A stretch of DNA of 64,000 nucleotides from Roseovarius azorensis. GTDB lineage: Bacteria; Pseudomonadota; Alphaproteobacteria; Rhodobacterales; Rhodobacteraceae. The position numbers were made by a program, and so were the translations under genes. The stretch lies in NCBI RefSeq assembly GCF_900109455.1, contig NZ_FOAG01000010.1, positions 1-64,000 on the forward strand, given 5' to 3'. A model generated the notes under the pieces. That model worked only from the letters and a program-made list of their open reading frames with translations. It did not search any database and was not told where the DNA came from. Shown piece by piece: positions 1-64,000 of this stretch; positions within the stretch are counted from its first letter, which is position 1, and each line of letters starts with the position of its first letter.

Positions 1-94
1 TCGCCGCCGTCAGCGTCGTCTTGCCGTGGTCAACGTGACCAATCGTGCCGATGTTAACATGCGGTTTCGTGCGGTCAAATTTTGCCTTTGCCAT
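1..94 (-). CDS. tuf: Elongation factor Tu, 5' end only
   Basis: This is the first 31 codons of EF-Tu, the GTPase that carries aminoacyl-tRNA to the ribosome; the rest lies outside the window. The translation starts [20 protein letters not shown] and runs into the G1 P-loop, GHVDHGKT, which identifies the family. The ATG is at 94-92. A candidate promoter and a short leader hairpin lie just upstream. The next gene upstream on the same strand is an unrelated lipoprotein, so this copy is not directly behind fusA; which of the usual tuf copies it is cannot be told from here. Confidence 0.97.
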
Positions 95-119
95 GTCTCG
101 AGGCGCCTTGTCAGTTGGG

Positions 120-181
120 GGGCCACCACGGCCCGATTGTTACTCCGCGCGGCATTTATTGGGTTCAGCAGGGAAAATCAA
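120..181 (-). promoter_or_regulatory. Candidate tuf promoter and leader hairpin
   Basis: Read on the minus strand, TTGATT (181-176) is followed after 17 bases by TAAATG (158-153), a weak -10, and then by a GC-rich discriminator, GCCGCGCGG, as is common for growth-rate-controlled promoters. Downstream, 134-130 and 124-120 form a GGGCC/GGCCC stem with a 5-base loop inside the leader. This is inferred from spacing and composition only. Confidence 0.35.
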
Positions 182-226
182 GCCTTTCATGGCGGATTGC
201 GGCGGTCGCGGCGGAAGCGGTCGGGA

Positions 227-919
227 TCACTCCGTCGGCGGTGCCTCCGCCGGAGGCGCCGGAGCCGTGTCAACCTCAGCCGCCGCATCCTCCGGTGCCA
301 ACTCCGCTTCCGGAAAATCCACCTCTGCCTGCGTGGTCGGCGCGCCGGTCAGCACGCTGATCTTCTCCTTGGCGGGCCTGCCGTCATCCTCGAACCAGCC
401 GAATTCGTTGTTCTGCTGCACCAGCCAGTTCTGGATGAGCTTGGCAGCGTTGCGGCTGAGGTTCTCCATCTGCTTTTCCCTGCTCTGGGTCAGGCCTGAC
501 CCGAGCAGGGTACTGGTGGAAAAGCTCTCGACGACCGTGACCATATGCGGCTTGTCGTTCAGCTTCCTGCCTGCTGCATCATCCCAGGCGGTCACGTTCA
601 GGATCAGCGCCGATTTTGGCGAGGCAACCACCGGCACGCCGGGAAGCGCCAGGACATAACCCTCGACGCTGACCCCCAGATGATAAAGCCTGGTTCCATC
701 ATAACGCCCGAAGCGGTCCGTCATCGCCCTGGTCACCGCGTCGACCCATTCCTCGCGCGTAGCCTCGCGCGAGGCCGGACCCTTGATCAGGTTCGGAGCC
801 ACGACCACGTTGTGCCCGAGATGGAAGTTTCCCAGATAGGCCGGCGTCTCGTCGAGATCGTTCGGATCGGTGCAGGCCGCGACAAGCCCAAGGGCGAAAA
901 GCGCAAAAAGACGGATCAT
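227..919 (-). CDS. Putative lipoprotein of unknown function
   Basis: The protein is 230 residues if it starts at 919 (MIRLFALFALGLVAACTDPN). That start gives a classic lipoprotein signal: two basic-side residues, a hydrophobic stretch and the lipobox LVAAC, with Cys16 as the lipidation site. An upstream ATG at 991 is in frame but would bury the signal peptide. The mature part has a mixed alpha/beta look, then ends in a low-complexity tail rich in Pro, Ala and Glu (about the last 35 residues). I recognise no catalytic motif. It is transcribed toward tuf and away from the P450 gene; the function is unknown. Confidence 0.85.
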   Translation of the reverse strand: MIRLFALFALGLVAACTDPNDLDETPAYLGNFHLGHNVVVAPNLIKGPASREATREEWVDAVTRAMTDRFGRYDGTRLYHLGVSVEGYVLALPGVPVVASPKSALILNVTAWDDAAGRKLNDKPHMVTVVESFSTSTLLGSGLTQSREKQMENLSRNAAKLIQNWLVQQNNEFGWFEDDGRPAKEKISVLTGAPTTQAEVDFPEAELAPEDAAAEVDTAPAPPAEAPPTE

Positions 920-1038
920 TCGGCAAATCCCGGATTGCAATAAGTCGTGCAGGGATAGCGCAGCCGGTCGGGCGGTGCAATCGTTTGCCATGGTGCGGAC
1001 GCGGACCTATATCATGGCTGTCAGCGCAAAGGTGCCTC

Positions 1039-2439
1039 ATGTCCCAGACCGCCACCCTCTCGAGGCCCGCAGTTCCGGTCCATGTGACACTCGTGACCGA
1101 ACCGATGGGCGTGCTGGCCAGCCTGCGTGCGGCGCGACGCAATGTGCTGTCGATCATCCCCGCCATCGCCACCCGTCAGCCGATGGTCTCGGGCCGCACC
1201 GGCAAACGCTGGCACATGGTGATGGACCCCGGCGCGATTCGTCGCATGCTGCTGGAAAATCTGGACAATTATCCGAAATCCATCGTTACCAAGAACCTCC
1301 TGCGCCCGGCGATCGGCGATTCCCTGTTCGTTGCCGAAGGAGCGCATTGGCGCTGGCAGCGGCGCACTGCGGCGCCGGTGTTCTCGCATCGCAACGTGAT
1401 GAATCTTGGACCGGTCATGTCTGCCGCCGCCGAACGATCCTGCGCGCGGGTGGCCTACGCCGGCCCGCGCGCCGTGGACATGGCCGCCGACATGGTGCGC
1501 ACCACGTTCGATGTCATCGCCGACGTGACTTTCTCGGGCGATGGCATGTTTGACGCGGACGCCGTGCATCGCGGCATCGACGCTTATATTTCCGAAGCGG
1601 GCAAGATATCGTTGTTCGACATCCTCGGCTTTCCCGACTGGGTGCCACGTCCGGGGCGGCTCATGTCCGGCGGGGCGGTTAACGAGATGAAGCGCGTGGC
1701 CGACGCGGCGGTCGAGGCGCGGCGCGCGCGCGGCCCCGAGGGCGTGCCCGATCTGCTCGACCTCCTGCTCGAGGGCGAGGATCCCGAAACCAGACGTCGG
1801 ATGAACACCGCCGAGTTGCGCGACAACCTGCTGACCTTCATCGTCGCAGGCCATGAGACCACGGCGCTCACGCTTGGCTGGTCGCTTTATCTCTGCGCCT
1901 TTGACCAAAATGTGCAGGACCGCGCCCGTGCCGAGGCGCAGGCGGTGCTGCAGGGCCGCGCCGCGACCGGCGAGGACGTGGCGCGGCTGCCCTTTGTCCG
2001 GCAGATCATCGACGAGGCGCTGCGCCTCTATCCGCCTGCCGGCATGATCTCGCGCACCGCGCAAAAGGCGGACACGCTCTGTGGGCGCGAAATCCGGCCT
2101 GGCGACACGGTGATCATCCCGATCTACGCGCTGCACCGCAATCACGTCCTTTGGGACGACCCCGATGCCTTTCGTCCCGAGCGGTTCGCCGACCGCAAGA
2201 GTATCGAGCGCTATGCCTATCTGCCCTTCGGCGACGGGCCGCGCATCTGCATCGGCGCGAGCTTCGCGTTGCAGGAGGCGGTCATCATCCTTGCCACGTT
2301 GCTGTCGCGGTTCCGGTTCACCCCTGTCCCGGGACGCGATCCCGATCCGGTGATGATCCTGACACTTCGCCCCGAGGGCGGCGTCTGGCTGATGGCAGAA
2401 CCGATGACACCCCGAGAACAGGAGGAGTCTCCCGCATGA
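1039..2439 (+). CDS. Cytochrome P450
   Basis: A 466-residue soluble cytochrome P450, a heme-thiolate monooxygenase. All family marks are present: the I-helix oxygen-activation motif AGHETT, the K-helix ExxR (EALR, then LYPP), and the heme loop FGDGPRICIG with Cys404 as the heme ligand. The start at 1039 (MSQTATLSRP) is preferred; an in-frame ATG at 985 adds 18 residues unlike the family. No membrane anchor is seen. The sequence resembles CYP groups acting on fatty acids or other hydrophobic substrates, but the substrate cannot be read. Its stop overlaps the start of the multicopper oxidase (ATGA), so the two are translationally coupled. No ferredoxin or reductase gene is next to it. Confidence 0.95.
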   Translation: MSQTATLSRPAVPVHVTLVTEPMGVLASLRAARRNVLSIIPAIATRQPMVSGRTGKRWHMVMDPGAIRRMLLENLDNYPKSIVTKNLLRPAIGDSLFVAEGAHWRWQRRTAAPVFSHRNVMNLGPVMSAAAERSCARVAYAGPRAVDMAADMVRTTFDVIADVTFSGDGMFDADAVHRGIDAYISEAGKISLFDILGFPDWVPRPGRLMSGGAVNEMKRVADAAVEARRARGPEGVPDLLDLLLEGEDPETRRRMNTAELRDNLLTFIVAGHETTALTLGWSLYLCAFDQNVQDRARAEAQAVLQGRAATGEDVARLPFVRQIIDEALRLYPPAGMISRTAQKADTLCGREIRPGDTVIIPIYALHRNHVLWDDPDAFRPERFADRKSIERYAYLPFGDGPRICIGASFALQEAVIILATLLSRFRFTPVPGRDPDPVMILTLRPEGGVWLMAEPMTPREQEESPA

Positions 2440-3830
2440 GTCAGAATTTCAGTCGCCGCGCCTTTCTCAGCACAACCGCCGCAGCGGCAGCCCTGCCTCT
2501 CGTTCCCGCCCTTGCGACGGGACAGGTCGCATACGGCCTGCGCGCGGCGCCGGGCCGGGCGCGGCTGGTCCCGGAGCCCTGGGGCGAGACGCCGGTCTGG
2601 TGCTATGATGGCGCCGTGCCTGGTCCAGTGCTGCGCGCGCCACAGGGCGCACGGCTGAGCGTTGCGGTGCAGAACGGGCTTGCGACCGACACGACCGTAC
2701 ACTGGCACGGGCTGCGCCTGCCCAACGCGATGGACGGCGTGCCGCACCTGACCCAGCCGCCAATCAGGCCGGGAGAGACCTTTGCCTACGAGTTCGACCT
2801 ACCCGACGCGGGCACCTTCTGGTATCACCCGCACATGCAGAGCGCCGAACAGGTGGGGCGCGGCCTCTACGGCGCGCTCATCGTTGAAGAGGCCGCGCCG
2901 CCGCGCGTGGACCGCGACGTTATCTGGGTGCTCGATGACTGGCGCCTGACGCAGGAGGCCGCAATTTCCGCAGATTTCGGAGCGAACCACGACCAGAGCC
3001 ATGCCGGACGGATCGGCAATACCGTCACGATCAACGGGCGCGTGCCCGATGAATTCGCCCTGCGCCCCGGCGAGCGCATCCGCCTGCGGCTGATCAACGC
3101 CGCCAATGCGCGCATCTTCGAACTCGACTTCGGCGACCTTGATCCGCGCATCATCGCCCTCGACGGTCAGCCCGTCACGCCGCACAGCCCCGAGGCAGGA
3201 CTGGTCACGCTTGGCCCGGCGATGCGCGCCGACCTGATCCTCGATATGCCCGGCGCGCCGGACGCGCGTATTTCCGTGACGGACGGCTTCTACCCCCAAG
3301 CCGCCTACCGGCTGGTCGATCTGGTGGCCGAGGGCGCGCCGCTGCGCGACGGCCCGCCCGACTGGCCCATCGCCCTTGCCCCCAACCCCCTGCCGGAACC
3401 GGATCTGTCAGGGGCGATCAGGCACGAGATCACGTTTACCGGCGGGGCCATGGGCGGCATGGTGATGCAGGGCATGGGCCTGCAGATGGATCATCGTGGT
3501 AACGGCTTCTGGTTCGTCAACGGCGTCGCGGCCGAAGGGCATGTGCATGACCCCATCCTCACCCTCAGGCGTGACGCGAGCCATGTGCTGCGGATGACCA
3601 ATGCTACCGGCTTTCACCATCCGATCCACCTGCACGGCCATTCGTTTCGTGTGCTCAGCCGCAACGGCATCGCCACGCCGCATCGCGAATGGCGCGACAC
3701 CGTGCTGATGGCGCCGCGCGAGCAGGTCGAGATCGGGTTTGTCGCTGACAATCCTGGTGACTGGATGATTCACTGCCACATCCTGGAACATCAGGCGGCG
3801 GGCATGATGGCGGTGCTGCGGGTGGCGTGA
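2436..3830 (+). CDS. Multicopper oxidase (laccase-like)
   Basis: A 464-residue multicopper oxidase. The N-terminus, SRRAFLSTTAAAAALPL, looks like a Tat signal, fitting a copper enzyme exported folded to the periplasm. Copper motifs appear in the expected order: HWHG (His89, His91), HPH (131-133), HPIHLHGH near residue 400, and HCHILEH (446-452), with Cys447 as the type 1 copper ligand. A Met/Gly-rich stretch, GGAMGGMVMQGMGLQM, lies just before the C-terminal domain and resembles the Met-rich segments of copper-handling oxidases such as CueO. The start at 2436 is set by GGAGGAG at 2420-2426. It overlaps the P450 stop by 4 bases. Possible roles are cuprous oxidation or phenol oxidation. Confidence 0.95.
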   Translation: MSQNFSRRAFLSTTAAAAALPLVPALATGQVAYGLRAAPGRARLVPEPWGETPVWCYDGAVPGPVLRAPQGARLSVAVQNGLATDTTVHWHGLRLPNAMDGVPHLTQPPIRPGETFAYEFDLPDAGTFWYHPHMQSAEQVGRGLYGALIVEEAAPPRVDRDVIWVLDDWRLTQEAAISADFGANHDQSHAGRIGNTVTINGRVPDEFALRPGERIRLRLINAANARIFELDFGDLDPRIIALDGQPVTPHSPEAGLVTLGPAMRADLILDMPGAPDARISVTDGFYPQAAYRLVDLVAEGAPLRDGPPDWPIALAPNPLPEPDLSGAIRHEITFTGGAMGGMVMQGMGLQMDHRGNGFWFVNGVAAEGHVHDPILTLRRDASHVLRMTNATGFHHPIHLHGHSFRVLSRNGIATPHREWRDTVLMAPREQVEIGFVADNPGDWMIHCHILEHQAAGMMAVLRVA

Positions 3831-3896
3831 GCCGCAGACAATCCCCGGAACATCCGTCGGGTGCCCTGGCATTCGCCGCGCCACGGTACGAGCGCA

Positions 3897-4772
3897 CTAC
3901 CGCGTCGGCACCGGCTCTTCGCCGCGATAGTCGTAAAAGCCCCGCCCCGTCTTGCGGCCCAGCCACCCCGCCTCGACGTATTTCGTGAGCAGCGGACAGG
4001 GTCGGTATTTCGTGTCCGCCAGCCCGTCATGCAGCACGTTCATGATCGCAAGGCAGGTGTCCAGCCCGATGAAATCCGCCAGTTCCAGCGGCCCCATCGG
4101 GTGATTGGCCCCCAGTTTCATAGACTGGTCGATAGACCTGACATTTCCGACCCCTTCATAGAGCGTGTAGACGGCCTCGTTGATCATCGGCATGAGGATG
4201 CGGTTGACGATGAAGGCCGGGAAATCCTCGGCGCTGGCGGCGGTCTTGCCCAGTTTCTCGACCACGGCAAGGCAGGCGTCATAGGTGACCTTGTCGGTTG
4301 CAATGCCGCGGATGAGTTCCACCAGCTGCATCACCGGCACCGGGTTCATGAAATGGAACCCCATGAATTTCTCCGGCCGGTCGGTGCGGCTGGCCAGGCG
4401 CGTGATCGAGATCGAGGACGTGTTAGAGGTCAGGATCGTATGTGGCAGCAGATGCGGCAACAATTCGTCGAAAATCGCCTGTTTCACCGCCTCGCGTTCG
4501 GTCGCGGCCTCTATCACCAGATCGGTCTTGCCCAGATCGGTCAGGGTCTGCGTCGTGGTGATCCGCGCCAGCGCCGCCTCCATCTCGGCCCGGGTGATCT
4601 TGTCGCGGCTGACCTGCCGGTCCATGTTCCTGCGGATTGTCTCCATGGCGCGTTGCAGCGTCTCGGCGCTGATGTCGTTGAGCAGGACCTCATAACCGGC
4701 GAGCGCCATCACATGCGCAATGCCGTTACCCATCTGGCCTGCGCCGACCACGCCGATTTTCGCGATATCCAT
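3897..4772 (-). CDS. hbdA: 3-hydroxybutyryl-CoA dehydrogenase
   Basis: A 291-residue single-domain 3-hydroxyacyl-CoA dehydrogenase, which interconverts (S)-3-hydroxybutyryl-CoA and acetoacetyl-CoA with NAD(P)H. The N-terminal Rossmann motif is GAGQMGNG at residues 10-17. The catalytic His lies in [15 protein letters not shown], followed by the family's C-terminal dimerisation domain ([15 protein letters not shown]). The length is typical of stand-alone Hbd/PaaH proteins and not of FadB fusions. etfBA lies 1 kb away on the same strand with a divergent gene between. In this group the enzyme serves butyrate, polyhydroxybutyrate and ethylmalonyl-CoA routes. Confidence 0.95.
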
Positions 4773-4903
4773 CTGTCCGGTCCCCGTGCTTTTGCTGCAC
4801 CAGCATAGGCCCCGGCGGGGGCCACCTGCAAGGGCCGCAAGTAGCCAAAGGCAGGTGTGAAGACCGCAAAAATATTAGCCGAATTTTAACATTAGCAATT
4901 CCT

Positions 4904-4926
4904 CAAGGATTTTTCGCGAATCCTTG
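4904..4926 (+). promoter_or_regulatory. Hairpin in the leader of the DUF6473 gene
   Basis: CAAGGATT (4904-4911) and AATCCTTG (4919-4926) form a perfect 8-base stem with a 7-base loop, ending 17 bases before the nearer possible ATG. It sits in the 180-base AT-richer gap between the divergent hbd and DUF6473 genes. It could be a leader structure or an operator; there is no U-tract after it. Confidence 0.4.
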
Positions 4927-4955
4927 CCTCGGGTGAGCAAATAATGGTGGGATCA

Positions 4956-5789
4956 ATGGCATTTGAACGGATGGGGCAACAGCCCCTTGACTATCAGCAC
5001 GTAAACTACGGCGCATCGAAACTGCTGTTTCGCGGACCCCGGCGCAGGCTGGATGGTGGCTATGTCGCCTGTCTGGGGGGTACGGAAACCTATGGCAAAT
5101 TCATCGAGCGCCCGTTTCCCGACCTGCTGAGCCGGGGGCTGGCTCTGCCTTGTGTCAACCTTGGCTGGGCCAATGCCGGGGTCGACGTGTTCCTCATGGA
5201 TGAGGGTCTGCTGGCGCTGGCACACCGCGCGCGCGCGGTGGTGCTGCAAATCCCCTCGGCGATGAACCTGTCCAATCCCTATTACCGCGTCCATCCGCGC
5301 CGCAATGACCGCTTCGTGCAGGCCAGCCCGCGCCTTTACCGCCTGTTTCCCGAGGTCGATTTCACCGAGTTCCACTTTACCCGTCACCTGATGCTGCGGC
5401 TTTCGGACATCGACCCCGCGCGATTTGCCATACTGCGCGTGGAACTTCAGGAGGTTTGGGTGGCGCGCATGCAGCACCTTCTTGACCGGATCGGACGGCC
5501 CGTGGTGCTGCTCTGGTTTGCGGGTCATCCGCCGGGGAACGGAGAGGGATCGGCAGACCTGTGCGACGATCCCGCCTATGTCAGTCGTGCCATGCTGCAG
5601 GCCGTCGGCAGCCGCGCTGCGTATGTGGTGGAGGTGGTGGCAAGCCCCGGCGCAAAGGCTCTGGGCACGCACGGCATGCGCTTTGCACCGCTGGAAGAAA
5701 TCGCCGCCGCCGCGCTGCCGGGTCCGCTCGCCCATAGCGAGGTGGCCCGCGCCCTGACCCCGGCGCTCGCCCCTCTGATCGCGGAATGA
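4956..5789 (+). CDS. DUF6473 family protein
   Basis: A 277-residue protein of the DUF6473 family, found widely in Rhodobacterales and without known function. The conserved N-terminal block includes LDYQHVNYGASKLLFRGPRR and then CLGGTETYGKF. It resembles an SGNH/GDSL-like fold with an early GGTET block, but that is my inference. I prefer the ATG at 4956 (MAFERMGQQPLDY, with GGTGGGA 5 bases upstream); an alternative ATG at 4944 adds four residues. No signal peptide or membrane span is seen. It is a single gene ending in a clear hairpin shared with etfA. Many family members occur beside surface-polysaccharide or sulfotransferase genes, but none is near here. Confidence 0.8.
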   Translation: MAFERMGQQPLDYQHVNYGASKLLFRGPRRRLDGGYVACLGGTETYGKFIERPFPDLLSRGLALPCVNLGWANAGVDVFLMDEGLLALAHRARAVVLQIPSAMNLSNPYYRVHPRRNDRFVQASPRLYRLFPEVDFTEFHFTRHLMLRLSDIDPARFAILRVELQEVWVARMQHLLDRIGRPVVLLWFAGHPPGNGEGSADLCDDPAYVSRAMLQAVGSRAAYVVEVVASPGAKALGTHGMRFAPLEEIAAAALPGPLAHSEVARALTPALAPLIAE

Positions 5790-5794
5790 AAGGA

Positions 5795-5824
5795 CCCGCG
5801 CCTCCGGGGCGCGGGCCGTTATTC
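5795..5824. terminator. Hairpin between convergent DUF6473 and etfA genes
   Basis: CCCGCGCC (5795-5802) pairs perfectly with GGCGCGGG (5808-5815) around a 5-base loop, followed by CCGTTATT. It lies between two stop codons facing each other and could serve both strands, although the U-tract is poor. Confidence 0.65.
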
Positions 5825-5840
5825 CACGTCTAGGACGCTC

Positions 5841-6770
5841 TCACAGCTTTTCGGTCAGCTCCGGCACGGCGGTAAAGAGGTCCGCCACGAGGCCGTAATC
5901 GGCGACCTGAAAGATGGGCGCCTCTTCGTCCTTGTTGATGGCGACGATGATCTTGGAATCCTTCATCCCCGCCAGATGCTGGATCGCCCCCGAGATGCCG
6001 ACCGCGACATAGAGGTTGGGGGCCACCACCTTGCCGGTCTGGCCGACCTGCCAGTCGTTCGGCGCATAACCCGAATCGACCGCCGCGCGCGACGCGCCAA
6101 CGGCGGCGCCCAGCTTGTCCGCCAGTTTCTCGATCAGCGCGAAATCCTCCTGGCTGCCCACGCCGCGCCCGCCCGAGACGACGATCCCGGCAGAGGTCAG
6201 TTCGGGCCGATCCGAGGCCGCGACCTTGTCCTCGACCCATTCGGAGAGGCCGGGATTGGCCACCGCCGAAATTGTCTCGACCGGGGCCGCCGCCTGTTCG
6301 CCCGCCGGCTCGAAGGTCGAGGTGCGAAAGCTGATGACCTTTTTCGCATCGCGCGATTTCACCGTCTGGATCGCGTTGCCCGCATAGATCGGGCGCTCAT
6401 ACGTGTCGGCATCCACCACGCCCGAGGCGTCCGAGATCACCATGACATCCAAAAGCGCCGCGACGCGCGGCAGCACGTTCTTGGCGTCGGTCGTGGCCGG
6501 AGCCACTATATGGCTGTAATCGTCAGCCAGCGACACGATCAGCGCGGCGGTGGATTCCGCCAGACGGTGCCCCAATGAGGCATCCTCGGCCACCAGCACC
6601 TTTTTCACACCGGCGATCCTGGCCGCCGCTTCGCCCGCCGCTGCGGCCGAAGCCCCGCAGCAGAGCGCTGTCACATCGCCCAGTTTGGCCGCTGCCGTCA
6701 CCGCCTTGGCGGTGGCATCCAGCGACAGTTCGCCATCGGTGACTTCGGCAAGAAGAAGAACAGACATCAT
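5841..6770 (-). CDS. etfA: Electron transfer flavoprotein, alpha subunit
   Basis: The 309-residue alpha subunit of ETF, which accepts electrons from acyl-CoA dehydrogenases and passes them to ETF-ubiquinone oxidoreductase. The C-terminal FAD domain is clear: VSGGRGVGS, the [11 protein letters not shown] segment, and [29 protein letters not shown]. The N-terminal half shows the family's adenine-nucleotide-hydrolase-like fold. Its start overlaps the etfB stop by 4 bases, so the order etfB-etfA is one transcription unit. A second Met at 6767 is equally possible. A likely electron donor, Mcd, is encoded 14 kb away. Confidence 0.97.
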
Positions 6771-7525
6771 ACGGCCCCCGCTTCCTTGAGTTTCGCAACC
6801 AGTTCGTCGACCGAGCCCACGATCACGCCCGCCGCCCGCGCCGCGGGCTCTGAGGTGACGGTGATGTCCAGCCGCGGCGTGACATCGACGCCGTAATCGG
6901 CGGCAGTTTTTTCATCCAGCGGCTTTTTCTTGGCCTTCATGATGTTGGGCAACGACGCATAGCGCGGCTCGTTCAGGCGCAGATCGACGGTGACGATGGT
7001 AGGTGTCTTGACCTTGATCGTCTGCAGACCGCCATCCACCTCGCGGGTGACCAGCGCATGATCGCCCTCGACCTCAAGTTTCGAGGCGAAGGTCGCCTGG
7101 GACCAGCCCAGCAGCGCCGAGAGCATCTGCCCGGTGGCGTTCATGTCATTGTCGATCGCCTGCTTGCCGCAAAGCACGAGGCCGGGTTGTTCTTCCTCAA
7201 CGATTTTCGCAAGGATTTTCGCGACCGCCAGCGGCTCGATATCGGTATGCACATCCTCAGCGGCCACCACCAGGATCGCGCGGTCCGCGCCCATCGCCAG
7301 CGCCGTGCGCAGCGTCTCCTGCGCCTGTTTCACGCCGATGGAAACCGCGATCACCTCTTCGGCCTTGCCCGCCTCTTTCAGACGAATCGCCTCTTCGACG
7401 GCGATCTCGTCGAACGGATTCATCGACATCTTTACATTCGCAAGATCGACACCGCTGCCGTCCGCCTTCACGCGAACCTTCACGTTGTAGTCGATCACGC
7501 GTTTGACAGGCACAAGCACCTTCAT
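6767..7525 (-). CDS. etfB: Electron transfer flavoprotein, beta subunit
   Basis: The 252-residue beta subunit of ETF. It has the [19 protein letters not shown] start, the AMP-binding region with the family signature [18 protein letters not shown], and the dehydrogenase-docking recognition loop ([21 protein letters not shown]), in which the Leu-containing segment contacts acyl-CoA dehydrogenases. I use the ATG at 7525 because GGGAG sits 9 bases upstream; an ATG at 7531 has only 3 bases of spacing. It is the first gene of the etfBA pair and is preceded by a leader hairpin. Confidence 0.97.
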
Positions 7526-7549
7526 TGGCATGGTCTCCCTTAAAGTGGT

Positions 7550-7570
7550 GAAGAGCCGGTCCGACTCTTC
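7550..7570 (-). promoter_or_regulatory. Leader hairpin upstream of etfB
   Basis: On the minus strand GAAGAGTC (7570-7563) can pair with GGCTCTTC (7557-7550), including one G-U pair, around a 5-base loop. It lies 14 bases upstream of the Shine-Dalgarno sequence of etfB. It may stabilise the 5' end; the rest of the 163-base gap to the adenosyltransferase gene shows nothing clear. Confidence 0.35.
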
Positions 7571-7694
7571 GGCTAAATCTTTCTCGCGCGTTGATACCGG
7601 GTCAGGCGCGCATAAAACAGGGCAAAATCGTCACGTTTGCGTCCGGCGACGTCGCGTTTCGGGATTTAGGGCGCAAGAATATTGCCAGAGTGTT

Positions 7695-8267
7695 TCAGCG
7701 GTTCGCGCCCGGAATCCACAAGACATCCGCCTTGCCGTTTTCATTGGCCATGCGAGAGGCGACGAAAAACCAGTCGCTCAGCCGGTTGAGATATTTCACC
7801 GCCGCCGCGTTCACATGTTCCAGCGTCGCCAGTTCGACGCACAGCCGCTCAGCGCGCCGCGAGACTGTACGGCAGAGGTGCAGATGCGCCGCCAGCGGCG
7901 AGCCACCGGGCAGGACAAAGCTGCGCAGGGGCTGGAGATGTCCGTTCATCGCGTCAATCTCGGCCTCCAGCCGCGCGACCTGACTGTCAGCCATGCGCAG
8001 CGGCGGGTATTCGGCCTTGGCATCCTGCTCCATATCGGGACGGCACAGATCGGCCCCAAGATCAAAGAGATCGTTTTGAATACGCGCCAGCGCAGCGTCG
8101 GTTTCGTCCGTCGCATGCAGTCGCGCCAGCCCGACGGTCGCGTTGGCCTCGTCCACCGTGCCATAGGCGGTGACGCGCACCGAATGCTTGGCCACGCGAG
8201 CGCCGTTGCCAAGTGCGGTTTCGCCCGCATCGCCGGTGCGTGTATAAATCTTGTTCAGGACCACCAT
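7695..8267 (-). CDS. PduO-type cob(I)alamin adenosyltransferase
   Basis: A 190-residue ATP:cob(I)alamin adenosyltransferase of the PduO/MMAB type, which makes adenosylcobalamin from ATP and reduced B12. The N-terminal ATP-binding motif is KIYTRTGDAGET. The later signatures are GTVDEANA, FVLPGGSPLAAHLHLCRTVSRRAER and VKYLNRLSDWFFVASR, all typical of the trimeric PduO fold. Adenosylcobalamin is the cofactor of methylmalonyl-CoA and ethylmalonyl-CoA mutases, which fits the nearby hbd, etf and mcd genes. A small membrane protein gene lies 13 bases upstream in the same direction. Confidence 0.95.
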   Translation of the reverse strand: MVVLNKIYTRTGDAGETALGNGARVAKHSVRVTAYGTVDEANATVGLARLHATDETDAALARIQNDLFDLGADLCRPDMEQDAKAEYPPLRMADSQVARLEAEIDAMNGHLQPLRSFVLPGGSPLAAHLHLCRTVSRRAERLCVELATLEHVNAAAVKYLNRLSDWFFVASRMANENGKADVLWIPGANR

Positions 8268-8280
8268 GGGTCTATCCTCC

Positions 8281-8478
8281 CTAACTGCGGAAATAGACGA
8301 AAATCAAAATGAGCAGTATAGCAATGAATTGCGCGATCAGCCGCCAGCGCATGTACTTGTTCGACCTCTTTGCATTCTCCACCCCCTCCTTGCCAAAGGT
8401 GGAAATGCCCCGGATCAGAATCAACGCCACGGCCAGACAGCCCAAGGCCACGAGGAGAAATAGCGGATCTTGCAGCAT
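8281..8478 (-). CDS. Small protein with two membrane segments
   Basis: A 65-residue protein starting MLQDPLFLLVALG. It has one hydrophobic segment at residues 5-23, a basic/polar loop with GISTFGKEGVENAKRSNKYMRWR, and a second segment at about 46-62. This two-helix architecture matches small Rhodobacterales proteins annotated as twin transmembrane proteins and resembles HIG1-domain proteins. An upstream in-frame ATG at 8514 adds 12 residues and is less likely. It probably forms an operon with the adenosyltransferase 13 bases downstream. The function is unknown. Confidence 0.8.
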   Translation of the reverse strand: MLQDPLFLLVALGCLAVALILIRGISTFGKEGVENAKRSNKYMRWRLIAQFIAILLILIFVYFRS

Positions 8479-8567
8479 CAGGCGTCCTTTCCGAGTCGGT
8501 CTCGTGGGGCACATCTAGGCGGGGTGGGGCACAAAGCGAAAGGGAAAATGTGCCGCAGTCAATAGCC

Positions 8568-9398
8568 CTATCCCTTGGAAATCACCCAATCCAGTGCGCG
8601 GGACGGCAGAATGCGCCGTAGCGTGCCCATCATATAGGTGGGCGCCGTGACATAATAACGCGCGCGGGGGCGCGGTGCCTCCAGCGCATGTATGAGCTTT
8701 CTGGTCACCGCCCCGGGCGGCAATTCGAACGTATCCTTGCTATATTCGCCATAGAGCCGCGGGCGCAGCTTGTCGCGATACTCCGGCGCACGATGTGCGT
8801 TTTCCCAGTCGATCCAGCGCTCAAAGGGCGCGCGCGCGTTTTCGCGAATTCTGGTCGTCACCGGCCCCGGCTCGATCAGGCTGACATGAATACCCGTGCC
8901 GCGCATCTCGATCCGCAGCGTGTCGGTCAGCCCCTCAATCGCGAATTTCGTGCTGACATAGGCGCCGCGCCAACCGATCGCCACCAGACCCAGAACCGAC
9001 GAACATTGCACGATCCGCCCGCCGCCCTGCGCGCGCATCGCCGGGATCACCTGTCGTGTGAGATCGTGCCAGCCAAAGACATTGGCCTCGAAAATCTCGC
9101 GCAGCGCGCCGCGTGGCAGATCCTCGACCAGTCCCGGACAGGCAAAGGCACCATTGTTGAAAAGCGCATCGAGCCGTCCGCCGGTTGTCTCCAGCACCTC
9201 GGTCAGACCTGCGGCAATGCTCGTCTCGTCCTCATAGTCAATCCGGGGGCTTGCGAACCCCTCGGTGCGCAACCGCGCGCAGTCCGCCTCTTTGCGGCAG
9301 GCGGCAAAGACGCGCCAGCCGCGCGCCCGCAGGCCATGCGCGGCGTCATGGCCGATGCCGGAGGAACAGCCGGTGATCAGGATGGTTCTCTCGCTCAT
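8568..9398 (-). CDS. Short-chain dehydrogenase/reductase
   Basis: A 276-residue classical SDR. The cofactor motif is TGCSSGIG (TGxxxGIG) near the N-terminus, the NNG-like motif reads NNGAF, and the active site has Ser (CSSVLG) and the pair YxxxK (YVSTK). The start at 9398 has AAGGCGG close upstream; a longer frame to 9521 lacks the typical beginning. The C-terminal third (RAPFERWIDWENAHRAPEYR) resembles SDRs of the YX/retinol-dehydrogenase-like kind in proteobacteria. The substrate cannot be assigned. It is divergent from parC, with a 225-base gap between them. Confidence 0.92.
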   Translation of the reverse strand: MSERTILITGCSSGIGHDAAHGLRARGWRVFAACRKEADCARLRTEGFASPRIDYEDETSIAAGLTEVLETTGGRLDALFNNGAFACPGLVEDLPRGALREIFEANVFGWHDLTRQVIPAMRAQGGGRIVQCSSVLGLVAIGWRGAYVSTKFAIEGLTDTLRIEMRGTGIHVSLIEPGPVTTRIRENARAPFERWIDWENAHRAPEYRDKLRPRLYGEYSKDTFELPPGAVTRKLIHALEAPRPRARYYVTAPTYMMGTLRRILPSRALDWVISKG

Positions 9399-9623
9399 GC
9401 CGCCTTGTGGCCCGGGACCACGAGCGATGCAAGCCTGCTCGGAGACGCGCGGTACAATTGCCCCGGCATGTTTTGCCGCGTCTGAACAGGGTTGGTCGAC
9501 TGGCGATAACCCACCCGGCATGCCCGGATCGTCCTCTGAAACTGCGGCAGAATCGCGAAACTTTGGCCGCTCGCGGCCTCTATGAGCTTTACGCGGAATC
9601 CTGCGGGCGCTATCACCGCATCT

Positions 9624-11930
9624 ATGAGTGATTTGCTGGACGACCCCAACATGCTGCCAGAGGCGGTGTCAGAGCCGCTGCGCCGCGCGATCGGCGAGCG
9701 CTATCTGACCTATGCGCTTTCGACCATCATGCACCGCGCGCTGCCGGATGCGCGCGACGGGCTGAAGCCGGTGCATCGCCGCATCCTCTATGCAATGCGC
9801 GAGTTGCGGCTGTCCAGCACCGGCGGGTTCCGCAAATCCGCCAAGATCTCGGGCGATGTGATGGGCAACTATCATCCGCATGGCGACGCAGCGATCTATG
9901 ACGCCATGGCGCGGCTCGCGCAGGATTTCGCGGTGCGCTATCCGCTGGTCGACGGACAGGGCAATTTCGGCAATATCGACGGCGATAACCCCGCCGCCTC
10001 GCGCTATACAGAGGCGCGGATGACCGCCTTTGCCGAGGCGCTGCTCGATGGGCTGGCAGAGGATGCGGTCGATTTCCGCGACAATTACGACGGCACCCTG
10101 CGCGAGCCTGTGGTGCTGCCTGCCTCTTTCCCGAATCTTCTGGCCAACGGCTCCTCGGGCATCGCCGTGGGCATGGCCACCAATATCCCGCCACATAACA
10201 TTGCCGAGTTGATCGACGCCTGCCTGCATCTCATCAAGTCCCCCGACGCACGCGACGAAACGCTGCTGAATTTCATACCCGGTCCCGATTTCCCCACCGG
10301 TGGCGTCATCGTCGAACCGCCCGAGAGCATCGCGCAGGCCTATCGCACCGGGCGCGGCGCGTTCCGGCTGCGCTGCAAATGGGATGTCGAGGATCTGGGA
10401 CGCGGTCAGTGGCAGATCGTGATCACCGAGATCCCCTATCAGGTGCAGAAATCCAAGCTGATCGAGCGCATCGCCGAACTGATCCAGACCCGCAAGGTGC
10501 CGATTCTCGCCGATGTGCGTGACGAAAGCGCAGAGGATATTCGTCTGATCCTCGAGCCGCGGTCCAAGAATGTCGATCCCGAGATGCTGATGGGCATGAT
10601 GTATCGCAATTCCGAACTAGAACTGCGGTTCTCGCTCAACATGAACGTGCTGATCGACGGGGTGACGCCGCGCGTCTGTTCGTTGAAAGAGGTGCTGCGC
10701 GCCTTTCTGGATTTCCGGCAGGAGGTGCTGCTGCGCCGCTCGGCGCACCGGATGGAAAGGATCGACCATCGGCTTGAGGTGCTTGAGGGGCTGATCGTGG
10801 CCTTTCTCAATCTCGACCGGGTGATCGACATCATCCGCTATGACGACGATCCGAAAGCGGCGCTGATGCGCGAGGACTGGGGGCGCACATTCGCCCGCGC
10901 CACATCCGAGGCCGATTACATGCCTCCCCCCCCCGGCGGCGAGGACGGGCTGACGGATGTGCAGGCCGAGGCGATCCTGAACATGCGCCTGCGCTCGCTG
11001 CGCCGTCTGGAAGAGATCGAACTGAAGCGTGAACGCGATGCGCTGATGGAGGAACGCGCGGGCCTTGAGGATCTGCTTGAGGATGTTTCCCTGCAATGGG
11101 CCGCCGTCGCCGATCAACTGCGCGAGGTAAGAAAGACCTTCGGCAAGACCCATGCAATCGGCGCGCGCCGCACGCAATTCGCTAAGGCCGGCAGCATCGA
11201 GGAAGTGCCCCTTGAGGCGATGATCGACCGCGAACCGATCACGGTGGTCTGCTCCCAGATGGGCTGGATCCGCGCCATGACCGGACATCTCGACCTTGGC
11301 CGCGAGTTGAAGTTCAAGGACGGTGACGCACCGCGCTTCATGTTCCATGCCGAGACCACCGACCGCATTCTGGTCTTTGGCTCGAACGGGCGGTTCTACA
11401 CGCTGAGCGCCGCCAACCTGCCGGGCGGGCGCGGCATGGGCGAGCCACTGCGCCTGATGGTCGATCTGCCCAACGAGGCGGGCATCGTCGATCTGCTCAT
11501 TCACAAACCGGGCCGCAAGCTGCTCGTGGCCTCATCCGCGGGCGATGGATTCATCGTGCCCGAAGATGAGGTCGTGGCCCAGACCCGCAGCGGCAAGCAG
11601 GTGCTCAACCTGCGCGAGCCCGCGCGCGCGCAGGTGTGCAAACCCGTCACCGGCGATCACGTCGCCTGCGTGGGCGAGAACCGCAAGGTGTTGGTCTTTG
11701 CCCTCGACGAACTCCCGGAACTGGTCCGAGGCAAGGGTGTGCGGCTACAGAAATACAGGGATGGCGGGCTGTCGGATGCCACCACCTTTGCGCTTGCCGA
11801 CGGGCTGAGCTGGCAGGATCCGGCGGGGCGCACCCGCACAGAAACCGATCTCGAGGAATGGCTGGGCAAACGCGCCGGATCGGGCCGCATGGCGCCACGC
11901 GGTTTTCCGCGCGACAACCGGTTTACCTGA
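9624..11930 (+). CDS. parC: DNA topoisomerase IV subunit A
   Basis: The 768-residue A subunit of topoisomerase IV, which cuts and rejoins DNA to unlink daughter chromosomes. The N-terminal winged-helix cleavage domain is clear: RALPDARDGLKPVHRRILYAM, then HPHGDAAIYDAM and the active-site Tyr in AASRYTEARMT. A coiled tower region and a C-terminal beta-pinwheel with loosely repeated GxG blades follow (for example TLSAANLPGGRGMGE). I start at 9624 (MSDLLDDPN); an in-frame ATG at 9582 adds 14 residues, and neither has a strong ribosome-binding site. parE is not in the window. In this group ParC lacks the GyrA-box motif, as here. Confidence 0.96.
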   Translation: MSDLLDDPNMLPEAVSEPLRRAIGERYLTYALSTIMHRALPDARDGLKPVHRRILYAMRELRLSSTGGFRKSAKISGDVMGNYHPHGDAAIYDAMARLAQDFAVRYPLVDGQGNFGNIDGDNPAASRYTEARMTAFAEALLDGLAEDAVDFRDNYDGTLREPVVLPASFPNLLANGSSGIAVGMATNIPPHNIAELIDACLHLIKSPDARDETLLNFIPGPDFPTGGVIVEPPESIAQAYRTGRGAFRLRCKWDVEDLGRGQWQIVITEIPYQVQKSKLIERIAELIQTRKVPILADVRDESAEDIRLILEPRSKNVDPEMLMGMMYRNSELELRFSLNMNVLIDGVTPRVCSLKEVLRAFLDFRQEVLLRRSAHRMERIDHRLEVLEGLIVAFLNLDRVIDIIRYDDDPKAALMREDWGRTFARATSEADYMPPPPGGEDGLTDVQAEAILNMRLRSLRRLEEIELKRERDALMEERAGLEDLLEDVSLQWAAVADQLREVRKTFGKTHAIGARRTQFAKAGSIEEVPLEAMIDREPITVVCSQMGWIRAMTGHLDLGRELKFKDGDAPRFMFHAETTDRILVFGSNGRFYTLSAANLPGGRGMGEPLRLMVDLPNEAGIVDLLIHKPGRKLLVASSAGDGFIVPEDEVVAQTRSGKQVLNLREPARAQVCKPVTGDHVACVGENRKVLVFALDELPELVRGKGVRLQKYRDGGLSDATTFALADGLSWQDPAGRTRTETDLEEWLGKRAGSGRMAPRGFPRDNRFT

Positions 11931-12003
11931 GGCGGATGACGCAGGGGTGCGTATCGCGCGCGGATGGGCTGAGGAGAACATTGGCCAACGCCGCCCAACC
12001 GCA

Positions 12004-12942
12004 CTACTTATGCCCTTGTCCCAATGACAGCGTATGCGCCCGCAGCCACTCCATGAACCCGCGCGGATCGCTCTCTAACATTTTCATCCGCTCGTCGCTG
12101 ATGGGTTCGCCGACGATCGGCCTTTGTGGCCGGTTGCAGCTATGCACCACCTCATGCAACAACAGCCCCTGCCGCAACGTGGCCGAGATGCGGTTGGCGA
12201 TCTGATACCAGCGTGAATTGGAGCCGGGAAAGAAGATCGGCACCACCTTTGCCCCCGAGCGGCGGATCATCTGGGCGGTAAACACGTTCCATTCCCGTTC
12301 GACCGCCGGGCCAAACAGCGTGTCGCTGGACGCCACCACACCCGAGGGGAACACGCTGATCACCCCGCCCTCTTTCAGATGAGCCATCGCCTTGGCGCGC
12401 ATCTCGACCGATTTACGCTGCGCGTCCGGTTCATGCGGAAATGGCACGGAGATCATGTAAGAGGCCGCCACCTCGTCGATCCCGGTGAGCAGGGCGCGCG
12501 TCAGGATTTTGTAGTCACCGCGCCGCCGCCCGATGAGATCCGCCAGAATCATTCCGTCCACCAGACCATGAGGATGGTTGGCGACCACCACCACCGGGCC
12601 ATCGAGGGGGATGTTTTGCACCTCATCGTCGGGCGTCAGCAGCGGAATACCCATCGTGTCGAGCGCCGCGCGCCAGAACGCCTGACCCGTCGGCGCGCCG
12701 CGCTTTTCGAACTTGCGGATCATCCGGACGATTGTGATCTTGCCCGTCATCCATTCCATCGTGCGAATGACGAAGGAGGTCAGACGGCTGTCAAAACTGT
12801 TGGCATAGGTCAGGCTGCGACGATCATATTTCGTGAATACGACCGTTTCTCCGGCTTCACTACCGGTCTTTGGTTGCGCCTCGATGCTCACTGCCCCGTC
12901 CCTGTCCCGCACTGCCACCGCCGCAGGTGTCCGCGCGCTCAC
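12004..12942 (-). CDS. Lysophospholipid acyltransferase family protein
   Basis: A 312-residue glycerolipid acyltransferase-family protein. The catalytic HxxxxD-type block reads NHPHGLVDG. A second block, GGVISVFPSGVVASS, corresponds to the acyl-acceptor binding FPEG motif with Gly-to-Ser drift. An N-terminal extension of about 110 residues precedes the domain. This arrangement resembles OlsB/hemolysin-like acyltransferases and lipid A or ornithine-lipid biosynthetic enzymes more than PlsC, but the substrate is not readable. It overlaps the HPr gene by 4 bases at its start, so it is co-transcribed with the PTS block. Confidence 0.85.
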   Translation of the reverse strand: MSARTPAAVAVRDRDGAVSIEAQPKTGSEAGETVVFTKYDRRSLTYANSFDSRLTSFVIRTMEWMTGKITIVRMIRKFEKRGAPTGQAFWRAALDTMGIPLLTPDDEVQNIPLDGPVVVVANHPHGLVDGMILADLIGRRRGDYKILTRALLTGIDEVAASYMISVPFPHEPDAQRKSVEMRAKAMAHLKEGGVISVFPSGVVASSDTLFGPAVEREWNVFTAQMIRRSGAKVVPIFFPGSNSRWYQIANRISATLRQGLLLHEVVHSCNRPQRPIVGEPISDERMKMLESDPRGFMEWLRAHTLSLGQGHK

Positions 12943-13217
12943 ATATCCTCGCCAAAGCGGTTAGCCACAAGCGCCGCCACCGCATCTGCCAGCGGCACGG
13001 CATCAGGACCCGCAATCTGCACGTCAATAGTGGTTCCCTTGGCTGCTGCCAACATCAAAAGCCCCATGATACTGTCGCCCGAGGCCGATTGCCCGCCAAG
13101 CGAAACCTCGACACGCGCGTCAAAGCCTTCGACCACTTCGACCAGCTTGGCGGCGGCGCGGGCATGGAGCCCCTTTTCATTGACGATGTCCAGTCGCCGC
13201 GTCACCTTGTCCGTCAT
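12939..13217 (-). CDS. ptsH: HPr phosphocarrier protein
   Basis: A 92-residue HPr. The active-site His lies in EKGLHARAAAKLVE and the regulatory Ser in SGDSIMGLLML, the site used by HPr kinase, whose gene lies 1.4 kb upstream. HPr passes phosphate from EI to EIIA. No sugar permease is encoded nearby, so this is probably a regulatory (nitrogen/carbon-sensing) PTS. It is 12 bases after the EIIA gene and overlaps the acyltransferase start. Confidence 0.95.
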   Translation of the reverse strand: MTDKVTRRLDIVNEKGLHARAAAKLVEVVEGFDARVEVSLGGQSASGDSIMGLLMLAAAKGTTIDVQIAGPDAVPLADAVAALVANRFGEDM

Positions 13218-13229
13218 CGCGCTACCCTC

Positions 13230-13622
13230 TCACTCGGCCGATACATTGTGGCTGTCGATATATTTGCGTCCGGCCTCAAGTGCGGCGCGCACCGCGTCCG
13301 GCACGGTCTGGTGACGGCTCTTAGCCAGCTTGATCAGCATCGGCAGATTGGCCCCATAGAGAATACGCCGGTCATCCGGGCGACAGGCCCTGAGCGACAG
13401 GTTCGACGGCGAACCGCCAAAAATGTCGGTCACCAGAACCACGCCGTCGCCGGTGTCAACGGCATCAGCGGCGGCACAGATTTCGTCCTGCTTGAGCGCC
13501 CGGTCATGATCACCCTCGATGCTGATCGCCATGATCCCGGGCTGGGCACCGACGACATGCTCGACCGCCCTGAGATATTCTCGGGCCAGCCCGCCATGCG
13601 CCACGATCACGATTCCGATCAA
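13230..13622 (-). CDS. PTS EIIA component, mannose family
   Basis: A 130-residue EIIA of the mannose/fructose superfamily fold. The phosphorylatable His is His9 in [11 protein letters not shown]; later family blocks are [19 protein letters not shown] and [13 protein letters not shown]. In alphaproteobacteria this stand-alone EIIA(Man) is encoded with HPr and HPr kinase and acts as a regulatory phosphoacceptor, since no EIIB or EIIC is present. Its start overlaps the rapZ stop by 4 bases. Confidence 0.93.
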
Positions 13623-14566
13623 GACCGTCTCAACTCCTCAGATCTCCGACCCGGCCCCGGCCCGTCAGACAGTCCGTGCCGCTCCAGCTCCCGATGCCTT
13701 ATTGACACTTGCCAGCCCTTCTCTGCAAGGCTTGCCGCGAGGGTTTCCGCCATGCACACGCTGCGATGCTGCCCGCCGGTGCAACCGAACCCGATGGCAA
13801 GATAGGCCTTGCCCTCCGCCTCATAGGCCGGAAGCAGCACCTCGACAAGATCGGTCACGCGCGCGCGAAATCCCTCGAACCGGGGATCGCTGCGCACATA
13901 GGCCGCCACGCCCTCGGTGCGCCCGTCCTGACCGCGCAGCGCCGCCTCCCAATAGGGGTTTTTCAGAAACCGGCAGTCAAGCACCATATCGAGACCCCGC
14001 GGCAGCCCTCTCTTGTAGGAAAACGAATGCACCGATACCGCCAGCCTCGCCGAACCGCGCGCGGCGAACCAGTGTTCCAGTTCGGCGCGCAGGTCATGCG
14101 GCGACAATTCCGAGGTGTCGATCAGCAGATCGGCGCGCGCCCGCACCGGACCCAGCAGGTCGAATTCCCGTGCGATGCCCAGTTCGGGGCTTTCGGCCGG
14201 AGCCAGCGGATGCCGTCGCCGCGTCTCGGAAAACCGCCGCACCAGAACATCCGGGCGGCAATCGAGATAGAGCACCTGCAACGGCAGACCCAGCGGCCAG
14301 TCCCGCCGGTCGATCACCTCGATCAGCGCATTGGTCGAGAAATCCCGGTTGCGCACATCAATACCAAGCGCCAGCGGCTTGTCGGGCGCGCGCCCCTCCA
14401 GCAGACGCGGTAACAGCGACAGCGGCAGGTTGTCGATCGCCTCGTATCCCATGTCCTCAAGCACGCGGATGGCCGTGCTGCGCCCGGCCCCGGACGGGCC
14501 GGTGACCAGCACAAGGCGGTCGGCCGCACCACCAGGCCGCGTGTCATCCGGATCAGACGCAGACAT
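13619..14566 (-). CDS. rapZ: RNase adapter protein RapZ
   Basis: A 315-residue RapZ/YvcJ-family nucleotide-binding protein. In enterobacteria RapZ steers sRNA decay and senses amino-sugar precursors; in alphaproteobacteria the role is less clear. The N-terminal P-loop reads [11 protein letters not shown], with Arg in place of the usual Lys, followed by [13 protein letters not shown]. The C-terminal conserved block is [14 protein letters not shown], and [25 protein letters not shown] is diagnostic of the family. It is embedded in the hprK-rapZ-EIIA-HPr operon. Confidence 0.95.
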
Positions 14567-14578
14567 CCCTCAACTCCA

Positions 14579-14989
14579 TCAGGACAGCTCTCCATGCATC
14601 AGATATAGCAATATCGCCGCAGGAAAATGGCGATGTGCCGCTCGTCCGAGGATCGGCAGGGTGACGCCCATCACCTCCTCGTGATCAAGTGGCGGCAAAC
14701 GCTCTGCCACGTCCCGGTCCATATCCACGATCAGCGCCAGGGGCTGCGGCCCTACACCGGGCAGGGTCAGGATACCGACGCCACGTGCCTCGATCCGCCC
14801 GCGGATCGTCTCCGGCGCATCCGCCATGACCTGATCCTCCCGTCGCCAGAGGCGCGTGCGGTCGTCGGCCACCAGCCCCGCGCCCATCGCCAGAAGGTCG
14901 AGCGCAAGCCCCGATTTGCCGCGCCCCGGCGCGCCCCGGATCAGCACCGCGCGCCCGCCATACGCCACACAACTGGCGTGGGTCACCAT
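14579..14989 (-). CDS. hprK: HPr kinase/phosphorylase, short alphaproteobacterial form
   Basis: A 136-residue catalytic-domain-only HPr kinase/phosphatase, which phosphorylates the regulatory Ser of HPr. The Walker A motif is RGAPGRGKSGLAL, followed by VADDR and the HprK signature region RGIEARGVGIL (here RIEARGVGILTLP). The Gram-positive N-terminal domain is absent, as usual in this class. I use the ATG at 14989 (MVTHASCVAYGG), which matches short family members; an ATG at 15079 would overlap chvG by about 60 bases. It follows chvG by about 30 bases and precedes rapZ by 12. Confidence 0.9.
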   Translation of the reverse strand: MVTHASCVAYGGRAVLIRGAPGRGKSGLALDLLAMGAGLVADDRTRLWRREDQVMADAPETIRGRIEARGVGILTLPGVGPQPLALIVDMDRDVAERLPPLDHEEVMGVTLPILGRAAHRHFPAAILLYLMHGELS

Positions 14990-15020
14990 TTCCGCAGTGC
15001 CCGCCTCGCCCGGCACCGGC

Positions 15021-16733
15021 TCAGACCGGCAGGCCCACGACAAATCGCGCGCCCAGCGGATCAGAGGTGGCGTCGGCATGGGTCGGGCGAATGTTCTCTG
15101 CCCAGATCACCCCGTCATGCGCCTCGACGATCTGTTTTGAAATGGCCAGGCCGAGACCGGAATTGTTGCCGAAATCGCCCTCTGGCCGTTCGGAATAGAA
15201 CCGCTGAAAGACCTTTTCCAGCGCCTGATCAGGAATGCCGGGGCCGGTATCCTCGACCACCACCAGCACCCGGTTGGCGCGTCGGCGCGCCCAGACCCGG
15301 ATCGCGTCGCCCTCTTCGCAGAAACTGATCGCATTGGCGATGAGATTGACGAAAACCTGCGCCAGCCGCGCCTCCAGCCCGGTTATGACAATCGGCTGGG
15401 CCGGGAAGTCGGTGATGAATTCGACGCCCTTCTTTTCGGCCTCCTCGCCCAGATACTGGCCCAAGCCGCGCAGAGTGCCGAGCAGATCGAACGCCTCCTG
15501 CTCTTCGCGGACCAGTTCGCTGTCCAGCCGGGAGGCATTGGAAATGTCGCTCACCAGCCGGTCGAGACGGCGCACGTCATGTTCGATCACCTCCAGCAGG
15601 CGCTCGCGCTGATCCTCGCGCTTGGCAATGCGCATCGTGCCCACGGCAGAGCGCAGGCTGGCCAGCGGATTCTTGATCTCATGCGCCACATCGGCTGCGA
15701 ACTGTTCGTTGCTGTCGATCCGGTGATAGAGCGCCGCCACCATGCCGCGCAACGCGCCGCTCAGCCTGCCGATCTCGTCCGGGCGCGCGGTCAGGTCGGG
15801 AATGCGGATGCGCCCCTTGGCGCCATTGCCGCGATTTCGGTCACGACCGATCTCCGCCGCCTCGGCCAGTTCGGCCAGCGGATTGGAAATCGTCGAGGCG
15901 AGAATAAAGCTCAGCCCCACGGAAACCAGGGTCGCGATCAGGAACATCTGCAGGACACGTTCGCGCTCGAAACGCGCCATCCTGTCGATCTCGCCCGCCG
16001 TGTTGGCAAGAGCGACCACCGCAATCATACGATCGCCCTGAAGAACCGGCACCGCCACCGAAAGCACCGTGCCGCCGGTGGTATCGGCGGTTTGCACCTG
16101 CAGCCCACCCTGCACCGCGAGGGCGACCATGTCCCGCGCCATGTCCTCGACAGACCGCTGACGCTCGGCCCTGCCCGCGCCGGAAAACGGGGCCGAAAGC
16201 CGCTCCCAGAGGGCCGTCAGAAAATCGGTCATCGGGGTTGCCCCGGCCCCTTCTGCCGCGGCATAGGGGGGCATGTCGCCTTCCTTTTCCAGGGCGAGCG
16301 TGCCGGTCCGATCGAACACGAACACCCGGGTCCCGGTCTCGATGCTCAGGCGATCCATAAGCGCGCCCAGATCGACACCGTCGCCGGTCATCAGACTGAC
16401 CGGCGCGCCGTCGGGCAGTTGCGCCTCGACCGCGTCAGCGATGAGCGCCGCCTGCGCCACAAGCGCATTGGTTCGCTGCTGTGCCAGATTGTCGAGCGAT
16501 GAACTGAGATAGAGAATGCCGACGACCAGCACATTGAGCGCGATCAGGTTGAATGTGATGATCTTGCGGGTCAGCGACGAATCCCGCATCGAGAACCAGC
16601 CGCGTCTTGCCCGGCGCGCGCTCAGCTCTTCCCCTTCCACGCGGTCGGGAGCCACAAAATCATCCCCGAGGACAAGATCGCTATCCTTTCGCGGCGGCAA
16701 ATCGCGCACCTCTATCCCCTCGGCAAGGGCCAT
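15021..16733 (-). CDS. chvG: Sensor histidine kinase ChvG
   Basis: A 570-residue membrane sensor kinase of the ChvG/ExoS type, which with ChvI responds to acid or envelope stress in rhizobia and relatives. An N-terminal cytoplasmic tail precedes one membrane segment (about residues 60-80), a periplasmic sensor of about 190 residues, a second segment (about 265-285), HAMP, an H-box with AADVAHEIKNPLASLRSA, and ATPase boxes (NLIANAISFCEEGD, VVVEDTGPGIP, NSGLGLAISKQI). The start codon touches the chvI stop. It is the fourth gene from the 3' end of a run that continues into hprK-rapZ-EIIA-HPr, a linkage conserved in alphaproteobacteria. Confidence 0.95.
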   Translation of the reverse strand: MALAEGIEVRDLPPRKDSDLVLGDDFVAPDRVEGEELSARRARRGWFSMRDSSLTRKIITFNLIALNVLVVGILYLSSSLDNLAQQRTNALVAQAALIADAVEAQLPDGAPVSLMTGDGVDLGALMDRLSIETGTRVFVFDRTGTLALEKEGDMPPYAAAEGAGATPMTDFLTALWERLSAPFSGAGRAERQRSVEDMARDMVALAVQGGLQVQTADTTGGTVLSVAVPVLQGDRMIAVVALANTAGEIDRMARFERERVLQMFLIATLVSVGLSFILASTISNPLAELAEAAEIGRDRNRGNGAKGRIRIPDLTARPDEIGRLSGALRGMVAALYHRIDSNEQFAADVAHEIKNPLASLRSAVGTMRIAKREDQRERLLEVIEHDVRRLDRLVSDISNASRLDSELVREEQEAFDLLGTLRGLGQYLGEEAEKKGVEFITDFPAQPIVITGLEARLAQVFVNLIANAISFCEEGDAIRVWARRRANRVLVVVEDTGPGIPDQALEKVFQRFYSERPEGDFGNNSGLGLAISKQIVEAHDGVIWAENIRPTHADATSDPLGARFVVGLPV

Positions 16734-17434
16734 TATTCTTCGTTATACCTATACCCGATACCGTACAGCGTTTCGATAGCCGAGAATTCCGGGTCGACCA
16801 TCCGCAGCTTCTTGCGCAGCCGCTTGATGTGGCTGTCGATCGTGCGATCATCCACATAGACCTGATCGTCATAGGCCACATCCATCAGCTGATCGCGGCT
16901 CTTGACGAAACCCGGGCGCTGCGCAAGCGCCTGTAACAGCAGGAACTCGGTGACCGTCAGACTGACATCCAGACCCTTCCAGCTGACCGAGTGGCGCAAC
17001 GGGTCCATCCGCAGCTGACCGCGCTCGATCACCTTGGTTTCCTCGGTATCGGCCACGACATCGCCATTGAACGCATCCTGACGCCGCAAAAGCGCGCGGA
17101 TCCGCTCGACCAGAAGCCGTTGGGAAAACGGTTTCTTCACATAATCGTCCGCGCCCATGCGCAGACCCAGAACCTCATCGATCTCGTCATCCTTGGAGGT
17201 CAGGAAAATCACCGGCATCTGCGATTTCTGCCGCAGTCGCTGCAGCAGGTCCATGCCATCCATGCGTGGCATCTTGATATCCAGCACCGCCATGTCGGGC
17301 AGTCTCTTGCTGAAGGCATCAAACGCCTGCTGACCATCGTTATAAGTTTCCACCTCGAAACCCTCGGCTTCGAGCGTCATGGATACGGACGTCAGAATAT
17401 TTCTGTCATCGTCCACAAGGGCGATTCTGGACAT
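16733..17434 (-). CDS. chvI: Response regulator ChvI
   Basis: A 233-residue OmpR-family response regulator. The receiver domain has the acidic pair in LVDDDRN, the phosphorylated Asp in [11 protein letters not shown], and the KPFSQ lysine; the winged-helix domain ends in [19 protein letters not shown] choose the ATG at 17434 because AAGGA sits 8 bases upstream. ATGs at 17443 and 17458 also exist; the first lies directly on the AAGG. It is divergent from pckA across a 372-base gap and transcribed first in the chvI-chvG-hprK-rapZ-EIIA-HPr run. Confidence 0.95.
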
Positions 17435-17612
17435 TGCGTTCATCCTTATACTGCTCATATTATGTTTTTATCATTTTTCCGCCACTATGCTCTTCTTTCG
17501 GGGCGCCGATCAATCCAAAACTGCGAATCAGCCAGCACATCCCCCGTGATTGGTGCAAATAATCCTTGAGAATGGCTAAATTGACTCACTTTCCTGCCCG
17601 ATGGCGAACCAC

Positions 17613-17664
17613 GTTTTCGCTAACATCGCTCTGGTTGCGCTAACTTGCATCTGATTGCGCTAAC
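17613..17664 (+). promoter_or_regulatory. Three phased repeats upstream of pckA
   Basis: Three 12-base elements, GTTTTCGCTAAC (17613-17624), GGTTGCGCTAAC (17633-17644) and GATTGCGCTAAC (17653-17664), recur at exactly 20-base spacing, about two turns of DNA. Each matches the perfect palindrome GTTAGCGCTAAC at 10 of 12 positions, with the right half conserved. LacI-family regulators of central carbon genes (CceR/PckR group) bind such CG-centred palindromes, and pckA is a known target in relatives, so this is the best guess. The rest of the 372-base chvI-pckA gap shows no clear gene. Confidence 0.55.
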
Positions 17665-17806
17665 TCGGTAAAACCGTTCTGTTATTTCACAGAAGCGTCA
17701 TGTTAAGACGCGCTCAGCCGGGCAGGCCTGCCCGACCGGCGTCGTGTATTGGCGCCCATGACGGATACCGCTGTGACGCGGACTTGGCGAACAGGAGCTA
17801 GGCACA

Positions 17807-19405
17807 ATGACATTCGGACGGGTCAACCCGCAATTCCGGCTGGAGGATCAAGGCATCACCGGACTGGGCAATGTCTATTACAACCTCATCGAACCAGCCC
17901 TGATCGAGGCGGCGCTGAAGCATGGCGAAGGCACCTTGGGTCAGGGCGGCACGTTTCTTGTGAGCACCGGCAAGTTCACCGGTCGTTCACCCAAGGACAA
18001 GCATATCGTCAGAACCAACAGCGTTGCCGACACGATCTGGTGGGAGAACAACGCCGCGATGTCGCCCGAGGGCTTTGACGCGCTTTATGCCGACATGCTG
18101 GATTACATGCAGGACGGTGATTTCTATGTGCAGGATCTGGTCGGTGGCGCCGATCCGGCGCATGCAATCAATGTGCGGATGGTCTCGGAACTGGCCTGGC
18201 ACAGCCTGTTCAACCGCACCATGCTGCGCCGCCCGGTGCGCGATGCGCTGGATGGATTCATCGCCGATTTCACCCTGATCAACTGTCCGGGTTTCAAGGC
18301 CGATCCAGCGCGGCACGACTGCCGCACCGAAACCGTGATCGCGATGAATTTCGACCGCAAGCTCATTCTCGTAGGCGGCACCGAGTATGCCGGCGAGAAC
18401 AAGAAATCCATCTTTACCCTGCTCAACTACCTGCTGCCCGAAAAGGGCATCATGCCAATGCACTGCTCGGCCAACCATGCGCAGGGCAATCCGGTCGATA
18501 CCGCCGTGTTCTTTGGTCTCTCCGGCACCGGCAAGACGACGCTCTCGGCTGATCCGGCGCGCACGCTCATCGGCGATGACGAACATGGCTGGTCGGATCG
18601 CGGCACCTTCAATTTCGAGGGTGGCTGCTATGCCAAGACGATCAACCTCAATCCCGACGCGGAACCCGAGATATACGCTACGACCCACAAGTTCGGCACG
18701 GTGATCGAAAACATGGTGTTCGATCCCGAAACGCTGGAACTGGATTTCGAGGATGATTCACTGACCGCCAACATGCGCTGCGCCTATCCGCTGCATTACA
18801 TCTCGAACGCCTCCGAGACGGCGCTTGGCGGGCATCCCAAGAACATCATCATGCTGACCTGCGACGCCTTCGGCGTACTGCCACCCATCGCGCGGCTGAC
18901 GCCAGCGCAGGCGATGTATCACTTCCTGTCTGGCTTTACGTCAAAGGTGGCTGGCACCGAGCGCGGCGTAACCGAGCCCGAACCGACCTTTTCCACTTGT
19001 TTCGGCGCGCCCTTCATGCCGCGCCGCCCCGAGGCCTATGGCAACCTGCTCAAGGCCAAGATCGCCAAGCATGGCGCGACCTGCTGGCTGGTGAATACCG
19101 GCTGGACCGGCGGCGCCTATGGCACCGGCTCGCGCATGCCGATCAAGGCCACCCGCGCGCTGCTGACCGCGGCGCTTGACGGCTCTCTGAACGAGGTCGA
19201 GTTCCGCAAGGACGATAATTTCGGCTTTGACGTGCCCATTGCCGTGCCGGGCGTGGCCGAGGTTCTGCTCGACCCGCGCCGCACCTGGGATGATCCTGCG
19301 GCCTATGATGCGCAGGCCGCCAGGCTGGTGCAGATGTTCGCCGACAATTTCGCGCAATACGTCCCCTATATCGACGAAGACGTGAAGGCAGCGGCCATCG
19401 GCTGA
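17807..19405 (+). CDS. pckA: Phosphoenolpyruvate carboxykinase (ATP)
   Basis: A 532-residue ATP-type PEP carboxykinase, which turns oxaloacetate and ATP into PEP and CO2 for gluconeogenesis. The nucleotide motif is [15 protein letters not shown] (kinase-1), followed by GDDEHGW (kinase-2), the metal-binding region NFEGGCYAK, and the PEPCK-specific GRSPKDK near residue 60. The start at 17807 is supported by AGGAG at 17793-17797. Repeats upstream probably carry its carbon control. It lies next to chvI, as in rhizobia and roseobacters. Confidence 0.97.
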
Positions 19406-19426
19406 CTGCTGTGGCTCCGGAGCTGA

Positions 19427-19476
19427 TCCGGGGCCTGAACCGCCGCGCGGACGGCATCCCCGATGCCTGCCCCGGA
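19427..19476. terminator. Nested hairpin between convergent pckA and TauE gene
   Basis: TCCGGGGC (19427-19434) pairs with GCCCCGGA (19469-19476), enclosing a second stem GGCATC/GATGCC (19453-19458/19462-19467). It lies between the two stops and may end both transcripts; there is no U-tract. Confidence 0.45.
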
Positions 19477-19489
19477 CCATTCCCGTAGA

Positions 19490-20263
19490 TCACATCACCA
19501 TCACCCCCCGCCGGATCAGGTTCAGCCCCGCGATCAACAGCACCCAGAGCGTGATTCGCCGGAACGCCGCCTGATCGAAACGATCCTGCAGCCGAAACCC
19601 TAGCCAGATACCAAAGAGCGCAGGCGGCACCATCGCCAGCGACAAGGGCACGGTTTCGGTCCGCAGCACGCCAGAGCCGACATGCGACACCAGCAACAGC
19701 AGCGCGCCCAGCCCGTAGATCACTCCCTGCACCCGCATCTGTTCGGTCTTTTCGGTTCCGCGCGCGGTCAGCATCGCCACCGTGGGCGGTCCCCACATGC
19801 CCGATATCCCGCCAAAGAGTCCGGCCAGCGCGCCCACCCCCGCCTCGGCCCGCGGCCCCGGATCGGGTGACAGTCGCAGCCCCCGGCCCAGCAGGGCGGC
19901 CCCCGCATAGAGCGTGATCAGCGGCCCGATGAAGAGCAGCATCGCAGCGGGCGGCAGCACCGGCACCAGTTGCGCGGCAATCACCATCACCACGCCCCCC
20001 ACCAGCATGAAGAGACGAAACCGGCGCACCGACTCCCACGCCGCCCGGCGCCCCTGACGCAGCGCCTGCCACAGATTTGTGGCCAGTGTCGGCAGGATCA
20101 ATCCCGCGAGCGCCAGATCAGGTGGCATCACCGCGCTCAGCCCGGCGATCATCACGGTGGGCATGGCAAAGCCGACGACGCCCTTGACCAGCCCGGCGGA
20201 GACCGCCACGGCAAAGACAAACCCCCAGCCCCAGACCAGGCCGATATCGAAAAACGCATCCAT
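19490..20263 (-). CDS. TauE/SafE family membrane permease
   Basis: A 257-residue integral membrane protein of the TauE/SafE (sulfite exporter) family. Seven to eight hydrophobic segments fill the sequence, with the family's repeated half-signatures: VKGVVGFAMPTVMIAGL in the first half and GLFGGISGMWGPPTVAML in the second. Members export or import small organosulfur or sulfite anions and other acids, so the substrate is uncertain. It is a single gene, divergent from mcd. Confidence 0.9.
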   Translation of the reverse strand: MDAFFDIGLVWGWGFVFAVAVSAGLVKGVVGFAMPTVMIAGLSAVMPPDLALAGLILPTLATNLWQALRQGRRAAWESVRRFRLFMLVGGVVMVIAAQLVPVLPPAAMLLFIGPLITLYAGAALLGRGLRLSPDPGPRAEAGVGALAGLFGGISGMWGPPTVAMLTARGTEKTEQMRVQGVIYGLGALLLLVSHVGSGVLRTETVPLSLAMVPPALFGIWLGFRLQDRFDQAAFRRITLWVLLIAGLNLIRRGVMVM

Positions 20264-20329
20264 ATGGCCTTCTTAGCATCCGTTTGATGTTGCGGCGCGA
20301 AAATCAATACGTAATTTTAAAACAAAAAC

Positions 20330-20345
20330 ATGCGACAAATCGCAT
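20330..20345. promoter_or_regulatory. Inverted repeat upstream of mcd
   Basis: ATGCGA and TCGCAT are perfect 6-base arms around CAAA, 62 bases before the mcd ATG, in an AT-rich divergent promoter region. In Paracoccus the regulator RamB activates this pathway; whether this repeat is its site is a guess. Confidence 0.4.
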
Positions 20346-20407
20346 AATAGTTGCGCTGCACCTGCATGGTAGATAAAAGGCGCAAGGATGGATAGAGGAT
20401 ATGATTC

Positions 20408-22096
20408 ATGGCACATGACGGACAGGATATTGCAATGGCCGAACCGATCATTCTGGGGGATCTTCTGGCACTGACCGGCGCGGCGATTGCCCCGGTCGAG
20501 GGGCTGCTGGAACAGGCCACCGCCTCTGTCCGCGAAAAGGTCACCATCGACGGTCGGATATCGGGCGCTGCGATGGATGCCGAACAGACCGCGACACATG
20601 GTCTGGCCTGGCTTGCCACCTATACCGAAGCGCTGCGCCAGATGCAGAACTGGGCCACGCGGCTGAATGGCAACGGCCAGTTCGGCGAAGTCGAGCAGCT
20701 GCTTCACCAGATCGCATTCGGCGAGTATCTCAGCCAGATCGCCGGCGGCATCCAGATGAACCAGGGCGAAGTGGTCCGGATTCAGGATCTTGGCCTCACA
20801 CCCGATGACGCGCATCTCCTGATGGACCCAGCCACCAGCCTGCTGATGCAGGCAGGCAATACGCAGGCCACGCGCGCCCGGCTGGTGGAATTGATGCAGG
20901 AACGTACGGCAGAGATCACCGTGGGTCGCACCGGACTGGATGAAGAACTGGAAATGATCCGCGCACAATTCCGCCGCTTCTCGGTCGAAAAGGTGGAACC
21001 GCACGCCCATGGCTGGCACCTCAGGGACGAGTTGATCCCGATGGAGATCATCGAGGAACTGGCCGGAATGGGTGTCTTTGGCCTGACCATCCCCGAGGAA
21101 TTCGGCGGCTTTGGCCTCAGCAAGGCGTCAATGGTCGTCGTGTCCGAGGAACTCAGCCGCGGCTATATCGGTGTCGGCTCGCTCGGTACCCGGTCAGAGA
21201 TTGCCGCCGAACTGATCCTCTGCGGCGGCACCGATGCGCAGAAAGCCCAGTGGCTGCCGAAACTCGCCAGCGCCGAGATCCTGCCTACGGCTGTTTTCAC
21301 CGAACCCAACACCGGCTCGGATCTGGGTAGCCTGCGCACCCGTGCCGTGCGGGATGAAAATGGCGACTGGAAAGTCACCGGCAACAAGACATGGATCACC
21401 CATGCCGCGCGCACCCATGTGATGACGCTGCTTGCGCGCACGGTGCCCGACACCACCGATCACCGGGGCCTGTCGATGTTTCTGGCCGAGAAAACCCCCG
21501 GCACCGACGAAAACCCGTTTCCCACCCCCGGCATGACTGGCGGCGAGATCGAGGTACTGGGCTATCGTGGGATGAAGGAATACGAGCTGGGCTTTGATAA
21601 CTTCCATGTGAAAGGCGAGAACCTGCTAGGGGGTGAAGAGGGCAAAGGCTTCAAACAACTGATGGAAACTTTCGAGTCCGCCCGCATCCAGACCGCCGCC
21701 CGCGCCGTGGGCGTGGCGCAATCGGCCCTCGACGTGGCGATGAAATATGCCATCGACCGCAAGCAGTTCGGCAGATCGCTCATCGACTTTCCCCGCGTTT
21801 CGGGCAAACTCGCCATGATGGCGGTGGAAATCATGATCGCCCGGCAACTGACCTATTTCAGCGCATGGGAAAAGGACCACGGTCGGCGCTGCGATCTTGA
21901 GGCGGGCATGGCCAAGCTCTTGGGCGCGCGCGTCGCCTGGGCCGCCGCCGACAACGGGTTGCAGATCCACGGCGGTAACGGGTTTGCTCTGGAATACGCG
22001 ATCAGTCGGATTTTGTGCGATGCGCGGATCCTGAATATCTTTGAGGGGGCTGCGGAGATTCAGGCGCAGGTGATCGCCCGGCGACTTCTGGGATAG
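20408..22096 (+). CDS. mcd: (2S)-methylsuccinyl-CoA dehydrogenase
   Basis: A 562-residue acyl-CoA dehydrogenase with an N-terminal extension of about 170 residues, the hallmark of methylsuccinyl-CoA dehydrogenase of the ethylmalonyl-CoA pathway. It oxidises (2S)-methylsuccinyl-CoA to mesaconyl-CoA. The dehydrogenase core shows FGLTIPEEFGGFGLSK, the FAD region FTEPNTGSDLGS and GNKTWITHA, DRKQFGRSL, and the catalytic-Glu segment NIFEGAAEIQ near the end. Plain short-chain acyl-CoA dehydrogenases are about 380 residues, so the length supports the assignment. Electrons should go to EtfAB. The ATG at 20408 is used; an in-frame ATG at 20435 is possible. Confidence 0.88.
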   Translation: MAHDGQDIAMAEPIILGDLLALTGAAIAPVEGLLEQATASVREKVTIDGRISGAAMDAEQTATHGLAWLATYTEALRQMQNWATRLNGNGQFGEVEQLLHQIAFGEYLSQIAGGIQMNQGEVVRIQDLGLTPDDAHLLMDPATSLLMQAGNTQATRARLVELMQERTAEITVGRTGLDEELEMIRAQFRRFSVEKVEPHAHGWHLRDELIPMEIIEELAGMGVFGLTIPEEFGGFGLSKASMVVVSEELSRGYIGVGSLGTRSEIAAELILCGGTDAQKAQWLPKLASAEILPTAVFTEPNTGSDLGSLRTRAVRDENGDWKVTGNKTWITHAARTHVMTLLARTVPDTTDHRGLSMFLAEKTPGTDENPFPTPGMTGGEIEVLGYRGMKEYELGFDNFHVKGENLLGGEEGKGFKQLMETFESARIQTAARAVGVAQSALDVAMKYAIDRKQFGRSLIDFPRVSGKLAMMAVEIMIARQLTYFSAWEKDHGRRCDLEAGMAKLLGARVAWAAADNGLQIHGGNGFALEYAISRILCDARILNIFEGAAEIQAQVIARRLLG

Positions 22097-22187
22097 CCCG
22101 CGCGCCATTCCGAAAACCTGCGATGGCTGGCGGGATGTCATCACCGCGCCCGGTGGCAGGAGGCGGCAGCGATCGTGCGCCGCTCGG

Positions 22188-22199
22188 ATGACATGTCAT
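22188..22199. repeat. Perfect 12-base palindrome
   Basis: ATGACATGTCAT lies in the 190-base gap between mcd and the ATPase gene, 53 bases before the -35 candidate. It may be a second operator; its role is unknown. The rest of the gap shows no gene. Confidence 0.3.
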
Positions 22200-22251
22200 G
22201 GCAGGCGCAGGCGGGGTCAGAGGCCATCCTTCCAGCCGGATTTAGCAATAG

Positions 22252-22280
22252 TTGACTAATTAGCCATCAATGGCTAATCT
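22252..22280 (+). promoter_or_regulatory. Promoter with embedded operator palindrome
   Basis: TTGACT (22252-22257) is a good -35; after 17 bases TAATCT (22275-22280) is a weak -10. The spacer contains TTAGCCAT-CA-ATGGCTAA (22260-22277), a perfect 8-base inverted repeat that would block the promoter when bound. A start site 7 bases after the -10 falls on the A of the ATG at 22287, so the mRNA may be leaderless. Confidence 0.5.
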
Positions 22281-22286
22281 TGGCTC

Positions 22287-23411
22287 ATGGCCCCGTCCGA
22301 CTGGCATTTTCCGCGCCGTGAGTTCACCCACAGCGTCTTTGTCACTCTCACGCAGGGGCCGTCCCCGGCGCTGCGCCTCTTTGGTCCGCGCCGCACCGGC
22401 AAGACCGAATTCCTGCAACGCGATCTGGGCTTTATGGCCGCAGAAACCTATGGTCACCGCGTCCTCTACGCCAGCTTCTGGCAGATCAGCACGGCCCCGC
22501 TGGCACTTTTGCTTCATGCCTGCGACATGGCCCTGCGCCCCCAGAGCTATTCCGAGCGCCTGCTGAAATGGGCGCAGACCCCACCGGTCAGGATCCGCCT
22601 TGGCGCACTCAGTGACCTGGCCGGGCTGGAGATCGAACTGGGCCGGAACAATGACACGCCCCCTGCCGACGAACTCCTGCTGCTCGACCGGCATCTCGAC
22701 CGGCTGGCCGATTCCAGGCGGCCAGCGCTGCTGCTGCTCGATGAGGTGCAGGAACTGGCCCACCATCCGCAGGGGACAGAGATCATGGCGGGGTTGCGCA
22801 CCTCTCTGGACCGACGGCGCGAGGGGCTGCGCACGGTCTTTACCGGCTCGTCCCAGATCGGGCTGAACAAGGTATTCTCCGCCCGTAACGCACCGCTCTA
22901 CCGCTTTGCAGCACCGCTACACCTGCCGCCCATGGGCCCGGAATTCGTAGATCATCAGCTCAAGGTCTTTCACCGCGTCTATCGCCGCAAGCTCGACCGC
23001 GACACGGCGCTCGACTTCTTTCGGCATTTCCAGGGCAACCCGATGTTCTTTCAGCGCTGGTTGACCGCGCTTGGCCTCTCGCCCGACATCTCCGAAGCCG
23101 ATGCCGCCCGACAGACCGCGCAGGATCTCGCCGCCGATCTTGAACTTGACCGTCAATGGCTGGCGCTCCAGACCCCGCATCGCGCCATGGCACGGATCAT
23201 CGCAGAGCGCCTGCCCGATCCCTTTGGCGCGGGCGGCGCGGCGCGCTATGCCGCACTCACCGGCGTGGACGCCCCGATCCCGCAGACCCGGCAGAGCTAT
23301 CTGCGCACCCTTGTGCGTCGCGGCATCGCCGATCAGTGGGAGGGCGAATGGCGCATTGCCGATCCGGTGTTCGAGGCATGGATTCTCGATCGTGGCGCGG
23401 ACGACTTCTGA
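22287..23411 (+). CDS. P-loop ATPase with winged-helix-like C-terminus
   Basis: A 374-residue AAA/STAND-like ATPase resembling the Arch_ATPase group. Walker A is GPRRTGKTEF near residue 32, Walker B is ALLLLDEVQEL near 150, and TVFTGSSQIGL resembles a sensor 1. The C-terminal 60 residues (QSYLRTLVRRGIADQWEGEWRIADPVFEAWIL) look like the winged-helix domain common in this group. No other domain is visible. No Shine-Dalgarno sequence precedes the ATG and the promoter is very close, suggesting leaderless translation. It is a single gene and converges with the TDT gene, 9 bases away. The function is not known. Confidence 0.85.
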   Translation: MAPSDWHFPRREFTHSVFVTLTQGPSPALRLFGPRRTGKTEFLQRDLGFMAAETYGHRVLYASFWQISTAPLALLLHACDMALRPQSYSERLLKWAQTPPVRIRLGALSDLAGLEIELGRNNDTPPADELLLLDRHLDRLADSRRPALLLLDEVQELAHHPQGTEIMAGLRTSLDRRREGLRTVFTGSSQIGLNKVFSARNAPLYRFAAPLHLPPMGPEFVDHQLKVFHRVYRRKLDRDTALDFFRHFQGNPMFFQRWLTALGLSPDISEADAARQTAQDLAADLELDRQWLALQTPHRAMARIIAERLPDPFGAGGAARYAALTGVDAPIPQTRQSYLRTLVRRGIADQWEGEWRIADPVFEAWILDRGADDF

Positions 23412-23420
23412 CGCGCACCC

Positions 23421-24383
23421 TCAATCCGGCTGAAACACCGCATCCGCCCGCAGCGCGCGCGCCGTTCGCCACAACAGACCCGCGATGATCACGCAAAGCG
23501 CCGCAAGCAGGACGATCCCGATCAGCCGGTGTCCGACCGATCCCACCGCCTCGGCATAGGCGAAGCTGGCGATCGTCACCGCCGCCACCGGAAAGCTGAG
23601 CGCCCAGAAGCTCAGCGAAAACGGCACCCGCATCAGGCGTGGCAACTGCACCGCCACGATGAGCGTAAACAGATAGGCCCCGTTCAGCAGAACCCGGGCG
23701 AATTCATCCACCCCGCCCACCAGTTCCACCCAAGCCAGAAAACCGACCGCTGGCGGCGCGATCAGGATGACCAGCGACGGTTGCAACCGCTCGGGCAGAG
23801 GATCGTGGAAAATCAGCCGGTTCATCACCAGCGCCAGCATCACGATCCAGAAAATCAGCCCCACGCTGGCGAAAAACCAGCTGATCTCGAGATATCCCAG
23901 TGGCACACCTGCAATCGCCACGATCACATTGCCGACCGCCGGGATGAACCACGCCGGCGACAGATGCCCGTGCTGGAACGACCGCGCACTGATCCAGCCG
24001 CTGACCACCGCCAGCGTCAGGATCAACTGCATCGGCACCGCAATCAGCCACATTACGTGCGCAACCCACGGTGCGGGCACCAGCATCACGATGGACATAA
24101 GCACCAGTGCGATGGAGATCGCGGGAAAGAACGCCAGCTTGACCGGATGCCGCCATTCCGCCGCCACCGCCCCGGGATATCGCACCGCCTTGGCCAGATA
24201 GCCCAGCGCCACGGCGGCAAAGACAGCCATGGTCAACCAATGCGCCGCCCATGACATCACATGCGTCAACCCTAGCGACACCTCACCCGCACGCAGCGCC
24301 AGCGTGAACCCGCAGAGCCCCATCACCACGGTAAATAGCGTGACGGGCACATATTGCAGCCGCCTCTGGTCTGTCCCGCGCAA
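23421..24383 (-). CDS. SLAC1/TDT family membrane transporter
   Basis: A 320-residue membrane protein with about ten hydrophobic helices, of the tellurite-resistance/dicarboxylate (TehA, SLAC1) family. These form anion channels or C4-dicarboxylate/sulfite exporters. The family start is visible, VPVTLFTVVMGLCGFTLALR, and later helices carry the expected Phe/Gly content. An FAH-family hydrolase gene lies 5 bases upstream and the two are probably co-transcribed. The substrate is not known. Confidence 0.88.
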   Translation of the reverse strand: MRGTDQRRLQYVPVTLFTVVMGLCGFTLALRAGEVSLGLTHVMSWAAHWLTMAVFAAVALGYLAKAVRYPGAVAAEWRHPVKLAFFPAISIALVLMSIVMLVPAPWVAHVMWLIAVPMQLILTLAVVSGWISARSFQHGHLSPAWFIPAVGNVIVAIAGVPLGYLEISWFFASVGLIFWIVMLALVMNRLIFHDPLPERLQPSLVILIAPPAVGFLAWVELVGGVDEFARVLLNGAYLFTLIVAVQLPRLMRVPFSLSFWALSFPVAAVTIASFAYAEAVGSVGHRLIGIVLLAALCVIIAGLLWRTARALRADAVFQPD

Positions 24384-24388
24384 CGCCC

Positions 24389-25087
24389 CTACTCCGCCGC
24401 GCCGATGTTCAGATGCAACGATGCCAGCCCGTCGATCTCTCCCAGCAGCACATTGCCCGGCACGACCGGACCCACGCCCGCAGGGGTGCCGGTATAGATC
24501 AGATCGCCCGGTGCCAGATGGTAGAAACGCGACAGATGCGCGATGATCTCGGGCACCGACCAGACCATCTCGGCCAATGTCGCCTCCTGCGCTACCCGCC
24601 CATCGACCCTGAGCCGAATCGCCTGATGCCCGATCTCGCCAAACTCCGCCTTCGGGGTAATGGCCCCGATCACCGCCGAGTGTTCGAAATCCTTGCCCAG
24701 ATCCCAGGGCCGCCGCTTGTCCTTGGCCGTAGCCTGCAGATCGCGGCGCGTCAGATCAATGCCGCAGGCATAGCCATAGACCGCCGCCATCGCCTCCGCC
24801 TCTCTCACCCGGAACGCGGGCGCGCCCAGCGCAACGACGAACTCCATCTCGTGATGACAGTCCTGCGTGCCAAGGGGATAGGGGATCGTCGCCCCGCCCA
24901 GACAGATGTGATGCGCCGACTTGGTGAAATAGAACGGCGCCTCACGGTCCACCTCGTTGCCCATCTCGGCGGCATGGGCAGCATAATTGCGCCCGACGCA
25001 GAACACCCGGCCCACCGGATATCCGTCCGCCACTCCCTCGACAGGCAGCAACGGTGCGGCGGGCAGATTGAATAACGTTTCTGTCAT
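24389..25087 (-). CDS. Fumarylacetoacetate hydrolase family protein
   Basis: A 232-residue single-domain FAH-family enzyme. These hydrolyse or decarboxylate 2-oxo acids; close types include fumarylpyruvate hydrolase and acylpyruvases. The fold markers are CVGRNYAAHAAEMG, the metal ligands in HHEMEFVVAL (E-x-E) and GIDLTRRDLQ, and the late block YTGTPAGVGPV. The sequence resembles the NagK/YcgM subgroup. No ring-cleavage gene is adjacent, so the substrate is open. It is about 70 bases downstream of phnM. Confidence 0.92.
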   Translation of the reverse strand: MTETLFNLPAAPLLPVEGVADGYPVGRVFCVGRNYAAHAAEMGNEVDREAPFYFTKSAHHICLGGATIPYPLGTQDCHHEMEFVVALGAPAFRVREAEAMAAVYGYACGIDLTRRDLQATAKDKRRPWDLGKDFEHSAVIGAITPKAEFGEIGHQAIRLRVDGRVAQEATLAEMVWSVPEIIAHLSRFYHLAPGDLIYTGTPAGVGPVVPGNVLLGEIDGLASLHLNIGAAE

Positions 25088-25159
25088 GGGGATCTCCGGT
25101 GCAAGCGATTGAATTCGCGCCCGTTATGCGCCCCGCCTTCCCCCTTGTCAAAGCCCGGC

Positions 25160-26302
25160 TCAGGCCACGCGACGCCCCTGCGACCAGACACCCCGCAGCG
25201 CCGGTGCCCCCCCGCGCAGGGCAAACCGGATAAGATCACCACGCGCGCCCTCGGCCAGCGCGCCGCGATCCGCCAACCCCACGGCCCGCGCCGGATTGGC
25301 CGAGACCGTGGCCATCCCGCGCGCCATGTCGTCCCAGCGCTCGCCCAGTTGCACCGCCGCCAGCAACAGCGCCGAGGGCACGTAGTCCGACGACAGGATA
25401 TCCAGATGACCCAGATCGGCCAGGTCCCCGGCCGCCACGTTGCCGGAATGCGACGCACCCCGGATCAGGTTGGGCGCGCCCATGATGACCGCGATCCCCC
25501 GCGCGGTACAGGCGCGCGCCGCCTCGACCGTGGTGGGAAACTCGGCCAGCCTGATGCCATAACCCTCCGACACCGCCACCTGTTCCTCGGTCGTGTCGTC
25601 ATGGCTGGCCAGCACCGCGCCATAGCGGCCCGCATGCGCCACCGCCGACGCCTCGTGGCGGTCGCCATGCGCATCCCGCAGCGCCCTCAGTTGCGCCACA
25701 TGCTCCGCGAATTGCGCATCCGTCAGACCGTGCTTGCCCTTCATGTACTCCTCCAGCTTGGTCACATCGCGAAACTGCCGCTGCCCCGGCGTGTGATCCA
25801 TCAGGCTGACGATGCCCACCCGGTCCTCGGGGCCGAATTCCTCCATTTCCTCTTCCAGCGTTTCCGAACACACCTCGGCCCGCAGATGCAGGAAATGGCT
25901 GATCTTGAGCGCGTCCTCGGCGCGCAGGCTCAAGAGTTCATCGGCCAGCCCGCGCGCATATTTCTTGTAGCGCCCCACGCCAGTGGGCACGGATCCCACC
26001 CGCATCGCGTCAAACACCGTGGTGATTCCCACGCTGGCCAGTTCCGCATCATGCGCAAGGATAGCGGCATTATGCGGCCAGTCTACCTTGGGGCGCGGCT
26101 GAATATGGCGCTCCAGATTGTCGGTATGCAACTCGATCAGACCCGGCGCGATGAAATCGCCGCCACAGTCCACCGCCCCTCGTGGCACGCCCGTTCCGCT
26201 GTCGATCCGGGCAATCCTTCCCCCGCGCAGGACAACCGACCCGACCCGCACCTCTGAGGGCAGGATCAGCAGGGCATTGGCGAGAATACAGTCTTCTGTC
26301 AT
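25160..26302 (-). CDS. phnM: C-P lyase pathway triphosphate diphosphatase PhnM
   Basis: A 380-residue amidohydrolase-fold enzyme. In the C-P lyase pathway PhnM removes pyrophosphate from ribose 1-phosphonate 5-triphosphate, giving the 5-phosphate that PhnJ cleaves. Markers: FIAPGLIELHTDNLERH (metal His in HTDN), RVGIVSLMDHTPGQ, SHDDTTEEQV and ILSSDYVPSALLLA. The length is typical. It is separated from the other phn genes by the plus-strand DUF1045 gene, from which it is divergent with 38 bases between. Confidence 0.96.
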   Translation of the reverse strand: MTEDCILANALLILPSEVRVGSVVLRGGRIARIDSGTGVPRGAVDCGGDFIAPGLIELHTDNLERHIQPRPKVDWPHNAAILAHDAELASVGITTVFDAMRVGSVPTGVGRYKKYARGLADELLSLRAEDALKISHFLHLRAEVCSETLEEEMEEFGPEDRVGIVSLMDHTPGQRQFRDVTKLEEYMKGKHGLTDAQFAEHVAQLRALRDAHGDRHEASAVAHAGRYGAVLASHDDTTEEQVAVSEGYGIRLAEFPTTVEAARACTARGIAVIMGAPNLIRGASHSGNVAAGDLADLGHLDILSSDYVPSALLLAAVQLGERWDDMARGMATVSANPARAVGLADRGALAEGARGDLIRFALRGGAPALRGVWSQGRRVA

Positions 26303-26340
26303 GTCAGTGTCATGCTTTCCTGAAAGATCACGGCAAATCC

Positions 26341-27039
26341 ATGAAACGCCCCATGATATTCACCCGTTACGCTATTTATTTCACGCCCCCTCCGGGGCCC
26401 CTGTCCGATTTCGGCGCGGCATGGCTGGGATGGGATCCGGCGACCGGACAGCCCGTGTATCACCTCGACCTGCCTGGCCTGCCCGCGCCGGTGCAGGAGA
26501 TCACCGCCGCCCCCCGCAAATACGGGCTGCACGCCACCATGGCCCCCCCTTTTCGTCTGGCGGATGGCAAGACCGGGGCCTCTCTCGTCGACGCCTTCGC
26601 CCGCTTTTGTACTCAGAACGGCCCGGTCACGCTCGACGGCCTCGAAGTCGCCGCTCTGGGCCGTTTTCTGGCGCTCATCCCGACCGGCGATCAGGGCGCG
26701 GTCAGCGCCCTCGCCGCCCGGACCGTGCGCGCCTTCGATGCCTTTCGCGCACCTTTGACCGAGGCACAGATCGCTCGCCGTCGCTCGGGCGGGCTCACCC
26801 CCGAACAGGACGCGCTGCTGCTGCGATGGGGATATCCCTACGTGATGGACGCTTTTCGCTTTCACATCACCCTCACCGGCAAGCGCCCCAAGACCGAACT
26901 GTCCCTGCTGCGCGATGCGCTCGGGGCGACGCTGAACCCGCTCATCCCGCGCCCCTTTGCCGTCGACGCCCTCTCGCTCATGGGCGAGGGTGAGACCGGC
27001 CATTTCCATCTCATCCACCGTCATACCCTCACCGCCTGA
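26341..27039 (+). CDS. DUF1045 phosphonate-metabolism protein
   Basis: A 232-residue DUF1045 protein, a family repeatedly found in C-P lyase loci and thought to have a 2H-phosphoesterase-like fold. The HxT-like repeats appear as LHATMAPPF and FHITLTGKR. This fold suits hydrolysis of cyclic phosphodiesters, and PhnP in other operons cleaves the cyclic phosphate made by C-P lyase, so this may replace phnP, which is absent here. That is an inference. The ATG at 26341 (MKRPMIFTRY) fits the family; an in-frame ATG lies at 26182. Its 3' end overlaps phnN by 19 bases on the opposite strand. Confidence 0.88.
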   Translation: MKRPMIFTRYAIYFTPPPGPLSDFGAAWLGWDPATGQPVYHLDLPGLPAPVQEITAAPRKYGLHATMAPPFRLADGKTGASLVDAFARFCTQNGPVTLDGLEVAALGRFLALIPTGDQGAVSALAARTVRAFDAFRAPLTEAQIARRRSGGLTPEQDALLLRWGYPYVMDAFRFHITLTGKRPKTELSLLRDALGATLNPLIPRPFAVDALSLMGEGETGHFHLIHRHTLTA

Positions 27040-27569
27040 AGCTGCCTGAGCGCCGCCCTTGCCAGTCGCGCCACCGGCATATCGGTATCGAGCGACACAA
27101 CCGGCCCTACACCTTCGGGCAGCGCTTCTGCAGCCCCCGTCAGCCGCTCAGCGATATCCTCGCCCACCTCACGCCCCCGCATCGCCAGCCGAGCCGCCAG
27201 CACCTCCTGCGCCGCCGTCAGATGCAGCACTGCAAAGGGTTGAAATCGTGCCTGCGCCTCGGGCAGAACCCCGCGCGACAGATTCACCAAGAGATCCCGC
27301 CCAAGTCCGAGATCCAGACTGATCCCCACCGGAACGCCATAGCGCAACCCGTGAGCCCGCCAATGAAGCGCAAAACCGCCATCCTTCAGACGCATGTCAA
27401 ATTCCGCCTCGCTCACCGGCTCATGCCCCTCGCCCGCAGGATCGGCGGGCCGGGTGATCACCCGCCGCACGCGGCGCAGCCCGGGCCGCGCCTCGATCAT
27501 GGCGCGCATCAGCGTGTCCTTGCCCACGCCCGAGGGGCCAACCACGGCGATGAACCATCCCCGGTTCAT
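27021..27569 (-). CDS. phnN: Ribose 1,5-bisphosphate phosphokinase PhnN
   Basis: A 182-residue guanylate-kinase-like protein. PhnN phosphorylates ribose 1,5-bisphosphate to PRPP, returning the C-P lyase product to metabolism. The Walker A is VVGPSGVGKDTLM, followed by RRVITRPADPAGEGHEPVSE. The ATG at 27569 (MNRGWFIAVVG) overlaps the phnL stop by 4 bases; a longer frame to 27611 would overlap phnL more and lacks family support. It is the last gene of the minus-strand phnGHIJKLN run. Confidence 0.94.
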   Translation of the reverse strand: MNRGWFIAVVGPSGVGKDTLMRAMIEARPGLRRVRRVITRPADPAGEGHEPVSEAEFDMRLKDGGFALHWRAHGLRYGVPVGISLDLGLGRDLLVNLSRGVLPEAQARFQPFAVLHLTAAQEVLAARLAMRGREVGEDIAERLTGAAEALPEGVGPVVSLDTDMPVARLARAALRQLQAVRV

Positions 27570-28252
27570 GCCGCCCGCTCCGGCGAAAACCGGGTGACAT
27601 CCACCTCGCAATCGCAGACCCGCGCCCGTGCTGTCTCGTCGTGGAAGATCCCGACGATGGCGGCACCCCGCGCCTTGGCCTCCTCGATCAGCGATAGCAC
27701 CACCTCGCGGTTGGCCGCATCGAGACTCGCCGTCGGCTCATCCAGCAAGAGCGCCGGAAACTCATGCGCAAAGCCGCGGGCGATATTCACACGCTGCTGC
27801 TCCCCACCCGAGAATGTCGTCGGACTCAGCGTCCACAGCCGCTCCGGGATATTGAGTCGCGCCAGCAGCGCCTCGGCCCGTGCCAGCGCCGCCTCGCGCC
27901 CCACACCAAGCGCCAGTAGGGGTTCTGCCACCACCTCGCGCACCGGCACGCGCGGCACCACCCGCAGAAACTGGCTCACATAACCCAGCACCTCCCGCCG
28001 CAGCCTTATGATCTCGCGCGGGGCGGCGCGGGCCACATCCACATCCCCCACCATGATCCGCCCGCCGCAGGCCCGGTAATTGCCGTAGATCATCCGCATC
28101 AGCGTGGATTTTCCTGCCCCGGACGTGCCCGTCAGCGCCACGCATTCGCCGCGCGCCACCCGCAGATGCGCCCCCGCCATCACCGGAATGACCGCGCCGC
28201 CCTGATTGTGCAGGGTGAAACTCTTGCCCAGACCTTCAATCTCGATCATCAT
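27566..28252 (-). CDS. phnL: C-P lyase ATP-binding protein PhnL
   Basis: A 228-residue ABC-type ATPase. PhnL is required with PhnGHI for the first step, attaching phosphonate to ribose triphosphate. Walker A is [13 protein letters not shown], the ABC signature FSGGEQQRVNIARG, Walker B ALLLDEPTASLD. The ATG at 28252 (or the next codon, 28249) follows AAGGAACGG, which comes from the repeated 20-base motif. It overlaps phnN by 4 bases. Confidence 0.95.
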   Translation of the reverse strand: MMIEIEGLGKSFTLHNQGGAVIPVMAGAHLRVARGECVALTGTSGAGKSTLMRMIYGNYRACGGRIMVGDVDVARAAPREIIRLRREVLGYVSQFLRVVPRVPVREVVAEPLLALGVGREAALARAEALLARLNIPERLWTLSPTTFSGGEQQRVNIARGFAHEFPALLLDEPTASLDAANREVVLSLIEEAKARGAAIVGIFHDETARARVCDCEVDVTRFSPERAA

Positions 28253-28260
28253 CCGTTCCT

Positions 28261-28305
28261 TCTTCTTGGTGCAAATACCCCGGGGGTTTGGGGGCTGGCC
28301 CCCAA
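28261..28305 (-). repeat. Repeated motif copy A and hairpin between phnK and phnL
   Basis: On the plus strand 28261-28280 reads TCTTCTTGGTGCAAATACCC, a motif found twice more in the window. Beside it TTGGGGG (28288-28294) and CCCCCAA (28299-28305) form a perfect hairpin. In the reading direction of the phn genes the hairpin comes first, then the motif, then phnL. The AAGAAGAAGG end of the motif provides the ribosome-binding site of phnL. Confidence 0.7.
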
Positions 28306-28308
28306 TGC

Positions 28309-29079
28309 TCACACCTGCAACACGCTCGACACCAGCAACTGCGTGTAGCCATGTTGCGGATCGTCCAGCACCTGATCGGTCAGACCCGCCTCGACCACGC
28401 GCCCATCCTTCATCACCATCAGCCGGTCGGCCAGCAACCGCACCACCGCCAGATCATGCGTGACGATGATGGCGCTCAACCCCATTTCCCGCACCAGACC
28501 CCGCAGCAGATCCAGCAGCCGCGCCTGCACACTCACATCAAGGCCCCCGGTCGGTTCATCCATGAACACCAGCCGCGGCCCGGTCACCAGATTTCGTGCG
28601 ATCTGCAGGCGCTGCTGCATGCCGCCCGAAAACGCACCGGGTCGGTCATCCACCCGGTCGGCGGCAATCTCGACCCGGCCCAGCCAGTCGATCGCCCGAT
28701 TGCGGATATCGCCGTAACGCCGCGCCCCCACGGCCATCAGCCGCTCGCCCACATTTCCCCCGGCCGAAACCCCCATACGCAGCCCGTCGCGCGCATGCTG
28801 ATGGACAAAGGCCCAGTCGGTGCGCATCAGCATCCGCCGCTCGGGTTCCGACATCTTCAGCGTATCACGCGGGCCATCCCCCCGTGTGTCAAAGATCACC
28901 TCGCCCCGGTCCGGCGCCATCTGCCCCGCAAGACAACTCAGCAAGGTCGATTTCCCCGACCCGCTCTCGCCGACGATCCCCATCACCTCGCCGGGCCAGA
29001 GGTCGAAACTGACACCCTCGCACCCCCGCCGCGCACCGTAGAACCTGGCGAGGTCGCGTACCTGCAACAGCGCTGTCAT
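28309..29079 (-). CDS. phnK: C-P lyase ATP-binding protein PhnK
   Basis: A 256-residue ABC-type ATPase that binds the PhnGHIJ core complex and is needed for C-P bond cleavage. Walker A is VGESGSGKSTLLSCL, the signature GAFSGGMQQRLQIARN, Walker B RLVFMDEPTGGLD. The ATG at 29079 overlaps the phnJ stop by 4 bases; a longer frame to 29145 would extend into phnJ. Followed by a hairpin and motif copy A before phnL. Confidence 0.96.
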   Translation of the reverse strand: MTALLQVRDLARFYGARRGCEGVSFDLWPGEVMGIVGESGSGKSTLLSCLAGQMAPDRGEVIFDTRGDGPRDTLKMSEPERRMLMRTDWAFVHQHARDGLRMGVSAGGNVGERLMAVGARRYGDIRNRAIDWLGRVEIAADRVDDRPGAFSGGMQQRLQIARNLVTGPRLVFMDEPTGGLDVSVQARLLDLLRGLVREMGLSAIIVTHDLAVVRLLADRLMVMKDGRVVEAGLTDQVLDDPQHGYTQLLVSSVLQV

Positions 29080-29945
29080 GGCCTGCCCTCCTCGTAGGGT
29101 GCGCCCTGCGCCCCCACATGCCCCGCCGCGCGCCGCGACCGACAATAATCCGTGTCCGAACAGACGAACATCCGCCCGCCCGCATCATCCATGATCACCT
29201 CGTCAAGATAGCTGTCAGAGGCCCCACAGAGATCGCAATCGTGATCGGCCCTGGTGGCCTCGAACGGGTGATCCTCGAAATCGAGGCTGACCACCTCGCA
29301 ATAGGGCGGCAGCGCATAAATCCGCTGCTCGCGCCCCGCGCCGAAGAGCTGGATCGCGGCCATGCGCAGTTTCGGGTTGTCGAATTTCGGGATCGGCGAC
29401 GGGTCCATAACATAGCGCCCCTCGACCTTGACCGGATAGGCATAGGCAGTGGCAATCGCGCCGTGCTGGCTGATGTCCTCGTAGAGTTTCACATGCATGA
29501 GGCCATATTCCTCAAGGCTGTGCATCTTGCGGGTCTCCACCTCGGACGGTTCCAGGAACCGCAAGGGTTCGGGGATCGGCACCTGGTAGACAAGGATCTG
29601 ATCCTCGGTCAGCGGCTCCTCGGGGATGCGGTGGCGGGTCTGGATGATACTGGCGCGGGCGGTTTCCTCGGTGGTGGCGACACCGGCGGTTTTCTCAAAG
29701 AATTTGCGGATCGAGACCGCATTGGTCGTGTCATCCGCGCCTTGGTCGATCACCTTGAACGTATCCCCCGGCGTCAGGCACGCCGCCGAGACCTGCACGC
29801 CCCCCGTGCCCCAGCCATAGGGCATCGGCATCTCGCGGCTGGCAAAGGGCACCTGATAGCCGGGGATCGCCAGTGCCTTGAGAATGGCGCGGCGGATCAT
29901 CCGCTTGGTCTGCTCATCAAGATAGGCAAAGTTGTAATCACTCAT
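29076..29945 (-). CDS. phnJ: C-P lyase PhnJ (radical SAM enzyme)
   Basis: The 289-residue catalytic subunit of C-P lyase, a radical S-adenosylmethionine enzyme that breaks the carbon-phosphorus bond and releases the alkane. The four conserved cysteines stand near the end as C-x2-C-x21-C-x5-C (DCDLCGAS ... MFVCSDTDYC), matching the E. coli iron-sulfur cluster and active-site Cys pattern. The N-terminal block MSDYNFAYLDEQTKRMIRRA is diagnostic and sets the start at 29945. It lies 34 bases after phnI and overlaps phnK. Confidence 0.97.
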   Translation of the reverse strand: MSDYNFAYLDEQTKRMIRRAILKALAIPGYQVPFASREMPMPYGWGTGGVQVSAACLTPGDTFKVIDQGADDTTNAVSIRKFFEKTAGVATTEETARASIIQTRHRIPEEPLTEDQILVYQVPIPEPLRFLEPSEVETRKMHSLEEYGLMHVKLYEDISQHGAIATAYAYPVKVEGRYVMDPSPIPKFDNPKLRMAAIQLFGAGREQRIYALPPYCEVVSLDFEDHPFEATRADHDCDLCGASDSYLDEVIMDDAGGRMFVCSDTDYCRSRRAAGHVGAQGAPYEEGRP

Positions 29946-29979
29946 CGTGCGTGCCCCGGCTTGATCGTTCCAAGAAAAC

Positions 29980-31068
29980 TCATTCCGCCGCCTCTTGCGT
30001 TGCAAAACCTTCGGCCTCCCGACGCAGCTTTCGCACCAATTCCAGTTCGGATTGGAAATCGACGTAATGCGGCAGCTTGATATGCTCGAGAAAGCCCGTC
30101 GCCTGAATGTTGTCGGCATGCATGAGGACGAATTCCTCATCCTGCGCGGGCGCGCCCTGATCTTCCTCGCCCAACTCTTTCCAGCGCAGCGCGCGATCCA
30201 CGAGCGCCATGGCAATCGCCTTGCGCTCGGTCTGCCCGAACACCAGACCATAGCCCCGCGTGAATTGCGGCGGCTCTGTCTTGGAGCCCTTGAACTGATT
30301 GACCGTCTCGCATTCGGTCAGCACCACCTCGCCGATTTCGATGGCAAACCCCAGCTCAGGGATCCCCATTTCGACCGCAACGGCACCGATGCGCAGTTCG
30401 CCGACAAATGCATGGTTGCGGGCATAGCCGCGCTGTGTCGAATAGGCGAGGCTGAGGATGAACCCCTCATCGCCGCGCGTCAGCGCCTGCAGGCGCAGCG
30501 CCCGGTCGGCGGGCAGTTCCATCGGCTCGCGCGTGAGGTCGGGGGGCGTACTGTCGCTCTCGGGCTCTTGCTGGATCAGCCCTTCGCAGTCGAGATAGCC
30601 CATGATATGCGGCGTGGGGCCGGGGGTGGGTGTGGCTGTCGGCGCGTGTGGCGTCTCGCCCTCTGCCGCCAGCTTGAAATCCAAGAGGCGGTGGGTGTAG
30701 TCAAAGGTCGGCCCCAACACCTGACCGCCCGGCGCATCCTTGAACGTCGCCGAAATCCTGCGGTCACAGCGCATCGCGCCCGTATCCACCGGCAGGGATG
30801 CGCCAAACCGCGGCAGCGTCGTCCGATAGGCGCGGATGAGGAAAATCGCCTCGATCAGATCGCCGCGCGCCTGCTTGATCGCCAGCGCCGCGAGATCGGG
30901 ATCATAGAGCGAGCCCTCTGCCATCACCCGGTTGACCGCGATGCTCAACTGCTCGCGGATCTGCGCCACGCTCAGTTCCGTAACCGCAGGATCGCCCCGC
31001 CGCTCTTCCGCCAGCCAGGCATGGGCATTGTCGATCGCCCGTTCGCCGCCCTTCACCGCCACATACAT
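29980..31068 (-). CDS. phnI: C-P lyase core subunit PhnI
   Basis: The 362-residue core subunit PhnI, a nucleosidase-like protein that swaps the adenine of ATP for the phosphonate with PhnG, PhnH and PhnL. Markers include MYVAVKGGERAIDNAH at the start, TQRGYARNHAFVGELRIG, and LMHADNIQATGFLEHIKLPHYVDFQ near the C-terminus. The length is standard. The stretch of residues 137-155 (TPHAPTATPTPGPTPHIMG) is a Pro/Thr-rich linker. The start codon touches the phnH stop. Confidence 0.97.
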   Translation of the reverse strand: MYVAVKGGERAIDNAHAWLAEERRGDPAVTELSVAQIREQLSIAVNRVMAEGSLYDPDLAALAIKQARGDLIEAIFLIRAYRTTLPRFGASLPVDTGAMRCDRRISATFKDAPGGQVLGPTFDYTHRLLDFKLAAEGETPHAPTATPTPGPTPHIMGYLDCEGLIQQEPESDSTPPDLTREPMELPADRALRLQALTRGDEGFILSLAYSTQRGYARNHAFVGELRIGAVAVEMGIPELGFAIEIGEVVLTECETVNQFKGSKTEPPQFTRGYGLVFGQTERKAIAMALVDRALRWKELGEEDQGAPAQDEEFVLMHADNIQATGFLEHIKLPHYVDFQSELELVRKLRREAEGFATQEAAE

Positions 31069-31640
31069 CAGTTCGCCTCCACGCGCGTCGTGCGCGGCAG
31101 CGCCGCCAGGCGATCCCCGCAGGTAAGGACGAAATCCAGCCCCAGCGGATACCGCGCCGCATTGGCCTGAAACGCTACGGTCTCCGGCAGCGACAATGCC
31201 ACCTCACGCGCGATCCCCGGCCCCGTCAGCCGCGCGCCGCGCGCCTCCAGCACGTTCAACTCGACAATCAGCGTGGCCGAACGGTCCGGATACTCAGCCA
31301 GCCCCATCGGATAGCCCTCCAGCGGCAGCAGGTCCGGCCACGTGCCCACCGCGAACGCGGCACGCTCCCGCCCGACCAGAGGCGCGCCAGTGTGAAAGGT
31401 GATCCAGTCCCGCACCGCCGCGCAATCCGCCTCTCCGGCCAGATGCACCGGCGTTCCGGGATCGCAGAGCGTCAGCATGACCACCCCCGCCGCCGCCGAC
31501 AGGGGCGCAGGCGGCACAGCCCCCGCCACATGCTCCACCGTGCCGGGGCGCGCCATGGCACGCATTACCGCGCGAAACGCCAGCGCCGCCTCGACGGACG
31601 CGTCGGAAAATCCCCCCTGAAGCGCCAGCGCCTCCATCAA
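31068..31640 (-). CDS. phnH: C-P lyase core subunit PhnH
   Basis: The 190-residue PhnH subunit of the C-P lyase core, with a PLP-transferase-like fold but no PLP lysine in the family. The signature FRAVMRAMARPGTV is near residue 30, and FHTGAPLVGRERAAFAVG and KYPLGLDFVLTCGDRLAALPRTTRVE-like segments follow. It overlaps phnG by 4 bases and touches phnI. Confidence 0.95.
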   Translation of the reverse strand: MMEALALQGGFSDASVEAALAFRAVMRAMARPGTVEHVAGAVPPAPLSAAAGVVMLTLCDPGTPVHLAGEADCAAVRDWITFHTGAPLVGRERAAFAVGTWPDLLPLEGYPMGLAEYPDRSATLIVELNVLEARGARLTGPGIAREVALSLPETVAFQANAARYPLGLDFVLTCGDRLAALPRTTRVEAN

Positions 31641-32080
31641 TCCTCTCCCCGCACCATGGTAAAGAAATCCACCTTCGTGGCTGCCGCCTTGGCCGTCCGC
31701 GCCGCCCGCCGCGACGCCTCTGCCTCTGCCAGAGGCTCCAGCACCGCCGCGCGCACCTCTTTCGCCTGCGGCCCCTGCATCAGCGCATCGACCATCGCCG
31801 CCTGCACCGCGTGCTGCTTGCCGCGCCCCTGCACATAGCCATGACCCACCGCCCCATCAGCCAGCCGTAGCGCGCAGCGCGTCACCGTCATCTCGCCCAG
31901 ATTGAACGGTGCGCCCGTCGCCCCGGCCCGACCCCGCACCATCACGCCGCCCACCTCGGGCGGGCGCAGATAGCTGTGCTCGGGCGCAAATCCGGCACGC
32001 GCCCACAGCCGATCCAGATCAGCCGCCGGCGCGCGCGCCAAAAGGCCCATCCACGCCTTGCGGTCAAATTCATCGCTCAT
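31637..32080 (-). CDS. phnG: C-P lyase core subunit PhnG
   Basis: The 147-residue PhnG subunit of the C-P lyase core. Markers: RKAWMGLLARAP at the start, RPPEVGGVMVRGRAGATGAPFNLGEMTVTRC-type core, and GHGYVQGRGKQHAVQAAMVDAL. The ATG at 32080 is the family start; the open frame continues upstream into the phnF operator. It is the first gene of the phnGHIJKL run. Confidence 0.95.
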   Translation of the reverse strand: MSDEFDRKAWMGLLARAPAADLDRLWARAGFAPEHSYLRPPEVGGVMVRGRAGATGAPFNLGEMTVTRCALRLADGAVGHGYVQGRGKQHAVQAAMVDALMQGPQAKEVRAAVLEPLAEAEASRRAARTAKAAATKVDFFTMVRGED

Positions 32081-32094
32081 GCAGACACCTTGCA

Positions 32095-32128
32095 GATTTG
32101 TCGAGCTTACTATACAACTAGACAAATC
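32095..32128. promoter_or_regulatory. Candidate PhnF operator
   Basis: GATTTGTC (32095-32102) and GACAAATC (32121-32128) form a perfect inverted repeat with an 18-base spacer, in the 102-base gap between the divergent phnG and phnF genes. The spacer holds TATAGT/ACTATA, a possible -10. GntR/HutC regulators such as PhnF bind inverted repeats here. This is inferred from position and symmetry. Confidence 0.55.
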
Positions 32129-32182
32129 AATACCCGAAACCCCTCCTTCAAACAAGCCCGCGACCGGTGAAACTTCTGTGAC

Positions 32183-32902
32183 ATGACCCGCGAGAAACCC
32201 GATGCGCTCTGGCGCGCTATCCATGACAGCCTGAGCGCAGATATCGCGGCGGGCCGCTACGCACCTGGCGACAAACTACCCACAGAGGCAGCGCTCGCCA
32301 CCCGTTTCGGCGTCAACCGCCACACCGTGCGTCGTGCGCTCAGGGCGCTCTCCGACAGTGGCGTGATCTTTACCCGGCGCGGCGCGGGGGCCTTTGTCGC
32401 GCACCGCCCGGCCGACTATCCGATCGGCCAGCGCGTCCGCTTTCACCAGAACCTGCGCGCTGCGGGACGCCTGCCCGCCAAGGAAATCCTCGCCCTTGAA
32501 ACCCGCGCCGCCGACGCGGCAGAAGCAGAGGCGCTGACCTTGCTTCCCGGCGCGCAGGTGCATGTCTATGACGGCCTTTCGCTCGCCGACGGCATGCCCG
32601 TGGCGATCTTTCGCAGCACCTTTCCGGCGGCGCGCTTCCCCGACCTGCCCGAGGCCCTCTCGCGCCTCAAATCGGTCACGGCGGCGCTGGCCGAGCAGGG
32701 CGTGCCGGATTACACCCGTGCTTCGACCCGGCTCAATGCCAAACTCGCCAGCCCCACACAGGCGCTGCACCTGCATCTCAGCCCCGGCGCGCCCATCCTG
32801 CGCACCATCGCCGTCAACGTCGACCTGGACGGCCAACCCATCGAATACGGCCGCACATGGTTTGCAGGCGATCGGATAACCCTGATCCTGGCCGATCTCT
32901 GA
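32183..32902 (+). CDS. phnF: Phosphonate regulator PhnF (GntR/HutC family)
   Basis: A 239-residue GntR-family regulator of the HutC subfamily. The N-terminal winged helix is typical (GRYAPGDKLPTEAALATRFGVNRHTVRRALRAL), and the C-terminal UTRA ligand domain includes RVRFHQNLRAAGR and QPIEYGRTWFAGDRITL. Its position divergent to phnG, with a palindrome between, marks it as the local repressor of the C-P lyase genes. The ATG at 32183 lies inside a CTGTGACA half-site. Confidence 0.95.
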   Translation: MTREKPDALWRAIHDSLSADIAAGRYAPGDKLPTEAALATRFGVNRHTVRRALRALSDSGVIFTRRGAGAFVAHRPADYPIGQRVRFHQNLRAAGRLPAKEILALETRAADAAEAEALTLLPGAQVHVYDGLSLADGMPVAIFRSTFPAARFPDLPEALSRLKSVTAALAEQGVPDYTRASTRLNAKLASPTQALHLHLSPGAPILRTIAVNVDLDGQPIEYGRTWFAGDRITLILADL

Positions 32903-32914
32903 ACCTCCGCCGCG

Positions 32915-32932
32915 CTGTCACTGCCCTGTCAC
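32915..32932 (+). promoter_or_regulatory. Pho box-like direct repeat after phnF
   Basis: CTGTCAC repeats at 32915-32921 and 32926-32932 with exact 11-base phase. That is the arrangement bound by the response regulator PhoB (CTGTCA-N4/5-CTGTCA). It lies 13 bases after the phnF stop, with no gene downstream in the right orientation. Confidence 0.55.
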
Positions 32933-32940
32933 ATCGTTGG

Positions 32941-32974
32941 GCTACCAATGGAATGGTATTGTAGCTGCCCTTTT
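32941..32974 (+). terminator. Hairpin after phnF
   Basis: GCTACCAAT (32941-32949) pairs with ATTGTAGC (32958-32965) with one bulged C, followed by TGCCCTTTT. It is a plausible terminator for phnF or for a short transcript from the Pho box. Confidence 0.45.
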
Positions 32975-33030
32975 CATCCGGCGATTTCAGCATCGGCAAG
33001 GCGGTCCATCGTGGCGCCTTCATTTGAGTG

Positions 33031-33648
33031 TCAGCCGCCGTATTTCTCCAGGAACGCCTCGGCACTCAGCGCACGGAAATCCTCAAGGCTCTCGCGTAGC
33101 CTCGCGTGATCCCAGTCCCACCACGCCAGCGCCATCATTCGCTCGGCTAGGTCACGGGCCAGCCGCGCGCGCAGCGGCTGTGCGGGCACCCCCGCTACGA
33201 TCATGTAGGGGGCCACATCCCGCGTCACCACCGCTCCCGCCGCGATGACCGCGCCGTGGCCCACGCTCACCTCGGGCTTGACCTGCGCGTTGTGCCCGAT
33301 CCAGGTGTCGTGCCCGATCCGCGCCACGCGCGCCCGCCGCTTATCGAACCAGTGCGCATCGTCCTCTGCGTCTTTCCAGTAACTGGCCGAACGATAGAGA
33401 AAGTGATGCAGGCTGGCGCGATCCAGCGGATGATCCGTCGCCCCCACCCGCACGAAACTGGCGATATTGGCGAATTTCCCGAACTCGGCATTGGCAAGAT
33501 CGCAATAGCGGTCGCAATAAGAATAATCCCCCATCGCGACATGCGCCAGGCGACTGCCGCGCCCGACTTCTGTATAAACCCCTAATTCGCAATCGTTGAT
33601 CTCGCAATCCGGATGGATCACCGCCTCATCGGCCCGCAATCTCGGCAT
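33031..33648 (-). CDS. Phosphonate-locus hexapeptide transferase
   Basis: A 205-residue left-handed beta-helix acyltransferase-type protein. Hexapeptide repeats are seen in IHPDCEINDCELGVYTEVG and again in GHDTWIGHNAQVKPEVSVGHGAVIAAGAVV, with the acetyltransferase insertion loop (HHFLYRSASYW ... FDKRRARV) and the catalytic-His segment in between. The family (TIGR03308-like) recurs in phosphonate loci; acetylation of an aminophosphonate is plausible but unproven. It is the last gene in the phnCDEE run, after motif copy B. Confidence 0.88.
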   Translation of the reverse strand: MPRLRADEAVIHPDCEINDCELGVYTEVGRGSRLAHVAMGDYSYCDRYCDLANAEFGKFANIASFVRVGATDHPLDRASLHHFLYRSASYWKDAEDDAHWFDKRRARVARIGHDTWIGHNAQVKPEVSVGHGAVIAAGAVVTRDVAPYMIVAGVPAQPLRARLARDLAERMMALAWWDWDHARLRESLEDFRALSAEAFLEKYGG

Positions 33649-33715
33649 GCCGCGCTCCCAAAGAATTCAATGCTTCCGGTAGGGCTATTTCGTCAGGAAG
33701 AAACCCGACTGTGCT

Positions 33716-33735
33716 TCTTCTTGGTCCAAATACCC
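33716..33735 (-). repeat. Repeated motif copy B
   Basis: On the plus strand this reads TCTTCTTGGTCCAAATACCC. It begins 12 bases after the phnE2 stop, in the same minus-strand orientation as copy A relative to the phn genes, and precedes the transferase gene by 68 bases. One base differs from each of the other two copies. Confidence 0.7.
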
Positions 33736-33747
33736 GATTCCGCCCTT

Positions 33748-35091
33748 TCAGTGTCCGCCGTCGTCCGAGGTGATGAGCCGGCGGCGCAACCAGCCGGAAA
33801 CCGTATCCATCACCATCACCATGACGAGAATGAGAATGATGTAATAGCTTACCTCTTCCCAGTCCTTTTGCGTGATCATCGCCTGCGTGAGCAAGAGACC
33901 GATACCGCCCCCGGTGATTGCCCCGATGATCGTGGCGCTGCGGGTGTTGGATTCGAGATAATACAACAGCTGGCTAAGCAGCACCGGCGTAATCTGCGGA
34001 ATGACGCCAAAGCGGTAGCGTTGCAGCGGTCTCGCCCCGGTCGATTGCACGCCCTCGATCTCTCTCTTGTCCACGTTTTCCAGCGCCTCGTAGAATAGCT
34101 TGCCAAATGTTCCGGTATCGGTGATCAGGATCGCCAACGCGCCAGTCAGGGGGCCGGGGCCAAAGGCGCGCGCGAGGATGATCGTCCAGATCAGCGCATC
34201 GACCCCGCGCACAAAGTCAAAGACGCGCCGCACCACCGCGCGCACCGCCATGAACGGGCTGAAATTGCGCGCTGCGGCAAAAGCCAGCGGCAGCGCCACG
34301 ATACCCGCGCCCATCGTGCCGAGAAAAGCCATGAGGATGGTTTCAAAAATCGCCCATATCACGTCCCTGTGCTGCCACATCCGGTTGGTCCAGACGTCAT
34401 GCGCCATGGCCGCAAGATTGCTCTTGCCCGCGACCAGCCGCTCGTCCGAGAACGCCAGCCCGATCAGATCACCCGGGCTTTTGCCATAGAACGGGCTGTC
34501 GAGGGTGAACCAGAACAACTCCCAGCCGAAGTGGTAGCGCATCACCTCGATGCGCGCCCGGGTCAGCGTCACGCGACCCGCAGCGGTGGTGATGTCGACC
34601 CGCGTATCGCTGGCGCTGATCCAGTCCGGCACCTCGCCTTCGGGCAGGCGCAGGCCGATCCCCCGGCGGCCCGCCTCTGCCTCGATCAGCCCGTAGCCCG
34701 GCACGTCATAGCGCATCGTATTGCCGTCGATCAGAACCTCCTCGCCGTTTTTCAGTTCGATCCGAGTGCGGTCCGGGCTTTCGATCTCGACCCAGTCGGG
34801 GCTGGTGCCCTCGGGCCATGTGCCCTTGTTCTCGCCCTCGACCGCAATCGTCAGACTGCCCACACGGTTGTCGCGGGTGACATGGGTCTTGTAGCTGTAG
34901 CTGTCTGCGACAAGAATTTTGGCGTTGTCCATACGGGCACGGTCCGCCAGCCCCGGAATGTCGAAGGCAAAGAATATATAAATGAAATAGGCAAGAATCA
35001 CCGCCGGAAAACCAAAGGTCACCAGCCGTTTACGCCGGAACAGGCGGATCGCGTCAAGGCGGGTGGGCGTCACATCGGTCATCATGCTCAT
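33748..35091 (-). CDS. phnE2: Phosphonate ABC transporter permease, long form
   Basis: A 447-residue PhnE-type permease. A first membrane segment (about residues 25-45) is followed by a charged, beta-rich stretch of roughly 180 residues before the usual permease core, which has the ABC EAA-like loop IEGVQSTGARPLQRYRFGVIP. PhnE proteins are normally about 270 residues, so the inserted domain, predicted to be periplasmic, is the unusual part. It lies 3 bases after phnE1 and should pair with it. Confidence 0.92.
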   Translation of the reverse strand: MSMMTDVTPTRLDAIRLFRRKRLVTFGFPAVILAYFIYIFFAFDIPGLADRARMDNAKILVADSYSYKTHVTRDNRVGSLTIAVEGENKGTWPEGTSPDWVEIESPDRTRIELKNGEEVLIDGNTMRYDVPGYGLIEAEAGRRGIGLRLPEGEVPDWISASDTRVDITTAAGRVTLTRARIEVMRYHFGWELFWFTLDSPFYGKSPGDLIGLAFSDERLVAGKSNLAAMAHDVWTNRMWQHRDVIWAIFETILMAFLGTMGAGIVALPLAFAAARNFSPFMAVRAVVRRVFDFVRGVDALIWTIILARAFGPGPLTGALAILITDTGTFGKLFYEALENVDKREIEGVQSTGARPLQRYRFGVIPQITPVLLSQLLYYLESNTRSATIIGAITGGGIGLLLTQAMITQKDWEEVSYYIILILVMVMVMDTVSGWLRRRLITSDDGGH

Positions 35092-35094
35092 GGC

Positions 35095-35958
35095 CTATCC
35101 CTCGCCGATCAGCTTGTTGCGGTAGTGGCTGGATATCTGGTCAAAGAACACGATGGTACCGAACAGCAGCAGAAAGATCGCCGCCACCTCGTCATAGCGT
35201 CCCTGTCCCCAGCTAAAGGCGTTCTTGAGGTCATAACCGATGCCGCCCGATCCCACGAAGCCCAGGATCGCCGAGGCGCGGATGTTGATCTCAAACCGCA
35301 AGAGGGCGTAGCTGAGATAGTTCGGCGCCACCTGTGGAATCACGCCCAACCACATGCGCTGGCCCCATGTGGCCCCCACCGATTGCAACCCCTCGACCGG
35401 TTTGAGGCTTGCGTTCTCGTTCACTTCCGAAAAGAGCTTGCCCAGCGCCCCCGCCGTGTGAATGGCGATGGCGATCATCGCCGGGACCGGTCCGCCGCCG
35501 AGGATAAAGATCAGCACAAGCGCGATCACGATCTCGGGCACCGCGCGCAGCACATCCATCAGCCGCCGGAAAAGCCCGATCAGGCGTGGCCATTTCGCCA
35601 GTCCGCGCGTCGCCAGAAGCGACAGAAGGATCGCCCCCAGCGCCCCAAGCAGCGTCGAGGCCGCCGCGATATTCACCGTTTCGATGAGCGAGGGCAGGAA
35701 TTTCCACATCAGCCCCGGCAGGTTGGCCACCTTGGCGACCGCCTCGGTTAGAACCTCCCTGGGAAATTGAAAGATGTTGCCGATTCCGTTCCAGAACCCG
35801 CCCGCGTTGCGCCCGTCGGCCACGCGAAATCCCGAGACCATCAGCGCCACGAAGACGATCAGCATCACCGCCCCATAGGTGCGCTTGCGCCGCGTCATCG
35901 CCATATAGGCGTCCTGCACCCGGCCCACGCCTGCCTGCTCTGCCGTCAGATCGCTCAT
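35095..35958 (-). CDS. phnE1: Phosphonate ABC transporter permease
   Basis: A 287-residue PhnE permease, the normal-length partner. Six hydrophobic segments are visible; the EAA-like loop is KPVEGLQSVGATWGQRMWLGVIP. It pairs with PhnE2 in the inner membrane and with PhnC and PhnD. A strong hairpin separates it from phnD upstream. Confidence 0.94.
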   Translation of the reverse strand: MSDLTAEQAGVGRVQDAYMAMTRRKRTYGAVMLIVFVALMVSGFRVADGRNAGGFWNGIGNIFQFPREVLTEAVAKVANLPGLMWKFLPSLIETVNIAAASTLLGALGAILLSLLATRGLAKWPRLIGLFRRLMDVLRAVPEIVIALVLIFILGGGPVPAMIAIAIHTAGALGKLFSEVNENASLKPVEGLQSVGATWGQRMWLGVIPQVAPNYLSYALLRFEINIRASAILGFVGSGGIGYDLKNAFSWGQGRYDEVAAIFLLLFGTIVFFDQISSHYRNKLIGEG

Positions 35959-35980
35959 GCCCGCCTCCTGTCATGCGAAA

Positions 35981-36006
35981 CCGGGCCCACGCGGATGCGG
36001 GCCCGG
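35981..36006 (-). promoter_or_regulatory. Strong hairpin between phnD and phnE1
   Basis: CCGGGCCC (35981-35988) pairs with GGGCCCGG (35999-36006) around a 10-base loop, in the 69-base gap after phnD. Such a structure after a binding-protein gene can protect phnD mRNA or reduce read-through, raising PhnD over the permeases. Confidence 0.6.
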
Positions 36007-36027
36007 CGCTCGGTCAGTCTCGCTGGC

Positions 36028-36930
36028 TTACATCTGCGACTTGCGCGCCTCGATGATCGAGAGATAGGCGTCATGGCTGATCGGCTGGAACCCCAGCGCC
36101 TCGCCTGCCATGAAGTTGTAGGCGCAATCGGCGTCCATGTAGGGCAGCGAGGCGGTCAGGGTGGTGATGTCCAGCTTGACCCGTTCGGGCAGCGCCTTGC
36201 GCAGCACGATGGGGCCTTCGGGGATCGGCTTGGACTTCCAGATCTCGACCATCTGGTTCATGTCGACCAAGCCCGCATCCACCGCCTTGCGCAGCGCACC
36301 CGAGTTGTAGCCGTCTTCCCATGCGCCCATGCCATCGGCCCAGGTCACACCGGCATCAACATCGCCATTGGCGACCGCGACGATGGTCTGCTCATGACCG
36401 CCAGTGAACTTGACCTCACCGAAGTAATCGCCCGACTCCATACTGGCGCCGGTCTCGGCGGGAATCTCGATCGCGGGGATCAGATAGCCCGAGGTCGAGT
36501 TGGGATCGCCAAAGGCAAAGACCTTGCCCTTCATGTCCTCGAGTGAGGTGATGCCGCTGTCCTTGCGGGCAAAACCGACCGAGTAATAGCCATAGGATTT
36601 GTCCATATTGGTCTTGACCATGATGGGCTCGACCGCTTCGGGATCAGTCAGATAGGCCTTGGCATAGGCCGATGCGCCCAACCACGCCATGTCGATGGTG
36701 CCACCCAGAAGGCCCTGGATCACGCCATCATAGTCGGCGGGGGTGAACAGCTTGACCGGCACCCCGAGCAGGTTTTCCGCAGCGGCGCGATAGCATTCGT
36801 TCGAGGTCATGCGATCCTGCGCATTTTCCCCGCCCAGAATGCCGATGCGGAATTCGGTGATCTTGTCCTCGGCCAGCGCGGGGCTGATCAGAGCAGTGGT
36901 TGCAACGATGGCAGCAAGCAGATTCTTCAT
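36028..36930 (-). CDS. phnD: Phosphonate-binding protein PhnD
   Basis: A 300-residue periplasmic substrate-binding protein. The signal peptide is MKNLLAAIVATTALISPALA, cleaved before EDKITEFRIG. The PhnD fold is shown by GGTIDMAWLGASAYAK, FGDPNSTSGYLIPA (the phosphonate-binding Ser/Thr-Ser segment) and GDVDAGVTWADG. It delivers phosphonates to the PhnC-PhnE1-PhnE2 transporter. The ATG at 36930 is set by the signal peptide and by GGAGAGA upstream. Hairpins flank the gene on both sides. Confidence 0.96.
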   Translation of the reverse strand: MKNLLAAIVATTALISPALAEDKITEFRIGILGGENAQDRMTSNECYRAAAENLLGVPVKLFTPADYDGVIQGLLGGTIDMAWLGASAYAKAYLTDPEAVEPIMVKTNMDKSYGYYSVGFARKDSGITSLEDMKGKVFAFGDPNSTSGYLIPAIEIPAETGASMESGDYFGEVKFTGGHEQTIVAVANGDVDAGVTWADGMGAWEDGYNSGALRKAVDAGLVDMNQMVEIWKSKPIPEGPIVLRKALPERVKLDITTLTASLPYMDADCAYNFMAGEALGFQPISHDAYLSIIEARKSQM

Positions 36931-36955
36931 GGATTTCTCTCCGTTCAAGGTGTAA

Positions 36956-36975
36956 GCCCGCCACCCTCGGCGGGC
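36956..36975 (-). promoter_or_regulatory. Hairpin between phnC and phnD
   Basis: GCCCGCC (36956-36962) pairs with GGCGGGC (36969-36975) around a 6-base loop in the 53-base gap after phnC. With the hairpin after phnD it brackets the phnD message. Confidence 0.55.
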
Positions 36976-36983
36976 CGGGGTCG

Positions 36984-37808
36984 TCAGACCGCAGCCTCCG
37001 CCTCGCGCAGAGCGCGCTTGAGGCCGCGACCGAGCGTCTCGATGGACGTCGATGTGCTTTCCTCGGAAAACGAGGCGTCGGCTCCGTAAATGTCGCGCGC
37101 CACGCCGGTAGTCAGTTGCTCCGGCGTGCCGTCGAACACCACGCGGCCATGCAACATCCCGATCACCCGGTCGCAATAGCGCCGCGCGGTGTCCAGCGTG
37201 TGCAAGTTGGCGATCACCGTGCGTCCGTCCTCTTCATGGATGCGGCGCAGCGCGTCCATAACGATCTGCGCGTTCATCGGGTCAAGGCTGGCAATCGGCT
37301 CGTCCGCCAGAATGATCCTTGGATCCTGCATCAGCGCGCGCGCAATCGCCACCCGCTGCTGCTGCCCGCCCGAAAGCGCCTCGGCGCGTTTCGGCGCATG
37401 ATCGGCGATGCCCAGTCGGTCGAGGATCTCGATGGCGCGGTGAATGTCGGCCTGCGGATAAAGGTTGAACATCGTGGCCAGCGTCGAGCGGCGGTTGAGC
37501 GTGCCATGCAGCACGTTCGACACCACATCCATGCGCGGCACAAGGTTGAACTGCTGAAAGATCATCGCGCATTGTGACTGCCAGGCGCGTTTCCCGGCTC
37601 CCCTGAGCGCGGTCACATCGCGGCCCTCGAAATAGATGCGCCCGGCACTCGCATCGGTCAGCCGGTTGATCATCCGCAAGAGGGTGGATTTGCCTGCTCC
37701 CGATCGGCCGATAATCCCGATCATCGCGGGTCGCTCGACAGAGAACGTCACCTTGTCCACTGCGGTGTTCTGGCCAAATGTCTTGGTCAGCGCATCAATG
37801 CTCAGCAC
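36984..37808 (-). CDS. phnC: Phosphonate ABC transporter ATPase PhnC
   Basis: A 274-residue ABC ATPase. Walker A is [13 protein letters not shown], the signature [16 protein letters not shown], Walker [13 protein letters not shown]. It drives phosphonate uptake with PhnD and the two PhnE subunits and is the first gene of the transport operon. A Pho box-like repeat lies 64 bases upstream of its start, but in the opposite reading direction. Confidence 0.96.
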
Positions 37809-37871
37809 GACTATTGCCCCCGTTGGTTCGCACCCCGTCTAGGCACGATTCCCAACGACTTTGCGACAGGG

Positions 37872-37889
37872 CTGTAAAATCTCTGTGAC
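37872..37889 (+). promoter_or_regulatory. Pho box-like repeat between phnC and TetR gene
   Basis: CTGTAAAATCT and CTGTGACACCG begin at 37872 and 37883, an 11-base phase. The match to the PhoB consensus is 12 of 18. It is in the 151-base divergent gap and reads toward the TetR gene, so control of phnC would have to act in the reverse orientation. Confidence 0.4.
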
Positions 37890-37959
37890 ACCGCATCGCG
37901 TGCAGCCGTGACAAACCACCCTCTTGCGGCAGCGCAGCATGATGCGTAAGGCTGATGTC

Positions 37960-38517
37960 ATGCCCCTCCTGCGCCGCCCCCGCCTGACCCGGACCGACTG
38001 GCTTATCGCCGGACTGGAGGCGCTGTGCGAGATCGGACCGGGCGCGCTCGGGGCTGAACCGCTGGCGCGCCGGATCGGCACCACCAAGGGGTCGTTCTAC
38101 TGGCATTTCAACGATGTGCCCGCCTATCATCAGGCCATTCTGGACTTGTGGGCAGCCGAGGCAGAGGCCACGCTCACCACAGCGTCAGAGGCCGCGACCG
38201 ACACCTCTCGCCTGCGCGACACCGCGCAGACCATCGCCGCCAGCGCCCAGAACGACGCAGCGGCGATGCGGGCCGAATCGGCCATTCGGGCCTGGGCGCA
38301 GGACGATCCCGCCGCCGCGGCGGCAGTGCAGGCGGTGGATGAACGACGCCTTCAGCGGCTGCATGCGCTGCTTTCCGCCTGCGGGATTGGCAATATCGAA
38401 ATGGCCCGCATCCTCTATGCGGCAGCGATCGGCATGCAGGCGCTGCGCGACCGCGACGCCGACCGGAACGCCGCCGCCATCGGGTCTCTGGTGGATCTCG
38501 TTCTCGCGCTCCGGTGA
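37960..38517 (+). CDS. TetR family transcriptional regulator
   Basis: A 185-residue TetR-like regulator. The N-terminal helix-turn-helix reads LARRIGTTKGSFYWHFNDV, the family's SFYWHF recognition-helix block. The C-terminal domain is Ala-rich and diverged. I use the ATG at 37960 because TAAGG sits 8 bases upstream; in-frame ATGs at 37924, 37939 and 37942 are less well placed. It is divergent from phnC and 4 bases upstream of the META-like gene, so it may control either; the ligand is unknown. Confidence 0.88.
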   Translation: MPLLRRPRLTRTDWLIAGLEALCEIGPGALGAEPLARRIGTTKGSFYWHFNDVPAYHQAILDLWAAEAEATLTTASEAATDTSRLRDTAQTIAASAQNDAAAMRAESAIRAWAQDDPAAAAAVQAVDERRLQRLHALLSACGIGNIEMARILYAAAIGMQALRDRDADRNAAAIGSLVDLVLALR

Positions 38518-38521
38518 CGCG

Positions 38522-38920
38522 ATGCGCGCTGCCCTGATCCTCGCGGTTATGTCCCTGCTGGGCTACTGCAAGGACGAGACCGTCCGCGCCTATGGTGGCG
38601 ATGCGGCAGTCTGGCACCTGCAGAGCATCGACGGCGTGCCCTATCCCGTCCGCGCCACGCTGCGCTTTCCCGAAGAGGGCAGGCTGAGCGGAGAGGCGCC
38701 CTGCAACCTCTACTCCGGCACGCAGACCGCGCCCTATCCCTGGTTTGCCGCTGAAGAGGTCACCACCACCCGCCACACCTGCCCCGCCCTCGACGCCGAA
38801 ACCCGCTATTTCCGTGCGCTCGCCGAGATGACCCTGGTCGAGGTAGCGGGCGAGGTGCTGATCCTGTCGAATGACAAGGGACGAGAGATGGTGTTCCGCG
38901 CCGGTGGAAATGGGGAGTAG
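38522..38920 (+). CDS. META domain (HslJ-like) protein
   Basis: A 132-residue secreted META/HslJ-type protein. An N-terminal hydrophobic signal (MRAALILAVMSLLGYC) precedes a domain with WHLQSIDGVPYP and FPEEGRLSGEAPCNLYSGT, the latter being the family's GxxxCNxY block. A Cys follows the signal as in lipoproteins, but the preceding residue is Tyr, a poor lipobox, so lipidation is uncertain. Function: an unknown envelope protein, co-transcribed with the TetR gene 4 bases upstream. Confidence 0.8.
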   Translation: MRAALILAVMSLLGYCKDETVRAYGGDAAVWHLQSIDGVPYPVRATLRFPEEGRLSGEAPCNLYSGTQTAPYPWFAAEEVTTTRHTCPALDAETRYFRALAEMTLVEVAGEVLILSNDKGREMVFRAGGNGE

Positions 38921-39026
38921 GGGTTGGGGGCAGTTCCGGCCAGTTTCGACAAATGCTTCATTGTCCTGATCCAAGCGAGATGGAGGCCATGCGCCGGGGG
39001 TGATGCCCGCAGCGGCACAGGTCTGT

Positions 39027-39722
39027 TCAGCCCGCAGGCGCATCCCATGTCGTCGGAACATGGCCGATCACTACCGTGGACAGCACCATATCCGTGGCGC
39101 GCGCCTTGAGGATCGCCTGGGTCTTTTTGGTATACAGCGATGCGCCGAACGAAGCCGAGAACGTGGCGCGGTTCGACACGTTGTAGAAACTGAAAGAGCT
39201 GATCAGCCAGTGCAGTTGCAGGGGATCGACGCCTTGCCGGAACTTGCCCGCCGCCTTGCCGCGCGTGCAGACGTCATCGAGTTTCTCGATGATCGAGCGG
39301 TTCAGCTTCGGGACGATCCGGGATTTCCGCAGGTAATCGGCATTATGGATGTTCTCGATCATGACAAGGCGGATGAAATGGGGCGCATTGGCATGCGCGT
39401 CGAACGTGGCCTCGACCAGACGCCTGAGGGCCGCGACGGGCTCCAGACCTTCGACGTCCAGCCGGTCCTCGCTGTTGCGCAGGGACGCATAGACACCCTC
39501 GAGAACCTTGCAGTAAAGCCCCTCCTTGTCGCCGAAATAATAGTAGATCATCCGCTTGGACGTCGATGTCTTCTCGGCGATCTCGTTGATGTTCGCCCCC
39601 GACAGGCCATGGGCGGCAAACTCTTGCGTCGCGACTGCCAGAATATCCTCGCGGACCGCGACCGGATCCTTTCTCCATGAACTTTTACGCTTCTTGGAAT
39701 CGCGATCGCCGCTGCCATCCAT
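39027..39722 (-). CDS. TetR family regulator of the shikimate operon
   Basis: A 231-residue TetR-family regulator. The helix-turn-helix is ANINEIAEKTSTSKRMIYYYFGDKEGLY; the C-terminal ligand domain matches TetR_C groups found with aromatic and TTT-transporter genes. It is divergent from tctC, and two 19-base repeats overlap the intervening promoter, so it probably represses the shikimate/quinate operon and itself. The ligand may be a pathway intermediate such as protocatechuate; not shown. Confidence 0.9.
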   Translation of the reverse strand: MDGSGDRDSKKRKSSWRKDPVAVREDILAVATQEFAAHGLSGANINEIAEKTSTSKRMIYYYFGDKEGLYCKVLEGVYASLRNSEDRLDVEGLEPVAALRRLVEATFDAHANAPHFIRLVMIENIHNADYLRKSRIVPKLNRSIIEKLDDVCTRGKAAGKFRQGVDPLQLHWLISSFSFYNVSNRATFSASFGASLYTKKTQAILKARATDMVLSTVVIGHVPTTWDAPAG

Positions 39723-39767
39723 GGGAGTTGCCTCAACAGACTGATGATTCCCCTGCTGGATAGCACA

Positions 39768-39821
39768 AAATTAACCTCTGGGAACATTTTTATTGACAAA
39801 TTAACCTCAGGGTACATAAAG
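39768..39821 (+). promoter_or_regulatory. Promoter and twin operator repeats of the shikimate operon
   Basis: The sequence AAATTAACCTCWGGGWACA (W is A or T) occurs at 39768-39786 and again at 39798-39816, 30 bases (about three turns) apart. The core ACC-N4-GGT of copy two is partly symmetric. TTGACA at 39793-39798 is a perfect -35 and ATAAAG (39816-39821) a weak -10 with 17-base spacing, so the second repeat fills the spacer. This is where TetR would act. Confidence 0.65.
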
Positions 39822-39885
39822 GTGATCGTGACCGCCGAGAAGAGGAGCGAATCGGCAGCCAGCAAAACACCTAGGGAGGACAGGA

Positions 39886-40890
39886 ATGTATCCGAAACTG
39901 ATCGGCGCACTGGTTGCGCTTGGACTGACAGCAACCATCGCCACCGCGCAGGATTATCCCAGCAAGGAAATCCAGGGCATCATCCAGTGGGGTGCGGGCG
40001 GTTCGACCGATACCGTGATGCGCTCTGTCACACCACATGCCGAGGATGTTCTGGGCGGCACGGTCGTCATGCAGAACATGACGGGTGCGGTGGGCGCCAT
40101 CGCGCTGAACCACGTCGCCGGATCCACCGCTGACGGCTATACCTTGCTGATGGGCGCGGAAAACCCGATGCTCTACAAGGTCATGGGGCTCGGCGACAAG
40201 GATTACGGCGAGTTCATCCCGATCAACATCCTGGCCCGCGGCACGCCGATACTGGTCGCGAACAAGGATGCCCCCTACGACGACTATGCAGGGCTGATGG
40301 CCTATATCGCCGAAAATCCGGGCGAAGTGCGCATCGGATCCACCGGACCCGGCGGGGTGCCTTCAGTCGTCACCGCGATGATGAACACCGTCGAGGGCGA
40401 ACTTGACCTGATCGCCGTTCCCTACGATGGCGACGGCCCCGCGCTGACGGCTCTCCAAGGTGGCGCGATCGACGTGATGCCCGCCGTTCTTGGTGCCGCC
40501 ATCGAAGGTATCCGCGCGGGCAACATCAAACCGCTGGCCGTCTTTGACCTCGCGCCCAACAGCAAGCTACCGGACGTGCCGGCGGTGACCTCATTCAACG
40601 AAGCCTACAGCACCTACCTGCCCTGGGGGCCGTTCTTTGGCGTCTTTGTTCCCAAGGGCACGCCGGATGACGTGGTGGCCAAGCTGAGCGACGCCTATGC
40701 GACAGGGGCCCGGCATCCCGATTTCGTCGAACTGATGGACAGCCGCGGATTCACACTGATGTCCATCTCCGGCGACGAGGCCGACGCTTTCCTGACGAAA
40801 TGGCAGCAAGGCACCGCATGGCTCCTGCACGATGCGGGCCTGACCAAGACCTCCCCCGAAGAATTCGGCATCGCCCGTCCGGGCGAATAA
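39886..40890 (+). CDS. tctC: Tripartite tricarboxylate transporter substrate-binding protein
   Basis: A 334-residue periplasmic TctC-type binding protein. The signal peptide is MYPKLIGALVALGLTATIATA, cleaved before QDYPSKE. The TctC markers are YPSKEIQGIIQWGAGGSTDTVMRS, GADGYTLL-like TADGYTLLMG and VPYDGDGPALTALQGG. It captures an organic acid for TctBA. GGGAGGACAGG precedes the ATG. Given the downstream shikimate enzymes the likely ligand is shikimate or quinate. Confidence 0.93.
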   Translation: MYPKLIGALVALGLTATIATAQDYPSKEIQGIIQWGAGGSTDTVMRSVTPHAEDVLGGTVVMQNMTGAVGAIALNHVAGSTADGYTLLMGAENPMLYKVMGLGDKDYGEFIPINILARGTPILVANKDAPYDDYAGLMAYIAENPGEVRIGSTGPGGVPSVVTAMMNTVEGELDLIAVPYDGDGPALTALQGGAIDVMPAVLGAAIEGIRAGNIKPLAVFDLAPNSKLPDVPAVTSFNEAYSTYLPWGPFFGVFVPKGTPDDVVAKLSDAYATGARHPDFVELMDSRGFTLMSISGDEADAFLTKWQQGTAWLLHDAGLTKTSPEEFGIARPGE

Positions 40891-41016
40891 CAACTGACAC
40901 AGTCGGATGGTGGGGCCATAAAGGACCTGCCACACTGGCGCCGCCCGCGCCTGACGTCGGGCGGCGCTTTGCGTTCCGGGGAGGAGCCCGGCCAAGTCCA
41001 ACGGGAGGAATGGATC

Positions 41017-41586
41017 ATGAATCCGGAATTCAGAGGCGACAGCGATCATCACGACGGCACGTCGGATGCAACACCCGGAGGCTACCCGGCACAGCGGCGC
41101 CCCGGTGAATTGGGCTTTGCCATCTTTCTGACCATCGCGAGTCTGGTGCTGCTCTACAACGCCTATGGCATCTCGGGACTGGGCGCCCTGTCCGCCCCCG
41201 GCTCGGTGCCAATGGCAACAACCTTTATCATGCTTGTAACGGCGGGGATGGTGACGTTGCGCACGGCACGTATGCCCAAGGTCGCAAATGAAACCATGGC
41301 AAACGACATACTGCCGCTGCTGATTATCATTTTCATCGGGTTTCTCGTTGTCTTTGGTCTCATGCTGAAACCAGTCGGCTTCGCGCCGACCGCAGCGCTC
41401 TTTCTGATCGTTGCGATCAAGGTTCTGGCGCGCCGGGGATGGGGCTACACGCTGCTTGTCGCGCTCGGGTCGCTGATTGTGATCTGGCTGGTTTTCCGCG
41501 TCGTCTTTACCGTACTCCTGCCGGCCGGGATCGTGCCCGAGGCCGAGTTCATCCAGATTTTCCGCAACCTGCTGTCCGGGAACTGA
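41017..41586 (+). CDS. tctB: Tripartite tricarboxylate transporter small membrane subunit
   Basis: A 189-residue TctB protein with four hydrophobic segments (about 30-50, 66-82, 96-115 and 135-165 of the mature frame) after a polar N-terminus of about 25 residues. GGGAGGAA lies 6 bases before the ATG at 41017, better placed than the in-frame start at 40969. It sits between tctC and tctA. Confidence 0.9.
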   Translation: MNPEFRGDSDHHDGTSDATPGGYPAQRRPGELGFAIFLTIASLVLLYNAYGISGLGALSAPGSVPMATTFIMLVTAGMVTLRTARMPKVANETMANDILPLLIIIFIGFLVVFGLMLKPVGFAPTAALFLIVAIKVLARRGWGYTLLVALGSLIVIWLVFRVVFTVLLPAGIVPEAEFIQIFRNLLSGN

Positions 41587-41590
41587 CGTG

Positions 41591-43099
41591 ATGGAAACGC
41601 TGCTGGCAATCTTCACCATCTTCACCCAACCGCAACTGCTGCTCCTGGTCGGCATCGGAACCTTTGCGGGCATCTATATCGGGGCCATTCCTGGACTGTC
41701 CGTCACCATGGCGGTTTCAATCCTGATTTCCTTTACCTTCTCATGGGACGTCTATCCGGCGATCTCGCTGATGGTCGGTATCTACATGGGCGGCGTCTAT
41801 GGCGGCTCGCGCACGGCGATACTGCTCAATATCCCCGGCGCGCCATCGGCCATCGCCACCGCGATGGACGGCTATCCCATGGCCAAGAGGGGTGAGGCCG
41901 GGCAGGCCATAGGCGTGACCACTGTCATGTCCTTTTTTGGTGGATTCATCGGCATTCTGGTGCTCGCCCTTGCAGCGCCCTTCGTCTCCGACTTTGCGCT
42001 GACATTCCAGCCACGGGACTACATGCTGCTCGCGATCCTGGGGATCCTTCTGGTCGGCTCCCTGTCAAGCGGCAGTCTGGTCAAGGGCATCTTTGCCGGA
42101 GCGTTCGGCATTGCCATCGGATCCGTCGGGCGCGATCCGCTGACCTTCACGGAACGCCTCACCTTCGATCTGCAGATCATGCAGGGCGGAATTTCCTTCA
42201 TCGCCGTCATGATTGGCATGTTCGGTGTGTCCGAAGCGCTGCTGCAGTTACAGAACGTGGACAAGGTGGCGGTGCGGCAGAAGATCTCGAAGATCGTGCC
42301 CTCCTTCGCCACCATGCGAAAGCATCTGCCGCTCAGCCTGCAGACCTCAACCATCGGCGTGATCATCGGCGCCCTGCCCGGCACCGGCGGAGATATTGCG
42401 GCGCTGATGGCCTATGATCACGCCAAGCGCGTCACCAAGAATCCCGAGCGCCCCTTTGGAGAGGGCGCAATGGAGGGTCTGGTCGCCCCGGAGACCGCCA
42501 ACAATGCAGCCGTGGGCGGGGCCTTTATCCCGATGATGACGCTAGGGATCCCAGGCGATGCCGTCACCGCAATCATGATCGGCGCGCTGTTCATCCACGG
42601 GCTGAATCCCGGCCCGATGCTGATGATAGACCAGCCCGACATGTTCTGGTTCATCGTGGGCGCGCTGATGACCGCTAATGTCTTCATGCTGATCTTTGGC
42701 CTTACCGGCATCAGGATATTCACAAAGATTGTCGAGATGCCCCGATCCATCATCATTCCCCTGATCTTTCTGCTGTCAATCGTCGGGGCCTATGCCGTGA
42801 ACAACGCGATCTCCGACGTCTACTGGATGCTCGGTTTCGGTGTCCTCGGGTTCTTCATGCGCCATTACGGCTATCCGCTGGGTCCGGTGATCCTCGGTGT
42901 CATCCTGTCGCGTCTTCTCGACGACAACTGGCGCAGGGCGATCATCTCCGAGCGCGAGGATCTTGGCCGCTTTTTTGAAGGCATCATCACCAGCCCTCTT
43001 TCGCTGACGCTCTTCACGGCGGTCATCCTCATCTTCGTCAGCCAGACACCGCTCTGGAGCGCCGCGAAAATCCGCTTGTTCGGAAAGGCCAGCACATGA
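41591..43099 (+). CDS. tctA: Tripartite tricarboxylate transporter large permease
   Basis: A 502-residue TctA permease with about a dozen hydrophobic segments. Family motifs: GAIPGLSVTMAVSILISFTF, YMGGVYGGSRTAILLNIPG and GALPGTGGDIAALMAYDHAKR; the paired Gly-rich blocks are diagnostic. The ATG at 41591 is used; a GTG at 41588 is in frame. It overlaps the next gene by 4 bases. Confidence 0.95.
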   Translation: METLLAIFTIFTQPQLLLLVGIGTFAGIYIGAIPGLSVTMAVSILISFTFSWDVYPAISLMVGIYMGGVYGGSRTAILLNIPGAPSAIATAMDGYPMAKRGEAGQAIGVTTVMSFFGGFIGILVLALAAPFVSDFALTFQPRDYMLLAILGILLVGSLSSGSLVKGIFAGAFGIAIGSVGRDPLTFTERLTFDLQIMQGGISFIAVMIGMFGVSEALLQLQNVDKVAVRQKISKIVPSFATMRKHLPLSLQTSTIGVIIGALPGTGGDIAALMAYDHAKRVTKNPERPFGEGAMEGLVAPETANNAAVGGAFIPMMTLGIPGDAVTAIMIGALFIHGLNPGPMLMIDQPDMFWFIVGALMTANVFMLIFGLTGIRIFTKIVEMPRSIIIPLIFLLSIVGAYAVNNAISDVYWMLGFGVLGFFMRHYGYPLGPVILGVILSRLLDDNWRRAIISEREDLGRFFEGIITSPLSLTLFTAVILIFVSQTPLWSAAKIRLFGKAST

Positions 43100-43947
43100 C
43101 AGAGACACCGACAGGATCCGTCAGACTCGGGTTGATCGGTGACAATATCAGCCGGTCGAAATCACCTCGCCTTCACCGCACCGCGGGACGACTGGCCGGT
43201 CTCAACGTCACCTATGACCGGCTCATTCCCCGCGACCTTGGCCTGAGCTTCGACGAAACGTTCGAACTTGCGCGGGCCGGCGGCTTTCGCGGGATCAACG
43301 TGACCTACCCCTACAAGGAACTGGTCGCAGGCAAGGTTCAGATCAGCGATCCCCTTGTCCGGGCGATCGGCGCGGTGAACACCATCGTGTTCGAGCCGTC
43401 AGGCCCGCAGGGGTTCAACACCGATTACAGCGGTTTCATGAGCGCCTACCGCGCCGTGATGGGGCAGGCCCCGCCCGGCACGGTATGCCTGATTGGCACC
43501 GGCGGTGTCGGCAAGGCGGTCGCCTTTGGTCTGCTCGGCCTCGGTGCTGAGACGATACGCTGTGTCGATCTGGACCCGACCAAGGCCGCTGCACTGGCGA
43601 AGGCGCTGTGCAATGTCGGCAGCGATACAAGGATCGAGCCCGCGACCGATGCGCTTCAGGCCGTCATCGGCGCGGACGGTATCATCAACTGCACGCCCCT
43701 CGGGATGGTTGGCATCGGCGGCACCCCCCTGCCCGCTTCCACCATGACCGGGGCAAGATGGGCCTTTGACGCGGTCTATACGCCGGTCGAAACCGAATTC
43801 CTGCGCGACGCCACAGCCGCCGGACTTGATGTCATCTCGGGTTATGAGCTGTTCTTTGGTCAGGGTGTCGATGCCTGGCGCATCTTTACCGGCATAGACT
43901 TGGACTGGAGCGCCCTGCGCACCGCCATAGAGGGGGATGAGCTGTGA
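43096..43947 (+). CDS. Shikimate/quinate dehydrogenase, probably NAD-dependent
   Basis: A 283-residue AroE-fold enzyme. Shikimate site: NISRSKSPRLH and the catalytic Lys in GINVTYPYKE, with Asp in FNTDYSGF. The cofactor loop is GTGGVGKAVAF, and the acidic VDLDPTKA after beta-2, instead of the NRT of biosynthetic NADP enzymes, points to NAD and a catabolic role (quinate/shikimate dehydrogenase type). It converts shikimate to 3-dehydroshikimate. It overlaps both neighbours by 4 bases. Confidence 0.88.
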   Translation: MTETPTGSVRLGLIGDNISRSKSPRLHRTAGRLAGLNVTYDRLIPRDLGLSFDETFELARAGGFRGINVTYPYKELVAGKVQISDPLVRAIGAVNTIVFEPSGPQGFNTDYSGFMSAYRAVMGQAPPGTVCLIGTGGVGKAVAFGLLGLGAETIRCVDLDPTKAAALAKALCNVGSDTRIEPATDALQAVIGADGIINCTPLGMVGIGGTPLPASTMTGARWAFDAVYTPVETEFLRDATAAGLDVISGYELFFGQGVDAWRIFTGIDLDWSALRTAIEGDEL

Positions 43948-45830
43948 AAACCTCCATCGCGACGGTTTCGGTTTCGGGAAACCTGCCCGAGAAACTGGAG
44001 GCGATTGCCGCTGCCGGCTTTGACGGTATCGAAATCTTCGAGCAGGATTTCATCGCCCATGACGGCGACCCGCGCGAGGTTGGCGATCTGATCCGCTCGA
44101 TGGGGTTGGAGATCACGCTATTCCAGCCGTTTCGCGACTTCGAGGGCCTGCCCGACCCGCTGCGCGCCAAGGCATTCGACCGGGCTGAGCGCAAGTTCGA
44201 CCTGATGCAGGAGCTTGGAACCGATCTGCTGCTGGTCTGCTCGTCCTGTCACCCGGACGCGCTCGGCGGGATCGACCGGGCAGCAGCGGATTTTCACGAA
44301 CTGGCAGAGCGCGCCGCCCGGCGCGGCCTGCGCGTTGGATTCGAGGCGCTGGCCTGGGGGCGGCACGTCAACGATCATCGCGACGCCTGGGAAATCGTGC
44401 GCCGCGCCGAGCATGAAAATGTCGGCCTGATCCTCGACAGCTTTCACACTCTGGCGCGCCGGATCGACCCGGATTCGATCCGGCGCATTCCTGGCGACAG
44501 GATATTCTTTGTGCAACTGGCCGATGCGCCACTGATCGAGATGGACCTGCTCTACTGGTCCCGGCATTTCCGCAACATGCCCGGTGAGGGCGATCTGGCA
44601 GTCAGGCAGTTCATGCGCGCAGTGGTGGCGACCGGATATTCCGGCCCGATCTCGCTGGAGATTTTCAACGATCAGTTCCGCGGCGGCCGTCCAAAGACCA
44701 TCGCCAAGGACGGGCATCGCTCTCTGGTCGCGCTGATGGATGACGTGCGGCGCGAGGAACCGGCCGCCGTCCTCGATTTTCCGCCGATGCCGCAACGGGC
44801 CGTTGTTGAAAACGTCGCCTTCGTGGAATTCGCAACGCGCGGTGACGAGGCGGACGCGCTTGAAAACCTTTTGCAAACGCTGGGATTCAAGCGTTCCGGC
44901 AGGCATATAGCAAAGCAGCTCTCGCTCTGGCGTCAGGGCGATATCCGCATCGTCGTGAACCGGGAAACGACCGGTTACGCCAGCAGCGCCTACACCATGC
45001 ATGGCACGACCGTGTGCGATATCGGGCTTGCGGTGGGCGATGCCGCGGCGACCGTCGCGCGCGCCACCAGCCTTGGCGCGCAACCCTTCTCGCAACCCAT
45101 CGGACCCGGCGAGCTGGACATCCCCGCGATCCGCGGCCTGAGTGGCAGCGTCGTGCATTTCATCGACGAGGCCAGCGGCCTGAGCAAGGTCTGGTCGGTG
45201 GAATTCGAAGGCGCCGACACGCCGCATGACGGGGCGGGGCTGAAACGCATCGACCATCTCGCGCAGACGATGAGCTATGACGAGATGCTCAGCTGGTCGC
45301 TGTTCTACACCACGCTGTTCGAGATGCGCAAATCCCCCATGGTCGATGTGGTGGATCCCGACGGGCTGGTGCGCAGTCAGGCGATCGAAGCGCCGGACGG
45401 CGCGCTCCGGATCACCCTCAACGGGGCCGAGACCCATCGCACCATGGCGGGCAATTTCCTGGCCGACAGCTTCGGCGCGTCGGTGCAGCACATTGCGCTG
45501 GCCAGCGACGATATCTTTGCCACCTCGGGCGCACTGGCGGCCTGCGGGTTCGAGCCAATGCCGATGTCGAACAACTATTACGCCGACCTTGCGGCCCGGT
45601 TCGATCTGCCGCCCGCCCTGCTGGAGCGGCTGAGGGCGGGCAACATCCTCTATGACGAGGATGCCAATGGCGCATTCTATCAGCTCTATTCGCGGCCCTA
45701 CGCGGGCGGGATGTTCTTTGAAATCGTCCAGAGAACAGGTGGCTACGGCGGGTATGGCGCGCCCAACGCACCTTTCCGGATCGCCGCCCAGAAGCGCCTC
45801 ATGCGGCCCAAGGGGATGCCCCGGCGATAA
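43944..45830 (+). CDS. quiC1: 3-dehydroshikimate dehydratase with C-terminal HPPD-like domain
   Basis: A 628-residue two-domain protein like QuiC1. The N-terminal TIM-barrel (residues 1-270) makes protocatechuate from 3-dehydroshikimate; its metal ligands fall at Glu134, Asp165, Gln191 and Glu239, the positions known for QuiC1. The C-terminal half is a hydroxyphenylpyruvate dioxygenase-like vicinal-oxygen-chelate domain with a possible iron triad, His438, His516 and Glu593. Its role in the family is unclear. It completes the import-oxidation-dehydration path. Confidence 0.9.
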   Translation: MKTSIATVSVSGNLPEKLEAIAAAGFDGIEIFEQDFIAHDGDPREVGDLIRSMGLEITLFQPFRDFEGLPDPLRAKAFDRAERKFDLMQELGTDLLLVCSSCHPDALGGIDRAAADFHELAERAARRGLRVGFEALAWGRHVNDHRDAWEIVRRAEHENVGLILDSFHTLARRIDPDSIRRIPGDRIFFVQLADAPLIEMDLLYWSRHFRNMPGEGDLAVRQFMRAVVATGYSGPISLEIFNDQFRGGRPKTIAKDGHRSLVALMDDVRREEPAAVLDFPPMPQRAVVENVAFVEFATRGDEADALENLLQTLGFKRSGRHIAKQLSLWRQGDIRIVVNRETTGYASSAYTMHGTTVCDIGLAVGDAAATVARATSLGAQPFSQPIGPGELDIPAIRGLSGSVVHFIDEASGLSKVWSVEFEGADTPHDGAGLKRIDHLAQTMSYDEMLSWSLFYTTLFEMRKSPMVDVVDPDGLVRSQAIEAPDGALRITLNGAETHRTMAGNFLADSFGASVQHIALASDDIFATSGALAACGFEPMPMSNNYYADLAARFDLPPALLERLRAGNILYDEDANGAFYQLYSRPYAGGMFFEIVQRTGGYGGYGAPNAPFRIAAQKRLMRPKGMPRR

Positions 45831-45861
45831 AGATCATGTCCGCATGTGGCACCCGGTCAGA

Positions 45862-46599
45862 TCAGCCCGGCGGGAAACCAGCCGCGAGCCGTGCGATGAA
45901 CCGCGCCCGCGCATCGGGCAGCGGCCTGTCCCCCAGATGCGGGGCCAGGTGATGCCGCAGGAAATGGCCCGTCACCGCGAATCCCTGCAGGATTTCCGCA
46001 TCCGGTGCCGGCCCCTGCCCCAGCAGGCAGGGCGGCAGCAGCAACAGCCGTTCGGCATATTCCCCCGCCCCCGCCCGCGACACGGCGCGTCCGGTGCGCG
46101 GCGATACATAGCTCAGATCGTTCGCCTTTTCCCCCAGCACCGCGCATGTCCGCAGATCAAGACCGAACCCCATCTCCTCCAACAGCGCCAGTTCCCATTT
46201 AAGATAGGCCAGCGGCCAGATGTCGGGCCGGTCCAGCAGATCAAGCAGCGTCTCAGTCCGCCGGTAGAGCGTGCGATGCGCCTCGCGCTCGGGCAGCGCA
46301 AAAAGCACGAGCGCGCAAACCGCCATCAGTCCCGACAGCGCCAGCCGGTTGCTCATGGCCGCCGCACGCGATCGCAGCGGCTCGACCGTGTAGGTGCCGA
46401 TGTGATCCTCCAGCCGTGCGCGCCAGGTCACGTCCACCTGCGCCCCCGGTTGCAGCACCGGGGCCATTTTGCGCGACGCGCCGCCCCTCACAACGCCTGC
46501 GTGACGCCCGTGTTCGGGCGTGAAAACCTCTATGATCGCAGCGCTTTCCCCGTGGCGGCGGCTGCTAAGAAGGATGCCCTGATCGCGCCAGTCCATCAC
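45862..46599 (-). CDS. recO: DNA repair protein RecO
   Basis: The 245-residue RecO protein, which with RecR loads RecA at gaps. The N-terminal OB-fold starts [39 protein letters not shown]; the C-terminal helical domain contains LLPPCLLG, and the family Cys-rich zinc site is reduced here. It follows the DUF1491 gene by 3 bases and is the last gene of the lepB-rnc-era-recO run. Confidence 0.93.
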
Positions 46600-46602
46600 C
46601 GC

Positions 46603-46935
46603 TCACGCCTCCAGCCCGTCCGTGTCGAGCAGGTGGCGACCCTCGCGATCCTCCACCTCGATCACCCAGAGATCGGGATCGAAGCCACGTTGTCGGGCAA
46701 TCGCGGCGTCCACCCCTGCCTCGTTGCCCTCGGCCAGAACCACCCAGACCCGCGCGCCCGTCATCAGATCAAAGGACCTCTGCCAGAGCCGTGCCCGACC
46801 GTCGAGCGTATTGAGCTTGATCATGACCGCGCCACCCGTGTCGTCGCCATGCGCCACCACAAAGGCCGGGATATCCGCCAGCCGCAACCGCGCCAGATAG
46901 GCATCGACCCAGAACCGCGCGGTCAGCCGGGTCAT
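46603..46935 (-). CDS. DUF1491 family protein
   Basis: A 110-residue DUF1491 protein, common in Rhodobacterales beside recO. The family block is LTARFWVDAYLARLRLADIPAFVVAHGDDTGGAVMIKLN-type, with a DLWVIEVEDREGRHLL end. The function is unknown. It lies 60 bases after era and 3 before recO, in the same operon. Confidence 0.9.
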   Translation of the reverse strand: MTRLTARFWVDAYLARLRLADIPAFVVAHGDDTGGAVMIKLNTLDGRARLWQRSFDLMTGARVWVVLAEGNEAGVDAAIARQRGFDPDLWVIEVEDREGRHLLDTDGLEA

Positions 46936-46995
46936 GGCGCGCGTGCGGCTGGGCGGGGGCTGGCTGTTCCTGCAACTGGACAGACCGGCATCTCC

Positions 46996-47901
46996 TCAGT
47001 TCCCGTCCTTGAAATCCAGCCCCATCTCGGAATAGCGCGCCGCCTCTTCCATCCAGTTCTCGCGCACCTTGACCTGCAGGAACAGATGAATGCGGCGGCC
47101 CAGGAATTCTTCCAGCTCCTCGCGCGCGGCCTTGGAGACGGCCTTGATCGTCTCGCCCTTGTTGCCCAGCACGATCCCCTTGTGCCCGTCGCGCATGACA
47201 TAGACCACCTGGTCGATCCGCGCCGAGCCGTCCCTGCGCTCTTCCCACGCTTCTGTCTCGACAGTCAACTGATAGGGCAGTTCCTGGTGCAAGCGCAACG
47301 TCAGCTTTTCACGGGTGATTTCGGCGGCGATCATCCGCATCGGCAGATCGGCAATCTGATCCTCGGGATAAAGCCACGGCCCCTCGGGCACCTCACCCGC
47401 CAGCCAGAGGCGCAGATCCCCTACGCCATAGCCCTTTTCCGCCGAGATCAGAAAGGTTTTTTCAAAGGCGAGGCGGTCGTTCATCTCTTGTGTCAGCGCC
47501 AGCAGCGCCGGGGCCTCGACCCGGTCGATCTTGTTGATCGCCAGGGCCACTCTGCGCCCCTCGGCCAGCCCGGCAAGACCCTCAAGGATACGTTCTACCC
47601 CCTCGGTCACACCGCGATGCGCTTCGATGAGCAGCACCACGATATCGGCATCCGACGCCCCGCCCCAGGCGGCGGCCACCATCGCCCGGTCAAGCCTGCG
47701 GCGCGGCTGAAAGAGGCCGGGCGTGTCGACAAAAACCAGTTGGCTCTCACCCTCGATCGCCACGCCGCGAATCCGCGCGCGGGTAGTTTGCACCTTGTGG
47801 GTGACGATGCTGACCTTGGCTCCGACCATGCGGTTGAGCAAGGTCGATTTGCCCGCGTTGGGCTCTCCGATCAGGGCGATGAATCCGGCGCGTTGGGTCA
47901 T
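46996..47901 (-). CDS. era: GTPase Era
   Basis: A 301-residue Era GTPase that binds the 3' end of 16S rRNA during small-subunit assembly. G1 is [10 protein letters not shown]3 DTPG, G4 NKID, and the C-terminal KH domain contains [18 protein letters not shown], with the GXXG loop. The ATG at 47901 overlaps the rnc stop (ATGA); the open frame runs on into rnc but has no family support there. Confidence 0.97.
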
Positions 47902-48584
47902 GTGTCGTTTTCCAGTCCATCCAGCAAAGCCCGCGCCGCCGCCTGTTCCGCCTGCCGTTTCGATCCGGCTGTCGCCTCGGCGCTCTCTCCGGAGGACAGT
48001 CGTGCGGCGATGGTAAAGACCGGTGCGTGATCCGGGCCGCTGCGGTGCAGTTCGGCATAGTCCGGCGGCGGCAGTCCGCGCGCCTGCGCCCATTCCTGAA
48101 GTGCTGTTTTGGCGTCGCGCGCATCCTGCTTGACCGCACCTATACGCCCGCCCCAGAGCCGCAACACCACGCCGCGCGCCGCCTCGTATCCCGCATCCAG
48201 GTAAACGGCGGCGATCACCGCCTCCATCGCATCGCCCAGAAGCGCCTCCTTGCGCCGCCCGCCCGACAGCATCTCGGAGCGGCCCAGTTTCAGCACCGCG
48301 CCCAGGTCGATCTGCCGCGCCACGTCGGCGCAGGCCTCCTTGCGGACCAGCGCGTTGAAGCGCGGCGCAAGCTGGCCCTCGCTGGCCGCCGCATCCTGCG
48401 CCAGAAGCGCCTCTGCCATCACCAGCCCCAGCACCCGGTCGCCCAGAAATTCCAGCCGCTGATTGTCGTCCCGGTTGGGCGAGGACATCGAGGCATGCGT
48501 CAGCGCCTGAACCAGCAGGGCGGGCCTGTCGAACTCATGCCCCAGCCGCGTCTGAAACGCGCGGATATCTGCCGCTATCTTCAC
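47898..48584 (-). CDS. rnc: Ribonuclease III
   Basis: A 228-residue RNase III. The catalytic block [15 protein letters not shown] has the conserved Glu and Asp; the second acidic site is [14 protein letters not shown]. The C-terminal double-stranded RNA-binding domain is present ([18 protein letters not shown] ... [15 protein letters not shown]). It starts with GTG at 48584, overlapping the lepB stop (GTGA), as there is no in-frame ATG near. Confidence 0.96.
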
Positions 48585-49411
48585 TCCAGCCTCTCGAAGA
48601 ACCGATCCCCCCGCCATGTCCAGAAGGCCAGCATCGAGCGCCCGGCAGAGGAAAAGATGACCCGGTTTGCCCGACCGATCAGGTTCTCGTAGGGCACGAA
48701 ACCGACACCGCCCACGGCCTGCGGAAACCGCGAGTCGGTGGAGTTGTCGCGGTTGTCCCCCATGAAGAAATAATGCCCCGCAGGCACGCTGAAGACGCCG
48801 GTGTGATCCGATCGCTGATCGCCGATGTTGAGAATACTGTGCGTCCGCCCGCCCGGCAGCGTCTCGATGTGGCGCGACTTGAGGCAATCGGCCCCCTCGC
48901 CGACAACCCCGTTCTCGCAGCGCGGTCGGATGCCCATCGGCCCTTGCCGGGTAAATTCCTCGACGAAATTTCCTGCGGGTGTCAGTTGCACGGGCTCGTC
49001 ATTTATATGCAGCACCCCGTCCTTCATCTGTATCCGGTCCCCCGGCAGGCCGATCAGCCGCTTGATGAAATCCGTGCCATCGGCGGGGTGCCGAAAGACG
49101 ATGATATCGCCACGCTCTGGCTCGGAACCCAAGATGCGCGTGTTGTCACCGCCAAGAAAGCCGCAGATGTCCTTGGCGTCGATGTTCAGCCCGCCCAGCC
49201 GGATCGACGGACAGGAGGCGTAGGAATAGCCGTAGGCCATCTTGTTCACAAAGAGGAAATCGCCGATCAGCAACGTGTCCTTCATCGAACCGGAAGGAAT
49301 CCAGAAGGGCTGAAAGAAGAGCGTGCGGAAAATGCCCGCGATCACCAGCGCCCAGAACACCGTCTTGATCGTCTCGACGATGGAATTTCCTTTTTTGGCG
49401 TCAGTTGCCAT
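48581..49411 (-). CDS. lepB: Signal peptidase I
   Basis: A 276-residue type I signal peptidase. One N-terminal membrane anchor (about residues 12-30) is followed by the catalytic Ser in PSGSMKDTL and the Lys in [12 protein letters not shown]; the C-terminal box is [12 protein letters not shown]. It cleaves signal peptides at the outer face of the inner membrane. It is the first gene of lepB-rnc-era. Confidence 0.97.
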
Positions 49412-49475
49412 GGGTCTCTCCGGAATTTGCAGACATTACTGGTCCGGCGCTACATGCGGTGCGCGTGGCGGGGTG

Positions 49476-49889
49476 TCAAGCGGGGCCTGACGTGACGGGC
49501 CGGGCCTCGATCACCACAAATGCCTGTGCCCAGGGGTGATCGTCGGTCAGGCTGACGTGAATGATGGCGTCATGACCCGGCGGCGTCATCTCGGCCAGGC
49601 GTTCGGCGGCCCAGCCGGTGACATGCATAACCGGTTGACCGGTCGGCAGATTGCTGACCGCCATATCCTTCCAGGCGATCCCCATGCGCAGCCCGGTACC
49701 CAGCGCCTTGGAACAGGCTTCCTTGGCCGCCCATCGCTTGGCATAGGTGCCCGCCACGTCGCGGCGACGTTCCGCCTTGGCCTGCTCTATTTCGGTAAAA
49801 ACACGATTGCGAAAGCGGTCGCCGAACCGCTCGAGCGTTGCGGCGATCCGCTCGATATTCGCGAGATCGGTACCGACGCCCAGGATCAT
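49476..49889 (-). CDS. acpS: Holo-[acyl-carrier-protein] synthase
   Basis: A 137-residue AcpS, which moves phosphopantetheine from CoA to acyl carrier protein. Metal and CoA motifs: [12 protein letters not shown] near the start and [15 protein letters not shown], with Asp8 and Glu of the WAAKEA block. The start overlaps the LysE-type gene by 4 bases. lepB follows 64 bases later. Confidence 0.96.
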
Positions 49890-50500
49890 TGGCTGGCCGA
49901 CGATCGCAGGAGCGACACTCCCGCCGCTCCCAGCAGAAACCCGGTGCCCGCCTCGATCCAGCGGCGCGCGCGCAGATAGGCGCGCATCATCACGCCGGTT
50001 GAAAAGAATGTGACCCAGCCGATGTAGTTGACCAGCCCGATCAGACCGCAGAGCAGCATCAGCGGCACGTAGTTCTGACTACCACCGCCAAGCCCCAGCG
50101 ACAGTGTCGCCATCCAGGCGAACACCGCCTTGGGGTTGGAGAGATTCAGCATCAGCCCTGCCAGAAACAATCGGCGCGGCGCGGCGCGGGCGACCATCGT
50201 ACTGCCCGAGCGCCGTGCCGCGCGCAGCGATTGCAGCGCCAGCCACAGCAGATAGGCCGCCCCCGCGATCTTGAGCGCCGTCAACGCCCAGCCGGTCGAG
50301 CGCAGCACAGCCCCCTGGCCCATCGCCGCCAGAACGCCCCAGAAGAACAGGCCGAGCCCCAGACCAAGCGCGAACCGCAGGCCCCTGGTCCGCCCGGCGG
50401 CCATGGCGACGCTCGCCGCCGCCAGATTGGCAGGCCCTGGCGAGGCGGCAACCACCGCGAAAGCCAGCGCGGCAGAGAGCATGCCAAGTGGTTCAGCCAT
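49886..50500 (-). CDS. LysE family amino-acid exporter
   Basis: A 204-residue LysE/RhtB-type membrane exporter with six hydrophobic segments. The family markers are [12 protein letters not shown] in the first helix loop and [14 protein letters not shown] in the middle. The ATG at 50500 is preferred; another lies at 50512. It overlaps pdxJ by 8 bases and acpS by 4. Substrate unknown. Confidence 0.9.
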
Positions 50501-51245
50501 CCCGTGCCTCATCCATCAACCGCCGCATTTCGGTAATCGCCGGCGTCAGCCCACGAAAGATCGCCTCGCCGATGATGAAATGACCGATGTTCAACTCGCG
50601 CACCTCGGGAAAGGCCGCGATCGGCTGCACCGTCTCGTAATTCAACCCATGGCCGGCATGCACCTCCAGCCCCAGCGAATGAGCATAGGCAGACATCTCG
50701 CGCAGGGCCGCCAGTTCGCGGTCGCGCGCATCAACATCCCCCTCGGCATGGGCGTCGCAATAGGCCCCGGTGTGCAACTCGATCACCTCGGCCCCGATGC
50801 GATGCGCGGCGTCGATCTGGCGTTTGTCGGCGGCGATAAAGATCGACACCCGGCAGCCCGCCTCGCGCAGGGGGGCGATGTAATGCGCCAGCCGGTTCTC
50901 CTCGCGCGCCACTTCCAGACCGCCCTCGGTGGTGCGTTCCTCGCGCTTTTCCGGCACGATGCAGACGGCATGCGGCTTGTGGCGCAGCGCGATCTTCTGC
51001 ATTTCCTCGGTCGCGGCCATCTCGAAGTTCAAGGGCACCGAGAGCACCTGCATCAGCCCCTCGATGTCGGCGTCGCTGATGTGGCGCCGGTCCTCGCGCA
51101 GGTGCGCGGTGATCCCGTCGGCACCTGCCTCTTCGGCCATTTTCGCCGCGCGCAGCGGATCGGGATAGGCCCCGCCGCGCGCGTTGCGCACCGTCGCCAC
51201 GTGGTCAATATTCACGCCAAGGCGCAGTTTCTGCTCTGCCGACAT
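50493..51245 (-). CDS. pdxJ: Pyridoxine 5'-phosphate synthase
   Basis: A 250-residue PdxJ, which makes pyridoxine 5'-phosphate from 3-amino-2-oxopropyl phosphate and deoxyxylulose 5-phosphate. The N-terminal phosphate site [17 protein letters not shown] and the later [10 protein letters not shown] and HAGHGLNY blocks are characteristic. The ATG at 51245 follows GAGG more suitably than that at 51254. It is co-directional with acpS and DUF2062. Confidence 0.97.
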
Positions 51246-51284
51246 GGACCTCATCCCTCATTCTCAAGACGACTCATCGGCAAC

Positions 51285-51965
51285 CTAATCCGGTTTCCGG
51301 CTCTCGTCAGCCTCGCGCGCCTGTTTTTCCCGTAGCACCTTCTTTTCCTTCAGCGCCGCCCATTTCGCCTTGAGTACACCCTTGCGGCGGTGCTGATAGG
51401 CGGTGATCACCGGCAGGCTGATGTAATAGGCCGCCAACCCGGTGACGATGCCCGGAACGATACCGCCGATCAGATAGGGCAGGAACACCTCGTCGTAGAA
51501 TACATGGAGATTGTGCCAATCCGCCCTGTCTTCGGTAAAGATCGTCAGGAAATTGTCCTTTAGATCCTCGCCCGCATCGAGAAACTTGCCCCCCAGCGAG
51601 CGGCTGATCTCATCTTCGGCCAGCGCCCGGCGTCCGAGTAGTGCGTGCCCGGTCTGAAGCGAGATAACACCGATCGGCACATAGGTCAGCGGATTGCCGA
51701 AAAACGTGCCCAGCAGAGCCGCCGGTATATTGCCTCTGAGCAGCCAGGCGATGGTACCAGCCACCACGAAATGCAGCCCGTAGAACGGCGTGAACGTGGT
51801 AAACACGCCTGCAAAAATCCCCCGTGCGATCCGGTGCGGCGGATCGGGTAGCCGGTGCAGACGATGTTTGACATAAGTAAACGCCCGGCCCCAGCCGCCC
51901 TTGGGCCAGAAAAAGTCAGTGACGACTTTCCACAGCGGGCGTCTGTCTCGGCGTTTGAAAACCAC
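51285..51965 (-). CDS. DUF2062 family membrane protein
   Basis: A 226-residue DUF2062 protein. It has three hydrophobic segments: FTPFYGLHFVVAGTIAWLLRG, the Pro/Gly-rich GTFFGNPLTYVPIGVISL, and a C-terminal one, followed by a Lys-rich tail. It is widespread in alphaproteobacteria next to rel and pdxJ. The function is not known. Confidence 0.88.
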   Translation of the reverse strand: MVFKRRDRRPLWKVVTDFFWPKGGWGRAFTYVKHRLHRLPDPPHRIARGIFAGVFTTFTPFYGLHFVVAGTIAWLLRGNIPAALLGTFFGNPLTYVPIGVISLQTGHALLGRRALAEDEISRSLGGKFLDAGEDLKDNFLTIFTEDRADWHNLHVFYDEVFLPYLIGGIVPGIVTGLAAYYISLPVITAYQHRRKGVLKAKWAALKEKKVLREKQAREADESRKPD

Positions 51966-51976
51966 CTCTGCGGCTC

Positions 51977-54118
51977 CTAGGGTTCATGGCTCAGCCCCGC
52001 CCCCGACCGGGACGGATCGCGATAACGTTCAACGGCGGCGACATCGCTTTCAGCATCTAGTGCCGAGAGAACGCCATGCAAATGCTCGGCATCTCGCAGT
52101 TCGACATCAATAAGCAGGCGATAGAAATCCGGTTTCCGGTCAACGAATGTAAGGTCCGAGATATTGGCCTTCTGTTCGCCGATCAAGGTGCAAATCCGTC
52201 CCAGCACCCCGGCATCATTGCCAATCGTGAGATCCATCGTCACATCATAAACCGCCGGGTGCGTGCCGGTATGCCAATGCAGATCCATCCAGCGCTCGGG
52301 TTGCTGATCGTATTGCGAGAGCGTCTCGCAGTCGATGGCGTGGATGACCACGCCGCGCCCGCGATAGGTGATTCCCACGATCCGCTCACCCGGCAGGGGC
52401 TGACAACAGCGCGCGCGGTCGAAGCTCTGGTCGGCGCGCAGCCCGATCACGGCCCGGTCGCGCGCCACCTCATTGCCCACATCCGGCACCAGATCGGGAT
52501 AGACCGCGTTCAGCACCTGATGCGCCGTCAACTCGGCGCTGCCCAGCCTTGCGCGCACCTCATCCGCGTTCTTCAGGCGCAGCGTGCGCGCCGCGGACTC
52601 CAGCGCCTTGTCGGTGGCCTTCTTGCCGACATGCTCGAAGGCCGAGCGCGCCAGTTCGCGGCCCAGCTTGATATAGCGGTCGCGATCCAGTTCGCGCAGC
52701 GCACGCCGGATGGCGGCGCGCGCCTTGCCGGTGGTGGCGATGTCGAGCCAGGTGGCCTGCGGCGTCTGCCCGTCGGCGGTGATCACCTCGACCGACTGTC
52801 CGTTCTTGACCCGCGTCCAGAGCGGGACGCGCATTCCGTCCACCTTCGCCCCGACACAGGCATGCCCGATCCGCGTGTGAATCGCATAGGCGAAATCGAT
52901 CGGCGTGGCTCCGCGCGGCAGCTTGATCACATCGCCCTTTGGGGTAAAGCAGAACACCTGATCGGCATACATCTCCAGCTTCACCGCTTCCATGAACTCG
53001 GTGTGATCCTCCTCGGCGTCGAACTGTTCGGTCACGCTGGAAATCCAGCGCGCCGGGTCGACGGCAAACGGGTTCTCGCTGCGTACACCGTCGCGATAGG
53101 ACCAATGCGCCGCGACGCCGGTTTCGGCCACGTCATGCATGGCCTGCGTGCGAATCTGCACCTCGACGCGCTTGCCGTCGCGGCCAGAGACGGTGGTGTG
53201 AATGCTGCGGTAGCCGTTCGATTTCGGCTGACTGATGTAATCCTTAAACCGACCCGGTACGGCACGCCAGCGCTGATGGATCGCGCCCAAAGCCCCGTAG
53301 CAGTCATTCTCGGACCGAGTGATGACACGAAAACCGTAGATGTCGGAGAGACGCGAAAACCCCATCTCCTTTTCCTGCATCTTGCGCCAGATCGAATAGG
53401 GCTTTTTGGCGCGACCAAAGACATCCGCCTCGATCCCGGCCTTTTCCAGCTCGTGCCGCATGTCGCCGGTGATCCGCTCGATCACATCGCCGGTCTCGCG
53501 TTGGAGCGTGATGAAACGGCGGATGATGCTGGCACGCGCCTCCGGGTTGAGCACCCGGAACGCCAGATCCTCCAGTTCCTCGCGCATCCATTGCATGCCC
53601 ATGCGCCCGGCAAGCGGCGCATAGATATCCATCGTCTCGCGCGCCTTCTGCGCCTGCTTTTCCTGGCGCATCGCCTTGATCGTGCGCATGTTGTGCAGCC
53701 GGTCGGCGAGTTTCACGAGGATCACGCGCAAGTCCTTGGACATCGCCATGAAGAGCTTGCGGAAATTCTCGGCCTGCTTGGTCTCGGAACTCGAAAGCTG
53801 CAGATTGGTCAGTTTTGTGACCCCATCCACCAGATCCGCGATCTCACGACCGAATTTCTGTTCGACCACATGATAGGACGCCTTGGTGTCCTCGATCGTG
53901 TCATGCAGGAGTGCGGTCACGATGGTCGCATCATCCAGCCGCTGCTCGGTCAGGATCGCGGCCACGGCAACGGGATGGGTAAAATAGGGCTCGCCGGAAT
54001 GACGCAGCTGCCCCTCATGCATCGCGCGTCCGAAATCATAGGCCGCGCGTATCAATGCCTCGTCGGTCTTTGGGTTATAGTGGCGCACCAGCGTGATCAG
54101 GTCGTCAACAGCGATCAT
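51977..54118 (-). CDS. relA/spoT: Bifunctional (p)ppGpp synthetase/hydrolase
   Basis: A 713-residue Rel/SpoT homolog, controlling the stringent response. N-terminal HD hydrolase: LLHDTIEDTKASY; synthetase block RLSDIYGFRVITRSEND; TGS domain FTPKGDVIKLPRGATPIDFAYAIHT and a C-terminal ACT domain. Hydrolase and synthetase motifs both look intact, so this is the single bifunctional alphaproteobacterial type. It follows rpoZ by 33 bases. Confidence 0.97.
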   Translation of the reverse strand: MIAVDDLITLVRHYNPKTDEALIRAAYDFGRAMHEGQLRHSGEPYFTHPVAVAAILTEQRLDDATIVTALLHDTIEDTKASYHVVEQKFGREIADLVDGVTKLTNLQLSSSETKQAENFRKLFMAMSKDLRVILVKLADRLHNMRTIKAMRQEKQAQKARETMDIYAPLAGRMGMQWMREELEDLAFRVLNPEARASIIRRFITLQRETGDVIERITGDMRHELEKAGIEADVFGRAKKPYSIWRKMQEKEMGFSRLSDIYGFRVITRSENDCYGALGAIHQRWRAVPGRFKDYISQPKSNGYRSIHTTVSGRDGKRVEVQIRTQAMHDVAETGVAAHWSYRDGVRSENPFAVDPARWISSVTEQFDAEEDHTEFMEAVKLEMYADQVFCFTPKGDVIKLPRGATPIDFAYAIHTRIGHACVGAKVDGMRVPLWTRVKNGQSVEVITADGQTPQATWLDIATTGKARAAIRRALRELDRDRYIKLGRELARSAFEHVGKKATDKALESAARTLRLKNADEVRARLGSAELTAHQVLNAVYPDLVPDVGNEVARDRAVIGLRADQSFDRARCCQPLPGERIVGITYRGRGVVIHAIDCETLSQYDQQPERWMDLHWHTGTHPAVYDVTMDLTIGNDAGVLGRICTLIGEQKANISDLTFVDRKPDFYRLLIDVELRDAEHLHGVLSALDAESDVAAVERYRDPSRSGAGLSHEP

Positions 54119-54151
54119 CGCACTCTGCGCCTTGCGGTCTCCGGGTCGGGC

Positions 54152-54505
54152 TCAGCCCTGCCCCTGTGCTTCCATCAGGGCGCGCAGCAGCCGCTCTTCG
54201 GACATATCGTCCTGATCCGGCTTGTCCGCCTCTCCGCCCATCAGCAGAGCCATCGAATCCTCTTCGGGTTCGTCCACCTCGATCTGGGTCTGGTTTGATT
54301 CGATCAGCCGCTCGCGCAATTCGTCCGCCGACTGTGTTTCCTCGGCGATCTCGCGCAACGCCACAACCGGGTTCTTGTCGTTGTCGCGATCCACTGTCAG
54401 CGGCGCCCCGGCGGCAATCTCGCGCGCCCGGTGTGCGGCGAGCATCACAAGCTCGAAACGGTTTGGAACCTTGTCAACGCAATCTTCTGTGGTAACGCGG
54501 GCCAT
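54152..54505 (-). CDS. rpoZ: RNA polymerase omega subunit
   Basis: A 117-residue omega subunit. The N-terminal family core is [29 protein letters not shown], followed by [10 protein letters not shown]. The C-terminal acidic tail is typical of the alphaproteobacterial form. Omega helps assemble RNA polymerase and, in some bacteria, carries a ppGpp site; it is placed next to rel. Confidence 0.96.
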
Positions 54506-54583
54506 GCGACCTCCGGCAAATAAGGGGCGGATTTTCAGAAGCCCTGTATCTAGGCCGTCAACACGGGATTTACAAGCAGAGAA

Positions 54584-55150
54584 TCAGAGGAGCGCCACCG
54601 CCATCCGCTCCTCTTCCGGCAAAGCTGCCAGCAGTTCGGCGACAGAGCGTCCCAGCACCGGATGCACCCAATCGGGCGCCACATCCGCCAGCGGCACCAG
54701 AACAAAGGCCCGCTCCTGCAGTCGCGGATGCGGCAGGATCAAACCCTCCGGCGCGCAGCGCTGCTGCTCTGCCGGGTCCAGCGCCAGCCACGCCTCGAAT
54801 GTCGCGCGGTCGGGCAGAACCTGATCGCCCATCGCGATCAGATCCAGATCCAGCGTCCGCTGTCCCCAACGGCGCCCGCGCTCGCGCCCGAACGCCGCCT
54901 CGATGCGGTGCAATAGCGCCAGCACATCCTGCGGACAGCCCGGGATCCGCATGGCGGCGGTGGCATTGACAAAATCGGGACCCGACCCGGCCGGAAAGGC
55001 CGGCGTGCGGTAGAACCCGCTCACGGCTTCGATCACTGCTCCTTCGGCGCGCAACCGCTCCAGCGCCGCGCGCAGAGTTCCCGCGGGACTCCCGGCCCCG
55101 GACGGCAGATTTCCACCCATGGCGATCAAGCAGAGTTGATCGTTTGTCAT
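54584..55150 (-). CDS. folK: HPPK, folate biosynthesis kinase
   Basis: A 188-residue 6-hydroxymethyl-7,8-dihydropterin pyrophosphokinase. Motifs: FYRTPAF, the pterin/ATP site [18 protein letters not shown], and [19 protein letters not shown]. The ATG at 55150 is used. No folB or folP is adjacent. Confidence 0.95.
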
Positions 55151-55224
55151 CAAATCCCTATCCTTTCGAGACTCCACACTGTCTTGCGCGCGCCCATCAA
55201 AATCCCTAATTGATCACTTTAATT

Positions 55225-55252
55225 TGTCGCGCCGACACCACTCACACCACTC
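55225..55252. repeat. Palindrome and tandem repeats before the NYN gene
   Basis: TGTCG-CGC-CGACA (55225-55237) is a perfect palindrome, running into two tandem ACACCACTC 9-mers (55235-55252) plus a partial third. They lie 43 bases before the NYN-domain ATG in a 144-base divergent gap, so they may be operator sites. Confidence 0.4.
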
Positions 55253-55294
55253 ACACTCACGGGCAAGACAAAAAAATTTGGAAGGACATTTAAG

Positions 55295-55867
55295 ATGTTT
55301 TACAAGGATGACCGTCTGGCCTTGTTCATCGACGGATCTAACCTGTATGCCGCCGGCAAGGCACTCGGGTTCGACATCGACTACAAGCTGCTCCGCTCCG
55401 AGTTCATGCGCCGCGGCAAGTTGCTGCGCGCCTTCTACTACACCGCGCTGCTGGAAAATGACGAATACTCGCCGATCCGCCCGCTGGTCGACTGGCTGCA
55501 CTACAACGGCTATTCCATGGTCACCAAACCGGCCAAGGAATACACCGACAGTCAGGGCCGCCGCAAGGTCAAGGGCAACATGGACATCGAGTTGACGGTG
55601 GACGCGATGGAGCTTGCCCCGCGCGTCGATCATATCGTGCTGTTCTCCGGCGACGGCGATTTCCGGCCCCTGGTGGAAAGCCTGCAACGGCAGGGCGTGC
55701 GCGTCTCGGTCGTCTCGACCATCCGCAGCCAACCGCCGATGATCTCGGACGAGCTGCGCCGTCAGGCCGATAACTTCATCGAGCTTGCCGATCTCAAGGA
55801 TGTCATCGGTCGCCCGCCACGCGACTACAGCAACGACCGCCAGGAAGCCTATGTCGAACAAGAGTAA
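55295..55867 (+). CDS. NYN-domain (LabA-like) protein
   Basis: A 190-residue NYN-domain protein of the PIN/FLAP nuclease superfamily, LabA/DUF88 type. The acidic residues are visible: Asp in LFIDGSNLY, Asp in GNMDIELTVDAM and Asp pair in LFSGDGDF. Such proteins are thought to cut RNA; the cellular role is unknown in this group. AGG at 55283-55285 lies 9 bases before the ATG; no partner gene is obvious. Confidence 0.9.
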   Translation: MFYKDDRLALFIDGSNLYAAGKALGFDIDYKLLRSEFMRRGKLLRAFYYTALLENDEYSPIRPLVDWLHYNGYSMVTKPAKEYTDSQGRRKVKGNMDIELTVDAMELAPRVDHIVLFSGDGDFRPLVESLQRQGVRVSVVSTIRSQPPMISDELRRQADNFIELADLKDVIGRPPRDYSNDRQEAYVEQE

Positions 55868-55912
55868 TCGGCGCCTGAACCACGACACTGCAAAGGCCCG
55901 GACACCGCGCGC

Positions 55913-56365
55913 ATGATCGCGGAAGGAGCGGGTCTTTTCCCGCAGCTTGCAGGGCTCTTTCTCGCCGCTTTCGGCGCGGCAACATTGCTGCCCTTTCAAT
56001 CCGAGTTCGTCTTCGTGGCGCTGCAGATTGCGGGCACCGCATCGCTGACTTGGCTGATCCTGGTGGCCAGCATCGGCAACACCCTCGGCGCGGTTGTCAA
56101 CTATGTCATGGGCCGCGGCATCGAGCAGTTCCGCAGCCGCCGCTGGTTTCCGGTCAATGCAGTGCAACTCGCGCGGGCGCAGCAGTGGTATGCCCGCTGG
56201 GGCGTCTGGACGCTGCTGCTGAGTTGGGCCCCTCTGGGCGATGCCTTTACCGTCGCTGCAGGCATCATGCGCACGCCCGCCTGGCTTTTTCTCCTGCTGG
56301 TCACGATTGCCAAGACCGGACGCTATATCGTGCTGGCATGGGTGACGGCCCAGGCGACGGGATGA
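55913..56365 (+). CDS. YqaA family membrane protein (DedA/VTT-like)
   Basis: A 150-residue YqaA-type protein of the SNARE-associated/VTT fold. Hydrophobic segments span about residues 10-30, 40-60, 95-115 and 125-145. The GNTLGAVVNYVMGRG block is typical, as is AGIMRTPAWLFLLLV. It lies 46 bases after the NYN gene and may be co-transcribed with it. The role is probably in membrane homeostasis; not known. Confidence 0.88.
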   Translation: MIAEGAGLFPQLAGLFLAAFGAATLLPFQSEFVFVALQIAGTASLTWLILVASIGNTLGAVVNYVMGRGIEQFRSRRWFPVNAVQLARAQQWYARWGVWTLLLSWAPLGDAFTVAAGIMRTPAWLFLLLVTIAKTGRYIVLAWVTAQATG

Positions 56366-56368
56366 AAC

Positions 56369-56821
56369 CTATCCACCTGCTTCTGCGTTGATCCGGTCGT
56401 GAACCTCGATCACGCGCTTGGGCCATGTCGATTTGATATAGGCCAGCACATCGCGCATCTCCGCCTCGGTCAGTTCACCGGCATAGCCCGGCATCCGGCT
56501 GCGATAGCCCTGCCCGACCACTGCCGCCGTTCCACGTCGCACGAGTTCGAGCAACAGCGCATCGGGATGGTGCCAGGTATGTCCGGTCTCGTCATGCGGT
56601 GGCGCGGGTAGGTAACCCTCGGCGTCCCGCGTCTTCCAGTTCGGTGCGCCCTGCAGTTGCTCCCCGTGGCACGCGGCACAGGTCGCGGCATAGATCTCGG
56701 CACCACGCGCCACCGCCTCCGCATCCCTGTAAGGTAAAAGTCCCCCTGTCTGATCGGCTGACGCGGGGTAGCTGCACAGAATTCCCGCACAGACCACCGC
56801 CAGCATGACGTGCTGTCTCAT
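56369..56821 (-). CDS. Cytochrome c, class I
   Basis: A 150-residue periplasmic c-type cytochrome. The signal peptide ends near SYPASA; the heme site is CAACH (CxxCH) with a distal Met in RMPGYAGEL. The family is a class I cytochrome c like those in alcohol or other dehydrogenase chains. GGAGG directly precedes the ATG at 56821. It is convergent with the YqaA gene, with 3 bases between. Confidence 0.92.
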
Positions 56822-56959
56822 GCCACCTCCTTGGGTTTCCCTTCCTTTCTCTGGCGTTCGACACAGGAAGGTCAAGCCCGGACAAGCCAGATTTCCTGCC
56901 GCATCCCTTTACGCCATGCCTCACCTGCCTTACCTCTTGATCCAAGCAGGAGATGCACG

Positions 56960-57910
56960 ATGACCAAGCCCCCCCTCACCCTCTACCTCGCCGCCCCCCG
57001 CGGGTTCTGCGCCGGTGTGGACCGCGCCATCAAGATCGTCGAAATGGCGCTCTCGAAATGGGGCGCGCCGGTCTATGTGCGTCATGAGATCGTGCATAAC
57101 AGATACGTGGTCGATGACCTGCGCGCCAAGGGCGCGGTCTTTGTCGAGGAACTGGACGATTGCCCCGACGACCGGCCGGTCATCTTTTCCGCACATGGCG
57201 TGCCCAGATCGGTGCCCGCCGAGGCCGCCGCGCGCCGGATGCTCTATGTCGATGCCACCTGCCCGCTGGTCTCCAAGGTGCATATAGAAGCCGAACGCCA
57301 TCACGAGAAAGGGTTGCAGATCGTGATGATCGGCCATGCAGGCCATCCCGAAACGATCGGCACCATGGGCCAGTTGCCGCCGGGCGCGGTCCTGCTGGTG
57401 GAAACGCCGCAAGACGTGGCCGCGCTCGACGTGCGCGATCCCGCGCGCCTCGCCTTCGTGACGCAGACCACGCTTTCGATCGATGACACCGCCGAGATTG
57501 TCGCTGCCCTCCGGTCGAGATTTCCGGCAATTGTCGGGCCACACAAGGAGGATATCTGCTACGCCACCACCAACCGGCAGGAGGCGGTCAAGGTCATGGC
57601 CGCCCACGCCGAAGCGATGCTGGTCGTGGGCGCGCCCAACTCCTCGAATTCCCGCCGCCTCGTCGAGGTCGGCGCACGCGCCGGATGCACCTATGCGCAA
57701 CTTGTCCAACGCGCCACCGATATCGACTGGCGCGCCCTCGAGGGCATCACCAGCCTTGGCCTCACCGCCGGGGCGTCGGCACCCGAAGTGCTGGTGAACG
57801 AGGTGATCGACGCGCTACGCTCCCGCTATGACGTGACCGTCGAAACCATCGAGACCGCGCAGGAGAGCGTCGAGTTCAAGGTGCCCCGCGTGCTGCGCGA
57901 ACCGGCCTGA
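56960..57910 (+). CDS. ispH: 4-hydroxy-3-methylbut-2-enyl diphosphate reductase
   Basis: A 316-residue IspH, the last enzyme of the MEP isoprenoid path, which makes IPP and DMAPP. The three iron-sulfur cysteines are in [20 protein letters not shown] and [10 protein letters not shown]; the catalytic Glu and His contexts are HEIVHN and SAHGVP. The ATG at 56960 is used; the open frame extends upstream over the cytochrome gene without support. MEP products also feed quinone, carotenoid and bacteriochlorophyll tails. Confidence 0.97.
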
Positions 57911-58092
57911 TCCCACCCTGGTTTCTTCTTGGTTCAAATACCCATGACTCTCTTGCCACCCGGCGCTTCGCAGGCCATCTTGCCGCCCATGCAGGCGATC
58001 CCCCACACGTTCCCCATCCGCGGCCTTGCCGGGTTTGCGCGATTCGACCGGCTTATCCTCCTTACGATAATCGCCATCGGAGTGTTCGCCTG
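57911..58092. other. Gap between ispH and rnhA without a convincing gene
   Basis: 182 bases containing motif copy C. A minus-strand open frame here (57934-58077) ends exactly in the motif with codons ATG-GGT-ATT-TGA, but has no ribosome-binding site at its start and no recognisable family. I do not call it a gene. Confidence 0.4.
57924..57943 (-). repeat. Repeated motif copy C
   Basis: On the plus strand it reads TCTTCTTGGTTCAAATACCC, 14 bases after the ispH stop. All three copies have the same orientation. Here the flanking genes run plus, opposite to copies A and B. Confidence 0.7.
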
Positions 58093-58560
58093 ATGCCCGA
58101 TCTTTTCGCCTATACCGACGGGGCCTGCTCCGGCAATCCTGGCCCCGGCGGCTGGGGTGTGCTGATGCGCGCGGTGGACGGAGGCCGGATCGTCAAGGAA
58201 CGTGAACTTTCGGGCGGCGAGGCGCAGACGACCAACAACCGGATGGAACTTCTGGCAGCAATCCATGCGCTCGAGGCGCTGAGCCGTCCCTCCGCCGTCA
58301 CGCTCATCACCGACAGCGCCTATGTCAAGAACGGCGTGACCGGCTGGATTCACGGCTGGAAACGGAACGGCTGGAAGACCTCGAACAAGAAACCCGTGAA
58401 GAATGCCGACCTCTGGCAGCGCCTCGACGAGGCGCAGAGCCGCCACAGGGTCACCTGGGAATGGGTCAAGGGCCACGCCGGCCACCCCGAGAACGAGCGC
58501 GCCGATGAATTGGCTCGCGCGGGCATGGCTCCGTTCAAGCCCGGCAGGGCGCAACCGTGA
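58093..58560 (+). CDS. rnhA: Ribonuclease HI
   Basis: A 155-residue RNase HI cutting RNA in RNA-DNA hybrids. The catalytic acids are in [16 protein letters not shown] (Asp), [10 protein letters not shown] (Glu), [11 protein letters not shown] (Asp) and the end-of-domain Asp in ADELAR, with the basic handle [15 protein letters not shown]. It overlaps the TRIC-like gene by 4 bases. Confidence 0.97.
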
Positions 58561-59180
58561 GCGCGCTCACGCTGCTCGATTACGCCTCGGTGCTGATCTT
58601 TGCACTGACCGGCGCACTGGTCGCCTCGCGCCAGCAGCTTGACATAGTCGGCTTTGCCTTTGTCGCCTGCCTGACGGCGGTGGGCGGTGGTACGCTGCGC
58701 GATGTGTTGCTGGACCGCAACCCGGTCTTCTGGCTGGGCAATCCCGATTACATCCTGATTGCCTGCGCCGCCGCCCTTCTGGTCTTTTTCACCGCTCATC
58801 TGGTCGAAAGCCGCTATCGCCTGCTCTTGTGGCTCGACAGTTTCGCACTGGCCGTGGCGGTGCCCGCAGGCGTCAGCGCCGCCATGACCATGGGGCAGAG
58901 CGGGGTGATCGTGGTGCTGATGGGCATGGTCACGGGCTGCATGGGCGGGCTGATGCGCGATGTGGTCTGCAACGAGGTGCCGCTGGTGCTGAAACAGGGC
59001 GAGCTATACGTCACCGCCGCCTTTGCAGGCGCGCTGGCTGCTGTGAGTGTCGCGATGTTCACCGGGGATCCGCTGATCGTCCTCGCCGTCTGCGCGGCCA
59101 CCACATGGGCGCTGCGCGCAGGCTCGCTGGCGTTTGGCTGGCGCCTGCCGGCCTACCGCGCCCGCCCGCCACGCAGCTAG
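58557..59180 (+). CDS. TRIC-like/UPF0126 membrane protein
   Basis: A 207-residue protein with seven hydrophobic segments, of the UPF0126 family related to trimeric intracellular cation channels. Gly-rich halves repeat: [18 protein letters not shown] and [16 protein letters not shown], the KEV-like RDV block being characteristic. It begins with GTG at 58557, overlapping the rnhA stop. Likely a monovalent cation channel; unproven in bacteria of this group. Confidence 0.9.
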
Positions 59181-59183
59181 ACT

Positions 59184-59423
59184 CTATTTCCGATCCAGAT
59201 AGGTCTGCCACAGCCACAGCAGCAGGAGCGCGCCCAGAACCGCCCCGATCAGGCCGCCCAGGATACCGGTTACCGTCAGGATCGCCCGGATCAGCACGCC
59301 GCCGATCAGTGCCCCGGCGATCCCGATCAGGATGGTCGGCACCACCCCGGCCTCGACCCGCATCAGCCGCGTCGCAAGGAACCCTGCCGCAGCGCCTATG
59401 ATGATCAGCCAGACCACAGCCAT
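59184..59423 (-). CDS. GlsB/YeaQ/YmgE family membrane protein
   Basis: A 79-residue transglycosylase-associated (GlsB/YeaQ) membrane protein with Gly-rich helices: IIGAAAGFLATRLM, TILIGIAGALIGGVLI and GGLIGAVLGALLLLWLW. These proteins rise in envelope or oxidative stress in some bacteria. It sits 6 bases after a second small membrane protein gene. Confidence 0.88.
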   Translation of the reverse strand: MAVVWLIIIGAAAGFLATRLMRVEAGVVPTILIGIAGALIGGVLIRAILTVTGILGGLIGAVLGALLLLWLWQTYLDRK

Positions 59424-59429
59424 CGCCCG

Positions 59430-59672
59430 TTACCTCCGCCGCCGCCAATGGGTCGGCACGATGATGAGCGCGCCCACCGAGGAAATGATCGCATCCACCC
59501 CCGGTGCGCCAAAGCGGAAACCGAACATGATGCGGATGAAATAGAACAGGAACGCGCCACCCACGCAGATGATGATCGAGGGAACATAACCATTGCGCGT
59601 GAACCCGCTTTTCTCGCTGACATAGCCCACGATGCCCGCGATCACCACCGTGCCGAAGAGTTGCAGAAACAT
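59430..59672 (-). CDS. Small membrane protein
   Basis: An 80-residue protein with two hydrophobic segments (residues 3-18 and 31-47), starting MFLQLFGTVVIAGIVGYVSE. The short N-terminal tail, a GYV-type turn and a basic C-terminus (THWRRRR) are visible. It resembles the GlsB/YeaQ group in size, with an unrelated sequence. Function unknown. It is between fmt and the GlsB gene, all on the minus strand. Confidence 0.75.
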   Translation of the reverse strand: MFLQLFGTVVIAGIVGYVSEKSGFTRNGYVPSIIICVGGAFLFYFIRIMFGFRFGAPGVDAIISSVGALIIVPTHWRRRR

Positions 59673-59676
59673 CCCG

Positions 59677-60585
59677 TCACTCCAGAAACGTGCCGCGTGG
59701 CAGGGCCATGCCGCGCAGGAACTCGCCCGCATCCTGCGCCGCGCGGCCCGCGCGTTGCAAGCGTAAAAGCCGCACCGCCCCCGTGCTGCAAGCCACGGTG
59801 AGTGCATCGTCCAGAACCTCGCCCGGCGCTCCCCGCCCCTCGGCCAGACTGGATCCGAGCAGCTTTATCCGCTCGCCCCTCACCTCACACCACGCGCCGG
59901 GAAAGGGTGAAAGCCCCCGGATCAGCCGATCCACATCTTCGGCCGGACGGCTCCACTGCACCCGCGCCTCGGCCTTGTCGATCTTGGTCGCATAGGTGAC
60001 ACCCGTCCGGGCCTGCGGTTCTGCGCGCAACTCCGGCAGCCGCGACAGCGCCTCGACGATCAGCCGCGCTCCCATCTCCGACAGCCGGTCATGCAGTTGC
60101 CCCGTCGTTTCCTGTGCGCCGATTGCCAGGGTCTCGCGCAACAGCACCGGCCCGGTGTCCAGCCCCGCATCCATCCGCATGATGCACACGCCCGTCTCGC
60201 GATCCCCGGCCATGATCGCGCGGTGGATGGGCGCCGCGCCGCGCCAGCGCGGCAATAGGCTGGCGTGGATGTTCAGACAGCCCTGTTTGGGCGCATCCAG
60301 CACCGCCTGCGGCAGAATCAGCCCATAGGCCACCACCACCGCGACATCCGCCGCAAGCGCCGCGAACTCCGCCTGCTCGTCTGCGCCTTTCAGACTGACC
60401 GGATGGCGCACCGGCAGACCCAGCGCCATGGCCCGCGCCTCAACCGGGCAGGCGCGCGCCTTTTGTCCGCGCCCGGCAGGGCGCGGCGGCTGACAGTAGA
60501 CCGCCGCAATCTCATGCCCCGCCGCCACCAGCGCATCAAGCACCGGCACCGAAAACTCTGGCGTCCCCATGAATACGATACGCAT
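59677..60585 (-). CDS. fmt: Methionyl-tRNA formyltransferase
   Basis: A 302-residue Fmt, which formylates initiator Met-tRNA using 10-formyltetrahydrofolate. Signature: [15 protein letters not shown], the catalytic [20 protein letters not shown] (Asn and His), and [11 protein letters not shown]; the C-terminal tRNA-binding domain follows. The ATG at 60585 (MRIVFMG) is preferred. It is directly after the deformylase genes, a usual pairing. Confidence 0.97.
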
Positions 60586-60606
60586 GTCCACTCCCGTAGG
60601 GCGGGG

Positions 60607-61110
60607 TTACACCGCCAGTTTGCGCGCCCGCCGCAACAGCATGTCCCGCTTAACCTTGCTCAGCCGGTCAAAATACATCCGCCCCTGCAAATGGTCGATC
60701 TGATGCTGCACACTCGTCGCCCAGAGTCCGACAAAATCGCGTTCCTCGGTCTCGCCCGCATCGTTGAGAAACCGCACCGTCACCGCGCGCGGCCGCTCGA
60801 TCACCGCCGAGACGCCGGGCAGGCAGGGGCTCGCCTCTTCATGCGCGCGCCTCTGCACGCTTGCATGCAGGATCACCGGATTGGCCATGCGCACCACCTG
60901 TTCGCGCACCTCACTGGCATTAATCACCGCCAGCGCCTGTATCTCACCGATCTGGGGCGCGGCGAGACCCACACCGGGCATCGCCTCCATGACCTCGATT
61001 ATTTCGGTCCATATGCGCAGCACCGCCTCGTCAACCGTCGCGACCGGCGCAGCCACCATCCTGAGCCGCCTGTCCGGCCAGCGCAGGCAGGGACGCGCCA
61101 CGGTGCTCAC
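60607..61110 (-). CDS. Peptide deformylase paralog lacking the catalytic Glu
   Basis: A 167-residue deformylase-family protein. Motif I is intact (GVGLAAPQ, 46-53), but motif II is SPCLPG (94-99) instead of EGCLS, and motif III is HQIDH (136-140) instead of HExxH: codon CAG (Gln137) replaces the catalytic Glu. The metal-binding His136, His140 and Cys96 are present. It is therefore likely not a normal deformylase, perhaps a pseudoenzyme or one with a new role. Its stop lies 21 bases before fmt; its start overlaps def by 4 bases. Confidence 0.92.
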   Translation of the reverse strand: MSTVARPCLRWPDRRLRMVAAPVATVDEAVLRIWTEIIEVMEAMPGVGLAAPQIGEIQALAVINASEVREQVVRMANPVILHASVQRRAHEEASPCLPGVSAVIERPRAVTVRFLNDAGETEERDFVGLWATSVQHQIDHLQGRMYFDRLSKVKRDMLLRRARKLAV

Positions 61111-61625
61111 CCCCGCGCCAGTTCGCGCTTGAGCTTCTGCATGCGCCGCGTGATCAACTGGCGCTTGATCGCGCTCAGGTAATCGATGAACAGCTTGCCG
61201 TCGAGATGGTCGATCTCATGCTGCACGCAGGTCGCCCACAGCCCGCCAAACCCCTCGCGATGCTCCTTGCCATCCAGCCCCAGCCAGCGCACCTCGATCT
61301 CTCTGGGTCGGGTGATCTCGGCATATTCTTCGGGGATTGAAAGGCACCCTTCCTCATAGACATTGGTCTCTTCCGAAACCGCCACGATCTCGGGGTTGAG
61401 CATCACCATCGGGCGCGGTGTGGCGCCTTCCTCCTTGACGCAATCCAGAACGATCAGCCGCTCCAGCACCCCCACCTGCGGTGCGGCAAGACCGATGCCG
61501 GGCGCATCATACATCGTTTCCAGCATGTCCCCGGCAAGGTTGCGCAACCCGTCCGTCACGTCGGCCACGGGCGTGCAGACCTTTTTCAGGCGCGGATCGG
61601 GATGGATCAGGATAGGGCGTTTCAT
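61107..61625 (-). CDS. def: Peptide deformylase
   Basis: A 172-residue active-type peptide deformylase removing formyl from new proteins. All motifs are intact: GIGLAAPQ, EEGCLSIPE and QHEIDHLDG. It overlaps the next paralog's start by 4 bases, so def-(paralog)-fmt is one unit. Confidence 0.97.
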   Translation of the reverse strand: MKRPILIHPDPRLKKVCTPVADVTDGLRNLAGDMLETMYDAPGIGLAAPQVGVLERLIVLDCVKEEGATPRPMVMLNPEIVAVSEETNVYEEGCLSIPEEYAEITRPREIEVRWLGLDGKEHREGFGGLWATCVQHEIDHLDGKLFIDYLSAIKRQLITRRMQKLKRELARG

Positions 61626-61721
61626 GGCGGCTATTTAGGCGATACCCTGCCCGTCTGCAACGCCCCTTGCGCTCGGCCCGTGATCCGCTAGCCTGCGCGC
61701 AAACATCAGGAGAGTCCGGGC

Positions 61722-62921
61722 ATGAATTCCAGCAAGGCCGTCATCAACGTCAACTTTGACGAGCCCATCAACCGGTTCGGCACCAATTCGAATAAATGGG
61801 ACGAAATGGCCGCCATAACCGGCGTCGCCGACCCGGACGGTATCGCGATGTGGGTGGCGGATATGGATTTTAGCGCGGCGGATGTGCTGCAAGAGGCAAC
61901 CACGGGCCTTCTGGACAAGGCGAATTACGGGTATTTCACCGGCGAAGGCGATATGAAGGACGCGGTCGCCTGGTGGATGCGCGAGCGGCACGGCTGGGCC
62001 GCCGACCCACAGGCGATGTTTTCGACCTTTGGCCTCGGCAACGGCATCGGCCTCTGCCTGCAAAGCTATACCGAGCCCGGCGACGAGGTGATCATCTTTA
62101 CCCCCGTCTACCACGAATTCATCGGCAAGATTCGCAGGGCCGGACGCATCGTCAGGGAGAGCCCGCTCAGGATCGGGAACGGGGTCTATCACATGGATCT
62201 CGACGCGCTTGAGGCCTCGCTCAGCGGTAGGGAAAAGGTGGTGATCTTCTGTTCGCCGCACAACCCCGCCGGCCGGGTATGGGCACCCGAGGAACTGCAC
62301 GCCCTGGCCGCGTTCTGCGCCTGCCACGATCTCTTGCTGATGTCCGACGAAATTCATCACGATCTTGTCTTTCCCGGCCATACTCATGTCCCGTTCCCGA
62401 TCGCCGCACCGGATGTGATCGACCGGCTGATCATGCTGACCTCGGCCTCTAAGACCTTCAACATCGCCGGGTCGCGCCTTGGCTGTGTCACAATCCCCGA
62501 CGAGCGCCTGCGCCAGCGTTTCGCCGCCACGATGCGCGCCCTCGACATCAAGCCGAATCTGCTCGGTGTCGTTCTGACCCAGGCCGCCTACAGCCCGCGC
62601 GGCGCGGCATGGGTGGACGCGCTGGTGCGGTATCTGGACGGCAACCGGCAAATCTTTGTTGACGGTATTTCCGGGATTCCGGGGCTGACAGCCATGCCGA
62701 TGCAATCGACCTATCTGGGCTGGGTCGATTTCGCCAATACCGGGATGGAGATGGAAGAGGTCATCCGGCGCGTCAAGACCGACGCCCGCATCGCTCCCAG
62801 CATCGGCGCAGATTTTGGCAGCGGAGGTGAGACTTTCCTGCGCTTCAACCTCGGCACTCAGCGCGCGCAGGTAACCAAAGCGATGGAACGGCTGCAAGCG
62901 GCCTTCGGGGACCTGCAATAA
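61722..62921 (+). CDS. PatB-like C-S lyase/aminotransferase
   Basis: A 399-residue fold-type I PLP enzyme of the MalY/PatB group. The PLP lysine is in SASKTFNIAGSRLG; the N-terminal segment IAMWVADMDF is typical. Such enzymes cleave cystathionine or related thioethers, giving pyruvate, ammonia and a thiol. The ATG at 61722 follows AGGAGAG. It stands alone and is divergent from def. Substrate unknown. Confidence 0.92.
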   Translation: MNSSKAVINVNFDEPINRFGTNSNKWDEMAAITGVADPDGIAMWVADMDFSAADVLQEATTGLLDKANYGYFTGEGDMKDAVAWWMRERHGWAADPQAMFSTFGLGNGIGLCLQSYTEPGDEVIIFTPVYHEFIGKIRRAGRIVRESPLRIGNGVYHMDLDALEASLSGREKVVIFCSPHNPAGRVWAPEELHALAAFCACHDLLLMSDEIHHDLVFPGHTHVPFPIAAPDVIDRLIMLTSASKTFNIAGSRLGCVTIPDERLRQRFAATMRALDIKPNLLGVVLTQAAYSPRGAAWVDALVRYLDGNRQIFVDGISGIPGLTAMPMQSTYLGWVDFANTGMEMEEVIRRVKTDARIAPSIGADFGSGGETFLRFNLGTQRAQVTKAMERLQAAFGDLQ

Positions 62922-62955
62922 GCTGGATGCAATATCTTCATCCTGCTGAAAACGA

Positions 62956-63888
62956 TCAGAAAACCGCGTGCTCCCCGCGCTCGGCGCTGGCCTCGCCGCG
63001 CAGCACCGCGGCATAATAGTCAAAGAGCCGTTCGCTGCCTGTCTCGGGCGTGGCCGCAGCATCATAGCGTCCCGCCGCCGCGTCCCAGACCAGCATCGAT
63101 TCGGTCGAGTAATAGCGCCCAATCCGCGCCAGTTCCGCCTTGGCGGCAAGCCGCCCCGAAACGCGCCCGGCCAGCGACAACCCTGCAACGATGGCATCCA
63201 TCAGCCCCGGTGGCACCGAGCGGAACCGCGGTGCCTGCCCGGTCAGCCGGAACAGTTCCTCACCCATCTCGCGCGGGGTGATCGCCGGTCCCGGCCCGCC
63301 GATCGGCAGCACCCGGTTCCAGCGGTCCTCGCGGTGCAGACACTCCACCAGATAGGCCGCCAGATCGCCATCACTGATCGGCTTGCATGCGGTACCCCGC
63401 CCGTCGCCGAAGATGAGATAGGGCCTGCCCGCCCGCACCCGTGCGATCTGTCCCGACAGCGACTTGAAATAGGCAGTGGGCCGCACGATGGACCAGCATA
63501 GCCCGGACGTCATCAGCGCCGCCTCGAAGTCGAGCTTTGCCTGCTGAAACGTCAGCAGCGGTTTCTGCACGCAGATGGCGGAGAGCAGCACGAACTGCCA
63601 CACACCCGCCGCCTGCGCCGCCCGCAGCACCGCCAGATGCGCATCGTGATCCACCGCCCTGGCATCGTCCGGCGCGCCACTGCGCGAGGCCATGCAGGAC
63701 AGCACAGCATCGAACCGCCCCCTGGCCATCACCCGATCCAGGGCCGCCGATTGGGGCAGCGCCCCGCCCGGTGGCCTGGTCAGACAGGTCACCGCATGCC
63801 CCCGCACCCGCAACCCGGTCAGCACCGCGCGCCCGATGGTTCCCGTGGCCCCCAGCAGCAGTACCCGTCTTGCTTCTGCCGCCTGCAT
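62956..63888 (-). CDS. bciA: Divinyl chlorophyllide 8-vinyl reductase, BciA type
   Basis: A 310-residue atypical SDR with LLGATGTIGRAV as the nucleotide site. Strong BciA marks: LLSAICVQKPLLTFQQAKLDFE, SIVRPTAYFKSLSGQI and TACKPISDGDLAAYL. It reduces the 8-vinyl group of divinyl (proto)chlorophyllide on the way to bacteriochlorophyll. GGAGGAGAAAGG leads to the ATG at 63888. No other photosynthesis gene is in the window. Confidence 0.88.
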   Translation of the reverse strand: MQAAEARRVLLLGATGTIGRAVLTGLRVRGHAVTCLTRPPGGALPQSAALDRVMARGRFDAVLSCMASRSGAPDDARAVDHDAHLAVLRAAQAAGVWQFVLLSAICVQKPLLTFQQAKLDFEAALMTSGLCWSIVRPTAYFKSLSGQIARVRAGRPYLIFGDGRGTACKPISDGDLAAYLVECLHREDRWNRVLPIGGPGPAITPREMGEELFRLTGQAPRFRSVPPGLMDAIVAGLSLAGRVSGRLAAKAELARIGRYYSTESMLVWDAAAGRYDAAATPETGSERLFDYYAAVLRGEASAERGEHAVF

Positions 63889-63981
63889 CCTTTCTCCTCC
63901 CGCCCTCCCGCATCTTGCGCAGGATCAAACCGCTGCATAGCTGTCCTGTGATAAATGTCAGAAAAACCGCGGAGGCGCGAC

Positions 63982-64000
63982 ATGCAGTTTCAGCTCAACA
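63982..64000 (+). CDS. Start of a gene truncated by the window edge
   Basis: GGAGG (63971-63975) and an ATG at 63982 open a frame MQFQLN that runs off the end. A good ribosome-binding site and the divergent position to bciA support a real gene; nothing can be said of the product. Confidence 0.45.

Follow-up and report, generated by a model that had tools for sequence, protein, structure and literature searches.

Between def and fmt, most Rhodobacteraceae carry a paralog of peptide deformylase in which almost always the same residues have taken the place of those of the catalytic site, so that it probably acts in regulation and not in catalysis. Judging from the residues replaced, this paralog is very likely without deformylase activity, and since the parts that it conserves are the binding parts (the fold, motif I, the Glu of motif II, and a basic C-terminal helix), we favor a ribosome-docked modulator, with a probability of roughly 0.45 that it competes with Def or holds N-formyl-Met at the ribosome. 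Deformylase is an essential enzyme and an antibiotic target, and the retention of a second, strictly conserved and probably dead copy next to the live gene points to an unrecognized step of control over formyl removal.

The gene was analyzed in a window of 64,000 nucleotides from Roseovarius azorensis, which is the whole stretch of DNA considered here (table 1). The open reading frame put forward in the original prediction, which gave no strand, is real and lies on the minus strand together with def and fmt; as had been claimed, it sits tightly between an intact def and fmt, the end of def overlapping the start of the paralog (a GTG codon) by four bases. The PF01327 profile matches the paralog over its full length (119.1 bits for a cut-off of 22.8, profile positions 3–155 of 156), and the R. 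azorensis genome holds only two such matches at E ≤ 0.001, namely the paralog and the adjacent def, which are 40% identical. The paralog also passes the NCBI equivalog model TIGR00079 (117 bits, cut-off 103.95), so that this model would name the pseudoenzyme an active deformylase, which calls for caution in annotation as the protein is probably dead.

Table 1. Coordinates of the pseudo-deformylase gene, of its sequence features, and of its two neighbors in the window.
Feature	Position	Strand	Remarks
Pseudo-deformylase CDS (def paralog)	60607..61110	minus	167 aa; Gln for catalytic Glu, Ser for ligand Cys
Motif I, codons 46–53 (GVGLAAPQ)	60952..60975	minus	intact
Motif II region, codons 92–97 (E-A-S-P-C-L)	60820..60837	minus	EGCLSI in active def
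Ser94 codon	60829–60831	minus	position of the ligand Cys
Cys96 codon	60823–60825	minus	non-ligand position
Codon 133 (Ser)	60712..60714	minus	E. coli Cys129 position; Ser in 246/246 relatives
Motif III, codons 136–140 (H-Q-I-D-H)	60691..60705	minus	
Gln137 codon (CAG)	60700–60702	minus	
Basic C-terminal helix, codons 152–166	60613..60657	minus	corresponds to the helix by which E. coli deformylase docks on the ribosome
Active-type def (EGCLS and HEIDH)	61107..61625	minus	4-base overlap with paralog (61107–61110)
fmt, methionyl-tRNA formyltransferase	59677..60591	minus	listed start 15 bases past the paralog stop

Neither motif II (EGCLS) nor motif III (HExxH) of active deformylases is found in the paralog, which has EASPC and HQIDH in their place. 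The codons of motif III read CAT-CAG-ATC-GAC-CAT (H136 Q137 I138 D139 H140), so that the Gln announced at codon 137 instead of the catalytic Glu is directly legible in the sequence, as is the announced SPCLPG at residues 94–99. The original prediction had further stated that three metal ligands remain, of which His136 and His140 are indeed kept. Cys96, on the other hand, must be rejected as a conserved metal ligand, because ungapped alignments with solved PDB deformylases and with the neighboring def pair the ligand Cys with Ser94 of the paralog, because the distance from residue 94 to the first His of motif III is 42 residues in both deformylase-like proteins of the window as well as in 245 of the 246 relatives where both motifs could be located (the remaining one having 47), and because Cys96 itself aligns with a non-ligand Ser of active enzymes (E. 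coli Ser92), a position occupied by Asn in 224, Cys in 22, and His in 1 of 247 relatives. Numbers such as Leu91, Arg97, and Cys129 below are those of E. coli deformylase.

The relatives in question come from a survey of 295 Rhodobacteraceae genomes representing 294 genera, 287 of which have some match and 8 none; the copies were taken from the survey matches, and the weaker genomes were searched a second time for them. A readable and undecayed paralog was found in 248 of the 295 genomes, and 247 of these copies were aligned (one cut at a contig end), the 248th, in genome G216, being read separately. The catalytic Glu position is Gln in 246/246 aligned copies, which answers in the affirmative the original question whether Q137 is conserved in the Rhodobacterales, and rules out the sequencing error or lone change that had been named as its refutation. 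The ligand Cys position is Ser in 246 of 247 copies (Pro in the remaining one), the Leu91 position is Pro in 247/247, and the Cys129 position is Ser in 246/246; as for the SPCLPG string, the pattern SP(N/C)LPG is what the family conserves, SPCLPG itself being one variant thereof. Both His of motif III are kept in the 246 aligned full-length copies, and the Glu of motif II, the Gln of motif I, and, within GxGxAAxQ, Gly46, Gly48, and Gln53 are each present in 247/247. The aligned domain contains no Cys at all in 60 of the 247 copies. At the same loci, def has the ligand Cys in 245/245 and the catalytic Glu in all 244 sequences with a letter there. A previous set of 77 loci, gathered by a motif-pattern search among records whose titles name Rhodobacteraceae or known member genera and thereby biased, gave the same picture, and the closest named relatives in that set belong to Roseovarius.

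According to the relevant passages of a study on Salmonella deformylase (PMC7683392), Cys90 is a metal ligand needed for activity, overexpressed C90S does not relieve zinc stress, and C130S costs the enzyme about half its activity; we infer that Cys130 of Salmonella corresponds to Cys129 of E. coli. Combined with the Gln that stands for Glu, the two Ser changes make canonical deformylase activity very unlikely, with the caution, found in passages of PMC12690207, that a lost motif alone is no proof of inactivity.

The order def–(def2)–paralog–fmt on one strand holds at 247/247 loci as far as the fetched DNA goes, where def2 designates a middle deformylase gene between def and the paralog (e.g., at loci L004, L011, and L382) that is absent from the genome of the window. 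There are 118 loci without def2 and 118 with it, while the other 11 lack an end or have a split fmt. The paralog is directly followed by fmt at 240 loci, fmt not being found within the fetched stretch at the other 7, and another deformylase gene adjoins the paralog at all 247; three of them (G222, G285, and G256) show def2 but no def, in genomes that each have three matches in the survey. The median gaps between domain ends are −2 bases from def to paralog and 5 bases from paralog to fmt. The three genes probably share one transcript. The motifs of def2 are intact in nearly all cases (Cys in 128/129, Glu in 127/129), and its basic C-terminal helix is lost, with a mean tail charge of −0.8. When mapped on a tree that was built from def and fmt of 254 genomes and includes 17 of the 44 genomes lacking the paralog, paralog presence needs 10 changes versus 66 for def2, meaning that the dead paralog is held more firmly than the spare copy with intact motifs. 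On this same 254-genome tree, def2 is present in 119/237 paralog-bearing versus 3/17 paralog-lacking genomes, and independent pairs gave no signal that def2 depends on the paralog.

The gene is nonetheless dispensable, as it is missing from 44 of the 295 genomes (the 8 without any match included), 17 of which have a completeness of 95% or more and no more than 100 contigs. Three further genomes have a defective or altered copy: that of G098 is truncated where a contig ends, that of G224 is strongly diverged (QHQANH) beside an intact def, and that of G157 is broken together with def2. Regarding its spread beyond the family, a paralog profile (A1) built from 55 sequences was applied to the order sample, where 119 of the 121 genomes, all of them Rhodobacteraceae, gave 248 bits or more, the next matches reaching at most 185 bits. 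In the class sample, none of the 380 genomes outside Rhodobacteraceae exceeded 180 bits (20 had no match); 25 of the 380 were read, and every one has EGCLS and QHExDH. The phylum sample partly coincides with the class sample, and the scores of its 284 other genomes never rise above 174 bits. Among the order, class, and phylum samples searched, the paralog was thus seen only in Rhodobacteraceae, as far as profile matches tell, although such searches could have overlooked a highly divergent copy in other groups. Mobile origins were also considered and rejected: none of 116 matching phage records reaches 60% identity, and of 882 plasmid records a single one goes as high as 65%; it is from a 1.58-Mb replicon of Pseudorhodobacter turbinis.

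We inferred the phylogeny of 117 deformylases (30 paralogs, 31 def, 30 def2, 25 sequences from other families, and E. coli) with the motif columns omitted. The paralogs form a single clade with 100/100 support, in a tree whose bootstrap is not fully settled, on a stem of 1.48 changes per site; the mean root-to-tip distance inside the group is 1.2 for the paralog, 2.5 for def2, and 0.7 for def. These lengths fit a rapid change that happened once and was followed by constraint. The paralog branches outside the group formed by def and def2, in which a sequence of one other family is nested as well (99/96), so that the duplication may predate the Rhodobacteraceae, unless the long stem is misplaced. 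In pairwise Nei–Gojobori estimates restricted to dS under 2, the median dN/dS was 0.18 in the paralog and 0.163 in def, each calculated from 90 of the 91 pairs among 14 loci, and 0.173 in fmt, calculated from all 78 pairs among 13 loci. The suggestion that the gene is a pseudoenzyme kept by selection is thus upheld by the same replacements throughout the family, by a dN/dS like that of the active neighbor, and by a fixed place in the operon, and as judged from these sequence comparisons, the paralog is a pseudoenzyme in the usual sense of a protein with lost catalytic residues under purifying selection.

The fold appears to be that of a deformylase. The AlphaFold2 model of the paralog (pLDDT 94.2, pTM 0.89) includes the C-terminal helix and superimposes on E. 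coli deformylase entries over about residues 4–167, helix included, with Z scores of about 26–27 and 1.2–1.5 Å (24.4 for 3k6l); its match to 5j46 has a Z score of 27.3, and structure matches were also sought with Foldseek. With regard to the helix, deformylase is described as docking at uL22 through it (passages of PMC9099147), and the ribosome contacts of the E. coli enzyme are given as L149, K150, R153, K157, K160, and R163 (passages of PMC12690207). The counterparts of K150, K157, and K160 are basic in 245, 246, and 246 of the 247 paralogs, respectively. The counterpart of R153 is Met in 218/247 paralogs, as it is in 200/244 def of the family, and that of R163 is Arg in 68/247, another 68 ending before that position, so that docking may differ from that of E. 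coli. The mean net charge of the tail is +6.3 in the paralog and +8.0 in def, compared with +6 for the E. coli sequence. From this conservation, we lean toward the view that the paralog docks on the ribosome.

The scenario that we favor starts from an old duplicate of a def-type gene, in which the catalytic Glu, the ligand Cys, and the adjoining Leu were lost once, to Gln, Ser, and Pro, when the Rhodobacteraceae arose or earlier, the altered state being retained ever since between def and fmt. The basic C-terminal helix would dock the protein at the ribosomal tunnel exit, as that of active deformylase does, and N-terminal processing would then be modulated, either because the paralog occupies the site instead of Def or because it holds the emerging N-formyl-Met without hydrolyzing it. 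A more specific version, which we regard as unlikely, is a family-wide, ribosome-docked reader of N-formyl-methionine, which would bind the formylated N-terminus of emerging chains in a pocket free of catalytic metal, leave it unhydrolyzed, and keep Def from deformylating selected proteins such as membrane proteins; if true, it would explain the clustered deformylase genes of Rhodobacterales. The chief rival to a ribosome-docked modulator is a dead partner acting off the ribosome, co-made from the gene cluster with Def and Fmt, which would bind either of them and tune its activity or stability. Pseudoenzymes often regulate their active paralogs, and the fixed place between def and fmt, with its near-zero gaps, and the retained fold would suit such a partner; we nevertheless consider it rather unlikely, as it leaves the conserved ribosome-contact residues unexplained and as, to our knowledge, bacterial type 1 deformylases work as monomers.

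The strict conservation of a site that is not drifting, with Ser94, Pro95, Gln137, and both His nearly invariant, could also point to an enzyme of another kind, in which the rebuilt set of Ser94, Asn/Cys96, Gln137, His136, and His140 would act on N-formyl or other substrates with a metal or none. However, no nucleophile or base is obvious, position 96 alternates between Asn, Cys, and His, and the C90S and C130S changes abolish or weaken the Salmonella enzyme in the passages cited above (PMC7683392), so that we find such an enzyme quite improbable. The metal-binding pseudoenzyme of the original prediction, which would serve as a metal store or sensor through its two remaining His, can invoke their presence in all 246 aligned full-length copies, but it loses its main support because the thiolate ligand is replaced by Ser in 246/247 copies and 60 of the 247 domains are devoid of Cys, and is in our view very unlikely. 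Still weaker is the decoy proposed alongside it, which would soak up natural deformylase inhibitors and thereby spare Def: such inhibitors occur in the sea (passages of PMC12690207), and motif I and the fold are intact, but the site for the metal is changed, and at the place of Arg97 188 of the 247 paralogs have Ser and 20 have Trp. As described in the same passages, Arg97 holds actinonin in Def1 of Vibrio cholerae, Tyr is the reduced-susceptibility residue of its Def2, and Arg97→Tyr lowers actinonin susceptibility in this species (PMC12690207). The def of the family itself has Tyr (189) or Phe (55) in 244 sequences at this position, which further counts against the decoy and suggests that actinonin-like inhibitors may be less effective throughout the family. 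The def of the window has Tyr there (EGCLSIPEEY). Finally, a decaying pseudogene or a sequencing error deserves practically no weight: the broken copy of G157 and the strongly diverged one of G224 can be cited in its favor, but for the family it is refuted by identical replacements in 246/246 copies and by the median dN/dS of 0.18.

The paralog shares with E. coli Def (type 1B) its fold (35% identity), motif I, the Glu of motif II, both His of motif III, and the basic C-terminal helix, and differs from it in that the catalytic Glu is replaced by Gln, the ligand Cys by Ser, Leu91 by Pro, Ser92 by Asn or Cys, and Cys129 by Ser. It is also reminiscent of the type 3 deformylases, inactive accessory copies of Staphylococcus aureus and Streptococcus pneumoniae (Margolis 2000, 2001, as cited in passages of PMC12690207), in that a motif-substituted accessory copy coexists in one genome with an active one. 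However, type 3 proteins are substituted in motifs I and II according to the description in those passages, whereas the paralog has motif I intact and motifs II and III changed, and, unlike them, it bears the helix of type 1 and sits in the def–fmt cluster. Its locus is the same cluster as the one already reported for Rhodobacterales in passages of PMC12690207 (Lamberioux et al. 2025), where 104 of the 145 species with clustered deformylase genes are Rhodobacterales, 98.1% of the surveyed Rhodobacterales have a deformylase cluster, 62.5% with three genes, and the rationale of this cluster is called elusive. The abstract, two sections, and further passages of this source make no mention of an fmt-proximal member lacking the catalytic Glu and the Cys ligand, and no prior description of a dead Rhodobacteraceae deformylase was found in the open-licence literature. 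The cluster being known, what is new here is a pseudo-deformylase fixed across a whole family inside it, through which this so far unexplained arrangement becomes directly testable. Next to the def operon of the window and divergent from it, positions 61722–62921 of the plus strand encode a PatB-type C-S lyase (TIGR04350, 350.9 bits for a cut-off of 340).
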